From Actinomycetota bacterium (lineage in GTDB: Bacteria; Actinomycetota; Actinomycetes; Actinomycetales; Dermatophilaceae), in contig JAIUNK010000012.1 in the NCBI GenBank assembly GCA_020161845.1, positions 1-64,000 of the forward strand: 64,000 bases of DNA, in the 5' to 3' direction. The translations under genes and the position numbers were made by a program. The notes below the pieces were generated by a model that worked only from the letters and a program-made list of their open reading frames with translations, searched no databases and was not told the origin of the DNA. Of this stretch, positions 1 to 64,000 are shown in pieces (position 1 is the stretch's first letter; every line of letters starts with the position of its first letter).

Positions 1-64
1 CCAAATACAGACGGACCATCTGGTCACGATACTCCGGATTGAACTTGTGCCGTGCCCCACTCAT
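1..64 (-). CDS. IS3-family-like transposase OrfA, 5' end only
   Basis: The reverse strand from ATG at 64 reads MSGARHKFNPEYRDQMVRLY and runs off the left edge of the window. The block KFNPEYRDQMVRLY resembles the N-terminus of IS3-type OrfA proteins (consensus-like [RK]K[FY]xPE[FY]RxxAVRL), the helix-turn-helix subunit that binds the element ends. A purine-rich ribosome site (AAGGGAG) lies 7-8 nt before the ATG. Only 21 codons are visible, so whether the element is complete is unknown. The family call rests on a short match and is moderate. Confidence 0.6.
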   Translation of the reverse strand, partial: MSGARHKFNPEYRDQMVRLYL

Positions 65-88
65 GTCGTTCTCCCTTCAGATAAGGAT

Positions 89-119
89 CCTATTGGACCT
101 CATGTCCGAGAGAAATAGG
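89..119. repeat. Nested dyad upstream of the transposase start
   Basis: CCTATT (89-94) and AATAGG (114-119) are inverted copies, with GGAC (95-98) and GTCC (104-107) nested inside. The dyad lies between the transposase start and the 3' end of the neighbouring gene. It could be part of an insertion-sequence end or an operator. No target-site duplication can be tested because the other end lies outside the window. Confidence 0.35.
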
Positions 120-124
120 GCACC

Positions 125-802
125 TCAGGTGGTCGTTTGGGTGGAGCTGCCGGGTAGGGGTTGCCAGGGGCCGTGGTCGATGCGGTAGTCGGCGGTGATG
201 GTGGTGGTTGCGGTGGGGGTCAGGGTGCCGGGGTGGGTGTAGGTGTGGGTGATGTCGCCGGTGGGGTAGGGGCCGCCGGTGCTGGCGGTGGGTCCCTGGG
301 AGGTGCCGTCGCCGTGGTGGTAGACGTGGCCGGGGGTCTTGAGGCGGAGTTCGACGGCGCGGCCGAGCATGGTCAATGAGCGGGTTTGCCCTGGTCGGTA
401 GCCGGTGGTGGTGGGCGTCGCGTAATGGTCGGGCAGGCAGGTGGTCCCGGCGGGTGTCCAGGTGGTGGTGCCGGCGGGTCGGGCGTAGAGGCGGGCTCGG
501 GGTCCTGGGCCCTCGGGGTTGGTGCGACAGGCATTGATGGCGGATTGGCACGAGAGGGTTTCGTCGGGCACGTCGAGGGTGTTGCCGGGGCAGTCGATGA
601 GCACGCGGAACTCCGTGACCGGCCCGGCCGGTCCCGCGGGAACCCCGGGACCTTGAGCGTCCCGGGTCGGCCCTGCCGTGGGAGAGAGTGTCTCGAACCC
701 GGTCAGGGTTGTCTTCCCGTTTCCGGTGCTGCCCTCGACGTCCCCAGGTAGAGCGATGGTTATCGCCAGAATGACAGAAGCCGCGAGAGGTGCCGAGATC
801 AT
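125..802 (-). CDS. Secreted PKD-like domain protein, 225 aa
   Basis: This is probably an exported protein of unknown function. The chosen ATG at 802 overlaps the upstream lipoprotein stop as ATGA and begins a plausible signal peptide (MISAPLAASVILAITIALPG). A longer in-frame reading would start inside the lipoprotein gene. After a Pro/Gly/Thr-rich linker there is a segment with two Cys (SCQSAINAC), and the C-terminal third has a PKD-like signature: HHGDGTSQGP, then GGPYPTGDITHTYTHPG and a final IDHGPWQPLPG. Related actinobacterial secreted proteins end in the same way. Co-translation with the DUF6318 lipoprotein suggests a shared envelope role. No enzyme motif is visible. Confidence 0.7.
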   Translation of the reverse strand: MISAPLAASVILAITIALPGDVEGSTGNGKTTLTGFETLSPTAGPTRDAQGPGVPAGPAGPVTEFRVLIDCPGNTLDVPDETLSCQSAINACRTNPEGPGPRARLYARPAGTTTWTPAGTTCLPDHYATPTTTGYRPGQTRSLTMLGRAVELRLKTPGHVYHHGDGTSQGPTASTGGPYPTGDITHTYTHPGTLTPTATTTITADYRIDHGPWQPLPGSSTQTTT

Positions 803-1524
803 TTCTTCGGCGGGGTGTAGTCGACGTCTTGGAAATCCGTCACATACCATTGTCCATCGCGCCAGCTGAGCCATAGCTGCGCCAGGACATCGCTGCTCTT
901 GGCCCGCGTCGTAGCCAGACCACTGGGTTCGTGCACCACGACGGGTGAGTTGGTCAGCGGCGCCATCACGTGAATATCATTGACAGTCGCTGCGTCGATC
1001 ACCTCGCCTTCGACGTCCGGTTCTCCGACGTTCAGCGTGCGAAAGTAGATATCGGCCCAGACGCGTCCGGCGTCGGCGTTTTCGCCGACGATTCGTTCGA
1101 GCTTCTTGCACCCAGGGCATTGCGGATCCTCGAGTTTGGGCAGCTGGCCTTTGGCGGGGTCCATGAGTAGACGCCCGTAGGCCTCGATGTAGTAGCGGAC
1201 GAAGGCTTGGGCGCCGGCGTTGGTGTGTTGTTTGGCGGCGGGGGGCATGTTGGCCAGGACGTCGTACCCGGCGGTGGCGCCGCTGGTGCTGGGTGTGGCG
1301 GGGTCGGTCGCGGCGGTGGGGGCGGTGGGGATGGTCACGACGGTGGCTGGGCGAGCGGAGGCGGACGTGGCGGTGGTGGCCGGGGGTTGGCTGGAGCAGC
1401 CGGCGAGGGCGGCGGCCACGGCGGTGGCTGTCGTCAGGGTGGCGGTCAGCGTGGCGGGCCGGGCTCGGCGGGGCCGGTGGCGCCGTTTGCCGGTGCTGGG
1501 TGGTCCTGGTTGGGGTGTGCGCAT
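799..1524 (-). CDS. DUF6318-family lipoprotein, 241 aa
   Basis: A predicted membrane-anchored lipoprotein of unknown function. The ATG at 1524 is preferred because GGAGA precedes it and it gives an Arg-rich n-region, a hydrophobic stretch (TLTATLTTATAVAAALAGC) and the lipobox ALAGC; longer in-frame starts add a non-signal tail. A Thr/Ala/Pro-rich spacer follows. The folded part starts near NMPPAAKQHTNAGAQAFVRY and contains DPQCPGCKKLE and a closing WRDGQWYVTDFQDV, the pattern I associate with DUF6318. It overlaps the downstream PKD gene by 4 nt (ATGA). The family assignment is from memory of the motif, not a search. Confidence 0.75.
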   Translation of the reverse strand: MRTPQPGPPSTGKRRHRPRRARPATLTATLTTATAVAAALAGCSSQPPATTATSASARPATVVTIPTAPTAATDPATPSTSGATAGYDVLANMPPAAKQHTNAGAQAFVRYYIEAYGRLLMDPAKGQLPKLEDPQCPGCKKLERIVGENADAGRVWADIYFRTLNVGEPDVEGEVIDAATVNDIHVMAPLTNSPVVVHEPSGLATTRAKSSDVLAQLWLSWRDGQWYVTDFQDVDYTPPKK

Positions 1525-1726
1525 GAGTGTCTCCGTCCCCCGCGGCGGTCTGACGCGCCGATTCTGCCGGATTCCGAGGCCGTCATGGGGGCTGAAATGA
1601 ACATCGCTGCAGCTCAACGGCGTTCACTTGTGGATTGCCCCTTGCCGGGGGGCCAACGCTCAGCCTGCCGGCCGGGCAGACGTTGCGGCCACGCCCCCCG
1701 CGCGCGGGACGGGGCCACCTGCCCGG

Positions 1727-1747
1727 CGTCTACAGGTCGTCTACATT
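1727..1747 (+). promoter_or_regulatory. Direct-repeat operator and -10 box of the antitoxin gene
   Basis: CGTCTACA occurs twice (1727-1734 and 1738-1745), 11 bp apart, about one helical turn. The second copy overlaps TACATT (1742-1747), which ends 7 nt before the ATG at 1755. The layout suits a leaderless promoter autorepressed by a ribbon-helix-helix antitoxin bound as adjacent dimers. No good -35 is visible. Confidence 0.5.
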
Positions 1748-1754
1748 CGGTTCC

Positions 1755-1991
1755 ATGGCGACAGGGGATACCACGACGGTCCGTGTTCGGCGGCCGGACC
1801 GCGAACGACTCCAAGATCTCGCGAGGGCTCGGCAGACGTCCGTCATCGATGTCGTTCACACCGCCATCGACGCCCTCGAGCGGCAGGAGTTCCTGCGCGG
1901 CCTCAATCGCGACTACCAGCAATTACGCACCGATCCGCAGCGATGGCAGGACTACCTTGCCGAACGGCGGGAGTGGGACGCGCTCGCGTGA
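1755..1991 (+). CDS. MazE-like antitoxin, 78 aa
   Basis: A small DNA-binding antitoxin expected to neutralise the adjacent MazF-like ribonuclease. The N-terminus (TTTVRVRRPDRERLQDLARA) has the short beta strand and helix typical of ribbon-helix-helix proteins. The C-terminal half is charged and helical (RDYQQLRTDPQRWQDYLAER), as expected for the toxin-wrapping tail. ATG at 1755 is chosen over an upstream in-frame ATG at 1635 because a TACATT -10 box lies 7 nt before it and the extra N-terminus has no family character. Its stop overlaps the toxin GTG as GTGA. The antitoxin is intact although its partner is interrupted. Confidence 0.75.
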   Translation: MATGDTTTVRVRRPDRERLQDLARARQTSVIDVVHTAIDALERQEFLRGLNRDYQQLRTDPQRWQDYLAERREWDALA

Positions 1992-2212
1992 TCTGGCGAG
2001 GAGAGGTTTACGCCATCGACCTATGCCACCCGGTCGTCCGAGAACCTGAGTTCCGCCGCCCGGCCGTCGTGGTCTCGGTCGACACCCTCAACAACGGCCC
2101 CGGTGGGCTGGTCATCATCGTTCCGATCACCTCCGCGGCGTACGGCTAGCGTAGCCACGTCGAACTGGAGCCCGGCGGCCTTAGCACACCCCACGGCACC
2201 CCGGACCACATC
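1988..2212 (+). pseudogene. MazF/PemK-like toxin interrupted by an in-frame TAG
   Basis: From GTG at 1988 the frame reads IWRGEVYAIDLCHP, then EFRRPAVVVSVDTLN and GGLVIIVPITSAAYG, the N-terminal two thirds of a MazF-type mRNA endoribonuclease including the RRPAVVVS strand. A TAG stop follows at 2147-2149 after 53 codons. The same frame resumes after it with RSHVELEPGG, the expected next MazF strand, so one nonsense change explains the break. Beyond about 2180 the match fades and the frame runs on into the start of a small membrane protein, so the C-terminus is also lost or replaced. Families are usually near 110 residues. It is probably inactive unless the stop is read through. Confidence 0.75.
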
Positions 2213-2251
2213 ACTCGCAAACTCCCAATCGGTGAGCCCTACGCTACTGTC

Positions 2252-2413
2252 ATGCGTCGGAGCCCACTGCTCATCGCTGTCGTCGTGGCCCTCGTTCTTG
2301 TCGCCGGAGCCTTCCTTCTGAATGTCCCTGGACATGACGCGATGGCGGTCGGCGCGATCATCGCCGTCGGCGTGGTCGCGGTATCACAATTCGACAGCCG
2401 GCGCCGACCCTGA
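2252..2413 (+). CDS. Small membrane protein, 53 aa
   Basis: A predicted two-helix inner-membrane miniprotein of unknown function. ATG at 2252 opens MRRSPLLIAVVVALVLVAGA, a positively charged N-terminus and first helix. A short NVPGHDAMA turn follows, then a second hydrophobic helix (VGAIIAVGVVAVSQF) and a basic end SRRRP. A TACGCT box at 2240-2245 ends 6 nt before the ATG, as at the other apparently leaderless genes here. The frame is continuous with the broken MazF-like gene upstream, so part of the sequence could be a read-on tail, but the membrane pattern and promoter favour an independent gene. Confidence 0.55.
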   Translation: MRRSPLLIAVVVALVLVAGAFLLNVPGHDAMAVGAIIAVGVVAVSQFDSRRRP

Positions 2414-2584
2414 GTGTGCGCCGCGCGTCACCTCCGAGCCTCAGATCCGACCCCCAGACTGAGCGTCGCCAGCCGGCCCCTCAGCGGACGGTTACGCTCG
2501 GTGCCAGGAAGGCGCTCCGCACATGCGCCCCTCCAGTTTGCGAGGCAGGGTGTCCGCTTGACCGACCGTCCGGGCGCTGCGTAT

Positions 2585-2797
2585 CGGATCGGTGGCTCTC
2601 CCTGGACGGCTGAGACCAAGACCAGCGAAGCGGCCCGCGTGGCTGAGCCGTGGTTGAGCGCCCCAGGCTTCCGATGCCCTCGTGCCGTTGCGCCGGATGT
2701 CCTCGAGCAGCGCGTTGATGCGGCGCAGGACCCTCCGGTCTTGGGCGTGCCACCACAGGTAGTCCGCCCACGCGTTCTCGTCCCAGACGAGCAGCAC
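2585..2797 (-). pseudogene. YoeB-like toxin, frameshifted remnant
   Basis: A GTG start at 2797 gives MLLVWDENAWADYLWWHAQD, then RRVLRRINALLEDIRRNG, a near-perfect YoeB N-terminus. YoeB is a ribosome-dependent mRNA interferase. After codon 36 the frame is lost: HEGIG, then KPGALNHG, then a WSQPSRESHR stretch (matching the usual WSRRIxxEHR) appear in successive other frames. At least two indels are needed, and the catalytic C-terminus with its conserved His/Tyr is not recovered. The start lies just behind the intact yefM stop, so this is an antitoxin that outlived its toxin. Confidence 0.75.
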
Positions 2798-2798
2798 C

Positions 2799-3056
2799 TC
2801 AGCCGGCGTCCGTCAGCTCGTGGACCGTGCCGTGGCCGCCTTCCAGCCGCTCCATCGCATCGAGGAGGCGGCGCGCGTTCGCGGGCGAGCGCATCAGGTA
2901 CGCCGTCTCCTTGAGGGACTCGTCGTCGGCCAGGGAGACGATGACGACCGGCTCGTGGCCCGCCCTGGTGATGACGATCTCCTCGCGATCATTCGTCACT
3001 GCGTCGAGCACCTCGGCATAACGAGCCCGCGACTCCGGATAACTCATGCTCTTCAT
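2799..3056 (-). CDS. yefM: YefM-type antitoxin, 85 aa
   Basis: Phd/YefM-family antitoxin and transcriptional autorepressor of a yefM-yoeB pair. The sequence MKSMSYPESRARYAEVLDAV, then NDREEIVITRAGHEPVVIVS and the SLKETAYLMRSP block match the family closely. The tail GGHGTVHELTDAG is the toxin-binding region. ATG at 3056 is chosen because GGGAGG lies 8 nt upstream; the in-frame start at 3089 would add 11 unrelated residues. The downstream toxin is frameshifted, so the protein may persist as an orphan regulator or protect against related toxins. Confidence 0.85.
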   Translation of the reverse strand: MKSMSYPESRARYAEVLDAVTNDREEIVITRAGHEPVVIVSLADDESLKETAYLMRSPANARRLLDAMERLEGGHGTVHELTDAG

Positions 3057-3069
3057 GGCACGTCCTCCC

Positions 3070-3085
3070 GTACGGGAAAATGTAC
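3070..3085 (-). promoter_or_regulatory. yefM promoter region with paired GTAC sites
   Basis: Two GTAC motifs (3070-3073, 3082-3085) are 12 bp apart, and the reverse strand carries TACATT (3084-3079), a plausible -10, 22 nt before the yefM ATG. YefM proteins bind TGTACA-type half sites, so these are candidate operator halves. No clear -35 is seen. Confidence 0.4.
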
Positions 3086-3188
3086 GCATCGCGGCTCCAC
3101 CGTGACGGGGTCAACCCCACCCGGCATCGCCCGAAGGGATGAGGCGCGGCGGTGGAGGGTCTCCCGCGCCGATTCCTACCGTCGAAAC

Positions 3189-5303
3189 ATGGCCCAGACG
3201 ATCGCCCCGAGTCCATCCCCATCCCCATCCCCATCCCCGCCCACGACGCCCACCGACGAGGGGAGCCCTCGGTTCGCCGATCGGCTCCTGCAGCGCCGTG
3301 GCGCCTGGCTGGCGTTGGCGGCGTTCCTCCTCGTGGTTGTCGGGGCCATGGGCGCCCTGCGCGGCGCCACCATCCCGCCGCGCGGTGAGGCCATCCCGCC
3401 CGCCGCGGAATCGGCCCGGGTCGCCGCCGAACTGGCCGCCCGACCGGCCTCCGACGTACAGCCCGTCCTGCTCGTCGGCTCCCGCGGCGACGGCGCCGCC
3501 CTCAGCGCGCGCGACCGGGACGCCCTGGCCGAGATCAGCGCCGCGGTCACCGATCCGGCGTTGCCGCGCCTGGGATCGCCGGCCCCGCAGGTCTCGGCCG
3601 ACGGCGCTGCGGCGTACACCCTGGTCCCGGTCCGCGCCGCCACCGAGAACACCGACAACATCGCCACGATCAGCCACCTTCGGGTCGCGGTCCACGAGCG
3701 CACCCCCGACGGCCTGACGATCCAGGTGACCGGCGGCCCGGCCTTCGGCGCCGACATCGCCGACGCCTTCTCCGGGGCCGACCTGCGCCTGCTGCTGGTC
3801 ACCGTCGGGATCGTGCTGGCGCTGCTGCTCATCACCTACCGGTCGCCGCTGCTCGCGCTCGTCCCGCTGCTGGTCATCAGTGTCGCCGATCAGCTCGCTG
3901 CGGTCGTCACCGCGGTGGTCGGCCAGGCCAGCGGCCTGACCTTCGATGCCGGGATCGTCAGCGTGCTCGTCTTCGGCGCGGGCGCCAACTACGCGCTGCT
4001 GCTCATCTCCCGCTACCGGGAGGAACTGCGCCGCGAACCCGACCACCGCCGCGCCCTGGCCACGGCGTGGCGGGCCGTCGTCCCCGCGATCCTCGCCAGC
4101 AATCTCACCGTGGTGCTGGCGCTGCTCACGCTGCTGCTCGCCGCCGTACCGGGCACCCGCGGTCTCGGCCTCGCCGGGGCGACCGGCCTGCTCATCGCCC
4201 TCGCCGCGGCGGTGCTCGTGCTGCCGACGGCGCTGTCCCTGCTCGGGCGGCGCGTGTTCTGGCCCTTCGTACCGCGGCCGGACCGGCACACCGAGGCCGC
4301 CGAACGGTCGCCGTGGTGGCGGCTGGGACATGCCGTCGTACGCCGTCCGTTGCTGGCCGTCCTCGGCGGCGCCGCCATCCTGGGCATTTTGGCCACCGGG
4401 CTCCTGGACGCCCGGATCGGCCTCAACCAGTCCGAACGCTTCCGGGTCGCCTCGGAATCACAGCAGGGCCTGGCCGTCCTCGAACGGTCCTTCCCCGCCG
4501 GCATCGCTGCGCCCATGACGATCGTCGCCGACGCCGCCGCGAGCCAGCGGGTGGCCGACACCGCCCGCGGCCTGACCGGTGTCGTCGCGGTCACCCCCGT
4601 CGGGGCGCCGTACGACGGGCGAGCCACCCTCACCGTGGTCGGACAGGCCCTGCCCGGCAGCGAAGCGGCCGACGACCTCGTCACCACGCTGCGCGCCGCC
4701 GTCCACGACGTCCCTGGAGCCCACGCCCTCGTCGGCGGCGCACCCGCCGTCAGCCTGGACGCCCACGACGCCGCCCGCCGCGACCTGACCGTCGTCGCCC
4801 CGCTCGTCCTGCTGCTCACGGCCGTGGTCCTGATGGCCCTGCTGCGCGCCGTGCGTACCCCACTCGTGCTGCTGGGCGTCAACGTGCTCAGCTCGGTCGC
4901 GACGATCGGCCTGGGCGCGTGGGCCAGCCGCGCCGTGTTCGGTACCGCCGCCCTCGACGTCCAGGTGCCGCTCGTGGCGTTACTTTTCCTGGTGGCGCTC
5001 GGCGTCGACTACACGATCTTCCTCGTCCACCGCGCCACCCTCGAGGCGCGCACCCACGGCATCGCCGAGGGGATGGCCAGGGCCGTCGGGGCGACCGGCG
5101 CGGTCATCACCAGCGCCGGGCTGGTCCTGGCGGGGGTGTTCGCCGCGCTCGGCGTGCTGCCCCTCGTCGTCCTCGGCCAACTCGGCCTCATCGTGGGGCT
5201 CGGCGTGGTCATCGACGCCTTCCTGGTGCGCGCGATCGTCGTCCCCGGTGTCGTCACGCTGCTGGGCCGGCGGGAATCCCGCGGCGTAGCCTCGGCGAGG
5301 TGA
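3189..5303 (+). CDS. MmpL/RND-superfamily exporter, 704 aa
   Basis: A proton-driven inner-membrane exporter of the MMPL family; substrates in actinobacteria are lipids, siderophores or drugs, and the substrate here is unknown. After a Ser-Pro repeat tail (residues 8-17), TM1 is at about 40-57. A periplasmic loop precedes five helices from about residue 197, including GAGANYALLLISRYREEL, and the arrangement repeats with GVDYTIFLVHRATLEARTHG in the C-terminal half. That duplicated plan is the family hallmark. ATG at 3189 follows TACCGT by 6 nt, so the mRNA may be leaderless; a longer reading would cross the yefM promoter. Its stop overlaps the kinase GTG (GTGA), placing the pump under co-transcribed two-component control. 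Confidence 0.85.
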   Translation: MAQTIAPSPSPSPSPSPPTTPTDEGSPRFADRLLQRRGAWLALAAFLLVVVGAMGALRGATIPPRGEAIPPAAESARVAAELAARPASDVQPVLLVGSRGDGAALSARDRDALAEISAAVTDPALPRLGSPAPQVSADGAAAYTLVPVRAATENTDNIATISHLRVAVHERTPDGLTIQVTGGPAFGADIADAFSGADLRLLLVTVGIVLALLLITYRSPLLALVPLLVISVADQLAAVVTAVVGQASGLTFDAGIVSVLVFGAGANYALLLISRYREELRREPDHRRALATAWRAVVPAILASNLTVVLALLTLLLAAVPGTRGLGLAGATGLLIALAAAVLVLPTALSLLGRRVFWPFVPRPDRHTEAAERSPWWRLGHAVVRRPLLAVLGGAAILGILATGLLDARIGLNQSERFRVASESQQGLAVLERSFPAGIAAPMTIVADAAASQRVADTARGLTGVVAVTPVGAPYDGRATLTVVGQALPGSEAADDLVTTLRAAVHDVPGAHALVGGAPAVSLDAHDAARRDLTVVAPLVLLLTAVVLMALLRAVRTPLVLLGVNVLSSVATIGLGAWASRAVFGTAALDVQVPLVALLFLVALGVDYTIFLVHRATLEARTHGIAEGMARAVGATGAVITSAGLVLAGVFAALGVLPLVVLGQLGLIVGLGVVIDAFLVRAIVVPGVVTLLGRRESRGVASAR
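3215..3238 (+). repeat. Hexanucleotide repeat (ATCCCC)x4 in the exporter N-terminus
   Basis: Four perfect ATCCCC units encode part of a Ser-Pro tail in the exporter. The unit is two codons, so slippage would change tail length without breaking the frame. Confidence 0.85.
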
Positions 5304-6571
5304 CAGACGTCGCGCCGCTGCCGCGCCCCACCAGCGTGCTCGCAGGCCTGCGGGTGCTGCGGCACGTGCTCTTCGGGGTCCTCGTCGCGGTCGGGTGGGC
5401 GCAGGGGTGGCGCAGCGAGATCGCCGGCACGTGGCTGGCCGTGGCGGTGGCGCCGATGGTGCTTGCGTACGTGCTGGGCGCGCGCGCCGCGATGTCCTAC
5501 GTCGAGGGCGCCCGCGCCGCGCCGCCGTACGCCGTGAGCCCCCGCCGCACCCCCGGTCTGTGGCTGGTCGTCCTCGGCCTGGCGTGGCTGGTCGCGGTGC
5601 TGGTGTCCGCCTCCTTCGTCTGGGTGGGCTTCGCACTGTGGCTGCTGGCCGGCCAGGTACTGACGCTGCGGTGGGCCCTCGGCTACACCGCCGTCGTCCT
5701 GCTCGCCGTGATCCTGGCGCCAGGTCTCGCCGGGCCGGGCTGGACCGTCGCCGGCGTCGTCGGCCCCACGGTCGGTGCCCTGTTCGCCCTCGGCCTGTCC
5801 CGCGGCCAGGTGTTGCTGGCCCGCGACGCCCTCGAGCGGGCCCGCCTGCTCGATGCGCTGATGCAGGCGCAGGCCGAGTCCGCGGCGCTGCAGGAGCAGC
5901 TCGCCCTCACCCAACGCGAGGTCGGCGCGATGAGCGAGCGCACCCGGCTGTCCCGGGACATCCATGACACCGTGGCGCAGGGATTCTCCTCGATCGTGCT
6001 GCTGGCCCGGGGAGCCTCGGTCAGTCCCGGTGAGCCCGACCTGCGGCGCCTGCTGGCCCGGATCGAGGACACGGCCGCGGACAACCTCACCGAGATCCGC
6101 GCGGTCGTCGCGGCGCTGGCGCCCAGCACCCTGCAGCACAGCGGCCTGGCCGCGGCCCTGCGTCGGCTGCTGGACGACCTGCACGCCGACACCGGTCTGG
6201 ACACCGAACTGCGCGTCGCGCCGGAGCTCACCGAACTGTCGACCACGCACGAGGTCGCCCTGCTGCGGACGGCTCAAAGCGCGCTGGCCAACATCCGCTC
6301 GCACGCCCGGGCCGCCCGCGTTGTGGTCTCCCTCGACGGCAGCCCGCACGAGGTCCGCCTCGACGTGGTCGACGATGGTGTGGGATTCGACCCGGCCATC
6401 CTCGACCGGCCCGGCGCTGATCTCACGCGCGGCGGCTACGGGGTGGCGGCCACCCGGGCGCGGCTCACCGAACTCGGCGGCGGCCTCATCATCGAGTCCG
6501 CGCCCGGGGAGGGCACGGCCGTGTCCGCGCACCTGCCCCTGACGAACGCCGGCTCCAGCGGCGCCTCATGA
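5300..6571 (+). CDS. Sensor histidine kinase, NarL-type partner (HisKA_3), 423 aa
   Basis: A membrane sensor kinase that phosphorylates the next gene's product. The N-terminal half has several hydrophobic helices (for example LWLVVLGLAWLVAVLVSASF) and no large extracellular loop, so the signal is probably sensed in or at the membrane. A coiled region (ERARLLDALMQAQAESAALQ) leads to the HisKA_3 phospho-acceptor at His222 (SRDIHDTVAQGFSSIVLL). The ATPase domain has the N box at Asn331 (ANIRSHA) and DDGVGFDP, with a final GYGVAATRARLTELGG. GTG at 5300 overlaps the exporter stop. This start keeps the kinase out of the exporter frame. Confidence 0.88.
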   Translation: MTDVAPLPRPTSVLAGLRVLRHVLFGVLVAVGWAQGWRSEIAGTWLAVAVAPMVLAYVLGARAAMSYVEGARAAPPYAVSPRRTPGLWLVVLGLAWLVAVLVSASFVWVGFALWLLAGQVLTLRWALGYTAVVLLAVILAPGLAGPGWTVAGVVGPTVGALFALGLSRGQVLLARDALERARLLDALMQAQAESAALQEQLALTQREVGAMSERTRLSRDIHDTVAQGFSSIVLLARGASVSPGEPDLRRLLARIEDTAADNLTEIRAVVAALAPSTLQHSGLAAALRRLLDDLHADTGLDTELRVAPELTELSTTHEVALLRTAQSALANIRSHARAARVVVSLDGSPHEVRLDVVDDGVGFDPAILDRPGADLTRGGYGVAATRARLTELGGGLIIESAPGEGTAVSAHLPLTNAGSSGAS

Positions 6572-7182
6572 CCTCCGTCCTCATCGTCGACGACCACCCG
6601 GTGGTGCGCTCCGGCCTGCGCACCCTGCTCGCGGCGGCACCCGGCATCGAGGTCGTCGGCGAGGCCGCGGATGGCGCCACCGCGATCCGGCTGGCCCGCG
6701 AGGTCGCCCCCGATGTGGTGCTCTGCGACCTGCGGCTCGGCGACGGCATCGATGGCGTGGGGGTCGCGCGGGAACTGGTCAGCCGGCAGGGACCGGCCGT
6801 GGTCATCCTCACGACGTACGACCATGACACCGACATCGTCCGCGCGGTCGAGGCCGGCGCCGCCGGGTACCTGCTCAAGGACGCCGGTCTGGACCAAATC
6901 GTCCGCGCGGTGCAAGGGGCCGCCGCGGGGGAGACGGTGCTCTCCGAGGCCATGACGGCCCGCGTCGTCGACACGATGCGGACCGCGCCCAAGGCGCTCA
7001 GCGACCGGGAGCGGGAGGTTCTCACCCTCGTCGAGGAGGGGCTCTCGAACCGGCAGATCGCCAAGCGGCTGTTCGTCAGCGAAGCGACCGTGAAGACGCA
7101 CCTCTCGCACGTGTACGACAAGCTCGCCGCGCCGAGTCGCACCGCCGCCGTCGCCGCCGCCAGAGCCAGGGGACTGCTGTGA
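6568..7182 (+). CDS. NarL/LuxR-family response regulator, 204 aa
   Basis: A DNA-binding response regulator paired with the preceding kinase. The receiver domain (about 1-120) has the acidic pair in VLIVDDHPVVRSG, phospho-acceptor Asp54 (VVLCDLRLGDG), and the conserved Lys in YLLKDAG. The C-terminal LuxR helix-turn-helix (about 139-200) reads LSDREREVLTLVEEGLSNRQ and IAKRLFVSEATVKTHLSHVY. Its ATG overlaps the kinase stop (ATGA), so exporter, kinase and regulator form one translationally coupled unit. The natural inference is that it controls its own exporter operon. Confidence 0.92.
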   Translation: MTSVLIVDDHPVVRSGLRTLLAAAPGIEVVGEAADGATAIRLAREVAPDVVLCDLRLGDGIDGVGVARELVSRQGPAVVILTTYDHDTDIVRAVEAGAAGYLLKDAGLDQIVRAVQGAAAGETVLSEAMTARVVDTMRTAPKALSDREREVLTLVEEGLSNRQIAKRLFVSEATVKTHLSHVYDKLAAPSRTAAVAAARARGLL

Positions 7183-7242
7183 CGCCCGCCCGGGAGCCAG
7201 CCCCGCCGCGTGGCCATGGTCGGGCGCGGGAGGATGGGCGGC

Positions 7243-8031
7243 ATGAACGCCGTCACGTACGACGACCTGGGTCACCCCGTCGCGATGGCGCGCCGACCCG
7301 AGCGGGTGATCAGCCTCGTCCCGTCGCTGACCGAGGCCATCGCGGCCTCGGCGCCGGACCTGCTCGCCGGCGCGACCGACTGGTGCACGCACCCCGCGGA
7401 CCTGGCCGTACCGCGCTTCGGCGGCACCAAGAACCCCGCCCTGGCGCAGATCGTCGCCGCCGAACCGGACCTGGTCATTGCCAACGAGGAGGAGAACAAG
7501 CCCGAGCATGTCGCCGAGCTGCGTGCCGCCGGCGTGCCCGTCTGGGTCACCGGCATCCGCGACGTCCCCACCGCCCTGACCTCGCTCGGCCGGCTCCTCG
7601 ACCTGCTCGACGTCGGCCCGAGGGACCGCGGCTGGCACGATGCGGCCGTCGCGGCCTGGACCGATCCCGAGCCGGTCCGGCCTGGCCAGCGGCTCACGGC
7701 CCTGGTCCCGATCTGGCGCAAGCCGTGGATGGCGCTGGGGCGAGACACCTACGCCGGCGACGTCCTGGCCCGGCTCGGGGTCGACCACGTGCTGACGGCG
7801 GACCCGGACAGATATCCCAGGATCGATCCGGCACAGGTCGCGCGGCACACGCCGTACCAGCTGGTCATCCTGCCCGACGAGCCGTACCGGTTCACCGCAG
7901 CCGACGGGCCGGAGGCCTTCGAGGTGCCGGCGGCGCTGGTGGATGGGCGGGCGCTGACCTGGTACGGGCCCGCGATGGCCGACGCGCCGCAGATCTTGCG
8001 GGCCGCGATCCGGGCCGCCGTCGCGCCCTGA
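7243..8031 (+). CDS. BtuF/FecB-like metal-chelate binding protein, 262 aa
   Basis: The protein has the helical-backbone metal receptor fold used by cobalamin and Fe-siderophore binding proteins: PERVISLVPSLTEAIAA near the N-terminus, the ATDWCTHP segment, and PALAQIVAAEPDLVIANEEE followed by a long linking helix. ATG at 7243 is chosen because GGGAGG lies 9 nt upstream; more distal in-frame starts add no signal peptide. The lack of any export signal is odd for a solute receptor and suggests either a cytoplasmic chelate-binding role or an overlooked start. No ABC permease or ATPase is adjacent, so the ligand cannot be inferred from context. Confidence 0.72.
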   Translation: MNAVTYDDLGHPVAMARRPERVISLVPSLTEAIAASAPDLLAGATDWCTHPADLAVPRFGGTKNPALAQIVAAEPDLVIANEEENKPEHVAELRAAGVPVWVTGIRDVPTALTSLGRLLDLLDVGPRDRGWHDAAVAAWTDPEPVRPGQRLTALVPIWRKPWMALGRDTYAGDVLARLGVDHVLTADPDRYPRIDPAQVARHTPYQLVILPDEPYRFTAADGPEAFEVPAALVDGRALTWYGPAMADAPQILRAAIRAAVAP

Positions 8032-8064
8032 GCGGGAGGATGGAGCCAGCCCGCCACGACGTCG

Positions 8065-8102
8065 TGTCGAGAAACCCACCGAGTTCGGTGGCTTTCTCGA
8101 CA
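8065..8102. repeat. Long intergenic palindrome
   Basis: Arms starting TGTCGAGAAA (8065) and ending TTTCTCGACA (8102) pair over about 18 bp with one mismatch around a 2-nt centre, and pairing extends a few bases further outward with another mismatch. It lies between two co-oriented genes, ends 31 nt before the next start, and has no U tract. It is flanked by an AGCCAGCCC motif on both sides (8044-8052 and again near 8113). It may be a dispersed palindromic repeat or a protein-binding site. Confidence 0.7.
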
Positions 8103-8133
8103 CAACGTGTGCAGCCAGCCCAAGGAGTCCGCC

Positions 8134-8940
8134 GTGACCGCCCCGCATCGCACCGAAGAACTCCTCGTGTCCCGCCGCGACGAGGGGGCGGTCGTCGAGG
8201 TCACGTTCAACCGGCCGCACCGGCACAACGCGTTCACCACGGTGATGTACGAGGGCCTGCGCGCGCTGTTCGCCGAGCTGACCGATGACCGTACGGCCCG
8301 CGTGGTGGTCTTTCGAGGTGCCGGGGCGCTGGCGTTCGCCGCGGGCAACGAGATCGGCGAGTTCGCCGAGATGACCGAGGGGGCGCAGGCGGTCGCCTAC
8401 GAGGGCCGCGTCCGCACCCTGCTCACCGACCTGGCCCGGCTTCCCCAGGTCAGCATCGCCGCGATCGACGGCCTGTGCGTCGGGGGCGGCCTGGCGGTGG
8501 CGTCCTATTGCGATCTGCGCCTGGCCACGGCGAGCTCCCGGTTCGGGTACCCAATCGCCCGAACCCTCGGCAACGCTCTGTCCCGGCCGCTGCTGGAACG
8601 CTGTGTGCACGTCTTCGGTGAGTCGGTGACGCGGCAGATGCTGCTGGCCAGCCGGCTGCTCGATGCCCGGCGGGCGTACGAACTCGGCGCCCTCCTCGCG
8701 GTCGCCGAGAGCCGTCACGACCTCGACCTCGAACTCGATGCCCTGATCGCGGGCCTGCTCCAGGCCGCACCGACCACCGTGCGCACCACCAAGGAACAGC
8801 TCTTCGACATCACCGCCGCGGCCGGCGACATCGAGCACGACGAGCGGCTCCTCGAACGCGCCTACGGCAGTCCGGCCTTCCGGGAGGGGGTCCGCGCGTT
8901 CCTGGCCAAGGAGAAGCCGGACTTCCGCAGCCTGGTGTAG
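8134..8940 (+). CDS. Enoyl-CoA hydratase/isomerase family protein, 268 aa
   Basis: A crotonase-fold enzyme acting on a CoA thioester; the exact reaction is unknown. Family marks are FNRPHRHNAFTTVMYEGLRA, the oxyanion-hole segment ALAFAAGNEIGEF, and the second oxyanion strand AIDGLCVGGGLAVASYCDLRL. The GGG in place of GAG at the usual first catalytic Glu region leaves hydratase activity uncertain. GTG at 8134 is selected because AAGGAG sits 6 nt upstream; a further in-frame start at 8107 would enter the palindrome region. It is a stand-alone gene, so pathway context is lacking. Confidence 0.82.
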   Translation: MTAPHRTEELLVSRRDEGAVVEVTFNRPHRHNAFTTVMYEGLRALFAELTDDRTARVVVFRGAGALAFAAGNEIGEFAEMTEGAQAVAYEGRVRTLLTDLARLPQVSIAAIDGLCVGGGLAVASYCDLRLATASSRFGYPIARTLGNALSRPLLERCVHVFGESVTRQMLLASRLLDARRAYELGALLAVAESRHDLDLELDALIAGLLQAAPTTVRTTKEQLFDITAAAGDIEHDERLLERAYGSPAFREGVRAFLAKEKPDFRSLV

Positions 8941-9063
8941 CGCCAGGATCAAGCGCTGCCTCCGTGCTGGCCCGCGCCGGCTCGCGGCGAGGACGGCCCC
9001 GCACGGACGCCTGACCTGCCGGGATGCGCCGGGCACGGGCCACCCGGGACTAGGCTTGCGCCC

Positions 9064-10872
9064 ATGAAGACCGGCAACTACGAGTTCGTGCCCGGACCCA
9101 GGGGCCAGCGGCTGAAGATCCACACCCGCGGCAGCACGATTATGACGCTGCCCACCATCAACCGTGGCACCGCCTTCACCTGGCCGGAGCGGCACGCCCT
9201 CGGCCTGACCGGGCTGCTGCCGCCGGGGGTGGCGACGCTCGACTGGCAGGCGCGTCGCACCTACGAGAACTACCTGGAGCAGGCCAGCGACGTCGCCAAG
9301 TACGCCTACCTCGCCGGCCTGCGGGACCGCAACGAGGTGCTCTTCTACCGGCTGCTGTCCGATCACCTGGAGGAGATGCTGCCGATCGTCTACACGCCGA
9401 CGATCGGCACGGTCATCGAGCGGTTCAGCCACACCTTCTCCCGGATGCGCGGCGTCTTCACCTCCGTCGACTTCCCCGAAGAGATCGAGGAGTCGCTGCT
9501 CAACTACGGCCTGGAACCCGACCAGTGCGACCTCATCGTCGTCACCGACAGCGAGGGCATCCTCGGCATCGGCGACCAGGGCGTCGGCGGGGTACAGATC
9601 TGTGTCGGCAAGCTCTCGGTCTATACCGCCGCGGCCGGGATCGACCCGCGCCGGGTCATGCCGGTCGTGGTCGACGTGGGCACCGACAACATGAAGCTGC
9701 TCAACGACGAGTTCTACCTGGGCTCGCGGCACAGTCGTCGCCGCGGCGCGGTCTACGACGAGTTCATCGAGCAGTTCGTCGCCACCGCCACCCGGGTGTT
9801 CCCGAACGCCATGATCCACTTCGAGGACTTCGGCGCCGGCAATGCGCACCGGATCCTGGAGAAATACCGCGGCCGGTCGTGCACCTTCAACGACGACATC
9901 CAGGGCACCGCCGCCGTCGTCACCGCGGCCGCGCTGGCCGGCGTGAAGACCACCGGTGCGCGGATGCGCGAACAGCGCGTGGTGGTGTTCGGGGCCGGTA
10001 CGGCGGGCGTCGGCATCGCCGACCTGATGCGCGACCGGATGATCCGTGAGGGGCTGGGGGAGGCCGAGTCCTACCGGCAGTTCTGGTGCCTGGGCAGCCG
10101 TGGTCTGATCCACACCGGGCTGGGTGACAAGGTGCGCGACTTCCAGGCGCCCTACGCCCGGCCCGCCGAGGAACTGGCCACGTGGCAGCTCGACGATCCG
10201 GGCAACGTCTCGCTGGCCGACGTGGTCCGCAACGTCCGGCCGACCATGCTCATCGGCACCTCAGCGCGGGCCGGGGCGTTCACCGAGGCCATCGTGCGGG
10301 ACATGGCCGCCCACGTGGACCGGCCGATCATCATGCCGCTGTCCAATCCCACCTCCCGGGCCGAGGCCGTGCCCAAGGACATCATCGAGTGGACCAAGGG
10401 CCAGGCGCTGGTCGCGACCGGTTCGCCGTTCGCGCCGGTGGAGTACGCCGGGCGTCGCTTCGAGATCGCCCAGGCCAACAACGCGCTGGTCTTCCCCGGG
10501 ATCGGCCTGGGCGTGGTGGTCAGCAAGGCGAGCCGGGTCTCGGACCGGATGATCGCCGCGGCCGCCGAGGCCGTGGCCGAGATCGTCGACGTCGCGCCGT
10601 ACGGGCGGGCCCTGCTGCCCTCGATCTCCCAGCTGCGGCGGGTCTCGGGGACGGTGGCGATCAAGGTGGCCCAGACGGCGTACGAGGAGGGCCTCTCGCA
10701 GGTGCGTCTCGAGGATCCGGTGCAGCAGATCTATGAGGCGATGTGGCAGCCGGTGTATCCCGAGATCATCCTGCCGCCCGGGGACTGGAAGGACATGGCG
10801 CTGGAGAAGCGTAAGGCGGCGTTGGCGGCGCGGCAGTCCGCCGCGGCGGATGGCGCCGGCGACGACTCGTGA
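9064..10872 (+). CDS. NAD-dependent malic enzyme, 602 aa
   Basis: Catalyses oxidative decarboxylation of L-malate to pyruvate, linking the TCA cycle to pyruvate. It is the long (about 60-65 kDa) malic-enzyme form: substrate Tyr region LPIVYTPTIGTVIERFSH, SEGILGIGDQGVGGVQICVG, the metal-site stretch FEDFGAGNAHRILEKY, the FNDDIQGTAAVV signature, and a Rossmann loop VVVFGAGTAGVGIADLM. PLSNPTSRAEAVPKD near the C-terminus is also typical. The ATG is preceded by TAGGCT ending 7 nt away, so the transcript is probably leaderless. The stop overlaps the GTG of an MFS carrier, so uptake of an organic acid and its oxidation may be coupled (inference). Confidence 0.92.
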   Translation: MKTGNYEFVPGPRGQRLKIHTRGSTIMTLPTINRGTAFTWPERHALGLTGLLPPGVATLDWQARRTYENYLEQASDVAKYAYLAGLRDRNEVLFYRLLSDHLEEMLPIVYTPTIGTVIERFSHTFSRMRGVFTSVDFPEEIEESLLNYGLEPDQCDLIVVTDSEGILGIGDQGVGGVQICVGKLSVYTAAAGIDPRRVMPVVVDVGTDNMKLLNDEFYLGSRHSRRRGAVYDEFIEQFVATATRVFPNAMIHFEDFGAGNAHRILEKYRGRSCTFNDDIQGTAAVVTAAALAGVKTTGARMREQRVVVFGAGTAGVGIADLMRDRMIREGLGEAESYRQFWCLGSRGLIHTGLGDKVRDFQAPYARPAEELATWQLDDPGNVSLADVVRNVRPTMLIGTSARAGAFTEAIVRDMAAHVDRPIIMPLSNPTSRAEAVPKDIIEWTKGQALVATGSPFAPVEYAGRRFEIAQANNALVFPGIGLGVVVSKASRVSDRMIAAAAEAVAEIVDVAPYGRALLPSISQLRRVSGTVAIKVAQTAYEEGLSQVRLEDPVQQIYEAMWQPVYPEIILPPGDWKDMALEKRKAALAARQSAAADGAGDDS

Positions 10873-12212
10873 GTTCCGAACCCGTGCCGACCCGCTCGGA
10901 ACGCCTGGACGGGCTGCCGTTCACCCGAGCGCACGGCAAACTCCTGGTCGGCTCCGGCGTCGGTTGGGCGCTGGACGCCATGGACGTCGGACTGATGTCG
11001 TTCGTGGTCACCGCACTGGCCGTGCAGTGGCAACTCGGCAAGGACCAGACCTCGTGGCTGCTCTCGATCGGGTTCGTCGGCATGGCCATCGGCGCCAGCG
11101 TCGGCGGCCTGCTGGCCGACCGGATCGGCCGCCGCCAGGTGTTTGCGCTGACGCTGCTGGTCTACGGGCTGGCCACCGGCGCCTCGGCGCTGGCCCAGTC
11201 GGTGGCGGTGCTGATGGCGCTGCGCTTCGTGGTCGGACTGGGGCTCGGCGCCGAGCTTCCGGTCGCCTCGACGCTGGTCAGCGAGTACTCCCCGCGCGCC
11301 ATCCGCGGTCGGATGGTCGTCGTGCTGGAGGCCTTCTGGGCGGTCGGCTGGATCATGGCCGCCCTGATCGGGTTCAAGGTGATTCCCACCTCCGATGACG
11401 GCTGGCGCTGGGCGCTGCTGGTCGGGATCGTGCCGACGCTGTATGCCGTGGTCGTGCGGATGGGCTTGCCGGAGTCGGTGCGCTTCCTGGAACGGGCGGG
11501 CCGGTACGACGACGCGGAGCGGGCCGTTCGGGTCTTCGAGCGCTCGGCGGGCCACGAGCCGCCCGTCGATCCCTCGGCCGCGGAGGTAGCGACCCGACGA
11601 TCCCAGGAGGCGCGGGCGGCGCGGCCGTCGGGCCAGCTGTGGTCGGTGGGCTACCGGCGCCGAACCGCCGCCCTGTGGACCGTGTGGTTCATGGTGAACC
11701 TGTCCTACTACGGCGCGTTCTCGTGGTTGCCGAGCCTGCTGCACGCCCAGGGGCACACGCTGGTGAAGTCCTTCGAATACACCCTCTACATCACCCTGGC
11801 GCAACTGCCCGGGTACGCCGTCGCGGCGTACCTCATCGAGAAGGTGGGCCGCCGCGGCACTCTCGCGGGGTTCCTGGTCGGGTCGGCCGTCGCGGCGTTC
11901 GCGTTCGGCAGCGCCCAGCATGACGCCGCCGTTCTCGGGGCCGGGCTCGCGTTGAGCTTCTTCAACCTGGGGGCGTGGGGCGCGCTGTATGCCGTGTCAC
12001 CGGAGATCTACCCGACGTCGATCCGGGGCCGTGGGGCCGGGTCGGCCGCGGCCTTCGGGCGGTTGGCCTCGATCATCGCCCCGCTGTCGGTGCCCTTCCT
12101 GTTGGGCTGGGGCGGTCAGCCGCTCACGTTCGGGGTGTTCGGGGCCGCCTTCGGGATCGCCGCCGTTGCCGCGCTGTTGTTGCCCGAGCTGAGGGACACC
12201 GCGCTGGACTAG
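10869..12212 (+). CDS. MFS transporter, metabolite:H+ symporter type, 447 aa
   Basis: A twelve-helix major facilitator protein. The N-terminus shows the DAMDVGLMSFVVTALAVQW helix, and motif A is GLLADRIGRRQVF between helices 2 and 3. The second-half repeat EKVGRRGTLAGFLVG and the late SPEIYPTSIRGRGAGSAAAF signature are characteristic of the sugar/aromatic-acid:H+ symporter branch. The central loop (about 220-255) is hydrophilic. GTG at 10869 overlaps the malic enzyme stop (GTGA). With that partner a C4-dicarboxylate or other organic acid is a reasonable substrate guess, but aromatic acids or nicotinate cannot be excluded. Confidence 0.82.
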   Translation: MSSEPVPTRSERLDGLPFTRAHGKLLVGSGVGWALDAMDVGLMSFVVTALAVQWQLGKDQTSWLLSIGFVGMAIGASVGGLLADRIGRRQVFALTLLVYGLATGASALAQSVAVLMALRFVVGLGLGAELPVASTLVSEYSPRAIRGRMVVVLEAFWAVGWIMAALIGFKVIPTSDDGWRWALLVGIVPTLYAVVVRMGLPESVRFLERAGRYDDAERAVRVFERSAGHEPPVDPSAAEVATRRSQEARAARPSGQLWSVGYRRRTAALWTVWFMVNLSYYGAFSWLPSLLHAQGHTLVKSFEYTLYITLAQLPGYAVAAYLIEKVGRRGTLAGFLVGSAVAAFAFGSAQHDAAVLGAGLALSFFNLGAWGALYAVSPEIYPTSIRGRGAGSAAAFGRLASIIAPLSVPFLLGWGGQPLTFGVFGAAFGIAAVAALLLPELRDTALD

Positions 12213-12221
12213 CCGCGCCCA

Positions 12222-13016
12222 TCAGCGCAGGCAGAGCAGGCAGACCACCGCGAACAGCCAGCTCGTGAACGTGCCCACCAGGAAATACTCGGTCGCGGTG
12301 TCGATCCGCTGCGGCCCCGGCGCCGGCCGGACGGGCTGGCCGCTCGCGTCCACCAGGCTCTCCCGGTGCACCGCCTGCAGTTCGGGGAACCGCAACAGCC
12401 CCTTCGCCGCCGCGATGACCGACGCCGCCGGGAGCTGCCCCACCAGGCCCAGCCCGAGGATGAAGGTGCGCTCCATCGGCCCGAGCAGCCGGCCGCCCTT
12501 GAGGCGCTGCTCGGCGGTGAACTCCTCGCCGTCCCGGGTGCGCGGTACGCCGGTGGCCGCGAGCACCAGGCGCACCAGCACGTTGCCCGTGCCCCATTGG
12601 GCCAGCACCGCGGCCACGGCCGCCACCGCCTTCTCCGGCGGCCAGGACCCGAGCAGCGGGGGATGGGCCCACCCGAACCAGGTCAGCAGCGGCCCGCCCA
12701 GGGGCGTCGCCCAACCCGCGGCGAGCGTCGCGAGCACCGGCGGGGCGAGCAGAGTGAGCACCGTCCGGCGCACTCCCGGAGGATGCTCCGGCGGACCGGC
12801 CACGGCGGCGGTGCTGCCCCACAGCCACGCGGCCAGCGCCACCACACAGACCGCCAGCGCGACCAGATCGGCCGGTCCGGTCAGCCCGGCGAGCGGCCAC
12901 AGCACGACGGCGACGAGGGCGCCCACAGCGAGGGGAGTGTGCCGCCCCAGGACCGTGCTGGAACGCGCCAGGTCGAGGCAGGCCAGCGCGAGGAACCAGA
13001 TGGCCAGCCAGCTCAC
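12222..13016 (-). CDS. Integral membrane protein paired with SatD, 264 aa
   Basis: Function unknown. GTG at 13016 is selected because GGGAGG lies 6 nt upstream and just past the satD stop; the longer ATG reading at 13073 would overlap satD by 41 nt and adds a purely basic tail. At least five hydrophobic segments are visible (for example SWLAIWFLALACLDLA and TPLAVGALVAVVLWPLAGL). The C-terminal third (RLLGPMERTFILGLGLVGQL, then AASVIAAAKGLLRFPE and TEYFLVGTFTSWLFAVV) resembles the membrane half of DUF3307 proteins, which I recall as neighbours of SatD in other phyla. The N-terminal DUF3307 signature is not present, so it is a divergent or partial relative. Confidence 0.72.
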   Translation of the reverse strand: MSWLAIWFLALACLDLARSSTVLGRHTPLAVGALVAVVLWPLAGLTGPADLVALAVCVVALAAWLWGSTAAVAGPPEHPPGVRRTVLTLLAPPVLATLAAGWATPLGGPLLTWFGWAHPPLLGSWPPEKAVAAVAAVLAQWGTGNVLVRLVLAATGVPRTRDGEEFTAEQRLKGGRLLGPMERTFILGLGLVGQLPAASVIAAAKGLLRFPELQAVHRESLVDASGQPVRPAPGPQRIDTATEYFLVGTFTSWLFAVVCLLCLR

Positions 13017-13032
13017 GACGTACCTCCCTGTC

Positions 13033-13764
13033 CTACTCCGGCGCCCTCGGCGCGGCCGCCGACGGATCCACAACCGATGAACGGGTCCCCAGCGGGCCGC
13101 CCAGGCTCTCGTAGGCGGCCAGCAGGCTCCACGCGCCGTTGCGCGCCAGCCGCTGGGACACCGCCGACTGGGTGATGCCCTCCGCGGCCGCCAACTGGGT
13201 CTGGGTCAGCCCGTCCGCCGTCCCGCGAATCAGTCTGACGTCGAGGTCCGACAACGCTGCGAACAGCTCATCGAGGGTGCGCAGGGACGCGGTGACGAGC
13301 CCGCTCAGGGGGGTGCCCACGGCGTCGACGTACGGCGTGCCGCCCGGCTGCGCGACATCGCTGAACCCGGCCCGCACCGTCCCGGACCGCCGTCGGAGGG
13401 CGGCTGCGGCGCTCGCCTCGATGGCCGCCCGGGCCGCCCACCAGCCGGGTCCGTCCTGTACGGCGCCGGACGGCTCCAGATTCTGCACCGGCCCCCAGCC
13501 GAGTCCGTATCGGGTGTCGGTGTCCTCCAAGAGCTCCAGTCGCAGGGCCACCATGGCCGCGACCGCGGTCGGGACGTCCGCGAAGATCCCCTGGAACTCA
13601 TCGCCCAGGGTGATGTGCAGGGGGGACAGCGTCCGTCCCGAGGCGTTGACACGGTCGATGGCGCGGCGCAGCGCGGCATGCATCGCGCCGCGGTCGTCGG
13701 CCCGCCGGGAGCCGACGACATCGCCGATCACCGTGGCCACCGGCCGTCCCTCTGCGATCCACAC
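13033..13764 (-). CDS. SatD-family protein with C-terminal helix-turn-helix, 243 aa
   Basis: SatD-family proteins are named after a streptococcal acid-tolerance locus; their molecular role is not established. Here GDVVGSR (residues 14-20), the LHITLGDEFQGIFAD block, and LGWGPV define the family domain. Residues about 186-208 (LTQTQLAAAEGITQSAVSQR) form a clear helix-turn-helix, so the protein probably binds DNA. The ATG at 13764 abuts a 46-bp perfect palindrome, and TACGCT ends 5 nt before the start, so promoter and operator coincide. The membrane-protein gene follows 16 nt after the stop. Together they look like a self-regulated sensing module, which is inference. Confidence 0.85.
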   Translation of the reverse strand: MWIAEGRPVATVIGDVVGSRRADDRGAMHAALRRAIDRVNASGRTLSPLHITLGDEFQGIFADVPTAVAAMVALRLELLEDTDTRYGLGWGPVQNLEPSGAVQDGPGWWAARAAIEASAAAALRRRSGTVRAGFSDVAQPGGTPYVDAVGTPLSGLVTASLRTLDELFAALSDLDVRLIRGTADGLTQTQLAAAEGITQSAVSQRLARNGAWSLLAAYESLGGPLGTRSSVVDPSAAAPRAPE

Positions 13765-13768
13765 ATAA

Positions 13769-13814
13769 ATCAGCGTAGCACTGATATTGCGATGAATATC
13801 AGTGCTACGCTGAT
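13769..13814. promoter_or_regulatory. satD operator: perfect 20-bp inverted repeat with nested half sites
   Basis: Arms 13769-13788 and 13795-13814 are perfect inverted copies around a 6-nt loop. Each arm is itself an interrupted palindrome, ATCAG-N7-CTGAT, giving four half sites in two 17-bp sites with centres 29 bp apart. The reverse-strand -10 (TACGCT, 13775-13770) of satD lies inside the proximal arm. A helix-turn-helix protein bound here would block transcription. It might also act as a terminator for read-through, but there is no U tract in either direction. Confidence 0.85.
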
Positions 13815-13839
13815 AGCGGCCGCGAGGCCGCCGGAACGG

Positions 13840-15357
13840 TCAGGCCGAGACCCGCGACTTGATCGCCCGCAGGATGTCGTCGACGCGCTCCTTGGCGTCG
13901 CCGAACAGCATCTGGCTGTTCTCGTTGAAGAACAGCGGGTTCTGGACGCCGGCGTAGCCCGTCGCCATGGACCGCTTGAACACGATCACATTGCCGGCTT
14001 CCCACACGTGCAGCACCGGCATGCCGGCGATCGGGGACGACGGGTCGTCCAGGGCCGCCGGGTTGACGGTGTCATTGGCACCGATCACCAGGACCACGTC
14101 GGTCTGGGCGAAGTCGTCGTTGATCTCGTCCATCTCCAGGACGATGTCGTAGGGCACCTTCGCCTCGGCGAGCAGCACGTTCATGTGCCCCGGCAGGCGA
14201 CCGGCGACCGGGTGGATGCCGAATCGCACGGTGCAGCCGCGCTTGCGCAGCTCGTCGGTGATCTCGGCGACCGGGTACTGCGCCTGCGCCACCGCCATGC
14301 CGTAGCCGGGGGTGATGATGACCGACTTGGCGTCGAGCAACATGTCCGCGGCGCCCTCGGCGTCGATCTCGCGGTGCTCGCCGTAATCCTTGGCCTCGCC
14401 CACGACGCCACCGTCGGAACCGAAGCCACCGGCGATCACGTTGATGAAGCTGCGGCCCATGCCCTTGCACATGATGTAGCTCAGGAAGGCACCGGAGGAC
14501 CCGACGAGCGCGCCGGTGATGATGAGCAGGTCGTTGTTGAGCATGAAGCCGGCTGCGGCGGCCGCCCATCCGGAGTAGCTGTTCAGCATCGACACCACGA
14601 CCGGCATGTCGCCGCCGCCGATCGAGGCCACCAGGTGGAAGCCGAGCAGCAGCGCGATGATCGTCATCGCGATGAGCAGGATCAGGTTCGGGCTCTTGAT
14701 GAAGATCGCCGTGAGCACGATGAACAGGCCGATCGCGCCGAGGTTGAGCCAGTTGTGCCCGGGCAGCATGAGCGGCGCCGACTTCATCTTCGCGGACAGC
14801 TTCAGATAGGCCACGATCGAGCCGGTGAAGGTCACCGCGCCGATGAAGACGCCGACGAAGACCTCGCCGCTGTGGATCGGGCCGAGGGATCCGGCCAGGT
14901 CCGCCGGCAGCAGCTGGCCCGCCTTTTCCGCCTCGGCGATCCGGTCGTGGGCGTCGAAGTAGGAGACATAGCCCACGAGCACGGCGGCGAGACCGACGAA
15001 GCTGTGCAGCAGCGCGATGAGCTCGGGCATCCCGGTCATCTCGACCTTCTTGGCCTTCCACAGGCCGATCGCCGCGCCGATGGCCATGGCCACGACGATC
15101 ATCAGGATGCCGGTGAAGCCGGAGCCGGACCGGTCCAGCAGGTCGGCGGTGTTGCGGGCGTAGTCGATGCCGCCGACCGCGGCGACGATGGTGATGACGA
15201 TGGCGAGCGCCATCCCGTAGATCCCGTAGTTGTTGCCCTGCTTGGCAGTCTCGTGCTTGCTGAGCCCGGCCAGGGCGAGGATGAACAGCAGCGCCGCGAT
15301 GATGTAGGCGCCCTGCGCCAGCGTCGCCGGCATGAAGGCATTCACGGTGTCGGTCAT
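13840..15357 (-). CDS. pntB: NAD(P) transhydrogenase subunit beta, 505 aa
   Basis: The membrane and NADP(H)-binding subunit of the proton-pumping transhydrogenase, which reduces NADP+ with NADH at the expense of the proton gradient. The first 290 residues hold eight or nine membrane helices beginning [17 protein letters not shown]. The C-terminal dIII domain shows [20 protein letters not shown], the [20 protein letters not shown] loop and [20 protein letters not shown], all NADP-site signatures. ATG at 15357 follows a GAGGA site and starts 5 nt after the pntA stop, so both subunits are made from one message. Confidence 0.96.
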
Positions 15358-15362
15358 GGTCC

Positions 15363-16907
15363 TCAGCCCCTCTTGAACATTTCGAGCATCCGGCCGGTGA
15401 CCTTGAAACCACCGAAGATGTTGATGCTGGCGAGCAGGATCGCGACGAACGCCAGGGCGTTCATGAACAGGCTGTTATTGCCCCGACCCACCTGCAGTAA
15501 CGCGCCGACGACGATGATGCTGGAGATGGCGTTGGTCACCGACATCAGTGGCGTGTGCAGCGCGTGGTGCACATTGCCGATGACGTAGTAGCCGATGACG
15601 CAGGCCAGCATGAAGACCATGAACCGGCCGAGGAAGGCCTCCGGCGAGAAGGCGAACAGGATCAACGCGAGCAGCGCGGCGCCGCCCAGGATGGCGACCT
15701 TGGTGCCGGACGACATCGGGGCCTTGACCGGCTTCGCCGGCTTGGGCGCGACCTCGGCGGCGGGCGCGGCGGGGGCCTTGGCCACCTCGACTGGCGGCGG
15801 CGGCCACATCAGCGTGCCGTCCTTGACGATGGACATCTGGCGCACGATGACGTCCTCGTCGTCGAGGACCAGCTGGCCGTCCTTCTCGGGCGTGGCCAGC
15901 TTGAGGAAGTTGACCATGTTCTGCCCGTAGAGCTGGCTCGCCTGGGTGGGCAGCCGACCCGCCAGGTCGGTGTAGCCGATCAGCGTCACGCCGTTGGCGG
16001 TGACCGTCTTCTGGCCGGCCACGGTGCCCTCGACGTTGCCGCCGGTCTGCGCGGCCATGTCCACGATCACGCTGCCGGGCTTCATCGTCGCCAGCATCTC
16101 GGCGGTGATCAGGCGCGGGGCCGGGCGGCCCGGGATCAGGGCGGTGGTGACGATGATGTCGACGTCCTTGCACTGCTCGGCGTACATCTGCGCCTGCCGC
16201 GCCTGGTAGTCCGCGCCCATCTCCTTGGCGTAGCCATCGGTGCTGACCTGAGCGTTCGGGTCTTCGACGGCGACGAACTCGGCACCCATCGATTCCACCT
16301 GCTCGGCGACCTCGGGCCGGACGTCGTTCGCCCGGACGATCGCGCCCAGCGCGCCCGCCGCACCGATGGCGGCGAGCCCGGCCACCCCGGCGCCGGCCAC
16401 GAAGACCTTGGCCGGCGGGACCTTGCCGGCTGCCGTGACCTGGCCGGTGAAGAACCGACCGAACTCGTGGGCGGCCTCGACGATCGCGCGGTAGCCGGCG
16501 ATGTTCGCCATCGAGGAGAGCACGTCCATGGACTGCGCGCGGGAGATGCGTGGCACTGCGTCCATCGACAGCGCGGTGATCTTGCGGGCCGCGAGCTTGC
16601 CCACCATGTCGGGGTCGAGGCGCGGGCTGAGCAGCGCGATCAGCGTGGCGCCGTCGCGCAGCATGGCCAACTCGTTGTCCGACGGCGGGTTGACCTTCAG
16701 GACGATGTCCGCGCCCCACACGTCGACCACTTCGCCGATGCGGGCGCCGGCCTCGACGAACGCCTCGTCGGACAGAGCAGCGAGGGCGCCGGCCCCGCCT
16801 TCCACCACGACCTCGTAGCCGAGCTTGAGCAACTGCCCCACGGTCTGTGGGGTCGCCGCCACGCGGGTCTCACCCGCGTGCGTCTCCTTGGGTATGCCGA
16901 TGAGCAC
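15363..16907 (-). CDS. pntA: NAD(P) transhydrogenase subunit alpha, 514 aa
   Basis: The NAD(H)-binding subunit with an attached membrane domain. The N-terminus [20 protein letters not shown] is diagnostic, and the NAD Rossmann region is [20 protein letters not shown]. The dI loop SDGYAKEMG and the [14 protein letters not shown] motif follow. After an Ala/Pro/Lys linker (about 375-400) come four C-terminal helices ([20 protein letters not shown] onward), so this is the fused alpha form rather than the split PntAA/PntAB type. The GTG start at 16907 has AAGGAG 8 nt upstream. No convincing promoter was found in the 230-bp gap to bioY. Confidence 0.96.
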
Positions 16908-17072
16908 GGGGAGGACTCCTTCGCAGTGCGGCGCTCCACCCTTGGGGCGCCGTCAGGGAACAGTTCATTGGTTGGCGGCTCGTGCCTGATGGGTCGAAGG
17001 TCCCACGATCGCGGCACGCCAGCGCTGTTCGGAGCCCTGGAGCACCGCGGGACCCCGCATGCAGGCTAGTCC

Positions 17073-17101
17073 TGAACAGCGTTCAAGTCCGGTGTTAGGC
17101 T
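17073..17101 (+). promoter_or_regulatory. bioYMN promoter with BioQ-like operator
   Basis: TGAACA (17073-17078), a 17-bp spacer and TAGGCT (17096-17101) form a sigma-70-type promoter. Its -35 lies within the 13-bp palindrome TGAAC-AGC-GTTCA (17073-17085). The known actinobacterial biotin repressor BioQ (TetR family) binds TGAAC-N3-GTTAC-type sites, so biotin-dependent repression is a strong inference. Confidence 0.7.
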
Positions 17102-17137
17102 GTGTCGCGTCCGACCCCGCCGCCCCAGGAGTCCGCC

Positions 17138-17764
17138 ATGGCCACCCGCACCGCGCCCGCCCTCGACGGCGGCCCGGGCACCGACCGACGCCCCCGAACA
17201 GGCCGGTTCAGCGCCACCGATCTCGCCCTCATCGCCGGGTTCGCGGCGCTCACGGCGGTGCTGGCGATCGCGCCGCCCGTCTATGTCCCCGGCAATCCGG
17301 CCCCGATCACCCTGCAGTCCCTGGGGGTGATGCTGTGTGGGGCCGTCCTGGGCTGGAAGCGCGGGGGCGCCGCGATCCTGCTGATGTTGCTGGTCGGGGC
17401 GTTGGGGGTGCCCGTCCTGTCGGGTGGCCGTCCGGTCCTGGCGGCGCTGCAGGGCCCGACCGTCGGCTTCCTCATCGGGTACGTCGTGGGTGCCGCCGTC
17501 GTCGGCGCCCTCGTGCAGGCCCGACTGCCCCGGGCGGCCACCTGGTGGTTCGCACTGGCCTGCCTGGTGGGCGGCATCGGTGTCGTCTACCTGTTCGGCA
17601 TTCCGGGCATGGCCCTGCGCGGCAACCTCAGCCTGCCCGCCGCCGCCGCGGCGTGCCTGACCTTCATCCCGGGCGACCTCATCAAGGCGGGCATCGCCAC
17701 GGTCGTGGCCGCGGCCGTGCACCGAGCCCTGCCGGGGCTCACCCCGCCGCTGCGGCGTCGGTGA
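17138..17764 (+). CDS. bioY: Biotin ECF transporter S component BioY, 208 aa
   Basis: The biotin-binding membrane subunit of an energy-coupling-factor transporter. Six hydrophobic helices follow a hydrophilic N-terminus; the signature region reads PVYVPGNPAPITLQSLGVML and then RGGAAILLMLLVGALGVPVL, with GPTVGFLIGYVVGA later, as in BioY. ATG at 17138 has AGGAG 7 nt upstream. The ATPase and permease genes follow directly, giving the complete bioYMN arrangement. A BioQ-like operator overlaps its promoter. Confidence 0.94.
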   Translation: MATRTAPALDGGPGTDRRPRTGRFSATDLALIAGFAALTAVLAIAPPVYVPGNPAPITLQSLGVMLCGAVLGWKRGGAAILLMLLVGALGVPVLSGGRPVLAALQGPTVGFLIGYVVGAAVVGALVQARLPRAATWWFALACLVGGIGVVYLFGIPGMALRGNLSLPAAAAACLTFIPGDLIKAGIATVVAAAVHRALPGLTPPLRRR

Positions 17765-17806
17765 TCGCGGCCGAGTCGATCCGGTGATCGCGTTCGAGTC
17801 GATCCG
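17761..17806 (+). repeat. 23-bp tandem duplication of the bioM start region
   Basis: Positions 17761-17783 and 17784-17806 are tandem copies with two mismatches, both beginning GTGATCGCG and ending GAGTCGATCCG. The first copy's GTG overlaps the bioY stop as GTGA and encodes eight codons ending in TGA, whose last bases overlap the second GTG, again as GTGA. The period is not a multiple of three, so only the second copy opens the ATPase frame. Confidence 0.9.
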
Positions 17807-18461
17807 GCACAGCTACGGCGACCGGGAGGTCCTGCGCGGCGTCACCCTGACCCTGACCGAGCCGCGAGTGGGCATCATCGGCGCCAACGGCTCGGGCAAG
17901 TCCACGCTGGCGCGGCTCGTCAACGGTCTGGTCACCCCCACCGAGGGCCGGGTCCTGGTCGACGGGCTGGACGTGGCCGTCGACGGCGCGGCCGTCCGGC
18001 GCCGAGTCGGCTTCATCTTTCCCGATCCCGACGCCCAGATCGTGATGCCCACGGTCGCCGAGGACGTCGCCTTCTCGCTGCGCCGCCGCAAGCTCGGCCG
18101 CGCGGAGACCGCCCGCCAGGTGCGCGAGGTGCTGGGCCGGTTCAACCTGCAGGACCATGCCGACCATCCGGCGCACCTGCTCTCCAGCGGGCAAAAGCAG
18201 CTGCTGGCGCTGGCCGCCATTCTCGTCACCGAGCCGTCGGTGCTGGTGTGCGACGAGCCGACCACCCTGCTCGACCTGCGCAATTCCCGCCACGTCACGA
18301 CCCTGTTGGAGGCCCTGCCGCAGCAGGTCGTCCTGGTCACGCACCACTTGGAGTTGGTCGAGCACTGGGAGCGGGTGGTGGTCATCGACGCGGGCGAGGT
18401 GGTGGCCGACGGCCCGGGGCGCGACGCCGTCGCGGCGTACCGGGCGCTGATGTCATGCTGA
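17784..18461 (+). CDS. bioM: Biotin ECF transporter ATPase BioM, 225 aa
   Basis: The ATP-hydrolysing subunit driving biotin uptake by BioY/BioN. Motifs in order: Walker A GIIGANGSGKSTLARLVNGL (about 34-52), Q-loop in FIFPDPDAQIVMPTVAEDVA (the PDAQ form typical of ECF ATPases), the signature HLLSSGQKQLLALAAILV, Walker B VLVCDEPTTLLD and the switch His in VVLVTHHLELV. The signature is LSSGQ, a minor variant of LSGGQ. GTG at 17784 is the second of two duplicated starts. Its end overlaps the bioN ATG by 7 nt. Confidence 0.93.
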   Translation: MIAFESIRHSYGDREVLRGVTLTLTEPRVGIIGANGSGKSTLARLVNGLVTPTEGRVLVDGLDVAVDGAAVRRRVGFIFPDPDAQIVMPTVAEDVAFSLRRRKLGRAETARQVREVLGRFNLQDHADHPAHLLSSGQKQLLALAAILVTEPSVLVCDEPTTLLDLRNSRHVTTLLEALPQQVVLVTHHLELVEHWERVVVIDAGEVVADGPGRDAVAAYRALMSC

Positions 18462-19054
18462 CCGGCACCTATCTGCCCGGCGACAGCCTCGTGCACCGCG
18501 CCGGCCCGGGGGTCAAGGTGCTGTTGTTGATGCTCTTCACCCTGGCGCTCTTCGTGCGGCCCGGTCCGGTGCCCACCGGTGCCGGGGCGGTGCTGGTGGT
18601 CGGGCTGTACGCCGTGGCCCGGGTGCCGCCTTCGCTGGCCTGGGCCCAGGCCCGGCCGCTGCGCTGGTTTCTCGTGCTGCTCTTCGCCTTTCAGGCGTGG
18701 GCGAACGGCTGGTCGGTGGCGGTCGTGACGTGTGCCAACCTGCTGATCGCGGTGTTGGCCGCGAGCCTGGTGACCCTGACGACGCCGCTCCAGCAGATGC
18801 TCGACGCCGCGGTCGCCGCGGCCGGGCGGCTGCGGCGGTTCGGGGTCGACCCGGAGCGCTTCGGCCTGGCGCTGGCCTTGATGATCCGCTCGATCCCGGT
18901 GGTCTCCCGGATGGCCGAACAGGCCCGGGAGGCCCGTCGGGCCCGCGGTCTGGACCGCAGCGTCCGGGCGTTCGCGACCCCGCTGGTGGTCCGCACCGTG
19001 CGGCACGCCCAGCGCGTCGGCGACGCGCTGGTGGCCCGCGGCGTGGACGACTGA
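18455..19054 (+). CDS. bioN: Biotin ECF transporter T component BioN, 199 aa
   Basis: The transmembrane coupling subunit connecting BioM to BioY. It starts with the family's LPGDSLVHRAGPGVKVLLLM block, contains four or five helices (for example WFLVLLFAFQAWANGWSVAV), and carries the two ATPase-contacting Ala-Arg-Gly helices near the end, here EQAREARRARGLDRSV, the site that docks BioM. ATG at 18455 lies inside the bioM stop region (ATGCTGA). It is the last gene of the operon; a tRNA pair follows after 160 bp. Confidence 0.93.
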   Translation: MLTGTYLPGDSLVHRAGPGVKVLLLMLFTLALFVRPGPVPTGAGAVLVVGLYAVARVPPSLAWAQARPLRWFLVLLFAFQAWANGWSVAVVTCANLLIAVLAASLVTLTTPLQQMLDAAVAAAGRLRRFGVDPERFGLALALMIRSIPVVSRMAEQAREARRARGLDRSVRAFATPLVVRTVRHAQRVGDALVARGVDD

Positions 19055-19152
19055 GCGGGCCCCTGCCGCCGTCCGCTCGCCAGGCCCCTCGCCCCCCTGG
19101 GCTGCGCTGCGAGCGCTCCGCCGGGGCCCAGCCGGCAGCTCCCGGAGAGGAT

Positions 19153-19182
19153 TTCGCCACCGGCCCCGCGGGCCTGTACAGT
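19153..19182 (+). promoter_or_regulatory. Promoter of the tRNA-Thr/tRNA-Met pair
   Basis: GATTT at 19150-19154 places TTCGCC (19153-19158) as the -35, followed by an 18-bp spacer and TACAGT (19177-19182). The tRNA-Thr 5' end is 34 nt downstream. The arrangement copies the ribosomal-protein promoters in this window. Confidence 0.6.
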
Positions 19183-19215
19183 GGGCGGGCACGCCCGGAG
19201 CCCTGGCTCCGGGGC

Positions 19216-19288
19216 GCCCCGATAGCTCAGTCGGCAGAGCGTCTCCATGGTAAGGAGAAGGTCTAGGGTTCGATTCCCTATCGGGGCT
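19216..19288 (+). tRNA. tRNA-Thr (anticodon GGT)
   Basis: A 73-nt cloverleaf. The acceptor arms GCCCCGA and TCGGGGC pair perfectly, the D arm carries AGCTCAGTCGGCAGAGC, the anticodon loop ATGGTAA (stem TCTCC/GGAGA) gives GGT, and the T arm reads AGGGTTCGATTCCCT. CCA is not encoded. A second tRNA starts 49 nt later, probably in the same transcript. Confidence 0.95.
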
Positions 19289-19337
19289 CTGATCCCCATC
19301 CGACCCGCCCTTGCCGGCGCGGGCAGGGCGGGGGCAC

Positions 19338-19411
19338 GGCGGGGTAGCTCAGGTGGTCAGAGCACACGACTCATAATCGTGGTGTCGCGGGTTCAAGTCC
19401 CGCCCTCGCTA
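19338..19411 (+). tRNA. tRNA-Met (anticodon CAT), elongator-like
   Basis: A 74-nt cloverleaf. The acceptor arms GGCGGGG and CCTCGCT pair with two G-U pairs, the anticodon loop CTCATAA gives CAT, and the T arm is GCGGGTTCAAGTCCCGC. The first base pair is G-U, not the unpaired C-A end of an initiator, and the anticodon stem lacks the three initiator G-C pairs, so this is the elongator species. CCA is not encoded. It lies 109 nt upstream of rpmG. Confidence 0.93.
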
Positions 19412-19519
19412 CCGCAGCGACGCAGGGGCAGCTGCCCGGGCGTCGCGTATTCTTGTTCTCGACGCGTCCCGCGCCGCGCGGGGCCGCAAGCCGACCCGAT
19501 CCGAAAGTCAGGTAGTTCC

Positions 19520-19690
19520 GTGGCCAGCAAGACCACCGACGTCCGTCCCAAGATCACGCTCGCGTGCGTGGACTGCAAGAACCGCAACTACATCACCAAG
19601 AAGAACCGGCGCAACGACCCCGACCGGTTGGAGATGAAGAAGTTCTGCCCCAACTGCGGCAAGCACACGGCGCACCGCGAGACCCGCTGA
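19520..19690 (+). CDS. rpmG: 50S ribosomal protein L33, zinc-binding form, 56 aa
   Basis: bL33 sits near the ribosomal E site. The four zinc ligands are present as CVDC (Cys16, Cys19) and CPNC (Cys43, Cys46), making this the C+ paralogue. GTG at 19520 fits the usual MASKxxDVRPKI N-terminus; the spacer upstream has only a weak AGGTAG site. It heads the classic actinobacterial rpmG-hadA-hadB-murB series, but a strong hairpin terminator separates it from hadA. Confidence 0.96.
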
Positions 19691-19712
19691 GCCTCGCCGG
19701 ACCGCTTCGACC

Positions 19713-19748
19713 ACGCGGCGACCGCCCCGATCCGGGCGGTCGCCGCGT
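19713..19748 (+). terminator. rpmG terminator hairpin
   Basis: Perfect 15-bp stem (19713-19727 with 19734-19748) around a 6-nt loop, 23 nt after the rpmG stop. There is no U tract, so it would be a GC-hairpin terminator or an RNA 3'-end stabiliser. Confidence 0.7.
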
Positions 19749-19763
19749 CGCGTCCACCGTGGC

Positions 19764-19810
19764 GGCCTCAGCGCCGCAACGCGTGGCCTCAGCGCCGCAA
19801 CGCGTGGCCT
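19764..19810 (+). repeat. 21-bp tandem repeat before hadA
   Basis: Units 19764-19784 and 19785-19805, both starting GGCCTCAGCGCC and ending GCAACGCGT, are identical; a partial third copy (GGCCT) follows to 19810. The -10 box of hadA (TAGGGT, 19810-19815) begins exactly where the array ends, so copy-number change would alter the sequence just upstream of that promoter. Confidence 0.9.
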
Positions 19811-19822
19811 AGGGTGTGGCGC

Positions 19823-20287
19823 ATGCCTGTCGACGTCGCCTTCGAGGGCCGCAGCTATCCGCCGTCCGAACCGTACGCGGTGGGCCGCGAGGCGATCCGG
19901 GCCTTCGCTGCCGCCGTGGGCGCCGGCTCGGCGCTGCACCACGACGTTGCGGCGGCGCGCGCGGCCGGATACCCCGACCTGGTGGCTCCGCCGACCTTCG
20001 CGGTGGTCATCGCGCAGCGCTGCGAAGCGCAGTACGTGACGGACCCGGCCGCCGGGATCGACTTCACCCGGGTGGTGCACGCCGAGGAGCGCTTCGAATC
20101 GGCCCACCCCCTCATCGCCGGAACCGAGGTCGTCGCGACCCTGCACGTGGAGAAGGTCCGCCTGGTCGGCGGGCACGGCATGGTGACGACGAGGGTCGAG
20201 CTGAGCGCCGCCGATGGCGCCGCGGCCGGGTCGACGGCGCTCGGCCAGGTCACCTCGATGCTGGTGATCCGGGGGACGGACGAATGA
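19823..20287 (+). CDS. hadA: MaoC-like dehydratase, HadA-type subunit, 154 aa
   Basis: A hot-dog fold protein of the UPF0336/FAS1-dehydratase-like group. In mycobacteria HadA is the substrate-binding subunit of the (3R)-hydroxyacyl-ACP dehydratase of FAS-II. Recognisable parts are the GREAIRAFAAAVG helix, the AGYPDLVAPPTFAVVI loop and FTRVVHAEERFESAHPLIAG. ATG at 19823 follows TAGGGT by 7 nt, so the mRNA is probably leaderless. It overlaps the catalytic partner gene by 4 nt (ATGA). Whether this organism makes mycolic-type lipids cannot be told; non-mycolate actinobacteria keep the same pair. Confidence 0.85.
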   Translation: MPVDVAFEGRSYPPSEPYAVGREAIRAFAAAVGAGSALHHDVAAARAAGYPDLVAPPTFAVVIAQRCEAQYVTDPAAGIDFTRVVHAEERFESAHPLIAGTEVVATLHVEKVRLVGGHGMVTTRVELSAADGAAAGSTALGQVTSMLVIRGTDE

Positions 20288-20781
20288 GCGGGTCCAGGCG
20301 GGCCGTCGCCGCCGTGGTCGTGGGGGAGGAGCTCGGCCCGCTCGTCGTACCCGTCACCCGGGAGCGCCTGATCGCGTACGCCGCAGCCAGCGGCGACCAC
20401 AACCGGATCCATTGGGACGAACCGTTCGCGCGCTCGGTCGGACTGCCCGACGTGATCGCGCACGGCATGTGGACGATGGGCGCCGCGGCCGAACTGGTCG
20501 CCTCCTGGGCCGGTGACCCCACGGCGGTCGTGGGCTATCGCACCAAGTTCACCGCCCCGGTCGTGGTGCCCTACGCCGAGGGCACCCAGATCGAGGTCCG
20601 CGGCCGGGTGAAGAGCCTGATGGCGGACCACCCGCTGGGTCCCCGCGCGGTGGTCGAGCTCGTGGTGACCTGCGCAGGCGAGCAGGTCCTGAGCCGGGCC
20701 CAGGCGACGCTGGCGCTGGCCCCGGCCCCGGCCCCGACCGGCGACGCGAGGGGTCCCGTAGACCGGCAGCGCGATGCGTGA
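20284..20781 (+). CDS. hadB: MaoC-like dehydratase, HadB-type catalytic subunit, 165 aa
   Basis: The catalytic hot-dog subunit expected to dehydrate 3-hydroxyacyl thioesters. The catalytic hydratase-2 motif is intact: YAAASGDHNRIHWDEPFARS, with the Asp and His of SGDHNRIH, followed by IAHGMWTMGAAAELVASWAG. The core is about 140 residues; the rest is an Ala/Pro tail. ATG at 20284 overlaps hadA, and its end overlaps the murB ATG by 8 nt, so hadA-hadB-murB is one coupled unit. Confidence 0.88.
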   Translation: MSGSRRAVAAVVVGEELGPLVVPVTRERLIAYAAASGDHNRIHWDEPFARSVGLPDVIAHGMWTMGAAAELVASWAGDPTAVVGYRTKFTAPVVVPYAEGTQIEVRGRVKSLMADHPLGPRAVVELVVTCAGEQVLSRAQATLALAPAPAPTGDARGPVDRQRDA

Positions 20782-21853
20782 GGAGTTCGACACCCCACTG
20801 GCGGGGCTGACCACGATGCGGGTCGGGGGGCCGGCCCGGCGCCTGGTCACCGCCAGCACCACCGACGAGCTGGTCGACGCGGTCCGCGAGGTGGACGACG
20901 CCGACGAGCCGCTGCTGGTGCTGTCCGGCGGCTCCAACCTGCTCATCGCCGACACCGGGTTCCCCGGCACCGTGGTGCGCGTCGCGACGCAGGGCGTCGT
21001 CGTGGAGTCCGCCGACCGGTGCGGCGGCGCGGTCGTGCGGGTCGCTGCCGGGCAGGACTGGGACGCCTTCGTCGCGCGGACCGTGGCCGAGGGCTGGGCC
21101 GGCGTCGAATGCCTCTCCGGGATCCCGGGCCTGACCGGTTCGACGCCGATCCAGAACGTCGGCGCCTACGGCCAGGAGGTGGCTCAGACGATCTGGGACG
21201 TGCGCGTCTGGGACCGCCGTGAGCAGCAGGTGCGCACGTTCGCCAATGCCGACTGCGCCTTCGCCTATCGGCACAGTCGGTTCAAGGACCCGGCGGGGGC
21301 GGCTCGGTACGTCGTTCTCGACGTGGCCTTTCAGCTCGACCTCGCCACCCTGAGCCGGCCCATCGCCTATGCCGACCTGGCCCGCGGCCTCGGCGTCGAG
21401 CAGGGCGCCCGAGTGCCGTTGGCGGACGCCCGCGAGGGCGTGCTCGCGCAGCGTCGCAGCCGCGGGATGGTCCTTGACGAGACGGACCACGACACCTGGA
21501 GCTGCGGGTCGTTCTTCACCAACCCGGTCCTGACGTCGGCCGAGTTCGCGGAGCTGACCGACCGGGTCGGGGCTCGGTTGGGCGCAGAGGTCGTTCCGCC
21601 CGGCTTTCCCGCCGCCGACAGCACGGTCAAGACGAGCGCGGCGTGGCTGATCGACCACGCCGGCTTCGGCAAGGGGCACGGGCTGCCTGGCCCGGCCGCT
21701 CTCTCCAGCAAGCACGTGCTCGCGGTGACCAACCGGGGCGGCGCGTCGGCCGCCGATCTCCTTACGCTGGCCCGCCAGGTCCGGGCCGGGGTCCAGGCGG
21801 CGTTCGGCGTCACCCTGGTCAACGAGCCGGTTCTGATCGGTGTGACGCTCTGA
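20774..21853 (+). CDS. murB: UDP-N-acetylenolpyruvoylglucosamine reductase, 359 aa
   Basis: A cytoplasmic FAD enzyme that reduces UDP-GlcNAc-enolpyruvate to UDP-MurNAc in peptidoglycan synthesis. FAD-binding blocks LLVLSGGSNLLIADTGFPGT and SGIPGLTGSTPIQNVGAYGQ are clear, as is YRHSRFK. The catalytic serine segment reads SCGSFFTNPV, and PAADSTVKTSAAWLIDHAGF leads to the C-terminus. The length and the Tyr-containing insert fit type I MurB. ATG at 20774 lies inside the hadB end. The 3' end meets adenosine deaminase tail to tail with one intervening base. Confidence 0.96.
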   Translation: MREEFDTPLAGLTTMRVGGPARRLVTASTTDELVDAVREVDDADEPLLVLSGGSNLLIADTGFPGTVVRVATQGVVVESADRCGGAVVRVAAGQDWDAFVARTVAEGWAGVECLSGIPGLTGSTPIQNVGAYGQEVAQTIWDVRVWDRREQQVRTFANADCAFAYRHSRFKDPAGAARYVVLDVAFQLDLATLSRPIAYADLARGLGVEQGARVPLADAREGVLAQRRSRGMVLDETDHDTWSCGSFFTNPVLTSAEFAELTDRVGARLGAEVVPPGFPAADSTVKTSAAWLIDHAGFGKGHGLPGPAALSSKHVLAVTNRGGASAADLLTLARQVRAGVQAAFGVTLVNEPVLIGVTL

Positions 21854-21854
21854 T

Positions 21855-22901
21855 CTACGGGGGAGCGGCCAGCCAGGCGTCGACTCCGGCGAGCAGCCGG
21901 CGGCGGACGTCGGCCGGGGCCAGCGAGGCCTCGATCGAGGCGCGGGCCAGGCCGGCCAGCGCCGCGTCGTCCAGGCCGTGCACCTCGCGCGCCGCGACGT
22001 ACTGCTCCACCAGCCGCGACCCGAACAGCAACGGATCGTCCGCGCCGAGGGCCACCCGCGCGCCGGCCGACAGCAGCTCTCGCAGCGGCACGTCCTGAGG
22101 CCGGGGGTAGACCCCGAGCGCCACATTGCTGCCCGGGCATACCTCGAAGGCCACGCCCGCCGCCAGGGCCCGGTCGAGCACCGCCGCGTCCTCGACGCTG
22201 CGGACGCCGTGCCCGAGGCGTCGCGGCGCCAGGGTGTCCAGGGTCTGCGCGACGGCCGCCGGTCCGAGCAGTTCGCCCGCGTGCGGCACGGCGGCCAGCC
22301 CGGCGGTGCGCGCGATCCGAAACGCCGCCGCGAAATCGCCGGTGTCACCGCGGCGTTCGTCGTTGGACAGGCCGTAGCCGAGCACCTGCCCCGGTCCGTC
22401 GCCGGCGTGCCGGGCGGCGAGCCGGGCCAGCGTGCGCGCCTCCAGCGGGTGCCGGATCCGGCTGGCGGCGACGATGATGCCCACCCCGGTGCCGGTGGCG
22501 GCGCTGGCCGCGCGGGCCTCGTCGAGCACGATCTCCAGGGCCGGGGTGAGCCCACCGACGTACGGCGCATAGCTGGTCGGGTCGATCTGCAGTTCCAGCC
22601 AGCCCGATCCCTCGGCGGCGTCGTCGGCGGCGGCCTCGGCCACGATGCGCCGCATGTCGGCCTCCGAGCGCACGCAATGCCGCGCTGCGTCGTACAGCCG
22701 CTGGAAGCGGAACCAGCCGCGCGCCTCGGCGGCCTCCGTCAGCGGGGGCGGCCAGGCCTCGGTGAGCGAGCGGGGCAGCCGTACGCCGTGGCCGCGCGCC
22801 AGGTCCTGCAGCGTGGCGAACCGCATGGACCCGGTGAAATGCAGGTGCAGGTGGGCCTTCGGCAGCCTCGCCAGATCGCGCCGGCCGGGTCGGTCCTGCA
22901 T
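21855..22901 (-). CDS. add: Adenosine deaminase, 348 aa
   Basis: A zinc-dependent amidohydrolase converting adenosine to inosine. Metal ligands HLHLH appear in LPKAHLHLHFTGSMRF, followed by the later motifs HAGELLGPAAV, RLGHGVRSVEDAAVLDRALA, FEVCPGSNVALGVYP and GADDPLLFGSRLVEQY, which supply the remaining His, Glu and Asp residues. The HFTGSMR variant is the long actinobacterial form. TAGCGT (reverse strand, 22913-22908) ends 6 nt before the ATG, so this gene is probably leaderless and divergent from the methyltransferase gene. Confidence 0.92.
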   Translation of the reverse strand: MQDRPGRRDLARLPKAHLHLHFTGSMRFATLQDLARGHGVRLPRSLTEAWPPPLTEAAEARGWFRFQRLYDAARHCVRSEADMRRIVAEAAADDAAEGSGWLELQIDPTSYAPYVGGLTPALEIVLDEARAASAATGTGVGIIVAASRIRHPLEARTLARLAARHAGDGPGQVLGYGLSNDERRGDTGDFAAAFRIARTAGLAAVPHAGELLGPAAVAQTLDTLAPRRLGHGVRSVEDAAVLDRALAAGVAFEVCPGSNVALGVYPRPQDVPLRELLSAGARVALGADDPLLFGSRLVEQYVAAREVHGLDDAALAGLARASIEASLAPADVRRRLLAGVDAWLAAPP

Positions 22902-22907
22902 CCCCCC

Positions 22908-22969
22908 ACGCTAATCGAGTGGGCCAAACCAGTGGGCTCGACCGGATCCGTAGCTGCGGCAACTAGACT
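22908..22969. promoter_or_regulatory. Divergent leaderless promoters of add and the methyltransferase
   Basis: The 74-bp gap carries TAGCGT on the reverse strand (22913-22908) for add and TAGACT on the forward strand (22964-22969) for the methyltransferase, each 6 nt before its start codon. The -35 elements are weak. Both genes may share one regulatory region. Confidence 0.6.
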
Positions 22970-22975
22970 CCACCC

Positions 22976-23704
22976 GTGCCTATCGACGCCCCCCAGATCC
23001 CCCGGTTCCAGGCGCTGCGGCGCCTCTCCTTTGTCGTGCGCACCGTGCGGGAGATGCAGGGCCAGTTCCCCCGCGAGTGCAACATCTGCGGATTCCATGG
23101 CGGCTTCCTGCCGGGCGGGCGGCCGCCCCGGTACGACGCCAAATGCCCGCGGTGTCAGTCGGTGGAGCGGCACCGCCTCGTGGTGCTCGCGCTGGAGGAG
23201 CAGGGCCTGGACTGGTCCGGCGGCAGCGTCCTGCACTTCGCGCCGGAGCCCGCCATGGAGGCCTTCTTCCGGGCCCACGCCGGCACCTACATCTCCGCCG
23301 ACATCACCCCGGGGCGGGCCGATCGGCAACTGGACATCGAGAACATCGACATGCCCGAGCACAGCCTCGACGTCGTGGTCGCCTCGCACGTGCTGGAGCA
23401 CGTCGACGATCGGGCGGCCCTGCGCAGCCTGCATCGGGTGCTCAAGCCGGGCGGGCTGCTCGTGGCGCTGGTGCCGATCGTGGAGGCCTGGCCCACGACG
23501 TACGAGAACGCGGCCGTGGTGGACCCCAAGGAGCGCCTGCTGCACTTCGGCCAGGAGGATCACGTCCGCTATTACGGGCGTGACTTCGTCGATCGGCTCC
23601 GCGAGGGCGGCTTCGAGGTGACCGAGCGGGCCGGCACCGCGCCCGAATGCGTCCGGCTCGGCCTGATGCGGGGCGAGAAGGTCTTTCTCGGGCGCGCGTC
23701 CTGA
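22976..23704 (+). CDS. Class I SAM methyltransferase with N-terminal zinc ribbon, 242 aa
   Basis: Probably a small-molecule or glycan methyltransferase; the substrate is unknown. The N-terminal four-Cys ribbon is CNICGFHGGF followed by AKCPRCQSVERHR. The Rossmann region starts at SVLHFAPEPAMEAFF, an unusual motif I lacking the GxGxG loop. Later come DMPEHSLDVVVASHVLEHVD (motif II, with the LEHV signature) and LHRVLKPGGLLVALVPI. GTG at 22976 follows TAGACT by 6 nt. Proteins with this ribbon-plus-methyltransferase layout occur near surface-sugar genes; nothing of that kind is adjacent. Confidence 0.82.
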   Translation: MPIDAPQIPRFQALRRLSFVVRTVREMQGQFPRECNICGFHGGFLPGGRPPRYDAKCPRCQSVERHRLVVLALEEQGLDWSGGSVLHFAPEPAMEAFFRAHAGTYISADITPGRADRQLDIENIDMPEHSLDVVVASHVLEHVDDRAALRSLHRVLKPGGLLVALVPIVEAWPTTYENAAVVDPKERLLHFGQEDHVRYYGRDFVDRLREGGFEVTERAGTAPECVRLGLMRGEKVFLGRAS

Positions 23705-23855
23705 CGGCCCGCGGGCCGCGCCGCGCGCCGGCCCGGCCCCGAACGGCGCTGCCGGCGAGCCTGGTTGGATTTGGGTGCGAACCGTCACGTATGCTCTACC
23801 CCTGGACGCAACCCCTGGTCCTGGTCGGCGTGCCCGACGTGCCGGGGTGGTCCGT

Positions 23856-23928
23856 AGGGCAGTGGCTCAATTGGCAGAGCACCGGTCTCCAAAACCGGCG
23901 GTTGGGGGTTCGAGTCCCTCCTGCCCTG
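23856..23928 (+). tRNA. tRNA-Trp (anticodon CCA)
   Basis: A 73-nt cloverleaf. The acceptor arms AGGGCAG and CTGCCCT pair fully, the anticodon loop CTCCAAA (stem CCGGT/ACCGG) gives CCA, and the T arm is GGGGGTTCGAGTCCCTC. CCA is not encoded. It precedes secE by 131 bp, the standard actinobacterial tRNA-Trp-secE-nusG order. A GATTTGGG element at 23768 and TATGCT at 23790-23795 lie upstream, but their spacing does not make a good promoter. Confidence 0.95.
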
Positions 23929-24003
23929 CGAGAGAAGACCGTGGCCGTCGCGACAGCGGCGTCGCCGCGACCGCGCGACCATGCATGACGAGCAGCACGC
24001 CAC

Positions 24004-24036
24004 CGGCGCCACAGCACTGCACGCGCTGTGGCGCCG
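24004..24036 (+). terminator. Hairpin between tRNA-Trp and secE
   Basis: A perfect 12-bp stem (24004-24015 with 24025-24036) around a 9-nt loop, with no U tract. It ends 23 nt before the secE GTG, so it could end the tRNA transcript, act as a processing site, or be part of the secE leader. Confidence 0.6.
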
Positions 24037-24059
24037 ATGAGCGTAAGAAATGAGGGACG

Positions 24060-24338
24060 GTGGCCGACGACAGCCTCACGGGCGAAACCCGCCCCGCGGC
24101 GGAGCGCTCGAGGTCCGAGCGGCCGGCGGCCAAGCGAGGTGCGTTCGCCGCGCTGAGCTTGTTCGTCCGCCAGATCATCGACGAGCTGCGCAAGGTGGTC
24201 CGACCGACCCGTCGGGAGTGGCTGACCTACACGGGCGTGGTCATCGCCTTCGTGGTGGCGATCATGATCTTCGTGTTCGGCCTCGATCAGGGGTTCAGCA
24301 GGCTTGTCTTCTTCGTCTTCGCGGGCACCGGGTCCTAA
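24060..24338 (+). CDS. secE: Preprotein translocase subunit SecE, 92 aa
   Basis: The small essential clamp subunit of the SecYEG channel. A hydrophilic N-terminus precedes the conserved amphipathic helix [20 protein letters not shown] and a single membrane helix [20 protein letters not shown], the standard single-span actinobacterial form. GTG at 24060 has GAGGG just upstream. nusG follows after 62 bp. Confidence 0.95.
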
Positions 24339-24400
24339 CCGCCGCCCGACTCCGGCGGACCAGTGCCGCCCCCGACGTACGTAACGGAAAGGTCATTCTC

Positions 24401-25294
24401 GTGTCAGATCAGCGGACGCCCGGCTTCTCGGACGACCAGACCGACACCTTCGGCGTCGACGCGGATGTGGTCGAGGCGAGCCCTGCGGACCCGACCGACA
24501 CGACGGAGGACCTGCTGGCGGACGGTCCGGTCGAGGAGACCGAGGCGGTCGAGGAGACCGAGGAGGCCGAGGAGTCCGAGGTCGACGCCCCGGACGAGAT
24601 GGCCGACGAGATGGTGGCGGACGAGGCGACGGCGGAGGCCGCGGGCGCCGAGGCGCCGGACGAGCCCGCCGACGACATCGACGCCGAGGTGGACGAGGTC
24701 GCGGAACTGCGGACGTTGTTGCGCGGCCAGATCGGCGATTGGTATGTGGTGCACTCCTACGCCGGCTACGAGAACCGGGTCAAGGCGAACCTGGAGCAGC
24801 GCGCTCAGTCGTTGAACATGGAGGACTACATCTTCCAGGTCGAGGTGCCGATGGAGCAGGTCACCGAGATCAAGAACGGCCAGAAGAAGCTGGTACGCCG
24901 GGTGCGGATGCCCGGTTATGTGCTGGTCCGGATGGACCTGACCGACGAGAGCTGGGGCACGGTGCGGCACACCCCGGGCGTGACCGGGTTCGTCGGCAAC
25001 GCGTATTCGCCCGTGCCGCTGAGCCTCGACGAGGTCTTTTCCATGCTCGCCCCGACCGTGCAGGCCGAGCCGGCCGCGGGCGCCGCGAAGCAGGCCGCCC
25101 ACGCCGCCAGCTCCGGCGCGGCGCTCGACTTCGAGATCGGGGAGTCGGTCACCGTCATGGAGGGCCCGTTCGAGACCATGCCGGCCACGATCTCCGAGAT
25201 CATCCCGGAGACCCAGAAGCTCAAGGTTCTCGTGTCGATCTTCGGCCGCGAGACTCCCGTCGAACTGGCCTTCAACCAGGTCGCCAAGATTTGA
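24401..25294 (+). CDS. nusG: Transcription termination/antitermination factor NusG, 297 aa
   Basis: A transcription elongation factor bridging RNA polymerase to Rho or ribosomal protein S10. The NGN domain begins [20 protein letters not shown] (about residue 113) and contains [20 protein letters not shown]. The C-terminal KOW domain is [20 protein letters not shown] through [17 protein letters not shown]. An acidic low-complexity N-terminal extension of about 110 residues (repeated EETEEAEE-type blocks) makes it much longer than E. coli NusG (181 aa), as in other actinobacteria. The GTG start has GGAAAGG 8 nt upstream. A hairpin follows 5 nt after the stop. Confidence 0.95.
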
Positions 25295-25299
25295 CCTTC

Positions 25300-25322
25300 G
25301 GTCCGGGACCAGGTCCCGGACC
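25300..25322 (+). terminator. Hairpin between nusG and rplK
   Basis: A perfect 10-bp stem (25300-25309 with 25313-25322) around a CAG loop directly after the nusG stop, without a U tract. The 172-bp gap to rplK holds no obvious promoter, so partial read-through is likely. Confidence 0.65.
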
Positions 25323-25466
25323 GGCGGCCAACTCGGCGCGGCTCCCGTCGCGCCGACTGCACCACCGAATGGATCACCGCCGGAGCGGGGCAGCCGCCCC
25401 GCCCCGGACTGCAACCGGGTCATCGCCCACGGCGTCGGCCCACGAATCACAGTGAGGAGGAGGCAC

Positions 25467-25898
25467 ATGCCTCCGAAGAAGAAGGTCTCCGGCTACATCA
25501 AGTTGCAGATCCAGGCCGGCGCGGCCACCCCGGCCCCGCCCGTCGGTCCCGCGCTCGGACAGCACGGCGTCAACATCATGGAGTTCGTCAAGGCCTACAA
25601 CGCCGCGACCGAAAACCAGCGGGGCAACGTCATCCCCGTCGAGATCACCGTCTACGAGGACCGATCGTTCACCTTCGTCCTGAAGACGCCCCCGGCCGCG
25701 GAGATGATCAAGAAGGCCGCCGGTGTCCCCAAGGGGTCCGGCGAGCCGCACAAGACCAAGGTCGCGACCCTGACCCAGGACCAGGTTCGGGAGATCGCGC
25801 AGCAGAAGATGGTCGACCTCAACGCCAACGACGTCGAGGCGGCCATGAAGATCATCGCCGGCACGGCCCGGTCGATGGGCGTCACCGTCCAGGGCTGA
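25467..25898 (+). CDS. rplK: 50S ribosomal protein L11, 143 aa
   Basis: uL11 binds the GTPase-associated centre of 23S rRNA. The start [18 protein letters not shown] and the thiostrepton-site loop [20 protein letters not shown] are typical, and the C-terminal RNA-binding part ends [21 protein letters not shown] at 25467 is chosen over an upstream in-frame ATG at 25452 because GAGGAGGAGG precedes it at good spacing. Operon with rplA, which follows after 98 bp. Confidence 0.98.
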
Positions 25899-25909
25899 CC
25901 CTGGCGCCG

Positions 25910-25932
25910 CACCGTCCGGGCCCCGGACGGTG
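25910..25932 (+). terminator. Hairpin between rplK and rplA
   Basis: A perfect 10-bp stem (25910-25919 with 25923-25932) around a 3-nt loop, 12 nt after the rplK stop. No U tract. rplA follows with only a 64-nt gap, so the hairpin more likely tunes or stabilises the message than ends it. Confidence 0.55.
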
Positions 25933-25996
25933 TTCCCAGTGGCGGGGCCGCGCTGGCCCGGACCACGACTCCACGACAGAACCACCAGGAGCAGCA

Positions 25997-26713
25997 GTGA
26001 AGCGCAGCAAGTCCTACCGGGCGTCCGCCGAGAAGATCGCGGCCGACACGCTCTACGGCCCCCTGGCCGCCGTCCGGCTCGCCAAGGAGACCAGCACGAC
26101 GAAGTACGACGCGACCGTCGAGGTCGCCCTGCGGTTGGGGGTCGACCCGCGCAAGGCCGACCAGATGGTGCGCGGCACCGTGAACCTGCCGCACGGGACG
26201 GGCAAGACCGCCCGAGTGCTGGTCTTCGCCAATGGCGCCAACGCCGAAGCCGCCACGGCCGCCGGGGCGGATTACGTCGGCTCCGACGACATGATCGCGA
26301 AGATCCAGGGCGGCTGGCTCGACTTCGACGCCGTGGTGGCCACCCCGGACCTGATGGGCAAGGTCGGCCGGCTGGGCAAGGTGCTCGGCCCGCGGGGCCT
26401 GATGCCGAACCCGAAGACCGGCACGGTGACCATGGACGTCGCCAAGGCCGTCACCGACATCAAGGGCGGCAAGATCGAGTTCCGCGTCGACAAGCACTCC
26501 AACCTGCACTTCATCATCGGCAAGACGTCCTTCGACGACGCGGCCCTGGTGGAGAACTATGCGGCGGCGATGGAAGAGGTCCAGCGGCTCAAGCCGTCGG
26601 CCAGCAAGGGCCGCTACCTGCTCAAGGCGACCATGTCGACCACGATGGGGCCCGGGATCCCGTTGGACCACACCAAGACCCGCAACCTGATGAGCGACGA
26701 GGCGACCGTCTGA
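25997..26713 (+). CDS. rplA: 50S ribosomal protein L1, 238 aa
   Basis: uL1 forms the mobile L1 stalk and, in many bacteria, represses its own operon. Conserved blocks include [38 protein letters not shown], the [18 protein letters not shown] signature and [22 protein letters not shown] at 25997 has AGGAG 6 nt upstream. A 16-bp hairpin after the stop ends the rplKA unit. Confidence 0.98.
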
Positions 26714-26739
26714 CGGTCCGTCCTCCCGCTGGGCACGCC

Positions 26740-26775
26740 CGCTGCGCCGCACCGATCTCTCGGTGCGGCGCAGCG
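26740..26775 (+). terminator. rplKA terminator hairpin
   Basis: A perfect 16-bp stem (26740-26755 with 26760-26775) with a TCTC loop, 26 nt after the rplA stop and 23 nt before the -35 of the rplJ promoter. No U tract follows. Its position between two operons argues for termination. Confidence 0.75.
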
Positions 26776-26798
26776 GCGTTCGAGGGCAAGGCGGCGAT

Positions 26799-26828
26799 TT
26801 GGTCGGGGTGGGGGTGCCCGGATAACCT
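26799..26828 (+). promoter_or_regulatory. rplJ-rplL promoter
   Basis: TTGGTC (26799-26804, within GATTTGGTC), an 18-bp spacer and TAACCT (26823-26828). The rpsL promoter at 36280 has the same two hexamers with a 17-bp spacer. Transcription from about 26835 would include the structured leader before rplJ. Confidence 0.8.
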
Positions 26829-26831
26829 GTA

Positions 26832-26990
26832 CCCCGACCCATGACCGCCGGTCGTCGCTGCGGGGCTGTTCAGGCCCCGAAGTGACCGAAGGTCCCCGCA
26901 TCGTTCGGGGCGTCCAGCGCAGGCCACGACGTACGAACTCAGCCGCCTCGCGGCGAGCGTGCTCCCGTGCCCTGCGCCGGGAGCCTTTTT
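26832..26990 (+). ncRNA. L10 leader RNA with attenuator
   Basis: The 5' leader of rplJ is rich in stems: GGGGC/GCCCC (about 26861-26879), CCCCG/CGGGG (about 26894-26910) and GCCGC/GCGGC (26942-26955). It ends in a true intrinsic terminator, stem GCTCCCG/CGGGAGC (26961-26967 with 26978-26984), followed by C and five U (26986-26990). GCGCAGG (26917-26923) is complementary to CCTGCGC in the terminator loop (26971-26977), and pairing extends into the 3' arm, so an antiterminator is possible. L10-L12 binding to such leaders is established; which fold L10 favours here is inference. The rest of the 328-bp gap holds the promoter and the rplA terminator. Confidence 0.78.
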
Positions 26991-27041
26991 CGTGTTCCGT
27001 GGGGGCCATCCGGGTGCCGGCACACCAGAGAAGGAGGCCCC

Positions 27042-27725
27042 ATGGCGACGCCGCAGAAGCAGGCAGCCATCGCCGAGCTCACGGACAGGTTCCGCGAGTC
27101 CGGTGCGGCCGTTCTCACCGAGTACCGCGGGTTGACCGTGGCGCAGCTCAAGGAGCTGCGGAACTCGCTGCGTGCGAACGGTTCGTACGCCGTGGTCAAG
27201 AACACGCTGACCGACATCGCCGCGAAGGAGGCCGGAGTCACGGCCTTCGAGGGGCAGCTGACCGGTCCCTCCGCGATCGCCTTCATCACCGGTGACCCGG
27301 TGGAGGCGGCCAAGAGCCTGCGTGACTTTGCCAAGGCGCACCCCCTCCTCGTCATCAAGGGCGGCTATCTCGAGGGCAAGCCGCTCTCCGCCGAGGAGAT
27401 CACCAAGCTCGCGGACCTTGAGTCTCGCGAGGTTCTGCTGGCGAAGCTTGCCGGTGCCATGAAGGCGTCGCTGAGCAACGCCGTCTACCTGTTCGCGGCC
27501 CCGTTGTCGCAGTTCGCTGCGACCGTCGACGCGCTGCGCGCCAAGGTCGAGGAGCAGGGTGGCGCGGCCGCTGCGGCTCCCGCCGAGGCTGCCCAGGATG
27601 CCGCGGCATCGCAGGACGCCGAGGCCGCGCAGGACGCGCCGGCACCGGCGGCTCCGCAGGACACGGACACCCCGGCCGAGGACTCGGCCACCGCAGCCGT
27701 CGCCGAGGGTGGCGACGCGTCCTGA
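27042..27725 (+). CDS. rplJ: 50S ribosomal protein L10, 227 aa
   Basis: uL10 anchors L7/L12 dimers to the ribosomal stalk and autoregulates the operon through the leader RNA. The N-terminal rRNA-binding domain starts [20 protein letters not shown] and contains [20 protein letters not shown]; the helical L12-docking part includes [20 protein letters not shown]. After about residue 175 an Ala/Glu/Asp-rich tail of some 50 residues extends beyond the usual 165-175, a low-complexity feature of several actinobacterial proteins here. ATG at 27042 has AAGGAGG 6 nt upstream. Confidence 0.97.
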
Positions 27726-27785
27726 CTCAGGTCGGGACATTCTCATCAACGCCATCCCCGGCAGAAGTAATGGAAGGAAGCCACC

Positions 27786-28178
27786 ATGGCCAAGCTCAGC
27801 ACCGAAGAGCTCCTTGACGCGTTCAAGGAGATGACCCTCATCGAGCTCTCCGAGTTCGTGAAGCAGTTCGAGGAGACGTTCGACGTCAAGGCCGCGGCCC
27901 CGATGATGGGTGCCGTCATGGCCGCCCCCGGTGGTGGCGGCGACGCCGCGCCGGCCGAGGAGGAGCAGGACGAGTTCGACGTCATGCTGATGGCGGCGGG
28001 CGAGAAGAAGATCCAGGTCATCAAGGAGGTCCGCGCCCTGACGAGCCTGGGCCTGAAGGAGGCCAAGGACCTCGTCGACGGGGCCCCGAAGCCGGTCCTG
28101 GAGAAGGTCGACAAGGACACCGCGGAGAAGGCCAAGGCGGCCCTCGAGGGCGCCGGAGCCACGGTCGAGCTCAAGTGA
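27786..28178 (+). CDS. rplL: 50S ribosomal protein L7/L12, 130 aa
   Basis: bL12 is the multicopy stalk protein that recruits translation GTPases. The N-terminal dimerisation helices ([20 protein letters not shown]), an Ala/Gly hinge (about 38-55) and the C-terminal domain with [20 protein letters not shown] and [16 protein letters not shown] are complete. ATG at 27786 has GAAGGAAG upstream; 60 nt separate it from rplJ. A hairpin follows 24 nt after the stop. Confidence 0.98.
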
Positions 28179-28202
28179 GCTGACTTCTCCGATCATCCGC
28201 GC

Positions 28203-28235
28203 ACCGGGCCGGCTCCCTTCGGGGGCCGGCCCGGT
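28203..28235 (+). terminator. Hairpin after rplL
   Basis: ACCGGGCCGGC (28203-28213) pairs with GCCGGCCCGGT (28225-28235) around an 11-nt inner part that can itself pair partly. No U tract. It separates rplJL from the rpoBC promoter and may act as a partial terminator that lowers read-through into rpoB. Confidence 0.7.
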
Positions 28236-28460
28236 GGTGTGTCGGCACGGCGTACAACAGCGCAGATAACCTTGACGACCGCCCAGTCACCACGGCATCC
28301 TCGTGTCCTGGCGCTGGTTCTCCACGGGCCCGGCCTCAGAAGAGACCCGCACCCGTTCCCGGCGCGCCCGGATGCGTGCGGACGCCCTGTCGGGCACGAT
28401 CGGGCTGGCGGCGCCTGGGTCGGGTGGCGGGGGCGAGTCTCGGTGTGGCGGTACGGCGAT

Positions 28461-28489
28461 TTGTCTCCCCTCGACGCCACAGGTATGCT
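28461..28489 (+). promoter_or_regulatory. rpoB-rpoC promoter
   Basis: TTGTCT (28461-28466, inside GATTTGTCT), a 17-bp spacer and TATGCT (28484-28489). The 490-bp gap between rplL and rpoB holds the rplL hairpin, this promoter and a leader of about 170 nt with no obvious coding region. The strength of the match supports a dedicated rpoBC promoter. Confidence 0.78.
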
Positions 28490-28668
28490 GTCGCTTTGCG
28501 CTGCCCCACTCTGTGCAGCCGGCGACATCGTGGCCGTCCCCACCGGTCTGACCAGCACGTGACCTGCAATAACGTGCCGTGTCTCGGACCGAGTGGACGC
28601 GCGTGCTGGCGCAGGTGGGGAAGAGCGCCGACCGCCGACTGTGAAAAAGGCCCGTGGAAGGACCCTCC

Positions 28669-32154
<3,486 letters not shown>

Positions 32155-32283
32155 CGGTTCGGCCGCGGCGGATGGGGTCAGCCCCCGTCCGCCGCGGCCG
32201 GCCCCGACGCCGTATGGCGGGATCATTCCGCCTTCCCTGACCGTTCAGACCAGCTATTACGTAGCGAGATAAGGACTGACAGC

Positions 32284-36174
<3,891 letters not shown>

Positions 36175-36190
36175 TCGCCCGCCGCACGCA

Positions 36191-36228
36191 CGCGGGGCCG
36201 CTCACCTGCTCGGGTGGGCGGCCCCGCG
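36191..36228 (+). terminator. rpoBC terminator hairpin
   Basis: Stem of 16 bp with one G-U/mismatch position (36191-36206 with 36213-36228) around a TGCTCG loop, 16 nt after the rpoC stop. No U tract. The rpsL promoter begins about 50 nt further on. Confidence 0.75.
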
Positions 36229-36279
36229 GCGTCGTACGGCGTCCCCCACGGCCACCAACGCGCTGGGCCGGCAGGGGAT

Positions 36280-36308
36280 TTGGTCAGGCCAGGGCCGGAC
36301 GGTAACCT
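36280..36308 (+). promoter_or_regulatory. str operon promoter (rpsL-rpsG-fusA-tuf)
   Basis: TTGGTC (36280-36285, within GATTTGGTC), a 17-bp spacer and TAACCT (36303-36308). Immediately after it GGGAC-GGCAT-GTCCC (36309-36323) can fold as a small stem at the 5' end of the RNA. The rest of the 348-bp gap between rpoC and rpsL is the rpoBC terminator and a leader of about 200 nt without a recognisable gene. Confidence 0.8.
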
Positions 36309-36522
36309 GGGACGGCATGTCCCGGGTCCATCGACGGTCCGGGCTGTCCTCTCGCCGGGCAGTCGGCGCTTCCCACGGACGCAACGCGGTCACCATCGCC
36401 GCATGTCCGCAGGTCGCCGGCAGTGCAGGGGAGAGCACCGCGGGTGGCCCACCGGGTCGCGCGTGGCATCACGAGGAAGGCCGGCACGATGGCCGGCCAC
36501 GACCAGGGAACACGGAGACTAC

Positions 36523-36897
36523 GTGCCAACGATCAACCAGCTCGTCCGAAAGGGGCGGCAGGACAAGGCCAACAAGGCCAAGACTCCCGCGCTCAAGGGC
36601 AGCCCGCAGCGGCGGGGTGTCTGCACCCGCGTCTACACCACCACGCCCAAGAAGCCGAACTCGGCGCTGCGCAAGGTCGCTCGCGTCAAGTTGACCTCGG
36701 GTATCGAGGTCACGGCGTACATCCCCGGCGTCGGCCACAACCTGCAGGAGCACTCCATCGTGCTCGTCCGCGGCGGCCGAGTGAAGGACCTGCCGGGCGT
36801 CCGGTACAAGATCATCCGCGGCTCCCTGGACACCCAAGGTGTGAAGAACCGCAAGCAGGCGCGCAGCCGGTACGGCGCAAAGATGGAGAAGAAGTAA
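36523..36897 (+). CDS. rpsL: 30S ribosomal protein S12, 124 aa
   Basis: uS12 is the decoding-centre protein in which streptomycin-resistance mutations arise. The start [20 protein letters not shown] and loops [12 protein letters not shown] and [17 protein letters not shown] have the sensitive lysines. GTG at 36523 has GGAGA 6 nt upstream. The stop overlaps the rpsG ATG by one base (TAATG). Confidence 0.98.
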
Positions 36898-37367
36898 TGC
36901 CGCGCAAGGGTCCCGCCCCGAAGCGTCCCCTGGTCGTCGACCCGGTCTACGGGTCGCCGCTGGTGACGCAGCTCGTCAACAAGATCCTGCTGGACGGCAA
37001 GAAGTCGATCGCCGAGCGGATCGTGTACGGCGCCCTGGAAGGGTGCCGGGAGAAGACCGGTACCGACCCGGTCGTCACCCTCAAGCGCGCCCTGGACAAC
37101 GTCAAGCCGACCCTGGAGGTCCGCAGCCGTCGCGTCGGTGGGGCGACCTACCAGGTGCCGGTCGAGGTTCGGCAGGGTCGGTCGACCACGCTCGCGCTGC
37201 GCTGGCTGGTCGGCTACAGCCGGCAGCGCCGCGAAAAGACGATGACCGAGCGCCTGATGAACGAGATCCTGGACGCGAGCAACGGGCTCGGTGCCTCGGT
37301 GAAGAAGCGCGAGGACACTCACAAGATGGCCGAGTCCAACAAGGCCTTCGCGCACTACCGCTGGTAG
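36897..37367 (+). CDS. rpsG: 30S ribosomal protein S7, 156 aa
   Basis: uS7 organises the head of the 30S subunit and contacts E-site t[23 protein letters not shown] and the central [20 protein letters not shown] and [20 protein letters not shown] blocks are conserved; it ends [13 protein letters not shown], the usual actinobacterial C-terminus. The one-base overlap with rpsL implies coupled translation. fusA follows after 52 nt. Confidence 0.98.
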
Positions 37368-37419
37368 TCGGCCGGCAGTCCGCATCCCACGCACCGCACG
37401 AGACGAGACGAGAGATCTA

Positions 37420-39522
37420 GTGGCACTCGATGTCCTGACGGACCTGAGCAAGGTCCGCAATATCGGCATCATGGCGCACATCGACGCCGGCAAGACGACC
37501 GTCACCGAGCGCATCCTGTTCTACACCGGGATCAACTACAAGATCGGTGAGACGCACGATGGTGCGTCGACCATGGACTGGATGGAGCAGGAGGCGGAGC
37601 GCGGCATCACCATCACGTCCGCCGCGACGACCTGTTTCTGGAAGGACAACCAGGTCAACATCATCGACACGCCCGGCCACGTCGACTTCACGGTCGAGGT
37701 CGAGCGGTCGTTGCGGGTGCTCGATGGCGCCGTGGCCGTCTTCGACGGCAAGGAGGGCGTCGAGCCCCAGTCCGAGACGGTGTGGCGGCAGGCGGACAAG
37801 TACGACGTCCCGCGGATCTGCTTCGTCAACAAGATGGACAAGCTCGGCGCGGACTTCTTCTTCACCGTGAAGACGATCATCGACCGGCTCGGTGCGACCC
37901 CACTGGTCATGCAACTGCCGATCGGTGCGGAGAACACCTTCAGCGGGGTCGTCGACCTGATCACGATGAAGGCGTTCGTGTGGCACGGCGATGTCACCAA
38001 GGGCGAGGACTACGCGATCGAGGAGATCCCGGAGGATCTGCTCGAGCAGGCCGAGCAATACCGCCACGAGCTGGTCGAGAAGGTCGCCGAGGCCGACGAC
38101 GCCCTCATGGAGAAATACCTCGAGGGTGAGGAACTCAGCATCGCCGAGCTGAAGGCCGGCATCCGCAAGATGACCATCTCCTCTGAGGTCTACCCGGTGT
38201 TCTGCGGGTCCGCGTTCAAGAACAAGGGCGTGCAGCCCATGCTCGACGCGGTCGTGGACTACCTGCCCTCGCCCCTGGACGTGCCGGCCATCGTCGGCCA
38301 CGACCCCAAGGACGAGACCAAGGAGGTCGTGCGGCACGCCGATGCCAACGAGCCGTTCGCGGGCCTGGCGTTCAAGGTGGTCAGCCACCCCTTCTTCGGC
38401 CGGCTCACCTATGTGCGCGTCTACTCGGGTCACATTGCGGCCGGGCAACCGGTCTACAACGCGACCAAGCAGAAGAAGGAACGCATCGGCAAGCTGTTCC
38501 AGATGCACGCGAACAAGGAAAACCCCGTGGACTCGGTGAGCGCGGGCCACATCTACGCGATGATCGGCCTCAAGGACACCACCACCGGAGACACCCTGTG
38601 CGACATGCAGCAGCACGTCGTTCTGGAGTCGATGTCCTTCCCGGACCCGGTCATCAACGTGGCCATCGAACCCAAGACGAAGGGTGACCAGGAGAAGCTC
38701 TCCACGGCGATCCAGAAGCTCGCCGAGGAGGACCCGACCTTCCAGGTCGAGCTCGACCAGGAGACCGGCCAGACCATCATCAAGGGCATGGGCGAGCTCC
38801 ACCTGGACATCCTGGTCGATCGCATGCGCCGCGAGTTCAAGGTCGAGGCCAACGTCGGCAAGCCGCAGGTGGCCTACCGCGAGACCATCCGCAAGACGGT
38901 GGAGAAGCACGACTACACCCACAAGAAGCAGACCGGTGGGTCGGGTCAGTACGCGAAGATCCAGGTCACCTACGCTCCGCTGGAGACCACCGAGGGCGCG
39001 ATGTACGAGTTCGAGAACAAGGTCACCGGTGGCCGCGTTCCGCGCGAATACATCCCCAGCGTCGACCACGGCATCCAGGACGCCTTGCAGGTCGGCGTGC
39101 TTGCCGGATATCCCGTCGTCGGCGTGAAAGCCACCCTGCTCGACGGGGCGGCCCACGACGTCGACTCCTCGGAGATGGCGTTCAAGATAGCCGGCTCCAT
39201 GTGCACCAAGGAGGCCCTGCGTCGGGCCGAACCGGTGCTCCTGGAGCCGATGATGGCCGTCGAGGTGCGTACGCCCGAGGAATACATGGGCGACGTCATC
39301 GGCGACCTCAACAGCCGCCGTGGCCACATCCAGGCCATGGACGACATCAGCGGCGCCAAGTCCGTCCGGGCGCTCGTGCCGCTGTCGGAGATGTTCGGCT
39401 ACGTCGGCGACCTGCGCTCCAAGACGCAGGGGCGGGCGAACTACACGATGCAGTTCGACTCGTACGCCGAGGTTCCCCGGAACGTCTCGGACGAGATCGT
39501 CAAAAAGATGCGTGGTGAGTGA
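37420..39522 (+). CDS. fusA: Elongation factor G, 700 aa
   Basis: The translocase GTPase of protein synthesis. G1 is [21 protein letters not shown]3 is [20 protein letters not shown], and G4 is [12 protein letters not shown]. Domain IV shows the [20 protein letters not shown] loop and the C-terminus contains [23 protein letters not shown] at 37420 has only a weak purine stretch before it, so initiation may rely on coupling from rpsG. Full length; the str operon continues into tuf. Confidence 0.98.
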
Positions 39523-39538
39523 CGCGTCAGGAGCCGGG

Positions 39539-39544
39539 TAGACT
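39539..39544 (+). promoter_or_regulatory. Possible internal tuf promoter (-10 only)
   Basis: TAGACT at 39539-39544, preceded by GGG, lies 17 nt after the fusA stop and 115 nt before tuf. A -35 is not evident. Extra tuf transcription independent of fusA is common, so this is a reasonable but unproven site. Confidence 0.45.
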
Positions 39545-39659
39545 TTCCCGCTGACGCATCGCACGTCGTATCAACCAGGCACCATCCCCACCAAGAAAGA
39601 CGTCGCCACGTCCAGCCGGCGTACGGCGTTGAAACACCAAGTCCAACAGGAGGACCCCA

Positions 39660-40853
<1,194 letters not shown>

Positions 40854-40874
40854 TCTGAGGGCCGCGAGGCAGGC

Positions 40875-41375
40875 TTGACTGAGCAGGACGGCAGGGCCCG
40901 GGCGATCCGCCCGGGCCCTGCCGCGTTCGTCCGTCCGCTGGCCGGTGCGTCGTTGGTGGTGGCGCAGGTGGCGCTCGTCATGGGGGCCGCCGGATGCGGG
41001 TCGCCGAACCTGGGCCGTACGCCGGGATCGCCGGCGGGAGCCCGTACGTCGTCGCCCGCCGGGCCCACGACGTACCCGCCCCTGGTCGCAGACGCGTCCT
41101 GGACGACCCGGGAGGGGGAGCGGGCGTTGGTGGTGCGGCCCACGGCGTACCTGCGCGAGCACACCCGCACCGAGGTCGCCGACGAGGCGTGGCGGCGGGT
41201 CGTGGCGGCCGTGCCCGCGGCGGACAGCCCGGGGATGCGGCACCAATTCGTCTGTCACGTGCAGTTCGCCGCGTCCAAGGACGCCTGGTATCTGGAGCCG
41301 GCGCGGCCCGACGTCGGGTACGCCCGCACGGTCGCCGCGGGCTGCAATCCGGGTTCCCCCCGCGACGTAGGCTGA
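40875..41375 (+). CDS. DUF2599-like secreted lipoprotein, 166 aa
   Basis: Function unknown. A TTG at 40875 gives a basic n-region (TEQDGRARAIR), a hydrophobic run (PLAGASLVVAQVALVMGAAG) and a lipobox-like AAGC. The C-terminal half carries DUF2599-like marks: ADASWTTREGERALVVRPT, ADEAWRRVVAAVP, the HQFVCHVQFAASKDAWYLEP segment and a final CNPGSP. Later in-frame starts (40953, 40956, 40980) would avoid the tuf terminator, which spans codons 5-17, but would truncate the signal peptide. The start is therefore uncertain while the coding call is fair. It lies between the str and S10 operons, outside both in function. Confidence 0.68.
   Translation: MTEQDGRARAIRPGPAAFVRPLAGASLVVAQVALVMGAAGCGSPNLGRTPGSPAGARTSSPAGPTTYPPLVADASWTTREGERALVVRPTAYLREHTRTEVADEAWRRVVAAVPAADSPGMRHQFVCHVQFAASKDAWYLEPARPDVGYARTVAAGCNPGSPRDVG
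40889..40923 (+). terminator. str operon terminator (perfect palindrome)
   Basis: CGGCAGGGCCCGGGCG (40889-40904) and its exact complement (40908-40923) flank a 3-nt loop, 35 nt after the tuf stop. It is the strongest hairpin in the window. The DUF2599 gene's most likely start (40875) lies upstream of it, so the hairpin falls within that gene's first codons. Confidence 0.85.
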
Positions 41376-41414
41376 GCCGCGAAGGGCTGAGGGACCGGCG
41401 AAGGGAACACGCGC

Positions 41415-43445
41415 GTGCGCATCGGCATGGTGACCCAGTGGTACGACCCCGAGGGCGGCTCGGCGATGACCTTCGGTGTGATCGCCCGGGCGCTGCACGC
41501 CCTCGGACACGAGGTGGACGTGCTGACGGGCTTCCCGAACTACCCCAGCGGGCGCCTGGCCGACGGCTACCGGATGCGGCCCTACCAGCGCGAGGTCCGG
41601 GACGGCATCACCGTGCACCGGGCCCCGCTGTATCTGAGCCATGACGCCCATGCCGTCCGGCGGGCGGGCAACTACCTCTCGTTCGGCGCCAGCGCGGCGG
41701 CGCTCGCGGTCCGGGCCCTGGGCCGCTGCGATGCGGTGCTCGTCGTCCCGTCGCCGCCGTTCACGGCCGGTGCCGCGGTCGTGCTCAAGGCGTTGCGCGG
41801 CATCCCGTTCGGGCTGCAGATCCAGGACCTGTGGCCGCAGTCGGTGACCGCCAGCGGGATGCTCTCCGGTGGCACCGTGGGCCGCGTCGAGGCGGGGCTG
41901 CACGCCATGATGGACCGTCTCTACGGGGCTGCGGACTTCATCGCCGTCACCTCGCCCGGGATGGCCGAGGTGATCGCGGCGCGCGGGGTGCCGCGGGACA
42001 AGCTCACCTTCGTCTCGAACTGGGCCAACGAGGCGGTCTTCCGGCCGGTTGCCCAGCCGGCCGAGCTCGGGCTGCCACCGCGGCGGCCGTTCACCGTGAT
42101 GTATGCCGGCGCGATGGGCGAGGTGCAGGGCCTCGACGTCGTGCTGGGCGCGGCCGAGCTGCTGCGCGATCGGGGCGACATCGGCTTCCTGCTGGTCGGC
42201 GGGGGAGTCGCCAAGGGCGGGCTGGAGCAGGAGGTGAGCCGTCGCGGGCTGGCCAATGTCACCTTCGCCGCGGCTCAGCCGGCGCCGCGGATGGGGGACG
42301 TCCTGGCCAGCGCGCAGGTGCAGCTCATCAGCCTGGCCGACCTCCCGGTGTTCGCCAGCACGCTGCCCAGCAAGCTGCCGGCGACCCTGGCCGCGGGACG
42401 GCCGATCATCGGGGCCGTGGCCGGGGACGCCGGCCGGCTCATCGCGGCGTCCGGGGCGGGCTGGGTGGTTCCCCCGGCCGACGCCCGCGCCCTCGCCGAC
42501 GCGGTGCTGGCCGCTGCTGCGCTGCCCCCCGCCGAGCTGGCGGCCCGCGGCCAGGCGGGCCGGTCCTATTACGAGCGGGAGCTCTCCGAGCGGGTGGGTG
42601 CGGCCCGCCTCGCGGACCTCTTGCAGGCCGCGGCGGACCAGGCCCGGGACCGTTCGTCGTCGTCCCGCACATCCCACGGTATGACGGGACGCGCGCTGGG
42701 CGGGTCGCCCGCCGCGGGGGCGGGGTCCGGCGCCGATCCTGGCGCGGAGGCGGCCCGGGTGGACCGGGTGTACGGCGAGCGACGCTACGACACCGACCTG
42801 GCGTACGCCGACGTCAATCCCGTCTACCTGCAGCGGGTGCAGAGCATGGAAACCGCCACCCTGGCCGCGCTGCGGGAGGCCGGGCTGTGGGACCGGCTCG
42901 GCGACCTCGACATCCTGGACTACGGCTGCGGGAACGGCCGCTGGCTGGGCCGGTGGCTCGCGTGGGGGGCGAGCCCGGGGCGGCTGCACGGCGTCGACAT
43001 CCGGCCCGGCGCGATCGAGCTGGCCCGCGGGACGTTCCCGCACTGCGACCTGCGCGTCCTGGAGTCCGACGGGGCGGTGCCGCAGCCGGACGCGAGCATG
43101 GACGTCGTGGTGGCCAACCTCGTCTTCTCCTCGATTCTCGACGACGGGATCAGGGCCGCCGCGGCGGCGGAGATCGAGCGCGTGCTGCGGCCCGGCGGGG
43201 TGTTCCTGTCCTGCGACTTCGCGGTCGACAACCCGAGCAATCCCGACGTCCGGGCGCTGCGGGTCGGCGAGGCCACGGCCCTGTTCGGTGGTTGCGAGCT
43301 GACCGCGCAGCGGCGCCTCATCCTGGCGCCGCCCCTGGCCCGGGCGATCATCCCCCGCTCGTGGGGGGCGGCCGACCTGCTGGAGCGGCTGGCCCCACCG
43401 GCGCGGACCCATCGGCTGCTGACGTTGCGCCGCCGCGCGGAGTGA
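41415..43445 (+). CDS. Glycosyltransferase (GT4)-SAM methyltransferase fusion, 676 aa
   Basis: Probably makes and methylates a sugar in a surface polysaccharide. Residues 1 to about 415 form a GT-B glycosyltransferase of the WcaI/WbuB kind: [51 protein letters not shown] and the donor site [21 protein letters not shown] Ser/Gly/Ala linker (about 415-445) leads to a class I methyltransferase with motif [14 protein letters not shown] (Asp502 onward), [15 protein letters not shown]-type motif II and [16 protein letters not shown]. The frame is continuous. GTG at 41415 has AAGGGAAC upstream. Such proteins are normally separate neighbours in capsule clusters; here they are joined and isolated between tuf and rpsJ. 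Confidence 0.85.
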
Positions 43446-43529
43446 GGTCCACGCGGGGCCAGTTCGCCGGACCGGGGCCGGATCCAGCCTGACTGGGCGG
43501 GCGCCGAAAGCGGGGCGGCCATGGGCGAT

Positions 43530-43559
43530 TTGGAGCAGCTGGGACCGGTGTGGAACTAT
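43530..43559 (+). promoter_or_regulatory. S10 operon promoter
   Basis: TTGGAG (43530-43535, inside GATTTGGAG), an 18-bp spacer and AACTAT (43554-43559). The -10 is imperfect. The 397-bp gap before rpsJ otherwise holds a leader of about 275 nt that could carry autoregulatory structure; I see no gene in it and no clear terminator after the fusion gene. Confidence 0.65.
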
Positions 43560-43842
43560 GGACCGGTTGCTTGACGCGCGACGTGGGCCGATGCCCTCGA
43601 CGCCGTCCCTCGAACAGAGGTTACTAGCGCCACGAAGGTCGGCTCAGGTCGAATTCGTGGGTCTGGGCCGGGGCGAGGGAAGCTCAGGCCCGGGACCCAC
43701 CGGATCATGCCGCACACACGGGAAGCTCGCTTCCAACGTGCGCGGATTCCCGGCGGAAGGGCGACACGCCCGACCGCGGGGGTCGGCGAGACCCGGAAGC
43801 GGAACAACGAAGCGGAACGACGAGAGAGAGTCTGACGAAGCG

Positions 43843-44151
43843 ATGGCGGGACAGAAGATCCGCATCCGGCTGAAGTCGTATGACCACGAGGTCATCGACA
43901 GCTCGGCGCGCAAGATTGTCGACACGGTGACCCGCGCCGGCGCCACCGTAGTGGGCCCGGTGCCGCTGCCGACGGAGAAGAACGTCTTCGTCGTGATCCG
44001 GTCGCCGCACAAATACAAGGACAGCCGTGAGCACTTCGAGATGCGCACGCACAAGCGGTTGATCGACATCGTCGATCCGACGCCCAAGGCCGTCGACTCG
44101 CTGATGCGTCTCGACCTGCCGGCCGACGTCAACATCGAGATCAAGCTCTGA
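43843..44151 (+). CDS. rpsJ: 30S ribosomal protein S10, 102 aa
   Basis: uS10 is part of the 30S head and also the NusE antitermination partner. [20 protein letters not shown] and the loop [20 protein letters not shown] through [20 protein letters not shown] are complete. ATG at 43843 is chosen; the longer frame from 43558 runs through leader sequence. It begins the S10 operon. Confidence 0.98.
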
Positions 44152-44162
44152 GGACGCACCCC

Positions 44163-44831
44163 ATGACTACACAGCCAATGGAGCGCACCGGGCGGGTCGT
44201 GACCGGAGTGCTCGGCGAAAAGCTCGGCATGACCCAGGTCTGGGACGCCGACAACCGCCTCGTGCCGGTGACCGTCATCAAGGCCGGTCCCTGCGTCGTC
44301 ACCCAGGTCCGCACCCCCGAGACCGACGGCTATGCGGCCGTCCAGTTGGGCTTCGGTGCCATCGACCCCCGCAAGGTGAACAAGCCCGAATCGGGGCACT
44401 TCGCCAGGGCCGGGGTCACCCCGCGCCGCTATCTGGTCGAGATCCGCACTCCCAACGCCGGCGAATACACCCCCGGCCAGGAACTGACCGTGGAGGCCTT
44501 CGAGGCCGGCGCCAAGGTCGACGTTTCCGGCACCACCAAGGGCAAGGGCTTCGCGGGCGTCATGAAGCGGCACGGCTTCCATGGCGTCGGCGCCAGCCAC
44601 GGTGCGCACCGCAACCACCGCAAGCCCGGCTCGATCGGCGCCTGCGCCACCCCGTCCCGGGTCTTCAAGGGCCAGCGGATGGCCGGCCGGATGGGCGGTG
44701 TCCGCCAGACCACGCAGAACCTCACGATCCACGCCGTGGACGCCGAGAAGGGCCTGCTGCTCGTCAAGGGCGCCGTGCCCGGCCCCCGCGGCGGCATCGT
44801 CCTCGTCCGTACGGCTGCCAAGGGAGCCTGA
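44163..44831 (+). CDS. rplC: 50S ribosomal protein L3, 222 aa
   Basis: uL3 reaches the peptidyl-transferase centre. [20 protein letters not shown], the [20 protein letters not shown] loop and [19 protein letters not shown] are conserved. ATG at 44163 has GAGGA 8 nt upstream; an internal ATG five codons on has no such site. Eleven bases separate it from rpsJ. Confidence 0.98.
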
Positions 44832-44835
44832 CGCC

Positions 44836-45510
44836 ATGACGACCATCGACATCCTCGACGCAACGGGCGCCAAGGGCGGCTCGATCGAGCTGCCGGCCGA
44901 CCTGTTCGACGTTCAGACCAATGTGCCGCTGATCCACCAGGTGGTCGTGGCTCAGCTCGCGGCCGCCCGCCAGGGCACCCACGCCACCAAGACCCGCGGC
45001 GCTGTCCGCGGCGGTGGCAAGAAGCCCTACCGGCAGAAGGGCACCGGCCGGGCCCGGCAGGGCTCGACCCGCGCGCCGCAGTTCACCGGTGGTGGCACCG
45101 TGCACGGCCCGCAGCCTCGGGACTACGCCCAGCGGACCCCGAAGAAGATGAAGGCCGCCGCGCTGCGCGGCGCCCTGTCCGACCGGGCCCGGCACGGCCG
45201 GATCCACTGCGTGACCGAGTTCGTCGCGGGCGAGAAGGCCTCGACGAAGGCCGCGGCCGGGCTGCTGGCCAAGGTCAGCGACCGGCGCAATCTGCTGGTC
45301 GTCGTCGACCGCGCGCAGCAGCAGCAGCTGCTTTCGCTGCGCAATATCGCCGCCGTGCACACCTTGATGGCGGACCAGCTCAACACGTACGACGTGCTGT
45401 GCGCCGACGACATCGTGTTCTCCGAGGCGGCGCTGCGCGCGTTCATCGCCGGTCGGGCCGGTAGCGCCGGCACCACCGCCGCCTCGCCCGCCGAGGAGGT
45501 CAGCAAGTGA
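44836..45510 (+). CDS. rplD: 50S ribosomal protein L4, 224 aa
   Basis: uL4 lines the exit tunnel and in enterobacteria represses the S10 operon. The tunnel loop reads [20 protein letters not shown], with [19 protein letters not shown] after it. ATG at 44836 begins 4 nt after the rplC stop. The stop overlaps the rplW GTG (GTGA). The C-terminal 15 residues are a variable Ala/Ser/Glu tail. Confidence 0.97.
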
Positions 45511-45812
45511 GCAGCACCCTGGGCAAGGACCCGCACGACATCCTGATCGCGCCGGTCGTTTCCGAGAAGTCCTACGGGCTGATGGACGAGGGCAAATACA
45601 CCTTCATCGTCGACCCTCGCGCGAACAAGACCGAGATCAAGATCGCCGTCGAGCGCATCTTCAACGTCAAGGTCGCCGCGGTCAACACGCTGAACCGGCA
45701 GGGCAAGGCCCGACGTAACCGGTTCGGCATGGGGCGCCGTAAGGACACCAAGCGAGCGATCGTCACGCTGAAGGAAGGCGCGATCGACATCTTCGGCACG
45801 GCGCGCGCCTGA
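45507..45812 (+). CDS. rplW: 50S ribosomal protein L23, 101 aa
   Basis: uL23 is the docking site for trigger factor and SRP at the tunnel exit. The start [20 protein letters not shown] and the RNA-contacting loop [20 protein letters not shown] are typical. GTG at 45507 overlaps rplD by 4 nt. rplB follows after 31 bp. Confidence 0.98.
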
Positions 45813-45843
45813 ACCGGCGAGGACGAGGACGACAGGACGAGAC

Positions 45844-46680
45844 ATGGGTATCCGCAAGTACAAGCCGACAACGCCGGGCCGGCGCGGCGCGAGCGTGGCC
45901 GACTTTGTCGAGATCACGCGCTCGACGCCGGAGAAGTCTCTGGTTCGGCCGCTCGCCAAGACCGGTGGCCGCAACAACCAGGGCCGCATCACCACCCGCC
46001 ACATCGGCGGTGGGCACAAGCGTGCCTACCGGGTGATCGACTTCCGCCGCCACGACAAGGACGGCGTGCCGGCGAAGGTCGCGCACATCGAATACGACCC
46101 GAACCGCACGGCGCGGATCGCACTGTTGCACTACGCCGACGGCGAGAAGCGTTACATCCTCGCGCCGAACCGGCTCTCGCAGGGCGACCGCATCGAGAAC
46201 GGCCCGGGCGCCGACATCAAGCCGGGGAACAACCTGCCGCTGCGCAACATCCCGGTCGGCACGGTGATCCACGCCATCGAGCTGCGGCCCGGCGGCGGGG
46301 CGAAGATCGCCCGCTCGGCCGGCGCCCGCGTGCAGCTGGTCGCCAAGGACGGTCCGTACGCCCAGCTGCGGATGCCCTCGGGCGAGATCCGCAATGTCGA
46401 CGTCCGGTGTCGTGCCACGGTCGGCGAGGTCGGCAACGCCGAGCAGAGCAACATCAACTGGGGTAAGGCCGGCCGGATGCGGTGGAAGGGCAAGCGCCCG
46501 ACCGTGCGTGGCGTCGTCATGAACCCGGTCGACCACCCGCACGGTGGTGGTGAGGGTCGCACCTCCGGTGGCCGCAACCCGGTGAGCCCCTGGGGCCAGC
46601 CCGAGGGTCGCACGCGGCATGCCAAGAAGGAAAGCGACAAGCTCATCGTCCGCCGTCGTCGCACCGGCAAGAAGCGCTGA
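45844..46680 (+). CDS. rplB: 50S ribosomal protein L2, 278 aa
   Basis: uL2 is needed for subunit association and peptidyl transfer. [40 protein letters not shown] and the functional C-terminal [20 protein letters not shown] with [20 protein letters not shown] are intact, including the essential His of the HPHGGGEG loop. ATG at 45844 has GGACGA-type purines upstream; the gap to rpsS is 15 nt. Confidence 0.98.
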
Positions 46681-46695
46681 TAGGAGCCTGGAAAC

Positions 46696-46977
46696 ATGCC
46701 GCGTAGCCTGAAGAAGGGCCCCTTCATCGACGGCCACCTGCAAAAGAAGGTGGATGTCGCGAACGAGGCCAACAGCAAGAACGTCATCAAGACCTGGTCG
46801 CGTCGGTCGGTCATCGCCCCCGACTTCCTGGGTCACACGTTCGCCGTCCACGACGGCCGCAAGCACGTCCCGGTGTTCGTCACCGAGTCGATGGTCGGCC
46901 ACAAGCTCGGCGAGTTCGCCCCGACCCGCACGTTCAAGGGTCACGTGAAGGACGACAAGAAGGGTCGGCGTCGCTGA
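46696..46977 (+). CDS. rpsS: 30S ribosomal protein S19, 93 aa
   Basis: uS19 sits in the 30S head. [20 protein letters not shown], then [20 protein letters not shown] and [18 protein letters not shown] are diagnostic. Its stop shares one base with the rplV start (TGATG), the first of five such overlaps in a row. Confidence 0.98.
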
Positions 46978-47378
46978 TGGCTATTCCGACCGAGATCAAG
47001 GACGCCGCCATGCAGGGCAAGGCGCAGGCGCGCAACGTGCGCCTCACGCCCATGAAGGCCCGCCGCGTCGTGGAGCTCATCCGCGGCAAGCGCGCGACCG
47101 ACGCGCTCGCGGTGCTGCAGTTCGCGCCCCAGTCCGCCAGTGAGCCGGTGCGCAAGTGCCTGGCCTCGGCGATCGCCAACGCGCGCTTCCTCGCCGACAA
47201 GACGAACGAGGCGTTCGACGAGCGAGAGCTCGTGGTGAGCACGGCGTACGTCGACGAGGGTCCCACGATGAAGCGTTTCCAACCGCGGGCGCAGGGCCGG
47301 GCCTACCGGATCAACAAGCGCACCTGCCACATCACGCTCGTCGTGAGCCAGCCGGAGAAGAAGGGAAGTGCCCGCTGA
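46977..47378 (+). CDS. rplV: 50S ribosomal protein L22, 133 aa
   Basis: uL22 lines the exit tunnel; its hairpin is the macrolide-related loop. [20 protein letters not shown] and the [20 protein letters not shown] hairpin, followed by [17 protein letters not shown], are standard. One-base overlaps occur with rpsS and rpsC. Confidence 0.98.
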
Positions 47379-48217
47379 TGGGGCAGAAGGTCAACCCGCA
47401 CGGCTTCCGCCTGGGCATCACCACCGAGCACAAGAGCCGGTGGTTCGCCGACTCGACCAAGGACGGCCAGCGCTACCGCGACTACGTCAAGGAGGACGTG
47501 GCGATCCGCAAGCTCATGTCCACGGGCATGGAGCGCGCCGGGATCAGCCGCGTCGAGATCGAGCGCACCCGCGACCGGGTCCGCGTCGACATCCACACCG
47601 CACGCCCGGGCATCGTCATCGGCCGCCGCGGTGCGGAGGCCGACCGGATCCGCAGCGAGCTGGAGAAGCTCACCGGCAAGCAGGTGCAGCTCAACATCCT
47701 CGAGGTGAAGAACCCCGAGATGGACGCCCAGCTCGTCGCGCAGGGCATCGCCGAGCAGCTCTCCGCCCGTGTCTCCTTCCGTCGCGCCATGCGCAAGGGC
47801 ATGCAGTCCTCGCTGCGGGCCGGCGCGAAGGGCATCCGGGTGCAGTGCTCCGGTCGCCTGGGCGGCGCCGAGATGAGCCGCTCCGAGTTCTACCGCGAGG
47901 GCCGGGTGCCGCTGCACACGCTGCGCGCGCAGATCGACTACGGCTTCTACGAGGCCAAGACGACGTTCGGCCGGATCGGTGTGAAGGTCTGGATCTACAA
48001 GGGCGACATGACCGCCCGTGAGCTGGCGGCGCAGCAGGCCGCGGCCCCGGGCCGGCCGGCCCGTGGCCCGCGCGGCGAGCGTGGCGACCGGCCCGCTCGC
48101 GGCCGCCGTCCCGGTGGCGACCGTGCGCCGCGGACCGAGTCCGCTGATGCGGCTGTCGCGGGTGCCGAGCAGGCCCCGGCCACCGTCGCCGCCGGCAGCG
48201 AGGGAGAGCAGTCCTGA
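47378..48217 (+). CDS. rpsC: 30S ribosomal protein S3, 279 aa
   Basis: uS3 forms part of the mRNA entry channel and has helicase activity. [20 protein letters not shown], the KH motif [20 protein letters not shown] and the C-terminal [20 protein letters not shown] are clear. The last 60 or so residues form an Arg/Gly/Ala-rich tail ([20 protein letters not shown]), longer than in E. coli. One-base overlaps with rplV and rplP. Confidence 0.98.
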
Positions 48218-48636
48218 TGTTGATTCCGCGTCGAGTCAAGCACCGCAAGCAGCACCACCCGGACCGCCACGGCAAGGCCAAGGGCGGCACGACGATCGCG
48301 TTCGGCGAGTACGGCATTCAGGCCATGGAGCCGGCGTACGTCACCAACCGGCAGATCGAGTCGGCCCGTATCGCCATGACCCGCTACATCAAGCGTGGCG
48401 GAAAGGTCTGGATCAACATCTACCCGGACCGGCCGCTGACCAAGAAGCCGGCGGAAACCCGGATGGGTTCCGGCAAGGGCTCCCCGGAGTGGTGGATCGC
48501 CAACATCAAGCCGGGTCGCGTGATGTTCGAATTGTCCGGGGTCTCGGAGGAGACCGCGCGCGAGGCGATGCGCCTGGCGATGCACAAGCTCCCGATGAAG
48601 TGCCGTTTCGTGCGGCGTGAAGGTGGTGACCTCTGA
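48217..48636 (+). CDS. rplP: 50S ribosomal protein L16, 139 aa
   Basis: uL16 helps position A-site t[43 protein letters not shown] and [20 protein letters not shown] are diagnostic, including the Arg loop next to the peptidyl-transferase centre. One-base overlaps with rpsC and rpmC. Confidence 0.98.
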
Positions 48637-48863
48637 TGGCGGTCGGTAGCAAGGACCTGGCGCCGGACAAGCTCCGGGAGCTGTCCGAGGACAAGCTCGT
48701 GGACGAGCTGCGCAAGGCCAAGGAGGAACTCTTCAACCTTCGGTTCCAGTCGGCCACCGGGCAGCTGGAAAACCACGGTCGGCTGCGCGCCGTTCGCCGG
48801 GACATCGCCCGGATCTACACGATCATGCGCGAGCGTGAGCTGAACATCGGAGGGGCCCAGTAA
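48636..48863 (+). CDS. rpmC: 50S ribosomal protein L29, 75 aa
   Basis: uL29 lies at the tunnel exit next to L23. The two-helix core is [31 protein letters not shown] with [18 protein letters not shown] short hydrophilic N-terminus precedes it. One-base overlaps with rplP (TGATG) and rpsQ (TAATG). Confidence 0.96.
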
Positions 48864-49138
48864 TGCCGGAGACCACCCAGACGAGTGTGCGCGGGTCGCG
48901 TAAGACCGCGCAGGGTTATGTCGTGTCCGACAAGATGGACAAGACCGTGGTCGTCGAGGTCGAGGACCGCGTCAAGCACGCCCTGTACGGCAAGGTCATC
49001 CGGCGCACCAGCAAGCTCAAGGCGCACGACGAGGCCAACGAGTGCGGCGTCGGCGACCGGGTGCTGCTCATGGAGACCCGGCCGTTGTCCGCCACCAAGC
49101 GGTGGCGGGTCGTCGAGATCCTCGAGCGCGCCAAGTAA
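48863..49138 (+). CDS. rpsQ: 30S ribosomal protein S17, 91 aa
   Basis: uS17 is an OB-fold protein of the 30S body. [20 protein letters not shown] and the loop [20 protein letters not shown] with [17 protein letters not shown] are conserved. It ends the run of one-base overlaps; rplN follows after 132 bp, the largest gap inside this ribosomal cluster before rplO. Confidence 0.98.
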
Positions 49139-49270
49139 AGTCTTCCGCCGCCCACGGCGTACGGCGTCTGCCCCTGCGCCGCCCGGGAGGCGAAACCCCA
49201 CCATCCGTTCCGCAAGGCTCGGCCCGCCCCGCGGCGGGGCAGAGAACCGGCGCGACGACAGGAGTGAGAA

Positions 49271-49639
49271 GTGATTCAGCAGGAGTCGCGACTGCGCGTC
49301 GCCGACAACACGGGCGCCAAGGAGATCCTGTGCATCCGGGTGCTCGGCGGCTCCGGTCGGCGGTACGCCGGCGTGGGTGACATCATCGTCGCCACCGTCA
49401 AGGACGCCATCCCCGGGGGCAACGTCAAGAAGGGCGACGTCGTCAAGGCGGTCATCGTCCGGACCAAGAAGGAACGCCGTCGCCCCGACGGGTCGTACAT
49501 CAAGTTCGACGAGAACGCCGCCGTCATCCTCAAGAACGACGGCGACCCGCGCGGCACCCGCATCTTCGGGCCGGTGGGTCGAGAACTGCGCGAGAAGAAG
49601 TTCATGAAGATCATCTCCCTCGCGCCGGAGGTGTTGTGA
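49271..49639 (+). CDS. rplN: 50S ribosomal protein L14, 122 aa
   Basis: uL14 is at the subunit interface. [20 protein letters not shown] and [20 protein letters not shown], with [20 protein letters not shown] at the end, are standard. GTG at 49271 has GGAGTGAG upstream. The 132-bp gap before it shows no clear promoter; it may hold a spc-operon leader like the S8 target in other bacteria. Confidence 0.98.
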
Positions 49640-49642
49640 GCC

Positions 49643-50008
49643 ATGGCCAAGATGAAGATCAAGAAGGGTGACCTCGTGCAGGTCATCACCGGTCGCAAGC
49701 AGGACAAGGGCGGCGACCGCGGCAAGCAGGGCAAGGTCATCGAGGTCTACCCCGAGACCGGGCGCGTCCTGGTGGAGGGCGTCAACCGGGTGACCAAGCA
49801 CACCAAGGCCGGGCAGAGCTCGCGCGGCTCGCGCACCGGCGGCCTGGTGCACACCGAGGCGCCGATCCACGTGAGCAATGTCGCGATCGTCGACCCCGAG
49901 ACCAAGAAGCCCACCCGGATCAAGACTCGCCTGGAGCAGGTGGAGCGTGACGGGCGCATGAAGACGCAGCGGATCCGCGTGTCGGTGCGCTCCGGGAAGG
50001 ACCTGTGA
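49643..50008 (+). CDS. rplX: 50S ribosomal protein L24, 121 aa
   Basis: uL24 starts 50S assembly. The KOW motif [20 protein letters not shown] and [20 protein letters not shown] are present; a C-terminal part of about 20 residues ([20 protein letters not shown]) matches other actinobacteria. It begins 4 nt after rplN and overlaps rplE by one base. Confidence 0.97.
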
Positions 50009-50607
50009 TGAGCACCGCGACGGACAAGAAGGCGGCCGGCGAGACCGCATCGGAGCAGGCCCCCGCGGCCCGGCTCAAGCTGCGTTATCGCGAGGAGATC
50101 AAGCCGGCCCTGCTGGCCGAGTTCTCCTATGGCAACGTCATGCAGGTGCCCGGCGTCACCAAGGTGATCGTCAACATGGGTGTCGGCGAGGCGGCCCGGG
50201 ACAGCAAGCTCATCGAGGGTGCGGTCCGCGATCTGACGGCGATCACCGGGCAGAAGCCGGTCATCACCAAGGCGCGCAAGTCCATCGCCCAGTTCAAGCT
50301 GCGCGAGGGAATGCCGATCGGGTGCCACGCCACGCTGCGCGGGGAGCGCATGTGGGAGTTCCTCGACCGGCTCGTCTCGGTCGCTCTCCCGCGGATCCGT
50401 GACTTCCGAGGGCTCTCGCCCAAGCAGTTCGACGGGCGCGGCAACTACACCTTCGGCCTCAACGAGCAGTCCATGTTCTACGAGATCGACCAGGACCGCA
50501 TCGACCGCGTGCGCGGCATGGACATCACCATCGTCACGACCGCGACGAATGACGACGAGGGCCGCGCCCTGCTGCGCCACCTCGGCTTCCCGTTCAAGGA
50601 GAACTGA
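50008..50607 (+). CDS. rplE: 50S ribosomal protein L5, 199 aa
   Basis: uL5 binds 5S rRNA and P-site t[36 protein letters not shown]-like [20 protein letters not shown] and [20 protein letters not shown] are typical. ATG at 50008 is preferred to the GTG one codon earlier: GGAAGGA lies 6 nt before it and it gives the same TGATG overlap used elsewhere. An N-terminal extension of about 15 residues is variable among actinobacteria. Confidence 0.96.
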
Positions 50608-50609
50608 CC

Positions 50610-50795
50610 GTGGCCAAGACCGCGCTGATCAACAAGGCCAACGCCAAGCCCAAGTTCAAGGTGCGGGGCTACACCCGCTGCCAGAAGTGTGGGCGTCCCC
50701 ACTCGGTGTACCGGAAATTCGGCTTGTGCCGGGTCTGCCTTCGCGAGATGGCGCACCGCGGCGAGCTGCCCGGCGTCACCAAGAGCAGCTGGTAA
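50610..50795 (+). CDS. rpsN: 30S ribosomal protein S14, zinc type, 61 aa
   Basis: uS14 of the short (type Z) class. Four Cys ligands are Cys24, Cys27, Cys40 and Cys43 in [21 protein letters not shown]. It ends GVTKSSW as in other actinobacteria. GTG at 50610 starts 2 nt after the rplE stop. A zinc-free paralogue, if any, is not in this window. Confidence 0.98.
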
Positions 50796-50885
50796 CCCCA
50801 CCGACCTCCATCAACGCTTGGAACACCGTAGGTCGCCCCGCACTTCGCGGGGGGAAACCGCGGTGAGAAAGGGCGGAACAGCCCA

Positions 50886-51284
50886 ATGACCATGACCGAC
50901 CCGATCGCGGACATGTTGACCCGGGTGCGCAACGCGAACTCCGCGCACCACGACACCGTGTCCATGCCGTTCTCGAAGCTGAAGTCCAACATCGCGCAGA
51001 TCCTCGTCAAAGAGGGCTACATCGCGGCCTGGCACGTCGAGGACGCCGAGGTGGGCAAGACGCTGACCATCGACCTCAAGTACGGCCCCAACCGGGAGCG
51101 CTCCATCGCCGGCGTCCGCCGCGTGAGCAAGCCCGGCCTGCGGGTCTACGCGAAGTCGACCAATCTGCCGAAGGTGCTCGGAGGCCTGGGCGTGGCGATC
51201 ATCTCCACGTCCTCCGGCCTGTTGACCGACCGCCAGGCGGCGGCCAAGGGTGTGGGCGGGGAAGTCCTCGCCTACGTCTGGTGA
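50886..51284 (+). CDS. rpsH: 30S ribosomal protein S8, 132 aa
   Basis: uS8 binds the central domain of 16S rRNA and in E. coli represses the spc operon. [20 protein letters not shown] and the C-terminal [20 protein letters not shown] are diagnostic. ATG at 50886 is chosen; the next Met two codons on is possible. The 90-nt gap after rpsN shows nothing decisive. Confidence 0.97.
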
Positions 51285-51303
51285 GTCGGAAGGAGAAGAG
51301 AAC

Positions 51304-51843
51304 ATGTCCCGAATCGGACGACTTCCGGTCACCATTCCGTCCGGCGTCGATGTGACCATCGAGGGCCAGAGCGTGCACGTCAAGGGCCCTAAGGGGGCGC
51401 TGACCCACGTGGTCCGCGAGCCCATCTCGGTGGCCCGCGGTGAGGACGGCGCGCTCGCGGTGTCCCGCCCGGACGACGAGCGCACCTCGCGGTCCCTGCA
51501 CGGCCTGACCCGCACCCTGATCAACAACATGATCATCGGTGTGACCAGCGGCTATGAGAAGAAGATGGAGATCCAGGGCACCGGTTATCGGGTGCTCGCC
51601 CGGGGCTCCAATCTGGAGTTCTCGTTGGGTTACAGCCACACGATCACCGTCGAGCCGCCGGCCGGCATCACCTTCGCGGTCGAGGGCCCGACGCGCTTCA
51701 GCGTCGCCGGCATCGACAAGCAGCTGGTCGGCGAGACGGCCGCGAACATCCGCAAGCTGCGCAAACCCGACCCCTACAAGGGCAAGGGCGTGCGATACGC
51801 CGGCGAGGTCATCCGGCGCAAGGTCGGAAAGGCTGGTAAGTAA
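51304..51843 (+). CDS. rplF: 50S ribosomal protein L6, 179 aa
   Basis: uL6 lies near the elongation factor site. [32 protein letters not shown] and the C-terminal [20 protein letters not shown] are complete. ATG at 51304 has AAGGAGAAG upstream. rplR follows after 3 nt. Confidence 0.98.
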
Positions 51844-51846
51844 GAG

Positions 51847-52221
51847 ATGGCGATCATCACCAAGCGCGGCCGCAGCAAGGCCGCCGCGCGCAGCCGCCGG
51901 CACCTGCGTCTTCGCAAGAAGATCCGGGGCACCCAGGCGCAGCCGCGGATGGTCGTGACGCGGTCCTCGCGGCACGTCTTCGTCCAGATCGTCGACGACC
52001 TGGCCGGGCGCACCCTGGCCAGCGCCTCGACGATGGAGAAGGACCTGCGCGACCTGGACGGCGACAAGACCGCCAAGGCGAAGAGGGTCGGCGAGCTGCT
52101 CGCCGAGCGCGCCAAGGCGGCCGGCATCTCCTCGGTCGTATTCGACCGCGGTGGCAGCAAGTATCACGGCCGTATCGCGGCGATCGCGGACGGTGCCCGC
52201 GAGGGCGGGCTGGTCCTGTGA
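51847..52221 (+). CDS. rplR: 50S ribosomal protein L18, 124 aa
   Basis: uL18 carries 5S rRNA into the 50S subunit. A basic N-terminus ([20 protein letters not shown]) and [20 protein letters not shown], with [20 protein letters not shown] near the end, define it. rpsE follows after a 64-nt gap. Confidence 0.98.
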
Positions 52222-52285
52222 TGGCCGCCCCGACCTGCGTGCGCGCCGCGACCGGCGGCACGAACTACGAGAAGAGGATCGACTG

Positions 52286-52939
52286 ATGGCTGGACCCCAG
52301 CGCCGAGGCACTGGCGCCGGTGTCGCCGGTGGCGCGGACCGTGCCGGCGGCGACCGTAACGATCGAGGCGACCGCCGCGGCGGCCGCGACCGCGACAACC
52401 GTCGCGGCGCGCAGGACGAGGCGCGCAATCAGTACGTCGAGCGGGTCGTGACGATCAACCGAGTCTCCAAGGTCGTCAAGGGTGGTCGCCGGTTCAGCTT
52501 CACCGCGCTGGTCGTGGTGGGCGACGCCGACGGCACCGTGGGCGTCGGCTACGGCAAGGCCAAGGAGGTGCCCGCGGCGATCGCCAAGGGTGTCGAGGAG
52601 GCCAAGAAGGCGTTCTTCAAGGTGCCCCGCATCCAGGGCACCATCCCGCACCCGGTGCAGGGCGAGGCCGCTGCCGGCGTCGTGCTGCTGCGGCCGGCCG
52701 CCCCCGGCACCGGGGTCATCGCCGGTGGTCCGGTGCGCGCCGTGCTGGAGTGCGCCGGCATCTCCGATGTGCTCTCGAAGTCACTGGGCAGCGACAACGC
52801 GATCAACATCGTGCACGCGACGGTGGCCGCGCTGAAGGGCCTCGAGCGTCCTGAGAGCGTGGCGGCTCGTCGTGGCCTCCCGCTGGAGGACGTCGCCCCG
52901 GCGGCCCTGCTGCGGGCCCGGGCTGGGGCTGGTGCGTGA
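52286..52939 (+). CDS. rpsE: 30S ribosomal protein S5, 217 aa
   Basis: uS5 is involved in decoding accuracy (spectinomycin site). [20 protein letters not shown] and [20 protein letters not shown] are typical, with [20 protein letters not shown] later. The first 45 residues are an Arg/Gly/Asp-rich tail ([20 protein letters not shown]), common in actinobacteria. ATG at 52286 has AAGAGGA upstream. One-base overlap with rpmD. Confidence 0.97.
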
Positions 52940-53121
52940 TGGCCCGCCTCAAGGTGACCCAGACCCGTTCCGAGATCGGGGGCCTGCGCAACCAGCGGGA
53001 GACGCTGCGCACGCTCGGCCTCAAGCGCATCGGTGACACCGTCATCAAGGAGGACCGCCCGGAGATCCGGGGGATGGTCCGCACGGTCACCCACCTGGTG
53101 ACCGTCGAGGAGGTGGACTGA
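52939..53121 (+). CDS. rpmD: 50S ribosomal protein L30, 60 aa
   Basis: uL30. [20 protein letters not shown] followed by [20 protein letters not shown] and the final HLVTVEEVD match the family over its whole length. ATG at 52939 is chosen for the TGATG overlap with rpsE; an extra GTG codon precedes it. rplO follows after 2 nt. Confidence 0.98.
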
Positions 53122-53123
53122 CC

Positions 53124-53603
53124 ATGGCGAGCAACGAGACCGCCGAAGAGACCCCGAAGAGCCACACCCTGAAGGTGCACCACCTGCGGCCCGCGCCCGG
53201 CGCCAAGACGGCCAAGACCCGGGTGGGTCGTGGGCAGGGCAGCAAGGGCAAGACGGCCGGTCGTGGCACCAAGGGCACCAAGGCCCGCTACCAGGTGCCG
53301 GAGCGGTTCGAGGGTGGCCAGATGCCGTTGCACATGCGGCTGCCGAAGCTGCGCGGGTTCAAGAACCCGTTCCGCACGGAGTACCAGGTCGTCAACCTTG
53401 ACCGGCTCGCCACGCTCTATCCGGACGGCGGCGACGTCACGGCGGCGGATCTGGCGGAGCGGGGCGCGGTACGCCGTGGCCAGCTCGTCAAGATCCTCGG
53501 CGACGGCGAGATCTCGGTTGCGGTGAACGTGACCGCGCACAAGTTCTCCGCCTCGGCCAAGACCAAGATCGAGGCCGCCGGCGGGACGATCACCCAGCTC
53601 TGA
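53124..53603 (+). CDS. rplO: 50S ribosomal protein L15, 159 aa
   Basis: uL15 is a late-assembly 50S protein. [20 protein letters not shown], the [20 protein letters not shown] extension and [20 protein letters not shown] are diagnostic. It has about 12 extra residues at the N-terminus. It ends the spc series; secY follows after 148 bp. Confidence 0.98.
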
Positions 53604-53751
53604 GCGAAGGCTCGGATGCGGGCGCTCCCGCCGTACATCTCGACGACACCCCGGGTGCCGGGTCCTCCCGCCCCGGGGTGTTATCGTCCCCAGAGTCGAC
53701 TATGCACCCCGGCCGAAGTCATCCCGACCGGCGTGCGCTGCAGGAGGATTC

Positions 53752-55062
53752 GTGCTCACCGCCTTCGTCCGCGCGTTCAAGACGCCGGATCTGCGCAAGA
53801 AGCTCCTCTTCACCCTCTTCATCATGGCCATCTTCCGGCTGGGCTCGCACGTGCCGACGCCGGGCGTCAGCTACGTCGCGGTGCGGGACTGCCAGGCGAA
53901 CGGTGGCGGGGGGGCCCAACTGCTCGGCCTGGCCGACCTGTTCTCCGGCGGGGCCCTGCTGCAGCTGTCGATCTTCGCGCTCGGGATCATGCCCTACATC
54001 ACGGCGAGCATCATCGTGCAGCTGCTGACCGTGGTGATTCCTCGGTTCGAGACCCTCAAGCAGGAGGGTCAGACGGGCCAGAGCAAGCTCACCCAATACA
54101 CCCGGTATCTGACCATCGGGTTGGCGATCTTGCAGAGCGCGACCTTCGTGACGTTCGCGCAGAACCCGCAGAACCTCTTCGGGGCCGGATGCACCAACAT
54201 CCTCTCCGACACCAATTGGTGGACGCCGATTCTCATGGTGCTCACCATGACGGCCGGTACCGGCCTGATCATGTGGCTGGGTGAGCTGATCACGGAGAAG
54301 GGCATCGGCAACGGCATGTCGCTGCTGATCTTCACCTCGATCGCCGCCCGGTTCCCCACCTCGCTGTGGTCCATCAAGGAGCGGGACGGCCGCTGGGACA
54401 CCTTCCTGCTGGTCATCCTCATCGGGCTGCTCATCATCGCCGCGGTGGTCTTCGTCGAGCAGTGCCAGCGGCGCATCCCCGTGACCTACGCCAAGCGGAT
54501 GATCGGGCGGCGGGTCTACGGCGGGACCACGACGTACATTCCTCTGAAGGTCAACCAGGCCGGTGTCATCCCGGTCATCTTCGCCAGCTCGCTGCTGGCC
54601 ATCCCCGGGCTCATCGTGCAATTCCAGCGGCAGGCCGGTGAGGTGCCGGCGTGGGCGGCCTGGCTCGAGGTCAACATCGTCGCCCAGCGCAGCCCCTGGC
54701 ACGTGCTGCTCTACACGCTCCTCATCGTGTTCTTCACGTTCTTCTACGTCTCGATCTCGTTCAACCCCGACGAGGTCGCGGACAACATGAAGCGGTACGG
54801 CGGCTTCATCCCGGGCTATCGGGCGGGCCGGCCGACCGCGGAATACCTTCGCTATGTGCTGAATCGGATCACGGTGCCCGGCGCGCTCTATCTGGCCCTG
54901 GTGTCGCTGATCCCGATCGTTGCGTTCATCATGCTCAATGCCGATCAGAACTTCCCCTTCGGCGGCACCTCGCTGCTGATCATCGTCGGGGTCGGGCTGG
55001 AGACCGTGAAGCAGATCCAGAGCCAACTGCAGCAGCGGCACTACGAGGGCTTCCTGCGGTAG
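53752..55062 (+). CDS. secY: Preprotein translocase subunit SecY, 436 aa
   Basis: The channel subunit of SecYEG with ten membrane helices. TM1 is LLFTLFIMAIFRLGSHVPTP, and the plug-adjacent GALLQLSIFALGIMPYITAS and the GTGLIMWLGELITEKGIGNG segment are conserved; the cytoplasmic C5 loop is in KRYGGFIPGYRAGRPTAEYL. GTG at 53752 has AGGAGG 5-6 nt upstream. The 148-bp gap before it has no strong promoter; adk follows after 178 bp with its own candidate -10. Confidence 0.97.
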   Translation: MLTAFVRAFKTPDLRKKLLFTLFIMAIFRLGSHVPTPGVSYVAVRDCQANGGGGAQLLGLADLFSGGALLQLSIFALGIMPYITASIIVQLLTVVIPRFETLKQEGQTGQSKLTQYTRYLTIGLAILQSATFVTFAQNPQNLFGAGCTNILSDTNWWTPILMVLTMTAGTGLIMWLGELITEKGIGNGMSLLIFTSIAARFPTSLWSIKERDGRWDTFLLVILIGLLIIAAVVFVEQCQRRIPVTYAKRMIGRRVYGGTTTYIPLKVNQAGVIPVIFASSLLAIPGLIVQFQRQAGEVPAWAAWLEVNIVAQRSPWHVLLYTLLIVFFTFFYVSISFNPDEVADNMKRYGGFIPGYRAGRPTAEYLRYVLNRITVPGALYLALVSLIPIVAFIMLNADQNFPFGGTSLLIIVGVGLETVKQIQSQLQQRHYEGFLR

Positions 55063-55145
55063 CCGATCGCCGCGCGCCGGGCGAGCCGGTCGCCCGCTGT
55101 TCCGCAGGACGCACCGAAGGCCCCCACGAGGCAGGTCCTCGCGGC

Positions 55146-55151
55146 TAGGAT
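55146..55151 (+). promoter_or_regulatory. Possible adk promoter (-10 only)
   Basis: TAGGAT at 55146-55151, about 90 nt before the adk ATG, resembles the -10 boxes in this window. The corresponding -35 is weak. Confidence 0.35.
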
Positions 55152-55240
55152 TCCCGCTGAACACGGTGTACGGCACGGGGCACGCCGGGCCGCTGGCTCG
55201 GGCGACGACGCCCGGGTGTCGACGGAAGGGGACTGCTGCG

Positions 55241-55849
55241 ATGCGACTGTTGATTCTGGGCCCGCCCGGAGCCGGCAAGGGAACCCAGGCGGCGCGGATC
55301 GCCGAGGCGTTGCGGATCCCGGCGATCTCCACGGGGGACATCTTCCGCAGCAACATCAAGAACCAGACCCCGCTCGGCCGCAAGGTGCAGGCGATCATCG
55401 AGGCCGGCCATTACGTGCCCGACGAGGTCACCAACGAGATCGTCTTCGACCGGCTGCAGGAGCCGGACGCGGCGAACGGCTACCTGCTCGACGGCTACCC
55501 CCGCACGGTGGAGCAGACCTGGGCGCTACGGGAGTTCCACTGGTCCCAGGACACCGACCTCGACCACGTCCTGGAACTCAAGGTGCCGGACGAGGAGGTC
55601 GTGCAGCGCCTGCTGAAGCGGGCACAGATCGAGGGCCGCGCCGATGACACCGAGGAGGTCATCCGGGAGCGGATGAAAGTCTATCACAGCGAGACGACGC
55701 CCATCTCCGACATGGCTCGGGAGCGCGGGCTGCTGCGCGAGATCGACGGCACCGGGTCGATGGACGACGTGTACCAGCGCTGCATGGACGCTCTGGCCCT
55801 GCCGACCCACACCCCCCCGCGCCCGGCGCGGCCGACGGCCTCGGCCTGA
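55241..55849 (+). CDS. adk: Adenylate kinase, 202 aa
   Basis: Interconverts ATP + AMP and 2 ADP. The P-loop LILGPPGAGKGTQAARIAEA begins near residue 4, the AMP site GYLLDGYPRTVEQTWALREF follows, and the LID (about 125-140) is the short form without zinc-binding Cys. It is full length for the actinobacterial type (about 180-200). ATG at 55241 has GGAAGGG 12 nt upstream; longer readings enter non-coding sequence. map follows after 18 nt. Confidence 0.96.
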   Translation: MRLLILGPPGAGKGTQAARIAEALRIPAISTGDIFRSNIKNQTPLGRKVQAIIEAGHYVPDEVTNEIVFDRLQEPDAANGYLLDGYPRTVEQTWALREFHWSQDTDLDHVLELKVPDEEVVQRLLKRAQIEGRADDTEEVIRERMKVYHSETTPISDMARERGLLREIDGTGSMDDVYQRCMDALALPTHTPPRPARPTASA

Positions 55850-55867
55850 GCGTTTCCGGTTTCCCTC

Positions 55868-56713
55868 GTGCTCGGCCGTCGTGACCAGCTGTCCGTCAAG
55901 AACCCCGACGAGATCCGCCGGATGCGGGCGGCCGGGCTCGTGGTGGCGGCGGCCCTCGCGGCGGTCGAGGCGGCTGCGGTGGCCGGTACGACGACCGCCG
56001 CGCTGGACGCCCTGGCCCGGGATGTCATTCGGGAGCACGGCGCGCGGCCGTCCTTTCCGGAGGTGCCGGGCTACCGGCACACGCTGTGCGTCAGCGTCAA
56101 CGAGCAGGTGGTGCACGGCATCCCCGGCAGCCGAGCGTTGCGCGACGGCGATCTGGTCTCGGTCGATTGCGGGGCCATTCTCGACGGCTGGCACGGCGAC
56201 GCGGCGATCAGCATTCACGTGGGCGGGCCGGCGGCGGCTCGACGGGAGGACCGGGCCCTGTCCGAGGCCACCCGCGCGGCGCTGTGGGCCGGGCTCGCGG
56301 CGTTCCGGGTGGGGGCGCGGCTCAACGACGTCGGGGGTGCCGTCGAAGACGCCGTCCAGGAGCAGCGCGACCGGCACGGACTCGACTTCGGCATCGTCGA
56401 GGGATACACCGGCCACGGCATCGGGCGGGCCATGCACGAGGAGCCGGACGTCTACAACTATCGGGTCAAGGGCCGCACCGCGACGGTGCGCTCGGGGGCG
56501 ACGGTCGCCATCGAGCCCATGGTGACGCTCGGCTCGCCGGAGACCTCGGTGCTCGCCGATGACTGGACGGTGGTGACCGTCGACGGCTCCGCGGCCGCGC
56601 ACTGGGAGCACACCGTGGCGGCGACCGACGCCGGCATCTGGGTGCTGACCGCTCTCGACGGGGGAGCGGCGGAGTTGACCGCGCGCGGGGCGCCGTACGG
56701 GCCCCTGGAGTGA
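55868..56713 (+). CDS. map: Methionine aminopeptidase type I, 281 aa
   Basis: Removes the initiator methionine from nascent proteins. The metal ligands are found in order: LVSVDCGAILDGWHGDAAIS (two Asp), EGYTGHGIGRAMHEEPDVYN (His), VAIEPMVTLG (Glu) and AAHWEHTVAATD (Glu). A GTG start at 55868 fits LGRRDQLSVKNPDEIRRMRA. It lacks an N-terminal zinc finger, as expected for the short MetAP Ia. The 282-bp gap to infA contains the next promoter. Confidence 0.96.
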   Translation: MLGRRDQLSVKNPDEIRRMRAAGLVVAAALAAVEAAAVAGTTTAALDALARDVIREHGARPSFPEVPGYRHTLCVSVNEQVVHGIPGSRALRDGDLVSVDCGAILDGWHGDAAISIHVGGPAAARREDRALSEATRAALWAGLAAFRVGARLNDVGGAVEDAVQEQRDRHGLDFGIVEGYTGHGIGRAMHEEPDVYNYRVKGRTATVRSGATVAIEPMVTLGSPETSVLADDWTVVTVDGSAAAHWEHTVAATDAGIWVLTALDGGAAELTARGAPYGPLE

Positions 56714-56749
56714 CCCGTCGCGCCGGAGCCGACCTGCGCCGGAGCGGAT

Positions 56750-56778
56750 TTCGCGTTCCTGGGCGGCTGCACTAGACT
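56750..56778 (+). promoter_or_regulatory. infA-rplQ (alpha operon) promoter
   Basis: TTCGCG (56750-56755, inside GATTTCGCG), a 17-bp spacer and TAGACT (56773-56778). It lies 37 nt after the map stop; the leader to infA is about 210 nt. Confidence 0.72.
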
Positions 56779-56995
56779 GATGAGTCGGTTCACTCGTCGC
56801 TTCGGCGTGCCCGATGCTCGTCCCGACCTCGTCATCTGCCCTTGCTGGGTGCGGTGCCCGGGGTCGCGTCGCGTTCGGGCCCGCTCGGCAGCGGGAATGG
56901 ACCTGCCGGGGTCAGCCCCGAAAGGACAGCCGGGCCTGGCCCGGACGCATGCCCGTCGACCTGCCGGCCGACGGCTGAAACGAATTGCGGAGGAC

Positions 56996-57217
56996 ATGGC
57001 CAAGAAGGACGGTGTCATCGAGATCGAGGGCACGATCGTCGAGGCTCTCCCGAATGCGATGTTCCGGGTGGAACTGAGCAACGGGCACAAGGTGCTGGCG
57101 CACATCTCGGGCAAGATGCGGCAGCACTACATCCGGATCCTCCCCGAGGACCGGGTGGTTGTGGAGTTGAGCCCCTACGACCTGTCCCGCGGGCGCATCG
57201 TCTTCCGCTACCGCTGA
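56996..57217 (+). CDS. infA: Translation initiation factor IF-1, 73 aa
   Basis: An OB-fold factor that occupies the 30S A site during initiation. [40 protein letters not shown] is essentially consensus and it ends [11 protein letters not shown] at 56996 has GGAGGA 4-5 nt upstream; the in-frame extension from 56780 is leader. rpmJ follows after 150 bp. Confidence 0.98.
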
Positions 57218-57367
57218 GCGGCCCACCCGAGCCGAGCAGCACCCCGTACGGCGTGATCGGTGGCCACACCGACCCCGACGTACCGCACCACTCCCGCTCC
57301 GAACCCGCCCTCCGGGCGGCCACCACGGTGGCCCGGCCGAGGGGCCAGATCCGAAGACGAAGGCAGG

Positions 57368-57481
57368 ATGAAGGTTCAGCCGAGCGTCAAGAAGATCTGC
57401 GACAAGTGCAAGGTGATCCGCCGTAACGGCCGGGTCATGGTGATCTGCGAGAACCTGCGCCACAAGCAGCGCCAGGGCTGA
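57368..57481 (+). CDS. rpmJ: 50S ribosomal protein L36, 37 aa
   Basis: bL36 of the zinc-binding class, with ligands Cys11, Cys14, Cys27 and His32 in [29 protein letters not shown] at the start is standard. It is shorter than the usual gene-calling cut-off, but sequence and position between infA and rpsM are unambiguous. rpsM follows after 191 bp in which I see no gene. Confidence 0.98.
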
Positions 57482-57672
57482 GCTAGCGCTCGGCAACCCG
57501 CAACCACCCGCACGACGTCGCCTGATCTTCACCGCTGACGCGATATGCAGCAAGCAACACCCGGCCCCGGGCACCGCCCGGACGTCACCCCCGGCACGGA
57601 GGCCGGGGACCAGCCGACGAGCTGGGACGGTGTTGCTCCAGACCTCCGCCATGATCAGGAGAACAATTCCGT

Positions 57673-58050
57673 ATGGCACGACTTGTCGGAGTCGACCTGC
57701 CGCGCGAGAAGCGCGTGGAGATCGCTCTTACGTACATCTACGGCATGGGTCGGACCCGCGCCAAGCAGGCCGTCGAGGCGGCGGGGGTCGACCCGTCGAC
57801 TCGCGTCAAGGAACTCACCGAGAGCGACCTCGTCAAGCTCCGCGACTTCATCGAGGAGAACTTCAAGGTCGAGGGTGACCTGCGCCGCGAGGTTCAGGCC
57901 GACATTCGCCGCAAGGTGGAGATCGGCAGCTATCAGGGCCTGCGACACCGGCGTGGCCTGCCCGTCCGCGGGCAGCGCACGAAGACCAACGCGCGCACCC
58001 GCAAGGGTCCCAAGCGCACTGTGGCCGGCAAGAAGAAGGCCGGTAAGTAG
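57673..58050 (+). CDS. rpsM: 30S ribosomal protein S13, 125 aa
   Basis: uS13 bridges the subunits at the 30S head. [40 protein letters not shown] and the basic tail [20 protein letters not shown] are diagnostic. ATG at 57673 has AGGAGAAC upstream. rpsK follows after 91 nt. Confidence 0.98.
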
Positions 58051-58141
58051 GCCCGGGGGCGCCTGCCCCCGCGCCAGGCCTTCGCCTCGAAGACCGACCA
58101 CGACAGCTGCATCGCCGAAGACGTAGGAGAGAACTCGAACC

Positions 58142-58549
58142 ATGCCTCCCAAGAGCCGAATGGCCGCGGGCGCCAAGAAGGTGCGCCGCAAGGAGAAGAA
58201 GAACGTCGCCCACGGGCACGCCCACATCAAGAGCACGTTCAACAACACGATCGTCTCGATCACCGACCCGACCGGCGCGGTCATCAGCTGGGCGTCCGCC
58301 GGCCAGGTGGGTTTCAAGGGGTCGCGCAAGTCCACCCCGTTCGCGGCGCAGATGGCGGCCGAGGCCGCCGCCCGTCGCGCGATGGAGCACGGGATGCGCA
58401 AGGTCGACGTGTTCGTCAAGGGTCCGGGCTCCGGCCGCGAGACCGCTATCCGTTCCCTGACCGCTACCGGCCTGGAGGTCGGCGCCATCAGCGACGTCAC
58501 GCCGACGCCGCACAACGGTGTCCGTCCGCCCAAGCGTCGCCGCGTCTGA
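58142..58549 (+). CDS. rpsK: 30S ribosomal protein S11, 135 aa
   Basis: uS11 forms part of the mRNA exit platform. [20 protein letters not shown], then [20 protein letters not shown] and a final [13 protein letters not shown] are standard, including the PHNG loop. rpsD follows after 32 nt. Confidence 0.98.
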
Positions 58550-58581
58550 GCGCCCGTAGCGAGTAAGGAGACCACGAGACC

Positions 58582-59190
58582 ATGGCCCGTTACACCGGCC
58601 CCATCACCAAGAAGTCGCGTCGCCTCAAGGTCGACCTCGTCGGCGGCGACAAGAACTTCGAGAACCGTCCCTTCCCGCCCGGCCAGCACGGTCGGGGCCG
58701 GATCCAGGAGAAGGAATACCTCCACCAGCTGCAGGAGAAGCAGAAGGCCCGCTTCACCTACGGCGTGATGGAGAAGCAGTTCCGCGGCTACTACGAGGAA
58801 GCGGTCCGCCGCTCCGGCAAGACCGGCGCGAACCTGCTGCAGATCCTGGAGTCGCGCCTCGACAACGTCGTCTACCGGGCCGGCATCGCCCGGACCCGCC
58901 GCGCCGCCCGGCAGTTGGTGACCCACGGTCACTTCCTGGTCAACGGCGTGCGCGTCGACGTCCCGAGCTACCGGGTGAGCCAGTACGACATCATCGACAT
59001 CCGTCCCAAGAGCCGTGAGGCGTTCCCGTTCGAGCTGGCTCGCCAGACGTTCGGCGACCGGCCCATCCCGGCGTGGATGAAGGTCGTGCCGGGCACGCTG
59101 CAGATCCTGATCCACCAGCTGCCGGTTCGCGAGCAGATCGACACAGTGCTCACCGAGCAGCTGATCGTCGAGCTCTACTCCAAGAACTGA
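58582..59190 (+). CDS. rpsD: 30S ribosomal protein S4, zinc-free type, 202 aa
   Basis: uS4 nucleates 30S assembly. The N-terminus ARYTGPITKKSRRLKVDLVG has no Cys, so this is the C- form. The S4 RNA-binding motif is GIARTRRAARQLVTHGHFLV and VNGVRVDVPSYRVSQYDIID. ATG at 58582 has AAGGAGAC upstream. A 141-bp gap to rpoA follows. Confidence 0.98.
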   Translation: MARYTGPITKKSRRLKVDLVGGDKNFENRPFPPGQHGRGRIQEKEYLHQLQEKQKARFTYGVMEKQFRGYYEEAVRRSGKTGANLLQILESRLDNVVYRAGIARTRRAARQLVTHGHFLVNGVRVDVPSYRVSQYDIIDIRPKSREAFPFELARQTFGDRPIPAWMKVVPGTLQILIHQLPVREQIDTVLTEQLIVELYSKN

Positions 59191-59331
59191 CCGATCGGCG
59201 GGGGGCCTGGTGCCCCCCGCCGTCTGGTCCGCCTCGTGGACCGATGCGAGGCGGACCGCCGGCACCGCGATCTGCTGCCGGCACCACTTGCGGGCCTCAT
59301 ATAGCGGTCGCCCGCGGGAAGGAAGAAACCA

Positions 59332-60348
59332 GTGCTCATCGCACAGCGACCCCTCCTGTCCGAGGAGGTCATCTCCGATGCTCGGTCCCGGTTCGTCATC
59401 GAGCCGCTCGAGCCCGGATTCGGGTACACACTCGGCAACTCCCTGCGTCGGACGCTGCTCTCCAGCATTCCCGGTGCCGCCGTCACGAGCATTCGCATCG
59501 ACGGCGTGCTGCACGAGTTCACGACGATTCCCGGGGTCAAGGAAGACGTCACCGAGCTCATCCTCAACATCAAGGGCCTGGTCGTCTCCAGCGAGCACGA
59601 CGAGCCGGTCGTGATGTACCTGCGCAAGCAGGGTCCCGGCATCGTCACCGCGGCCGACATCGCCCCCCCGGCCGGGGTCGAGGTGCACAATCCCGACCTG
59701 CACGTCGCCACGCTCAACGACAACTCCAAGATCGAGATGGAGCTGACGGTCGAGCGCGGCCGTGGCTACGTCTCGGCGCAGCAGAACAAGTCCGGGGACC
59801 AGGAGATCGGCCGGATTCCGGTCGACTCGATCTACTCCCCGGTGCTGGCCGTCACCTACCGGGTCGAGGCCACCCGAGTCGAGCAGCGCACCGACTTCGA
59901 CAAGCTGATCGTCGACGTCGAGACGAAGAACTCGATGGCGCCGCGCGATGCCCTCGCCTCGGCGGGCAAGACGCTGGTCGAGCTGTTCGGCCTGGCCCGC
60001 GAGCTGAACATCGAGGCCGAGGGCATCGACATGGGGCCCTCGCCCACGGACGCGGCGCTGGCTGCGGACCTCGCCCTGCCGATCGAGGACCTGGACCTGA
60101 CGGTCCGCTCCTACAACTGCCTCAAGCGCGAGGGCATCCACACGGTCGGCGAGCTCGTCGGCCGCAGCGAGGCCGACCTGCTCGACATCCGCAACTTCGG
60201 CGCGAAGTCGATCGACGAGGTCAAGGCCAAGCTGGTCGGCATGGGTCTGGCCCTCAAGGACAGCCCGCCCGGATTCGACCCGGCGGCGATCGTCGACCGC
60301 TACGACGAGGACGACGACTCGGCCTTCGCCGAGGACGAGCAGTACTGA
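59332..60348 (+). CDS. rpoA: DNA-directed RNA polymerase subunit alpha, 338 aa
   Basis: The assembly scaffold of RNA polymerase and target of activators. The N-terminal domain has [20 protein letters not shown] and [20 protein letters not shown]; the C-terminal DNA-binding domain is [20 protein letters not shown] and [23 protein letters not shown] at 59332 has GGAAGGAAG upstream. rplQ follows after 74 nt. Confidence 0.98.
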
Positions 60349-60422
60349 CCGATTCGACCGGGAGTGCGTCCGGCCCGTGAGCGGGTCGGCGCGGATCGGT
60401 CAGCAGACCCACAGGAGAACTC

Positions 60423-61145
60423 ATGCCTACCCCCACGAAGGGCCCCCGCCTGGGCGGCGGTCCGGCGCACGAACGGCTGATCCTGGCGAATCTCGCCACG
60501 GCGCTGTTCGAGCACGACAAGATCACGACGACCGAGGCCAAGGCGAAGCGGCTGCGTCCGCTGGCCGAGCGCCTCATCACCTTCGCCAAGCGGGGTGACC
60601 TGCATGCCCGGCGCCGAGTCCTCACGGTCGTCCGGGACAAGGGTGTCGTGCATCGCTTGTTCACCGAGATCGCGCCGGACATGGCGCAGCGTCCGGGCGG
60701 TTACACCCGCATCACGAAGATCGGCGCCCGCAAGGGCGACAACGCGCCGATGGCCGTGATCGAGCTGGTCCGGGAGGTGTACTCGCCGAAGCAGGCCACG
60801 GTGAAGGAGGCTGAGGCGGCCACCAAGCGGGCCGCCAAGAAGGCCGCCGCGCCGGCCGAGGCTCCCGCCGAGGCGGCTGAGGCTCCTGCGGTGTCGGCCG
60901 AGGAGGCTGCCACGCCGGCCGATGGCGGCTACGGGCCCGACTCGGCGCCCGTGCCGGCCGACGGTTCGGTGCCCGAGGGCTTCCCGGTCAAGGGCAACAA
61001 GGACTCGATGAAGTTCCACACCCCCGAGTCGCCGTACTACGAGCGGACCGTCGCGGAGGTCTACTTCAAGGACGCCGAGGCGGCCGAGAAGGCGGGCTTC
61101 GCCGGCGTCTCCGGCGACGAGGGTGCCGAGTCCGACGAATCCTGA
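60423..61145 (+). CDS. rplQ: 50S ribosomal protein L17 with long C-terminal extension, 240 aa
   Basis: Residues 1 to about 122 are bL17 ([60 protein letters not shown]). An Ala/Glu/Pro linker follows (about 125-180), and the last 45 residues form a second small domain: [20 protein letters not shown] then [21 protein letters not shown]. coli L17 is about 127 residues, so the gene is nearly doubled. I recall similar tails on other actinobacterial ribosomal proteins; the KGNxxSMxxHTPxSPYY pattern resembles the so-called sunset domain. Its role on the ribosome is unknown. ATG at 60423 has AGGAGA upstream. Confidence 0.95.
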
Positions 61146-61169
61146 TCGGCTCCCTCTTTCACGACGCAA

Positions 61170-61203
61170 CGGGTCCGGCTCCCCACGGTGGGGGTCGGAC
61201 CCG
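61170..61203 (+). terminator. alpha operon terminator hairpin
   Basis: CGGGTCCG (61170-61177) pairs with CGGACCCG (61196-61203), continuing inward with CCCC/GGGG around an ACGGT-type loop, 24 nt after the rplQ stop. No U tract. It is followed within 25 nt by the 3+3 repeat array. Confidence 0.75.
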
Positions 61204-61225
61204 CTGTCGTGTCCGGCCTTGCGGC

Positions 61226-61339
61226 GACTGCCGCCCCCTTTGCACGACTGCCGCCCTCTTTGCACGACTGCCGCCCCCATTCATCAAGGGCGGCAGTGCG
61301 GGTAGTGGGGCGGCAGTGCAGGTCATGGGGCGGCAGTGC
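61226..61339. repeat. Mirror array of 20-bp-period GACTGCCGCC / GGCGGCAGT units
   Basis: GACTGCCGCC occurs at 61226, 61246 and 61266, exactly 20 bp apart. GGGCGGCAGTGC, carrying its inverse core, occurs at 61288, 61308 and 61328, again exactly 20 bp apart. Pairing each left core with its mirror partner gives the same centre (61282) for all three. The left units are separated by CCTTTGCAC-like spacers, the right ones by GGTAGTGG-like spacers. The array fills the gap between the rplQ terminator and the truA promoter. Confidence 0.92.
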
Positions 61340-61369
61340 GGGGGACCAGGGCGGGGTTAGGGTGAGTCC

Positions 61370-62260
61370 GTGACGAGCGTCGAGTCCGAGAGCGCGGCGG
61401 GCGACGGCGTACGGCTTCGGCTCGACTTCGGCTACGACGGCACCGACTTCTCCGGATGGGCCGCCCAGCCCGGTCGGCGTACCGTCGAGGGTGAGCTCAC
61501 GGCCGCACTGGCGACGATCCTGCGGTACGACGCCGTACGGCTCACCGTGGCTGGACGCACCGACGCCGGGGTGCATGCCCGGGCGGCCGTGGCGCACGTG
61601 GACGTGCCGCGCACGGCGTACGAGAGCTTGCCGGGCCGGTCGACGCGTGAGCCGGGAGCGGCGGCGGTGACGCGGCTGCGGGGGGTGCTGCCGGGGGACA
61701 TCGTGGTACGTCGGGTGGCGCCGGCACCGGACGGTTTCGATGCGCGCTTTTCGGCGTCCTACCGGCGCTATTCCTACCGGCTCACCGACCGCCTCTGGGA
61801 GCTCGACCCGTTGCGGCGGCGCGAGGTCGTGACCCACCCGCGTCCGCTGTGCGTCGAGGCGATGACTGTCGAGGCGGCGTCGCTGACCGGCCTGCACGAC
61901 TTTGCTGCCTTTTGCAAGCGCCGTGCGGGGGCCACGACCGTGCGGACGCTGCAGCTCTATTCGTGGCAGCGCGACGCCGACGGCATCCTCGTGGCGACCG
62001 TGATCGCCGACGCGTTCTGCCATTCGATGGTGCGTTCCCTGGTGGGTGCGGTTCTGCCGGTGGGGGAGGGGCGTCGCGATCCGGGGTGGGCCCGACGCGT
62101 TCTGGTGGCCGGCAAGCGTGACTCCGGCGTCGTCGTGATGCCCCCGCACGGCCTGTGTCTCGAGGAGGTCGGGTACCCGCCGGATGCCGAGCTGGCGCGT
62201 CGGGCCGCCGCCGCCCGACGCGTGCGAACGCTCCCGGAGCGGACGCGGGACCCCGGCTAG
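61370..62260 (+). CDS. truA: tRNA pseudouridine(38-40) synthase TruA, 296 aa
   Basis: Isomerises uridines 38-40 in tRNA anticodon arms. DFGYDGTDFSGWAAQPGRRT is the N-terminal signature and the catalytic Asp lies in VAGRTDAGVHARAAVAHVD. FDARFSASYRRYSYRL and FCHSMVRSLVGAVLPVGEGR follow. GTG at 61370 is preceded by TAGGGT (61358-61363) with 6 nt between, so the message is likely leaderless. It is somewhat longer than E. coli TruA (270) because of a loop near residues 80-100 and a basic tail. Confidence 0.95.
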   Translation: MTSVESESAAGDGVRLRLDFGYDGTDFSGWAAQPGRRTVEGELTAALATILRYDAVRLTVAGRTDAGVHARAAVAHVDVPRTAYESLPGRSTREPGAAAVTRLRGVLPGDIVVRRVAPAPDGFDARFSASYRRYSYRLTDRLWELDPLRRREVVTHPRPLCVEAMTVEAASLTGLHDFAAFCKRRAGATTVRTLQLYSWQRDADGILVATVIADAFCHSMVRSLVGAVLPVGEGRRDPGWARRVLVAGKRDSGVVVMPPHGLCLEEVGYPPDAELARRAAAARRVRTLPERTRDPG

Positions 62261-62455
62261 CAGCGGCTCTCAGCAGCTCGCGGTGGCTCGCGTCGGCTCA
62301 CGGGTGAGCTGCCCGGCGTTCGCCGCGTCGCCGACGCCCGTGGGTTGTCGGTGCGAGGTACTAATCTCCCCCCGAAACGCTCTACCGGGTGGTCGGCCGC
62401 ACCGCGCAGCGCCCGTCCCAGAGCTGGAACCGCCTCACGCCGAAGGAGACCCGCC

Positions 62456-64000
62456 ATGCTGCCTGCCGCTGGCGCTGCTGACACCAAGGTCGTCACGCTC
62501 GTCGGCACGCTGCAGTCGGCGCTGGGGTGTGCCTCGGACTGGGTGCCGGACTGCCCGGCCACGCGGCTCGTGTCGACCGGCGGCGCGACGTACCAGGCGA
62601 GGTTCGACCTGCCCGCCGGGAGCTACGACTACAAGGTGACCATCGGCGGGAGTTGGGCCGAGAACTACGGCGCCGGTGGCGCCCAGGACGGGCCCAATCT
62701 CGGGCTGCGGCTGCTGGGCCCGGCTACGGTCGTGGTCAGCTACGACGACGCCACGCATCGGATCGAGGTGGCCCCGCTGACCCTGGCCGGGCCGGCCGGC
62801 CCCCAGGACGCCGAGCTGGCCCGGGACAGCCTGCGCAATCCGCTCACCCGGGAGCGGTTCTACTTCCTGATGGTCGACCGGTTCGCCAACGGCGACCCCG
62901 CCAATGACAGCGGGGGCCTGACCGGCGACCGGTTGAGCACCGGCTTCGACCCCACCGACAAGGGCTTCTTCCACGGCGGCGACCTGCGCGGCGTCATCGA
63001 GAAGCTGGACTACCTGCAGGCGCTGGGCACGACCGCGATCTGGCTGACGCCCTCGTTCACCAACCGCCCCGTGCAGGGGTCCGGCGACGACATCTCGGCG
63101 GGCTATCACGGCTACTGGACCACCGACTTCACCCGGATCGACCCACACCTGGGCACGAACGAGGACCTGGCGGCGCTGGTGGCCGCGGCCCACGCGAAGG
63201 GGATGAAGGTCTTCCTCGACATCATCACCAATCACACCGCGGACGTCCTGGACCATGCGGGCGACCGCTACGGCTATGTGCCCAAGTCGGACCGGCCCTA
63301 CCGGGCCGCCGACGGTACGCCGTTCGACGACGCCGACTACGCGTCCTCGGCCACCTTTCCCGACCTCGACCCGGCGACCAGCTTTCCCTACGTGCCGACC
63401 TGGCGGACCGCGGCCGACGCGACGGTCAAGGTGCCGGCGTGGCTCAACGATCCGACGATGTACCACCACCGGGGCAACTCGACGTGGACCGGGGAGTCGG
63501 TGACCTACGGCGACTTCGTCGGCCTCGACGACCTGTTCACCGAGCGGCCCGAGGTCGTCGAGGGGATGATCGAGATCTACGCGGCCTGGGCCAGGACCGG
63601 CATCGACGGGTTCCGCATCGACACGATGAAGCACGTCAACCTGGCCTTCTGGCAGCGCTTCTCGCCGGCGGTGCTCGCCGCCGCCCGCGCCGCGGGGAAT
63701 AGCGAGTTCTTCATGTTCGGGGAGGTTTACGACGGCGATCCCCGCGTCACATCCCGCTACACCACGACGGGCAGGGTGCAGGCCACCCTCGACTTCGGGT
63801 TCCAGGGGGCCGCGCTGGCCTTCGCCCAAGGCGCGCCGACCACCCGGTTGGCCGCCTTCTTCGCCACCGACGACTGGTACACCGACACCGACTCCAACGC
63901 CTACGGGCTGCCCACGTTCCTGGGCAACCACGACCTGGGCCGGGTGGGGATGCTGCTGGCCCAGGCCGGTTTCATCGGCCAAGAGCTCGCCGCCCGCCAT
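62456..64000 (+). CDS. GH13 alpha-amylase-family glycosidase with N-terminal X25-like domain, 3' truncated by window
   Basis: An enzyme on alpha-glucans such as starch or glycogen. The reading frame is open for 515 codons to the window edge. The N-terminal module (VTLVGTLQSALGCASDWVPD through YDYKVTIGGSWAENYGAGGA) resembles the X25 modules of pullulanase-type enzymes. The GH13 barrel begins ERFYFLMVDRFANGDPAND; region I is DIITNHTA (Asp255), the nucleophile is Asp389 in GFRIDTMKH, the acid/base is Glu423 in MFGEVYDG, and the third carboxylate is Asp493 in LGNHDLGR. ATG at 62456 has AAGGAG upstream, and no in-frame start precedes it. No signal peptide is seen, although related X25-GH13 enzymes are usually exported. 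Confidence 0.9.
   Translation, partial: MLPAAGAADTKVVTLVGTLQSALGCASDWVPDCPATRLVSTGGATYQARFDLPAGSYDYKVTIGGSWAENYGAGGAQDGPNLGLRLLGPATVVVSYDDATHRIEVAPLTLAGPAGPQDAELARDSLRNPLTRERFYFLMVDRFANGDPANDSGGLTGDRLSTGFDPTDKGFFHGGDLRGVIEKLDYLQALGTTAIWLTPSFTNRPVQGSGDDISAGYHGYWTTDFTRIDPHLGTNEDLAALVAAAHAKGMKVFLDIITNHTADVLDHAGDRYGYVPKSDRPYRAADGTPFDDADYASSATFPDLDPATSFPYVPTWRTAADATVKVPAWLNDPTMYHHRGNSTWTGESVTYGDFVGLDDLFTERPEVVEGMIEIYAAWARTGIDGFRIDTMKHVNLAFWQRFSPAVLAAARAAGNSEFFMFGEVYDGDPRVTSRYTTTGRVQATLDFGFQGAALAFAQGAPTTRLAAFFATDDWYTDTDSNAYGLPTFLGNHDLGRVGMLLAQAGFIGQELAARH

Follow-up and report, generated by a model that had tools for sequence, protein, structure and literature searches.

A SatD-family protein with a cyclase-like domain as a candidate repressor of its own operon with a membrane protein gene

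The window, by which we mean the whole stretch of 64,000 nucleotides analysed here, carries a satD gene on the same strand as pntB, followed by a gene for a membrane protein whose GTG start lies 16 nt past the satD stop codon. This arrangement had been proposed in a first-pass annotation as a self-regulated pair, and the 16-nt distance was confirmed from the sequence. Between pntB and satD is a 46-bp inverted repeat. The features of the locus are as follows.

13840–15357, reverse strand: pntB, upstream of the repeat.
13798–13814, reverse strand: candidate operator site 2 (distal), ATCAG-N7-CTGAT, from the sequence and the family spacing of 28–29 bp.
13769–13785, reverse strand: candidate operator site 1 (proximal), ATCAG-N7-CTGAT, from the sequence and the geometry in relatives.
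13772–13777, reverse strand: likely satD −10, TACGCT, within site 1, from the sequence and an analogous −10 in relatives.
13033–13764, reverse strand: satD, from a PF16264 match, an AlphaFold2 model, Foldseek/VIA and hhalign.
SatD residues ∼1–170: N-terminal class III cyclase-like domain, from fold and hhalign.
SatD residues 173–220: C-terminal helix-turn-helix, with a predicted recognition helix at 199–208.
12222–13016, reverse strand: membrane partner gene, GTG start, nine predicted helices.

The inverted arms (13769–13788 and 13795–13814) are 20 nt each, 100% complementary and 6 nt apart, and each contains one ATCAG-N7-CTGAT palindrome, the two sites being 29 bp apart; both properties had been described from the sequence and were recovered exactly. 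On the satD strand, the hexamer TACGCT occupies 13777–13772, inside the proximal site as annotated, and 7 nt further on is the GTG at 13764. By the symmetry of the 46-bp repeat, TACGCT also points the opposite way, with a mirror at 13806–13811 on the forward strand that is directed into the end of pntB. The 4.39-Mb genome has a single copy of the double ATCAG array. The simple palindrome occurs eight times, and the other six copies are single, each within an open frame of >120 aa, a location tempered by the frequency of such frames in GC-rich DNA. Based on our reading of the matches, a double array (gap 8–16) is present in 4 of the 394 genomes of the class that were searched: that of the window, G235, where it adjoins the satD operon, G679, where it is a clear tandem repeat, and G643, where it is a repeat-like stretch.

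For comparison we retained 176 distinct satD genes from 211 loci, requiring a frame that matched a profile of 19 relatives at E ≤1e-5 and was distinct across the first 120 residues from the motif. All of the named loci are from Actinomycetota, and the others were collected by searching among relatives of the window and in its order and class; since the sample was chosen by likeness to the window protein, it is not representative of all SatD. Site counts are based on 163 genes, after exclusion of 10 whose recognition helix could not be parsed and which were left unclassed (six from one family, L194–L199), and of L053, L102 and L168, which have <150 bp of upstream DNA.

The geometry of the palindrome is kept upstream of satD among these relatives, as the first-pass annotation had anticipated for a functional element. 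Two 5-nt arms with a 7-nt gap were found in 55 of 79 named loci, compared to a mean of 13.6 in block shuffles (79 of the 80 named loci, L102 being cut by a contig end and dropped). Gaps of 9 and 11 were raised too (50 and 65 loci), as expected because the same sites and neighbouring sites produce them, and a gap of 13 was raised somewhat (37 loci). The commonest form is TGAAG-N7-CTTCA; from one TGAAG site to the next, the distance is 28 bp in 116 of 131 pairs and 29 bp in eight.

The repeat might instead act mainly as an RNA hairpin, either a terminator of pntB or an attenuator, rather than as a protein operator. Its 20-bp stem (8 of 20 pairs GC) has a z of −7.4 over the surrounding 98 nt, it begins ∼25 nt past the pntB stop, and a terminator scan scored it as terminator-like, with a short and weak T tail; moreover, G002, a congener without satD, has a perfect 14-bp hairpin after pntB. 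The two spacers in the window are also complementary at 7/7 positions, a property that half-sites alone do not need and that we found in just two of 127 pairs of adjacent sites, one in the window and one in L160. However, spacer complementarity is ≤3/7 in 103 of the 127 pairs, and thus it is the sites, not a hairpin, that are conserved; a −10 and a start codon also stand at fixed positions within the sites. A hairpin as the main function is unlikely, though in the window the element may also serve to terminate pntB.

The type of half-site pairs with the SatD recognition helix. Among loci in which the helix does not begin with Gln, a TGAAG site (≤1 mismatch) is found in 110 of 126 and an ATNAG site in 5; when the first residue is Gln, the corresponding numbers are 3 and 21 of 37. 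Neither type (≤1 mismatch) is found in 15 of the 126 loci without Gln and in 15 of the 37 with Gln, 10 of the latter carrying, by reading, CTTAT...ATAAG repeats. These repeats (L185–L187, L201, L204–L209) and the CTTGT...ACAAG repeats of L194 and L196–L199 do not fit 5-N7-5 and were left unscored. In the window SatD, Q199 is the first helix residue and is paired with ATCAG sites. Exact ATCAG sites also lie upstream of satD in L129 and L130, from the window's family, and in L163, and one is present in L079 despite a helix without Gln. At L193, the satD upstream DNA has TTAAG-N7-CTTAA-like sites, the helix is of the SANSQRV type, and no membrane neighbour was found.

The covariation of helix and half-site is weakened by phylogeny. 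In trees computed leaving out the recognition helix, the Gln class changes six times on one tree and four times on another (60 of 163 rows), and a sign test of the covariation was not significant, with only two independent pairs on well-supported branches and so no power; the Gln helix may have arisen only once. The window SatD groups with the TGAAG-type SatDs and not with the large Gln clade, on a long branch in trees with few well-supported branches, and this grouping suggests that helix and operator switched together, and independently, in the window lineage.

Could another regulator bind the array, with the SatD helix-turn-helix working elsewhere? Such a third party would have to co-vary with the SatD recognition helix in the same manner, and the exact sites are mostly close to satD. 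Across 17 satD genomes we counted 35 exact TGAAG-N7-CTTCA sites, 20 of them immediately upstream of satD (the backwards pattern gives 4), so that arrays are mostly local; the 13 genomes in which satD was not found hold 21 such sites by hand count, 12 of them from one genome. What speaks for another regulator is G235 (L168), in which a perfect double ATCAG array (1501–1545) lies away from the satD promoter, overlapping the end of the membrane gene, while the sites at the satD promoter are imperfect. Since this array precedes an 88-aa open frame (1212–1478, reverse strand), SatD may control a third gene in G235. We consider a different regulator quite improbable and SatD the better candidate to bind the sites.

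The position of the sites relative to the satD start points to the probable effect of binding. A TAnnnT hexamer lies inside a TGAAG site in 79 of the 110 loci that have such a site, and in 77 of these 79 the first in-frame satD start codon comes 6 nt after the hexamer (7 nt in the window); the other two frames have no such peak. In leaderless transcripts, ∼7 nt separate the −10 from the transcript start. From this agreement in spacing we infer a leaderless satD promoter; the operator would then lie over satD's own promoter, where a bound protein would cover the −10 and the start and therefore repress. The start may also be at GTG 13743, which has an AGAGGGA-like ribosome site, and in that case the operator would not abut it. 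That SatD instead activates its promoter, with distal sites recruiting RNA polymerase, would suit both a sigma-70 consensus scan of the window that found no promoter and an upstream site in 43 of the 77 loci, but there is little likelihood of this given a site over the −10 and a further site inside the coding start in 57 of the 77, which suit blocking.

SatD itself combines two domains. The window protein scores 54.3 bits against PF16264, above the cut-off of 29, and all 19 members of set A2 match this family at E ≤1 (best 2.8e-22). The C-terminal helix-turn-helix noted earlier is present in the AlphaFold2 model (pLDDT 90.9), with helices at 173–220 and a block pLDDT of 94–98; Pfam helix-turn-helix matches in the window SatD are weak, sub-threshold and mostly at ∼180–208, and HTH_24 matches 17 of the 19 relatives at E ≤1. 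This domain is not special to the window protein, as the PF16264 match extends into the helix-turn-helix region in haloarchaeal and Arthrobacter SatD.

The N-terminal domain had been overlooked. Residues 1–170 are predicted to adopt a class III nucleotidyl cyclase fold (Foldseek/VIA, hhalign), in which D15 and D55, invariant in A3, align by hhalign with the cyclase Asp positions; in class III cyclases these two aspartates bind metal. The Asn of the cyclase Asn-x3-Arg motif, which we matched by eye where the aligner left that part unplaced, has given way to Trp in all 75 A3 rows, each of which retains the Arg; in A2 the same position is Trp in 14, Tyr in 4 and Phe in 1 of 19 rows. PF00211 was not found in the window SatD at E ≤10, nor among the best 25 of 33 families listed for the 19 A2 members at E ≤1. 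With an aromatic residue for the catalytic Asn and PF00211 unmatched, enzyme activity of SatD appears doubtful. The cyclase-like domain is the probable sensor of SatD.

The membrane gene is a frequent companion of satD. In 156 of 176 loci, a profile iterated from the window protein (E ≤1e-4) detects a relative encoded downstream of satD; an adjacent membrane gene is absent in 20. At least one of two C-terminal motifs is present in 154 of the 156 (IGxxER-type in 152, ExxLVGS-type in 138, both in 136). The partners at L057 and L080 lack both motifs and may not belong; that at L057 (4612–5412) aligns with the window partner at only 22% identity and could reflect a frame error or a copy that has diverged. 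The operator is retained in 10 of 17 loci that lack a partner and have usable DNA upstream, compared to 123 of 146 with a partner, and is thus tied to satD rather than to the partner. Four SatDs of one genus (code g159; L152, L154, L156, L158) have no membrane neighbour and no site of the TGAAG or ATNAG type.

A resemblance of the C-terminal third of the membrane protein to DUF3307 proteins had been suggested, and a homology search does relate it to proteins annotated as DUF3307, through a C-terminal part (GGRxIGPLER ... AAKGxxRFPE ... TEYFLVGSFxSW) common to SatD neighbours on two haloarchaeal plasmids (Halorientalis, Haloplanus). The window partner is identical to the Halorientalis protein in 49 of 129 columns (38%; blastp E 1e-11 for the single pair), and tblastn against the DUF3307-annotated proteins gave E values of 1e-3 and 5e-3. 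The curated domain lies outside this likeness, however: PF11750 occupies the N-terminal residues 15–115 of the haloarchaeal protein, and was not found in the window partner at E ≤10, among the 24 families listed for 71 actinobacterial partners at E ≤1, or in the whole window genome at E 0.001. The window protein had no Pfam match at all at E ≤10, and the fold prediction that had been suggested gave a nine-helix model (pLDDT 88.7) that matched no known fold.

The C-terminal part extends further. A 138-aa SatD neighbour in Sphingomonas is 37% identical to the haloarchaeal protein over 89 columns (E 1e-13 for the pair) and weakly similar to the window partner (24%, E 0.02), and on Agrobacterium plasmids the same part follows SatD (E 6e-5 against the haloarchaeal protein). 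At these loci (L216 2510–3564 and L217 2510–3585, Sphingomonas and Agrobacterium plasmids), SatD is followed by a short membrane protein that consists of little beyond the C-terminal part of the DUF3307-annotated proteins.

In three congeners (loci L294, L295 and L296), satD was not found, and the DNA that follows pntB differs from that of the window, which carries satD, the membrane gene and a transporter there. The frame beyond pntB in all three is presumably malic enzyme, and we take the frame between these two in L294 and L296 to be 3-dehydroquinate dehydratase. Since these congeners carry other genes after pntB, the satD pair is either extra in the window's species or lost in the congeners.

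Together, these comparisons point to satD and the membrane gene as one autoregulated operon. SatD would bind 5-N7-5 palindromes, probably as dimers, at sites 28–29 bp apart, and its array would span the −10 and start of the leaderless satD promoter, with repression of both genes as the result. The conserved geometry, the position over a leaderless promoter and the pairing of half-site with recognition helix support autorepression by comparison, and in this the earlier proposal of self-repression through the palindrome is partly borne out; we regard autoregulation by SatD as likely. The class III fold and the retention of both metal-aspartate positions make it plausible that the N-terminal domain serves as a nucleotide sensor, or itself produces a little nucleotide, and thereby loosens or tightens DNA binding, a role to which we give an even chance. 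The membrane protein would be an output or a source of the signal, which is the weakest step, and its physical partnership with SatD is a tentative suggestion. The explanation as a whole, a nucleotide-sensing SatD repressor of an autoregulated operon with a membrane output or signal source, we consider probable from the anatomy and covariation of these loci. A wider generalization is more speculative: SatD may form a class of one-component regulators with a stripped-down nucleotidyl-cyclase domain as sensor. Such a regulator would read a nucleotide signal, which it might itself produce, and would repress its own leaderless operon by way of an operator array with a 28-bp period; it would act together with the Pfam-less membrane module that adjoins SatD in Actinobacteria, haloarchaea and Alphaproteobacteria.

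SatD is a widespread named family for which the literature passages that we retrieved give no mechanism, and a SatD regulator was not found among the matches listed in a literature search. The operator, the sensor fold and the constant partner make SatD directly testable. If our explanation is correct, a transcription repressor has taken over a cyclase fold as its sensor, tying nucleotide signals to a membrane protein.

By its curated score, the window protein belongs to the family (PF16264) named for secretion and acid tolerance D of Streptococcus. Two studies, in the passages available, link satD to acid tolerance and report that in S. pyogenes it is essential in the tested strains though accessory across the species (PMC11323703, PMC10326533). 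Neither a regulator role nor an operator nor a cyclase fold is mentioned there, and in these respects the window SatD differs. The haloarchaeal DUF3307-annotated proteins adjoin SatD as the window partner does and have its C-terminal part in common, but carry PF11750 N-terminally, which is not listed for the window partner or the 71 actinobacterial partners. Class III adenylyl cyclases such as Rv1900c and Ma1120 resemble residues 1–170 of SatD in predicted fold and in the two metal-aspartate positions, and differ from it in the catalytic Asn, whose position has an aromatic residue in SatD, and in PF00211, which SatD does not match. Mycobacterial proteins of the Rv0386 type are large, with ATPase and other parts, while SatD has ∼240 aa and no cyclase Pfam match, and adjoins a membrane gene with its own operator array. 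What is already known thus includes the database names for SatD and its DUF3307-annotated neighbour, and, from the portion of that work available, the mycobacterial proteins with a cyclase homology domain and LuxR, such as Rv0386, which like SatD join a class III cyclase-type domain to a helix-turn-helix (PMC3466318).
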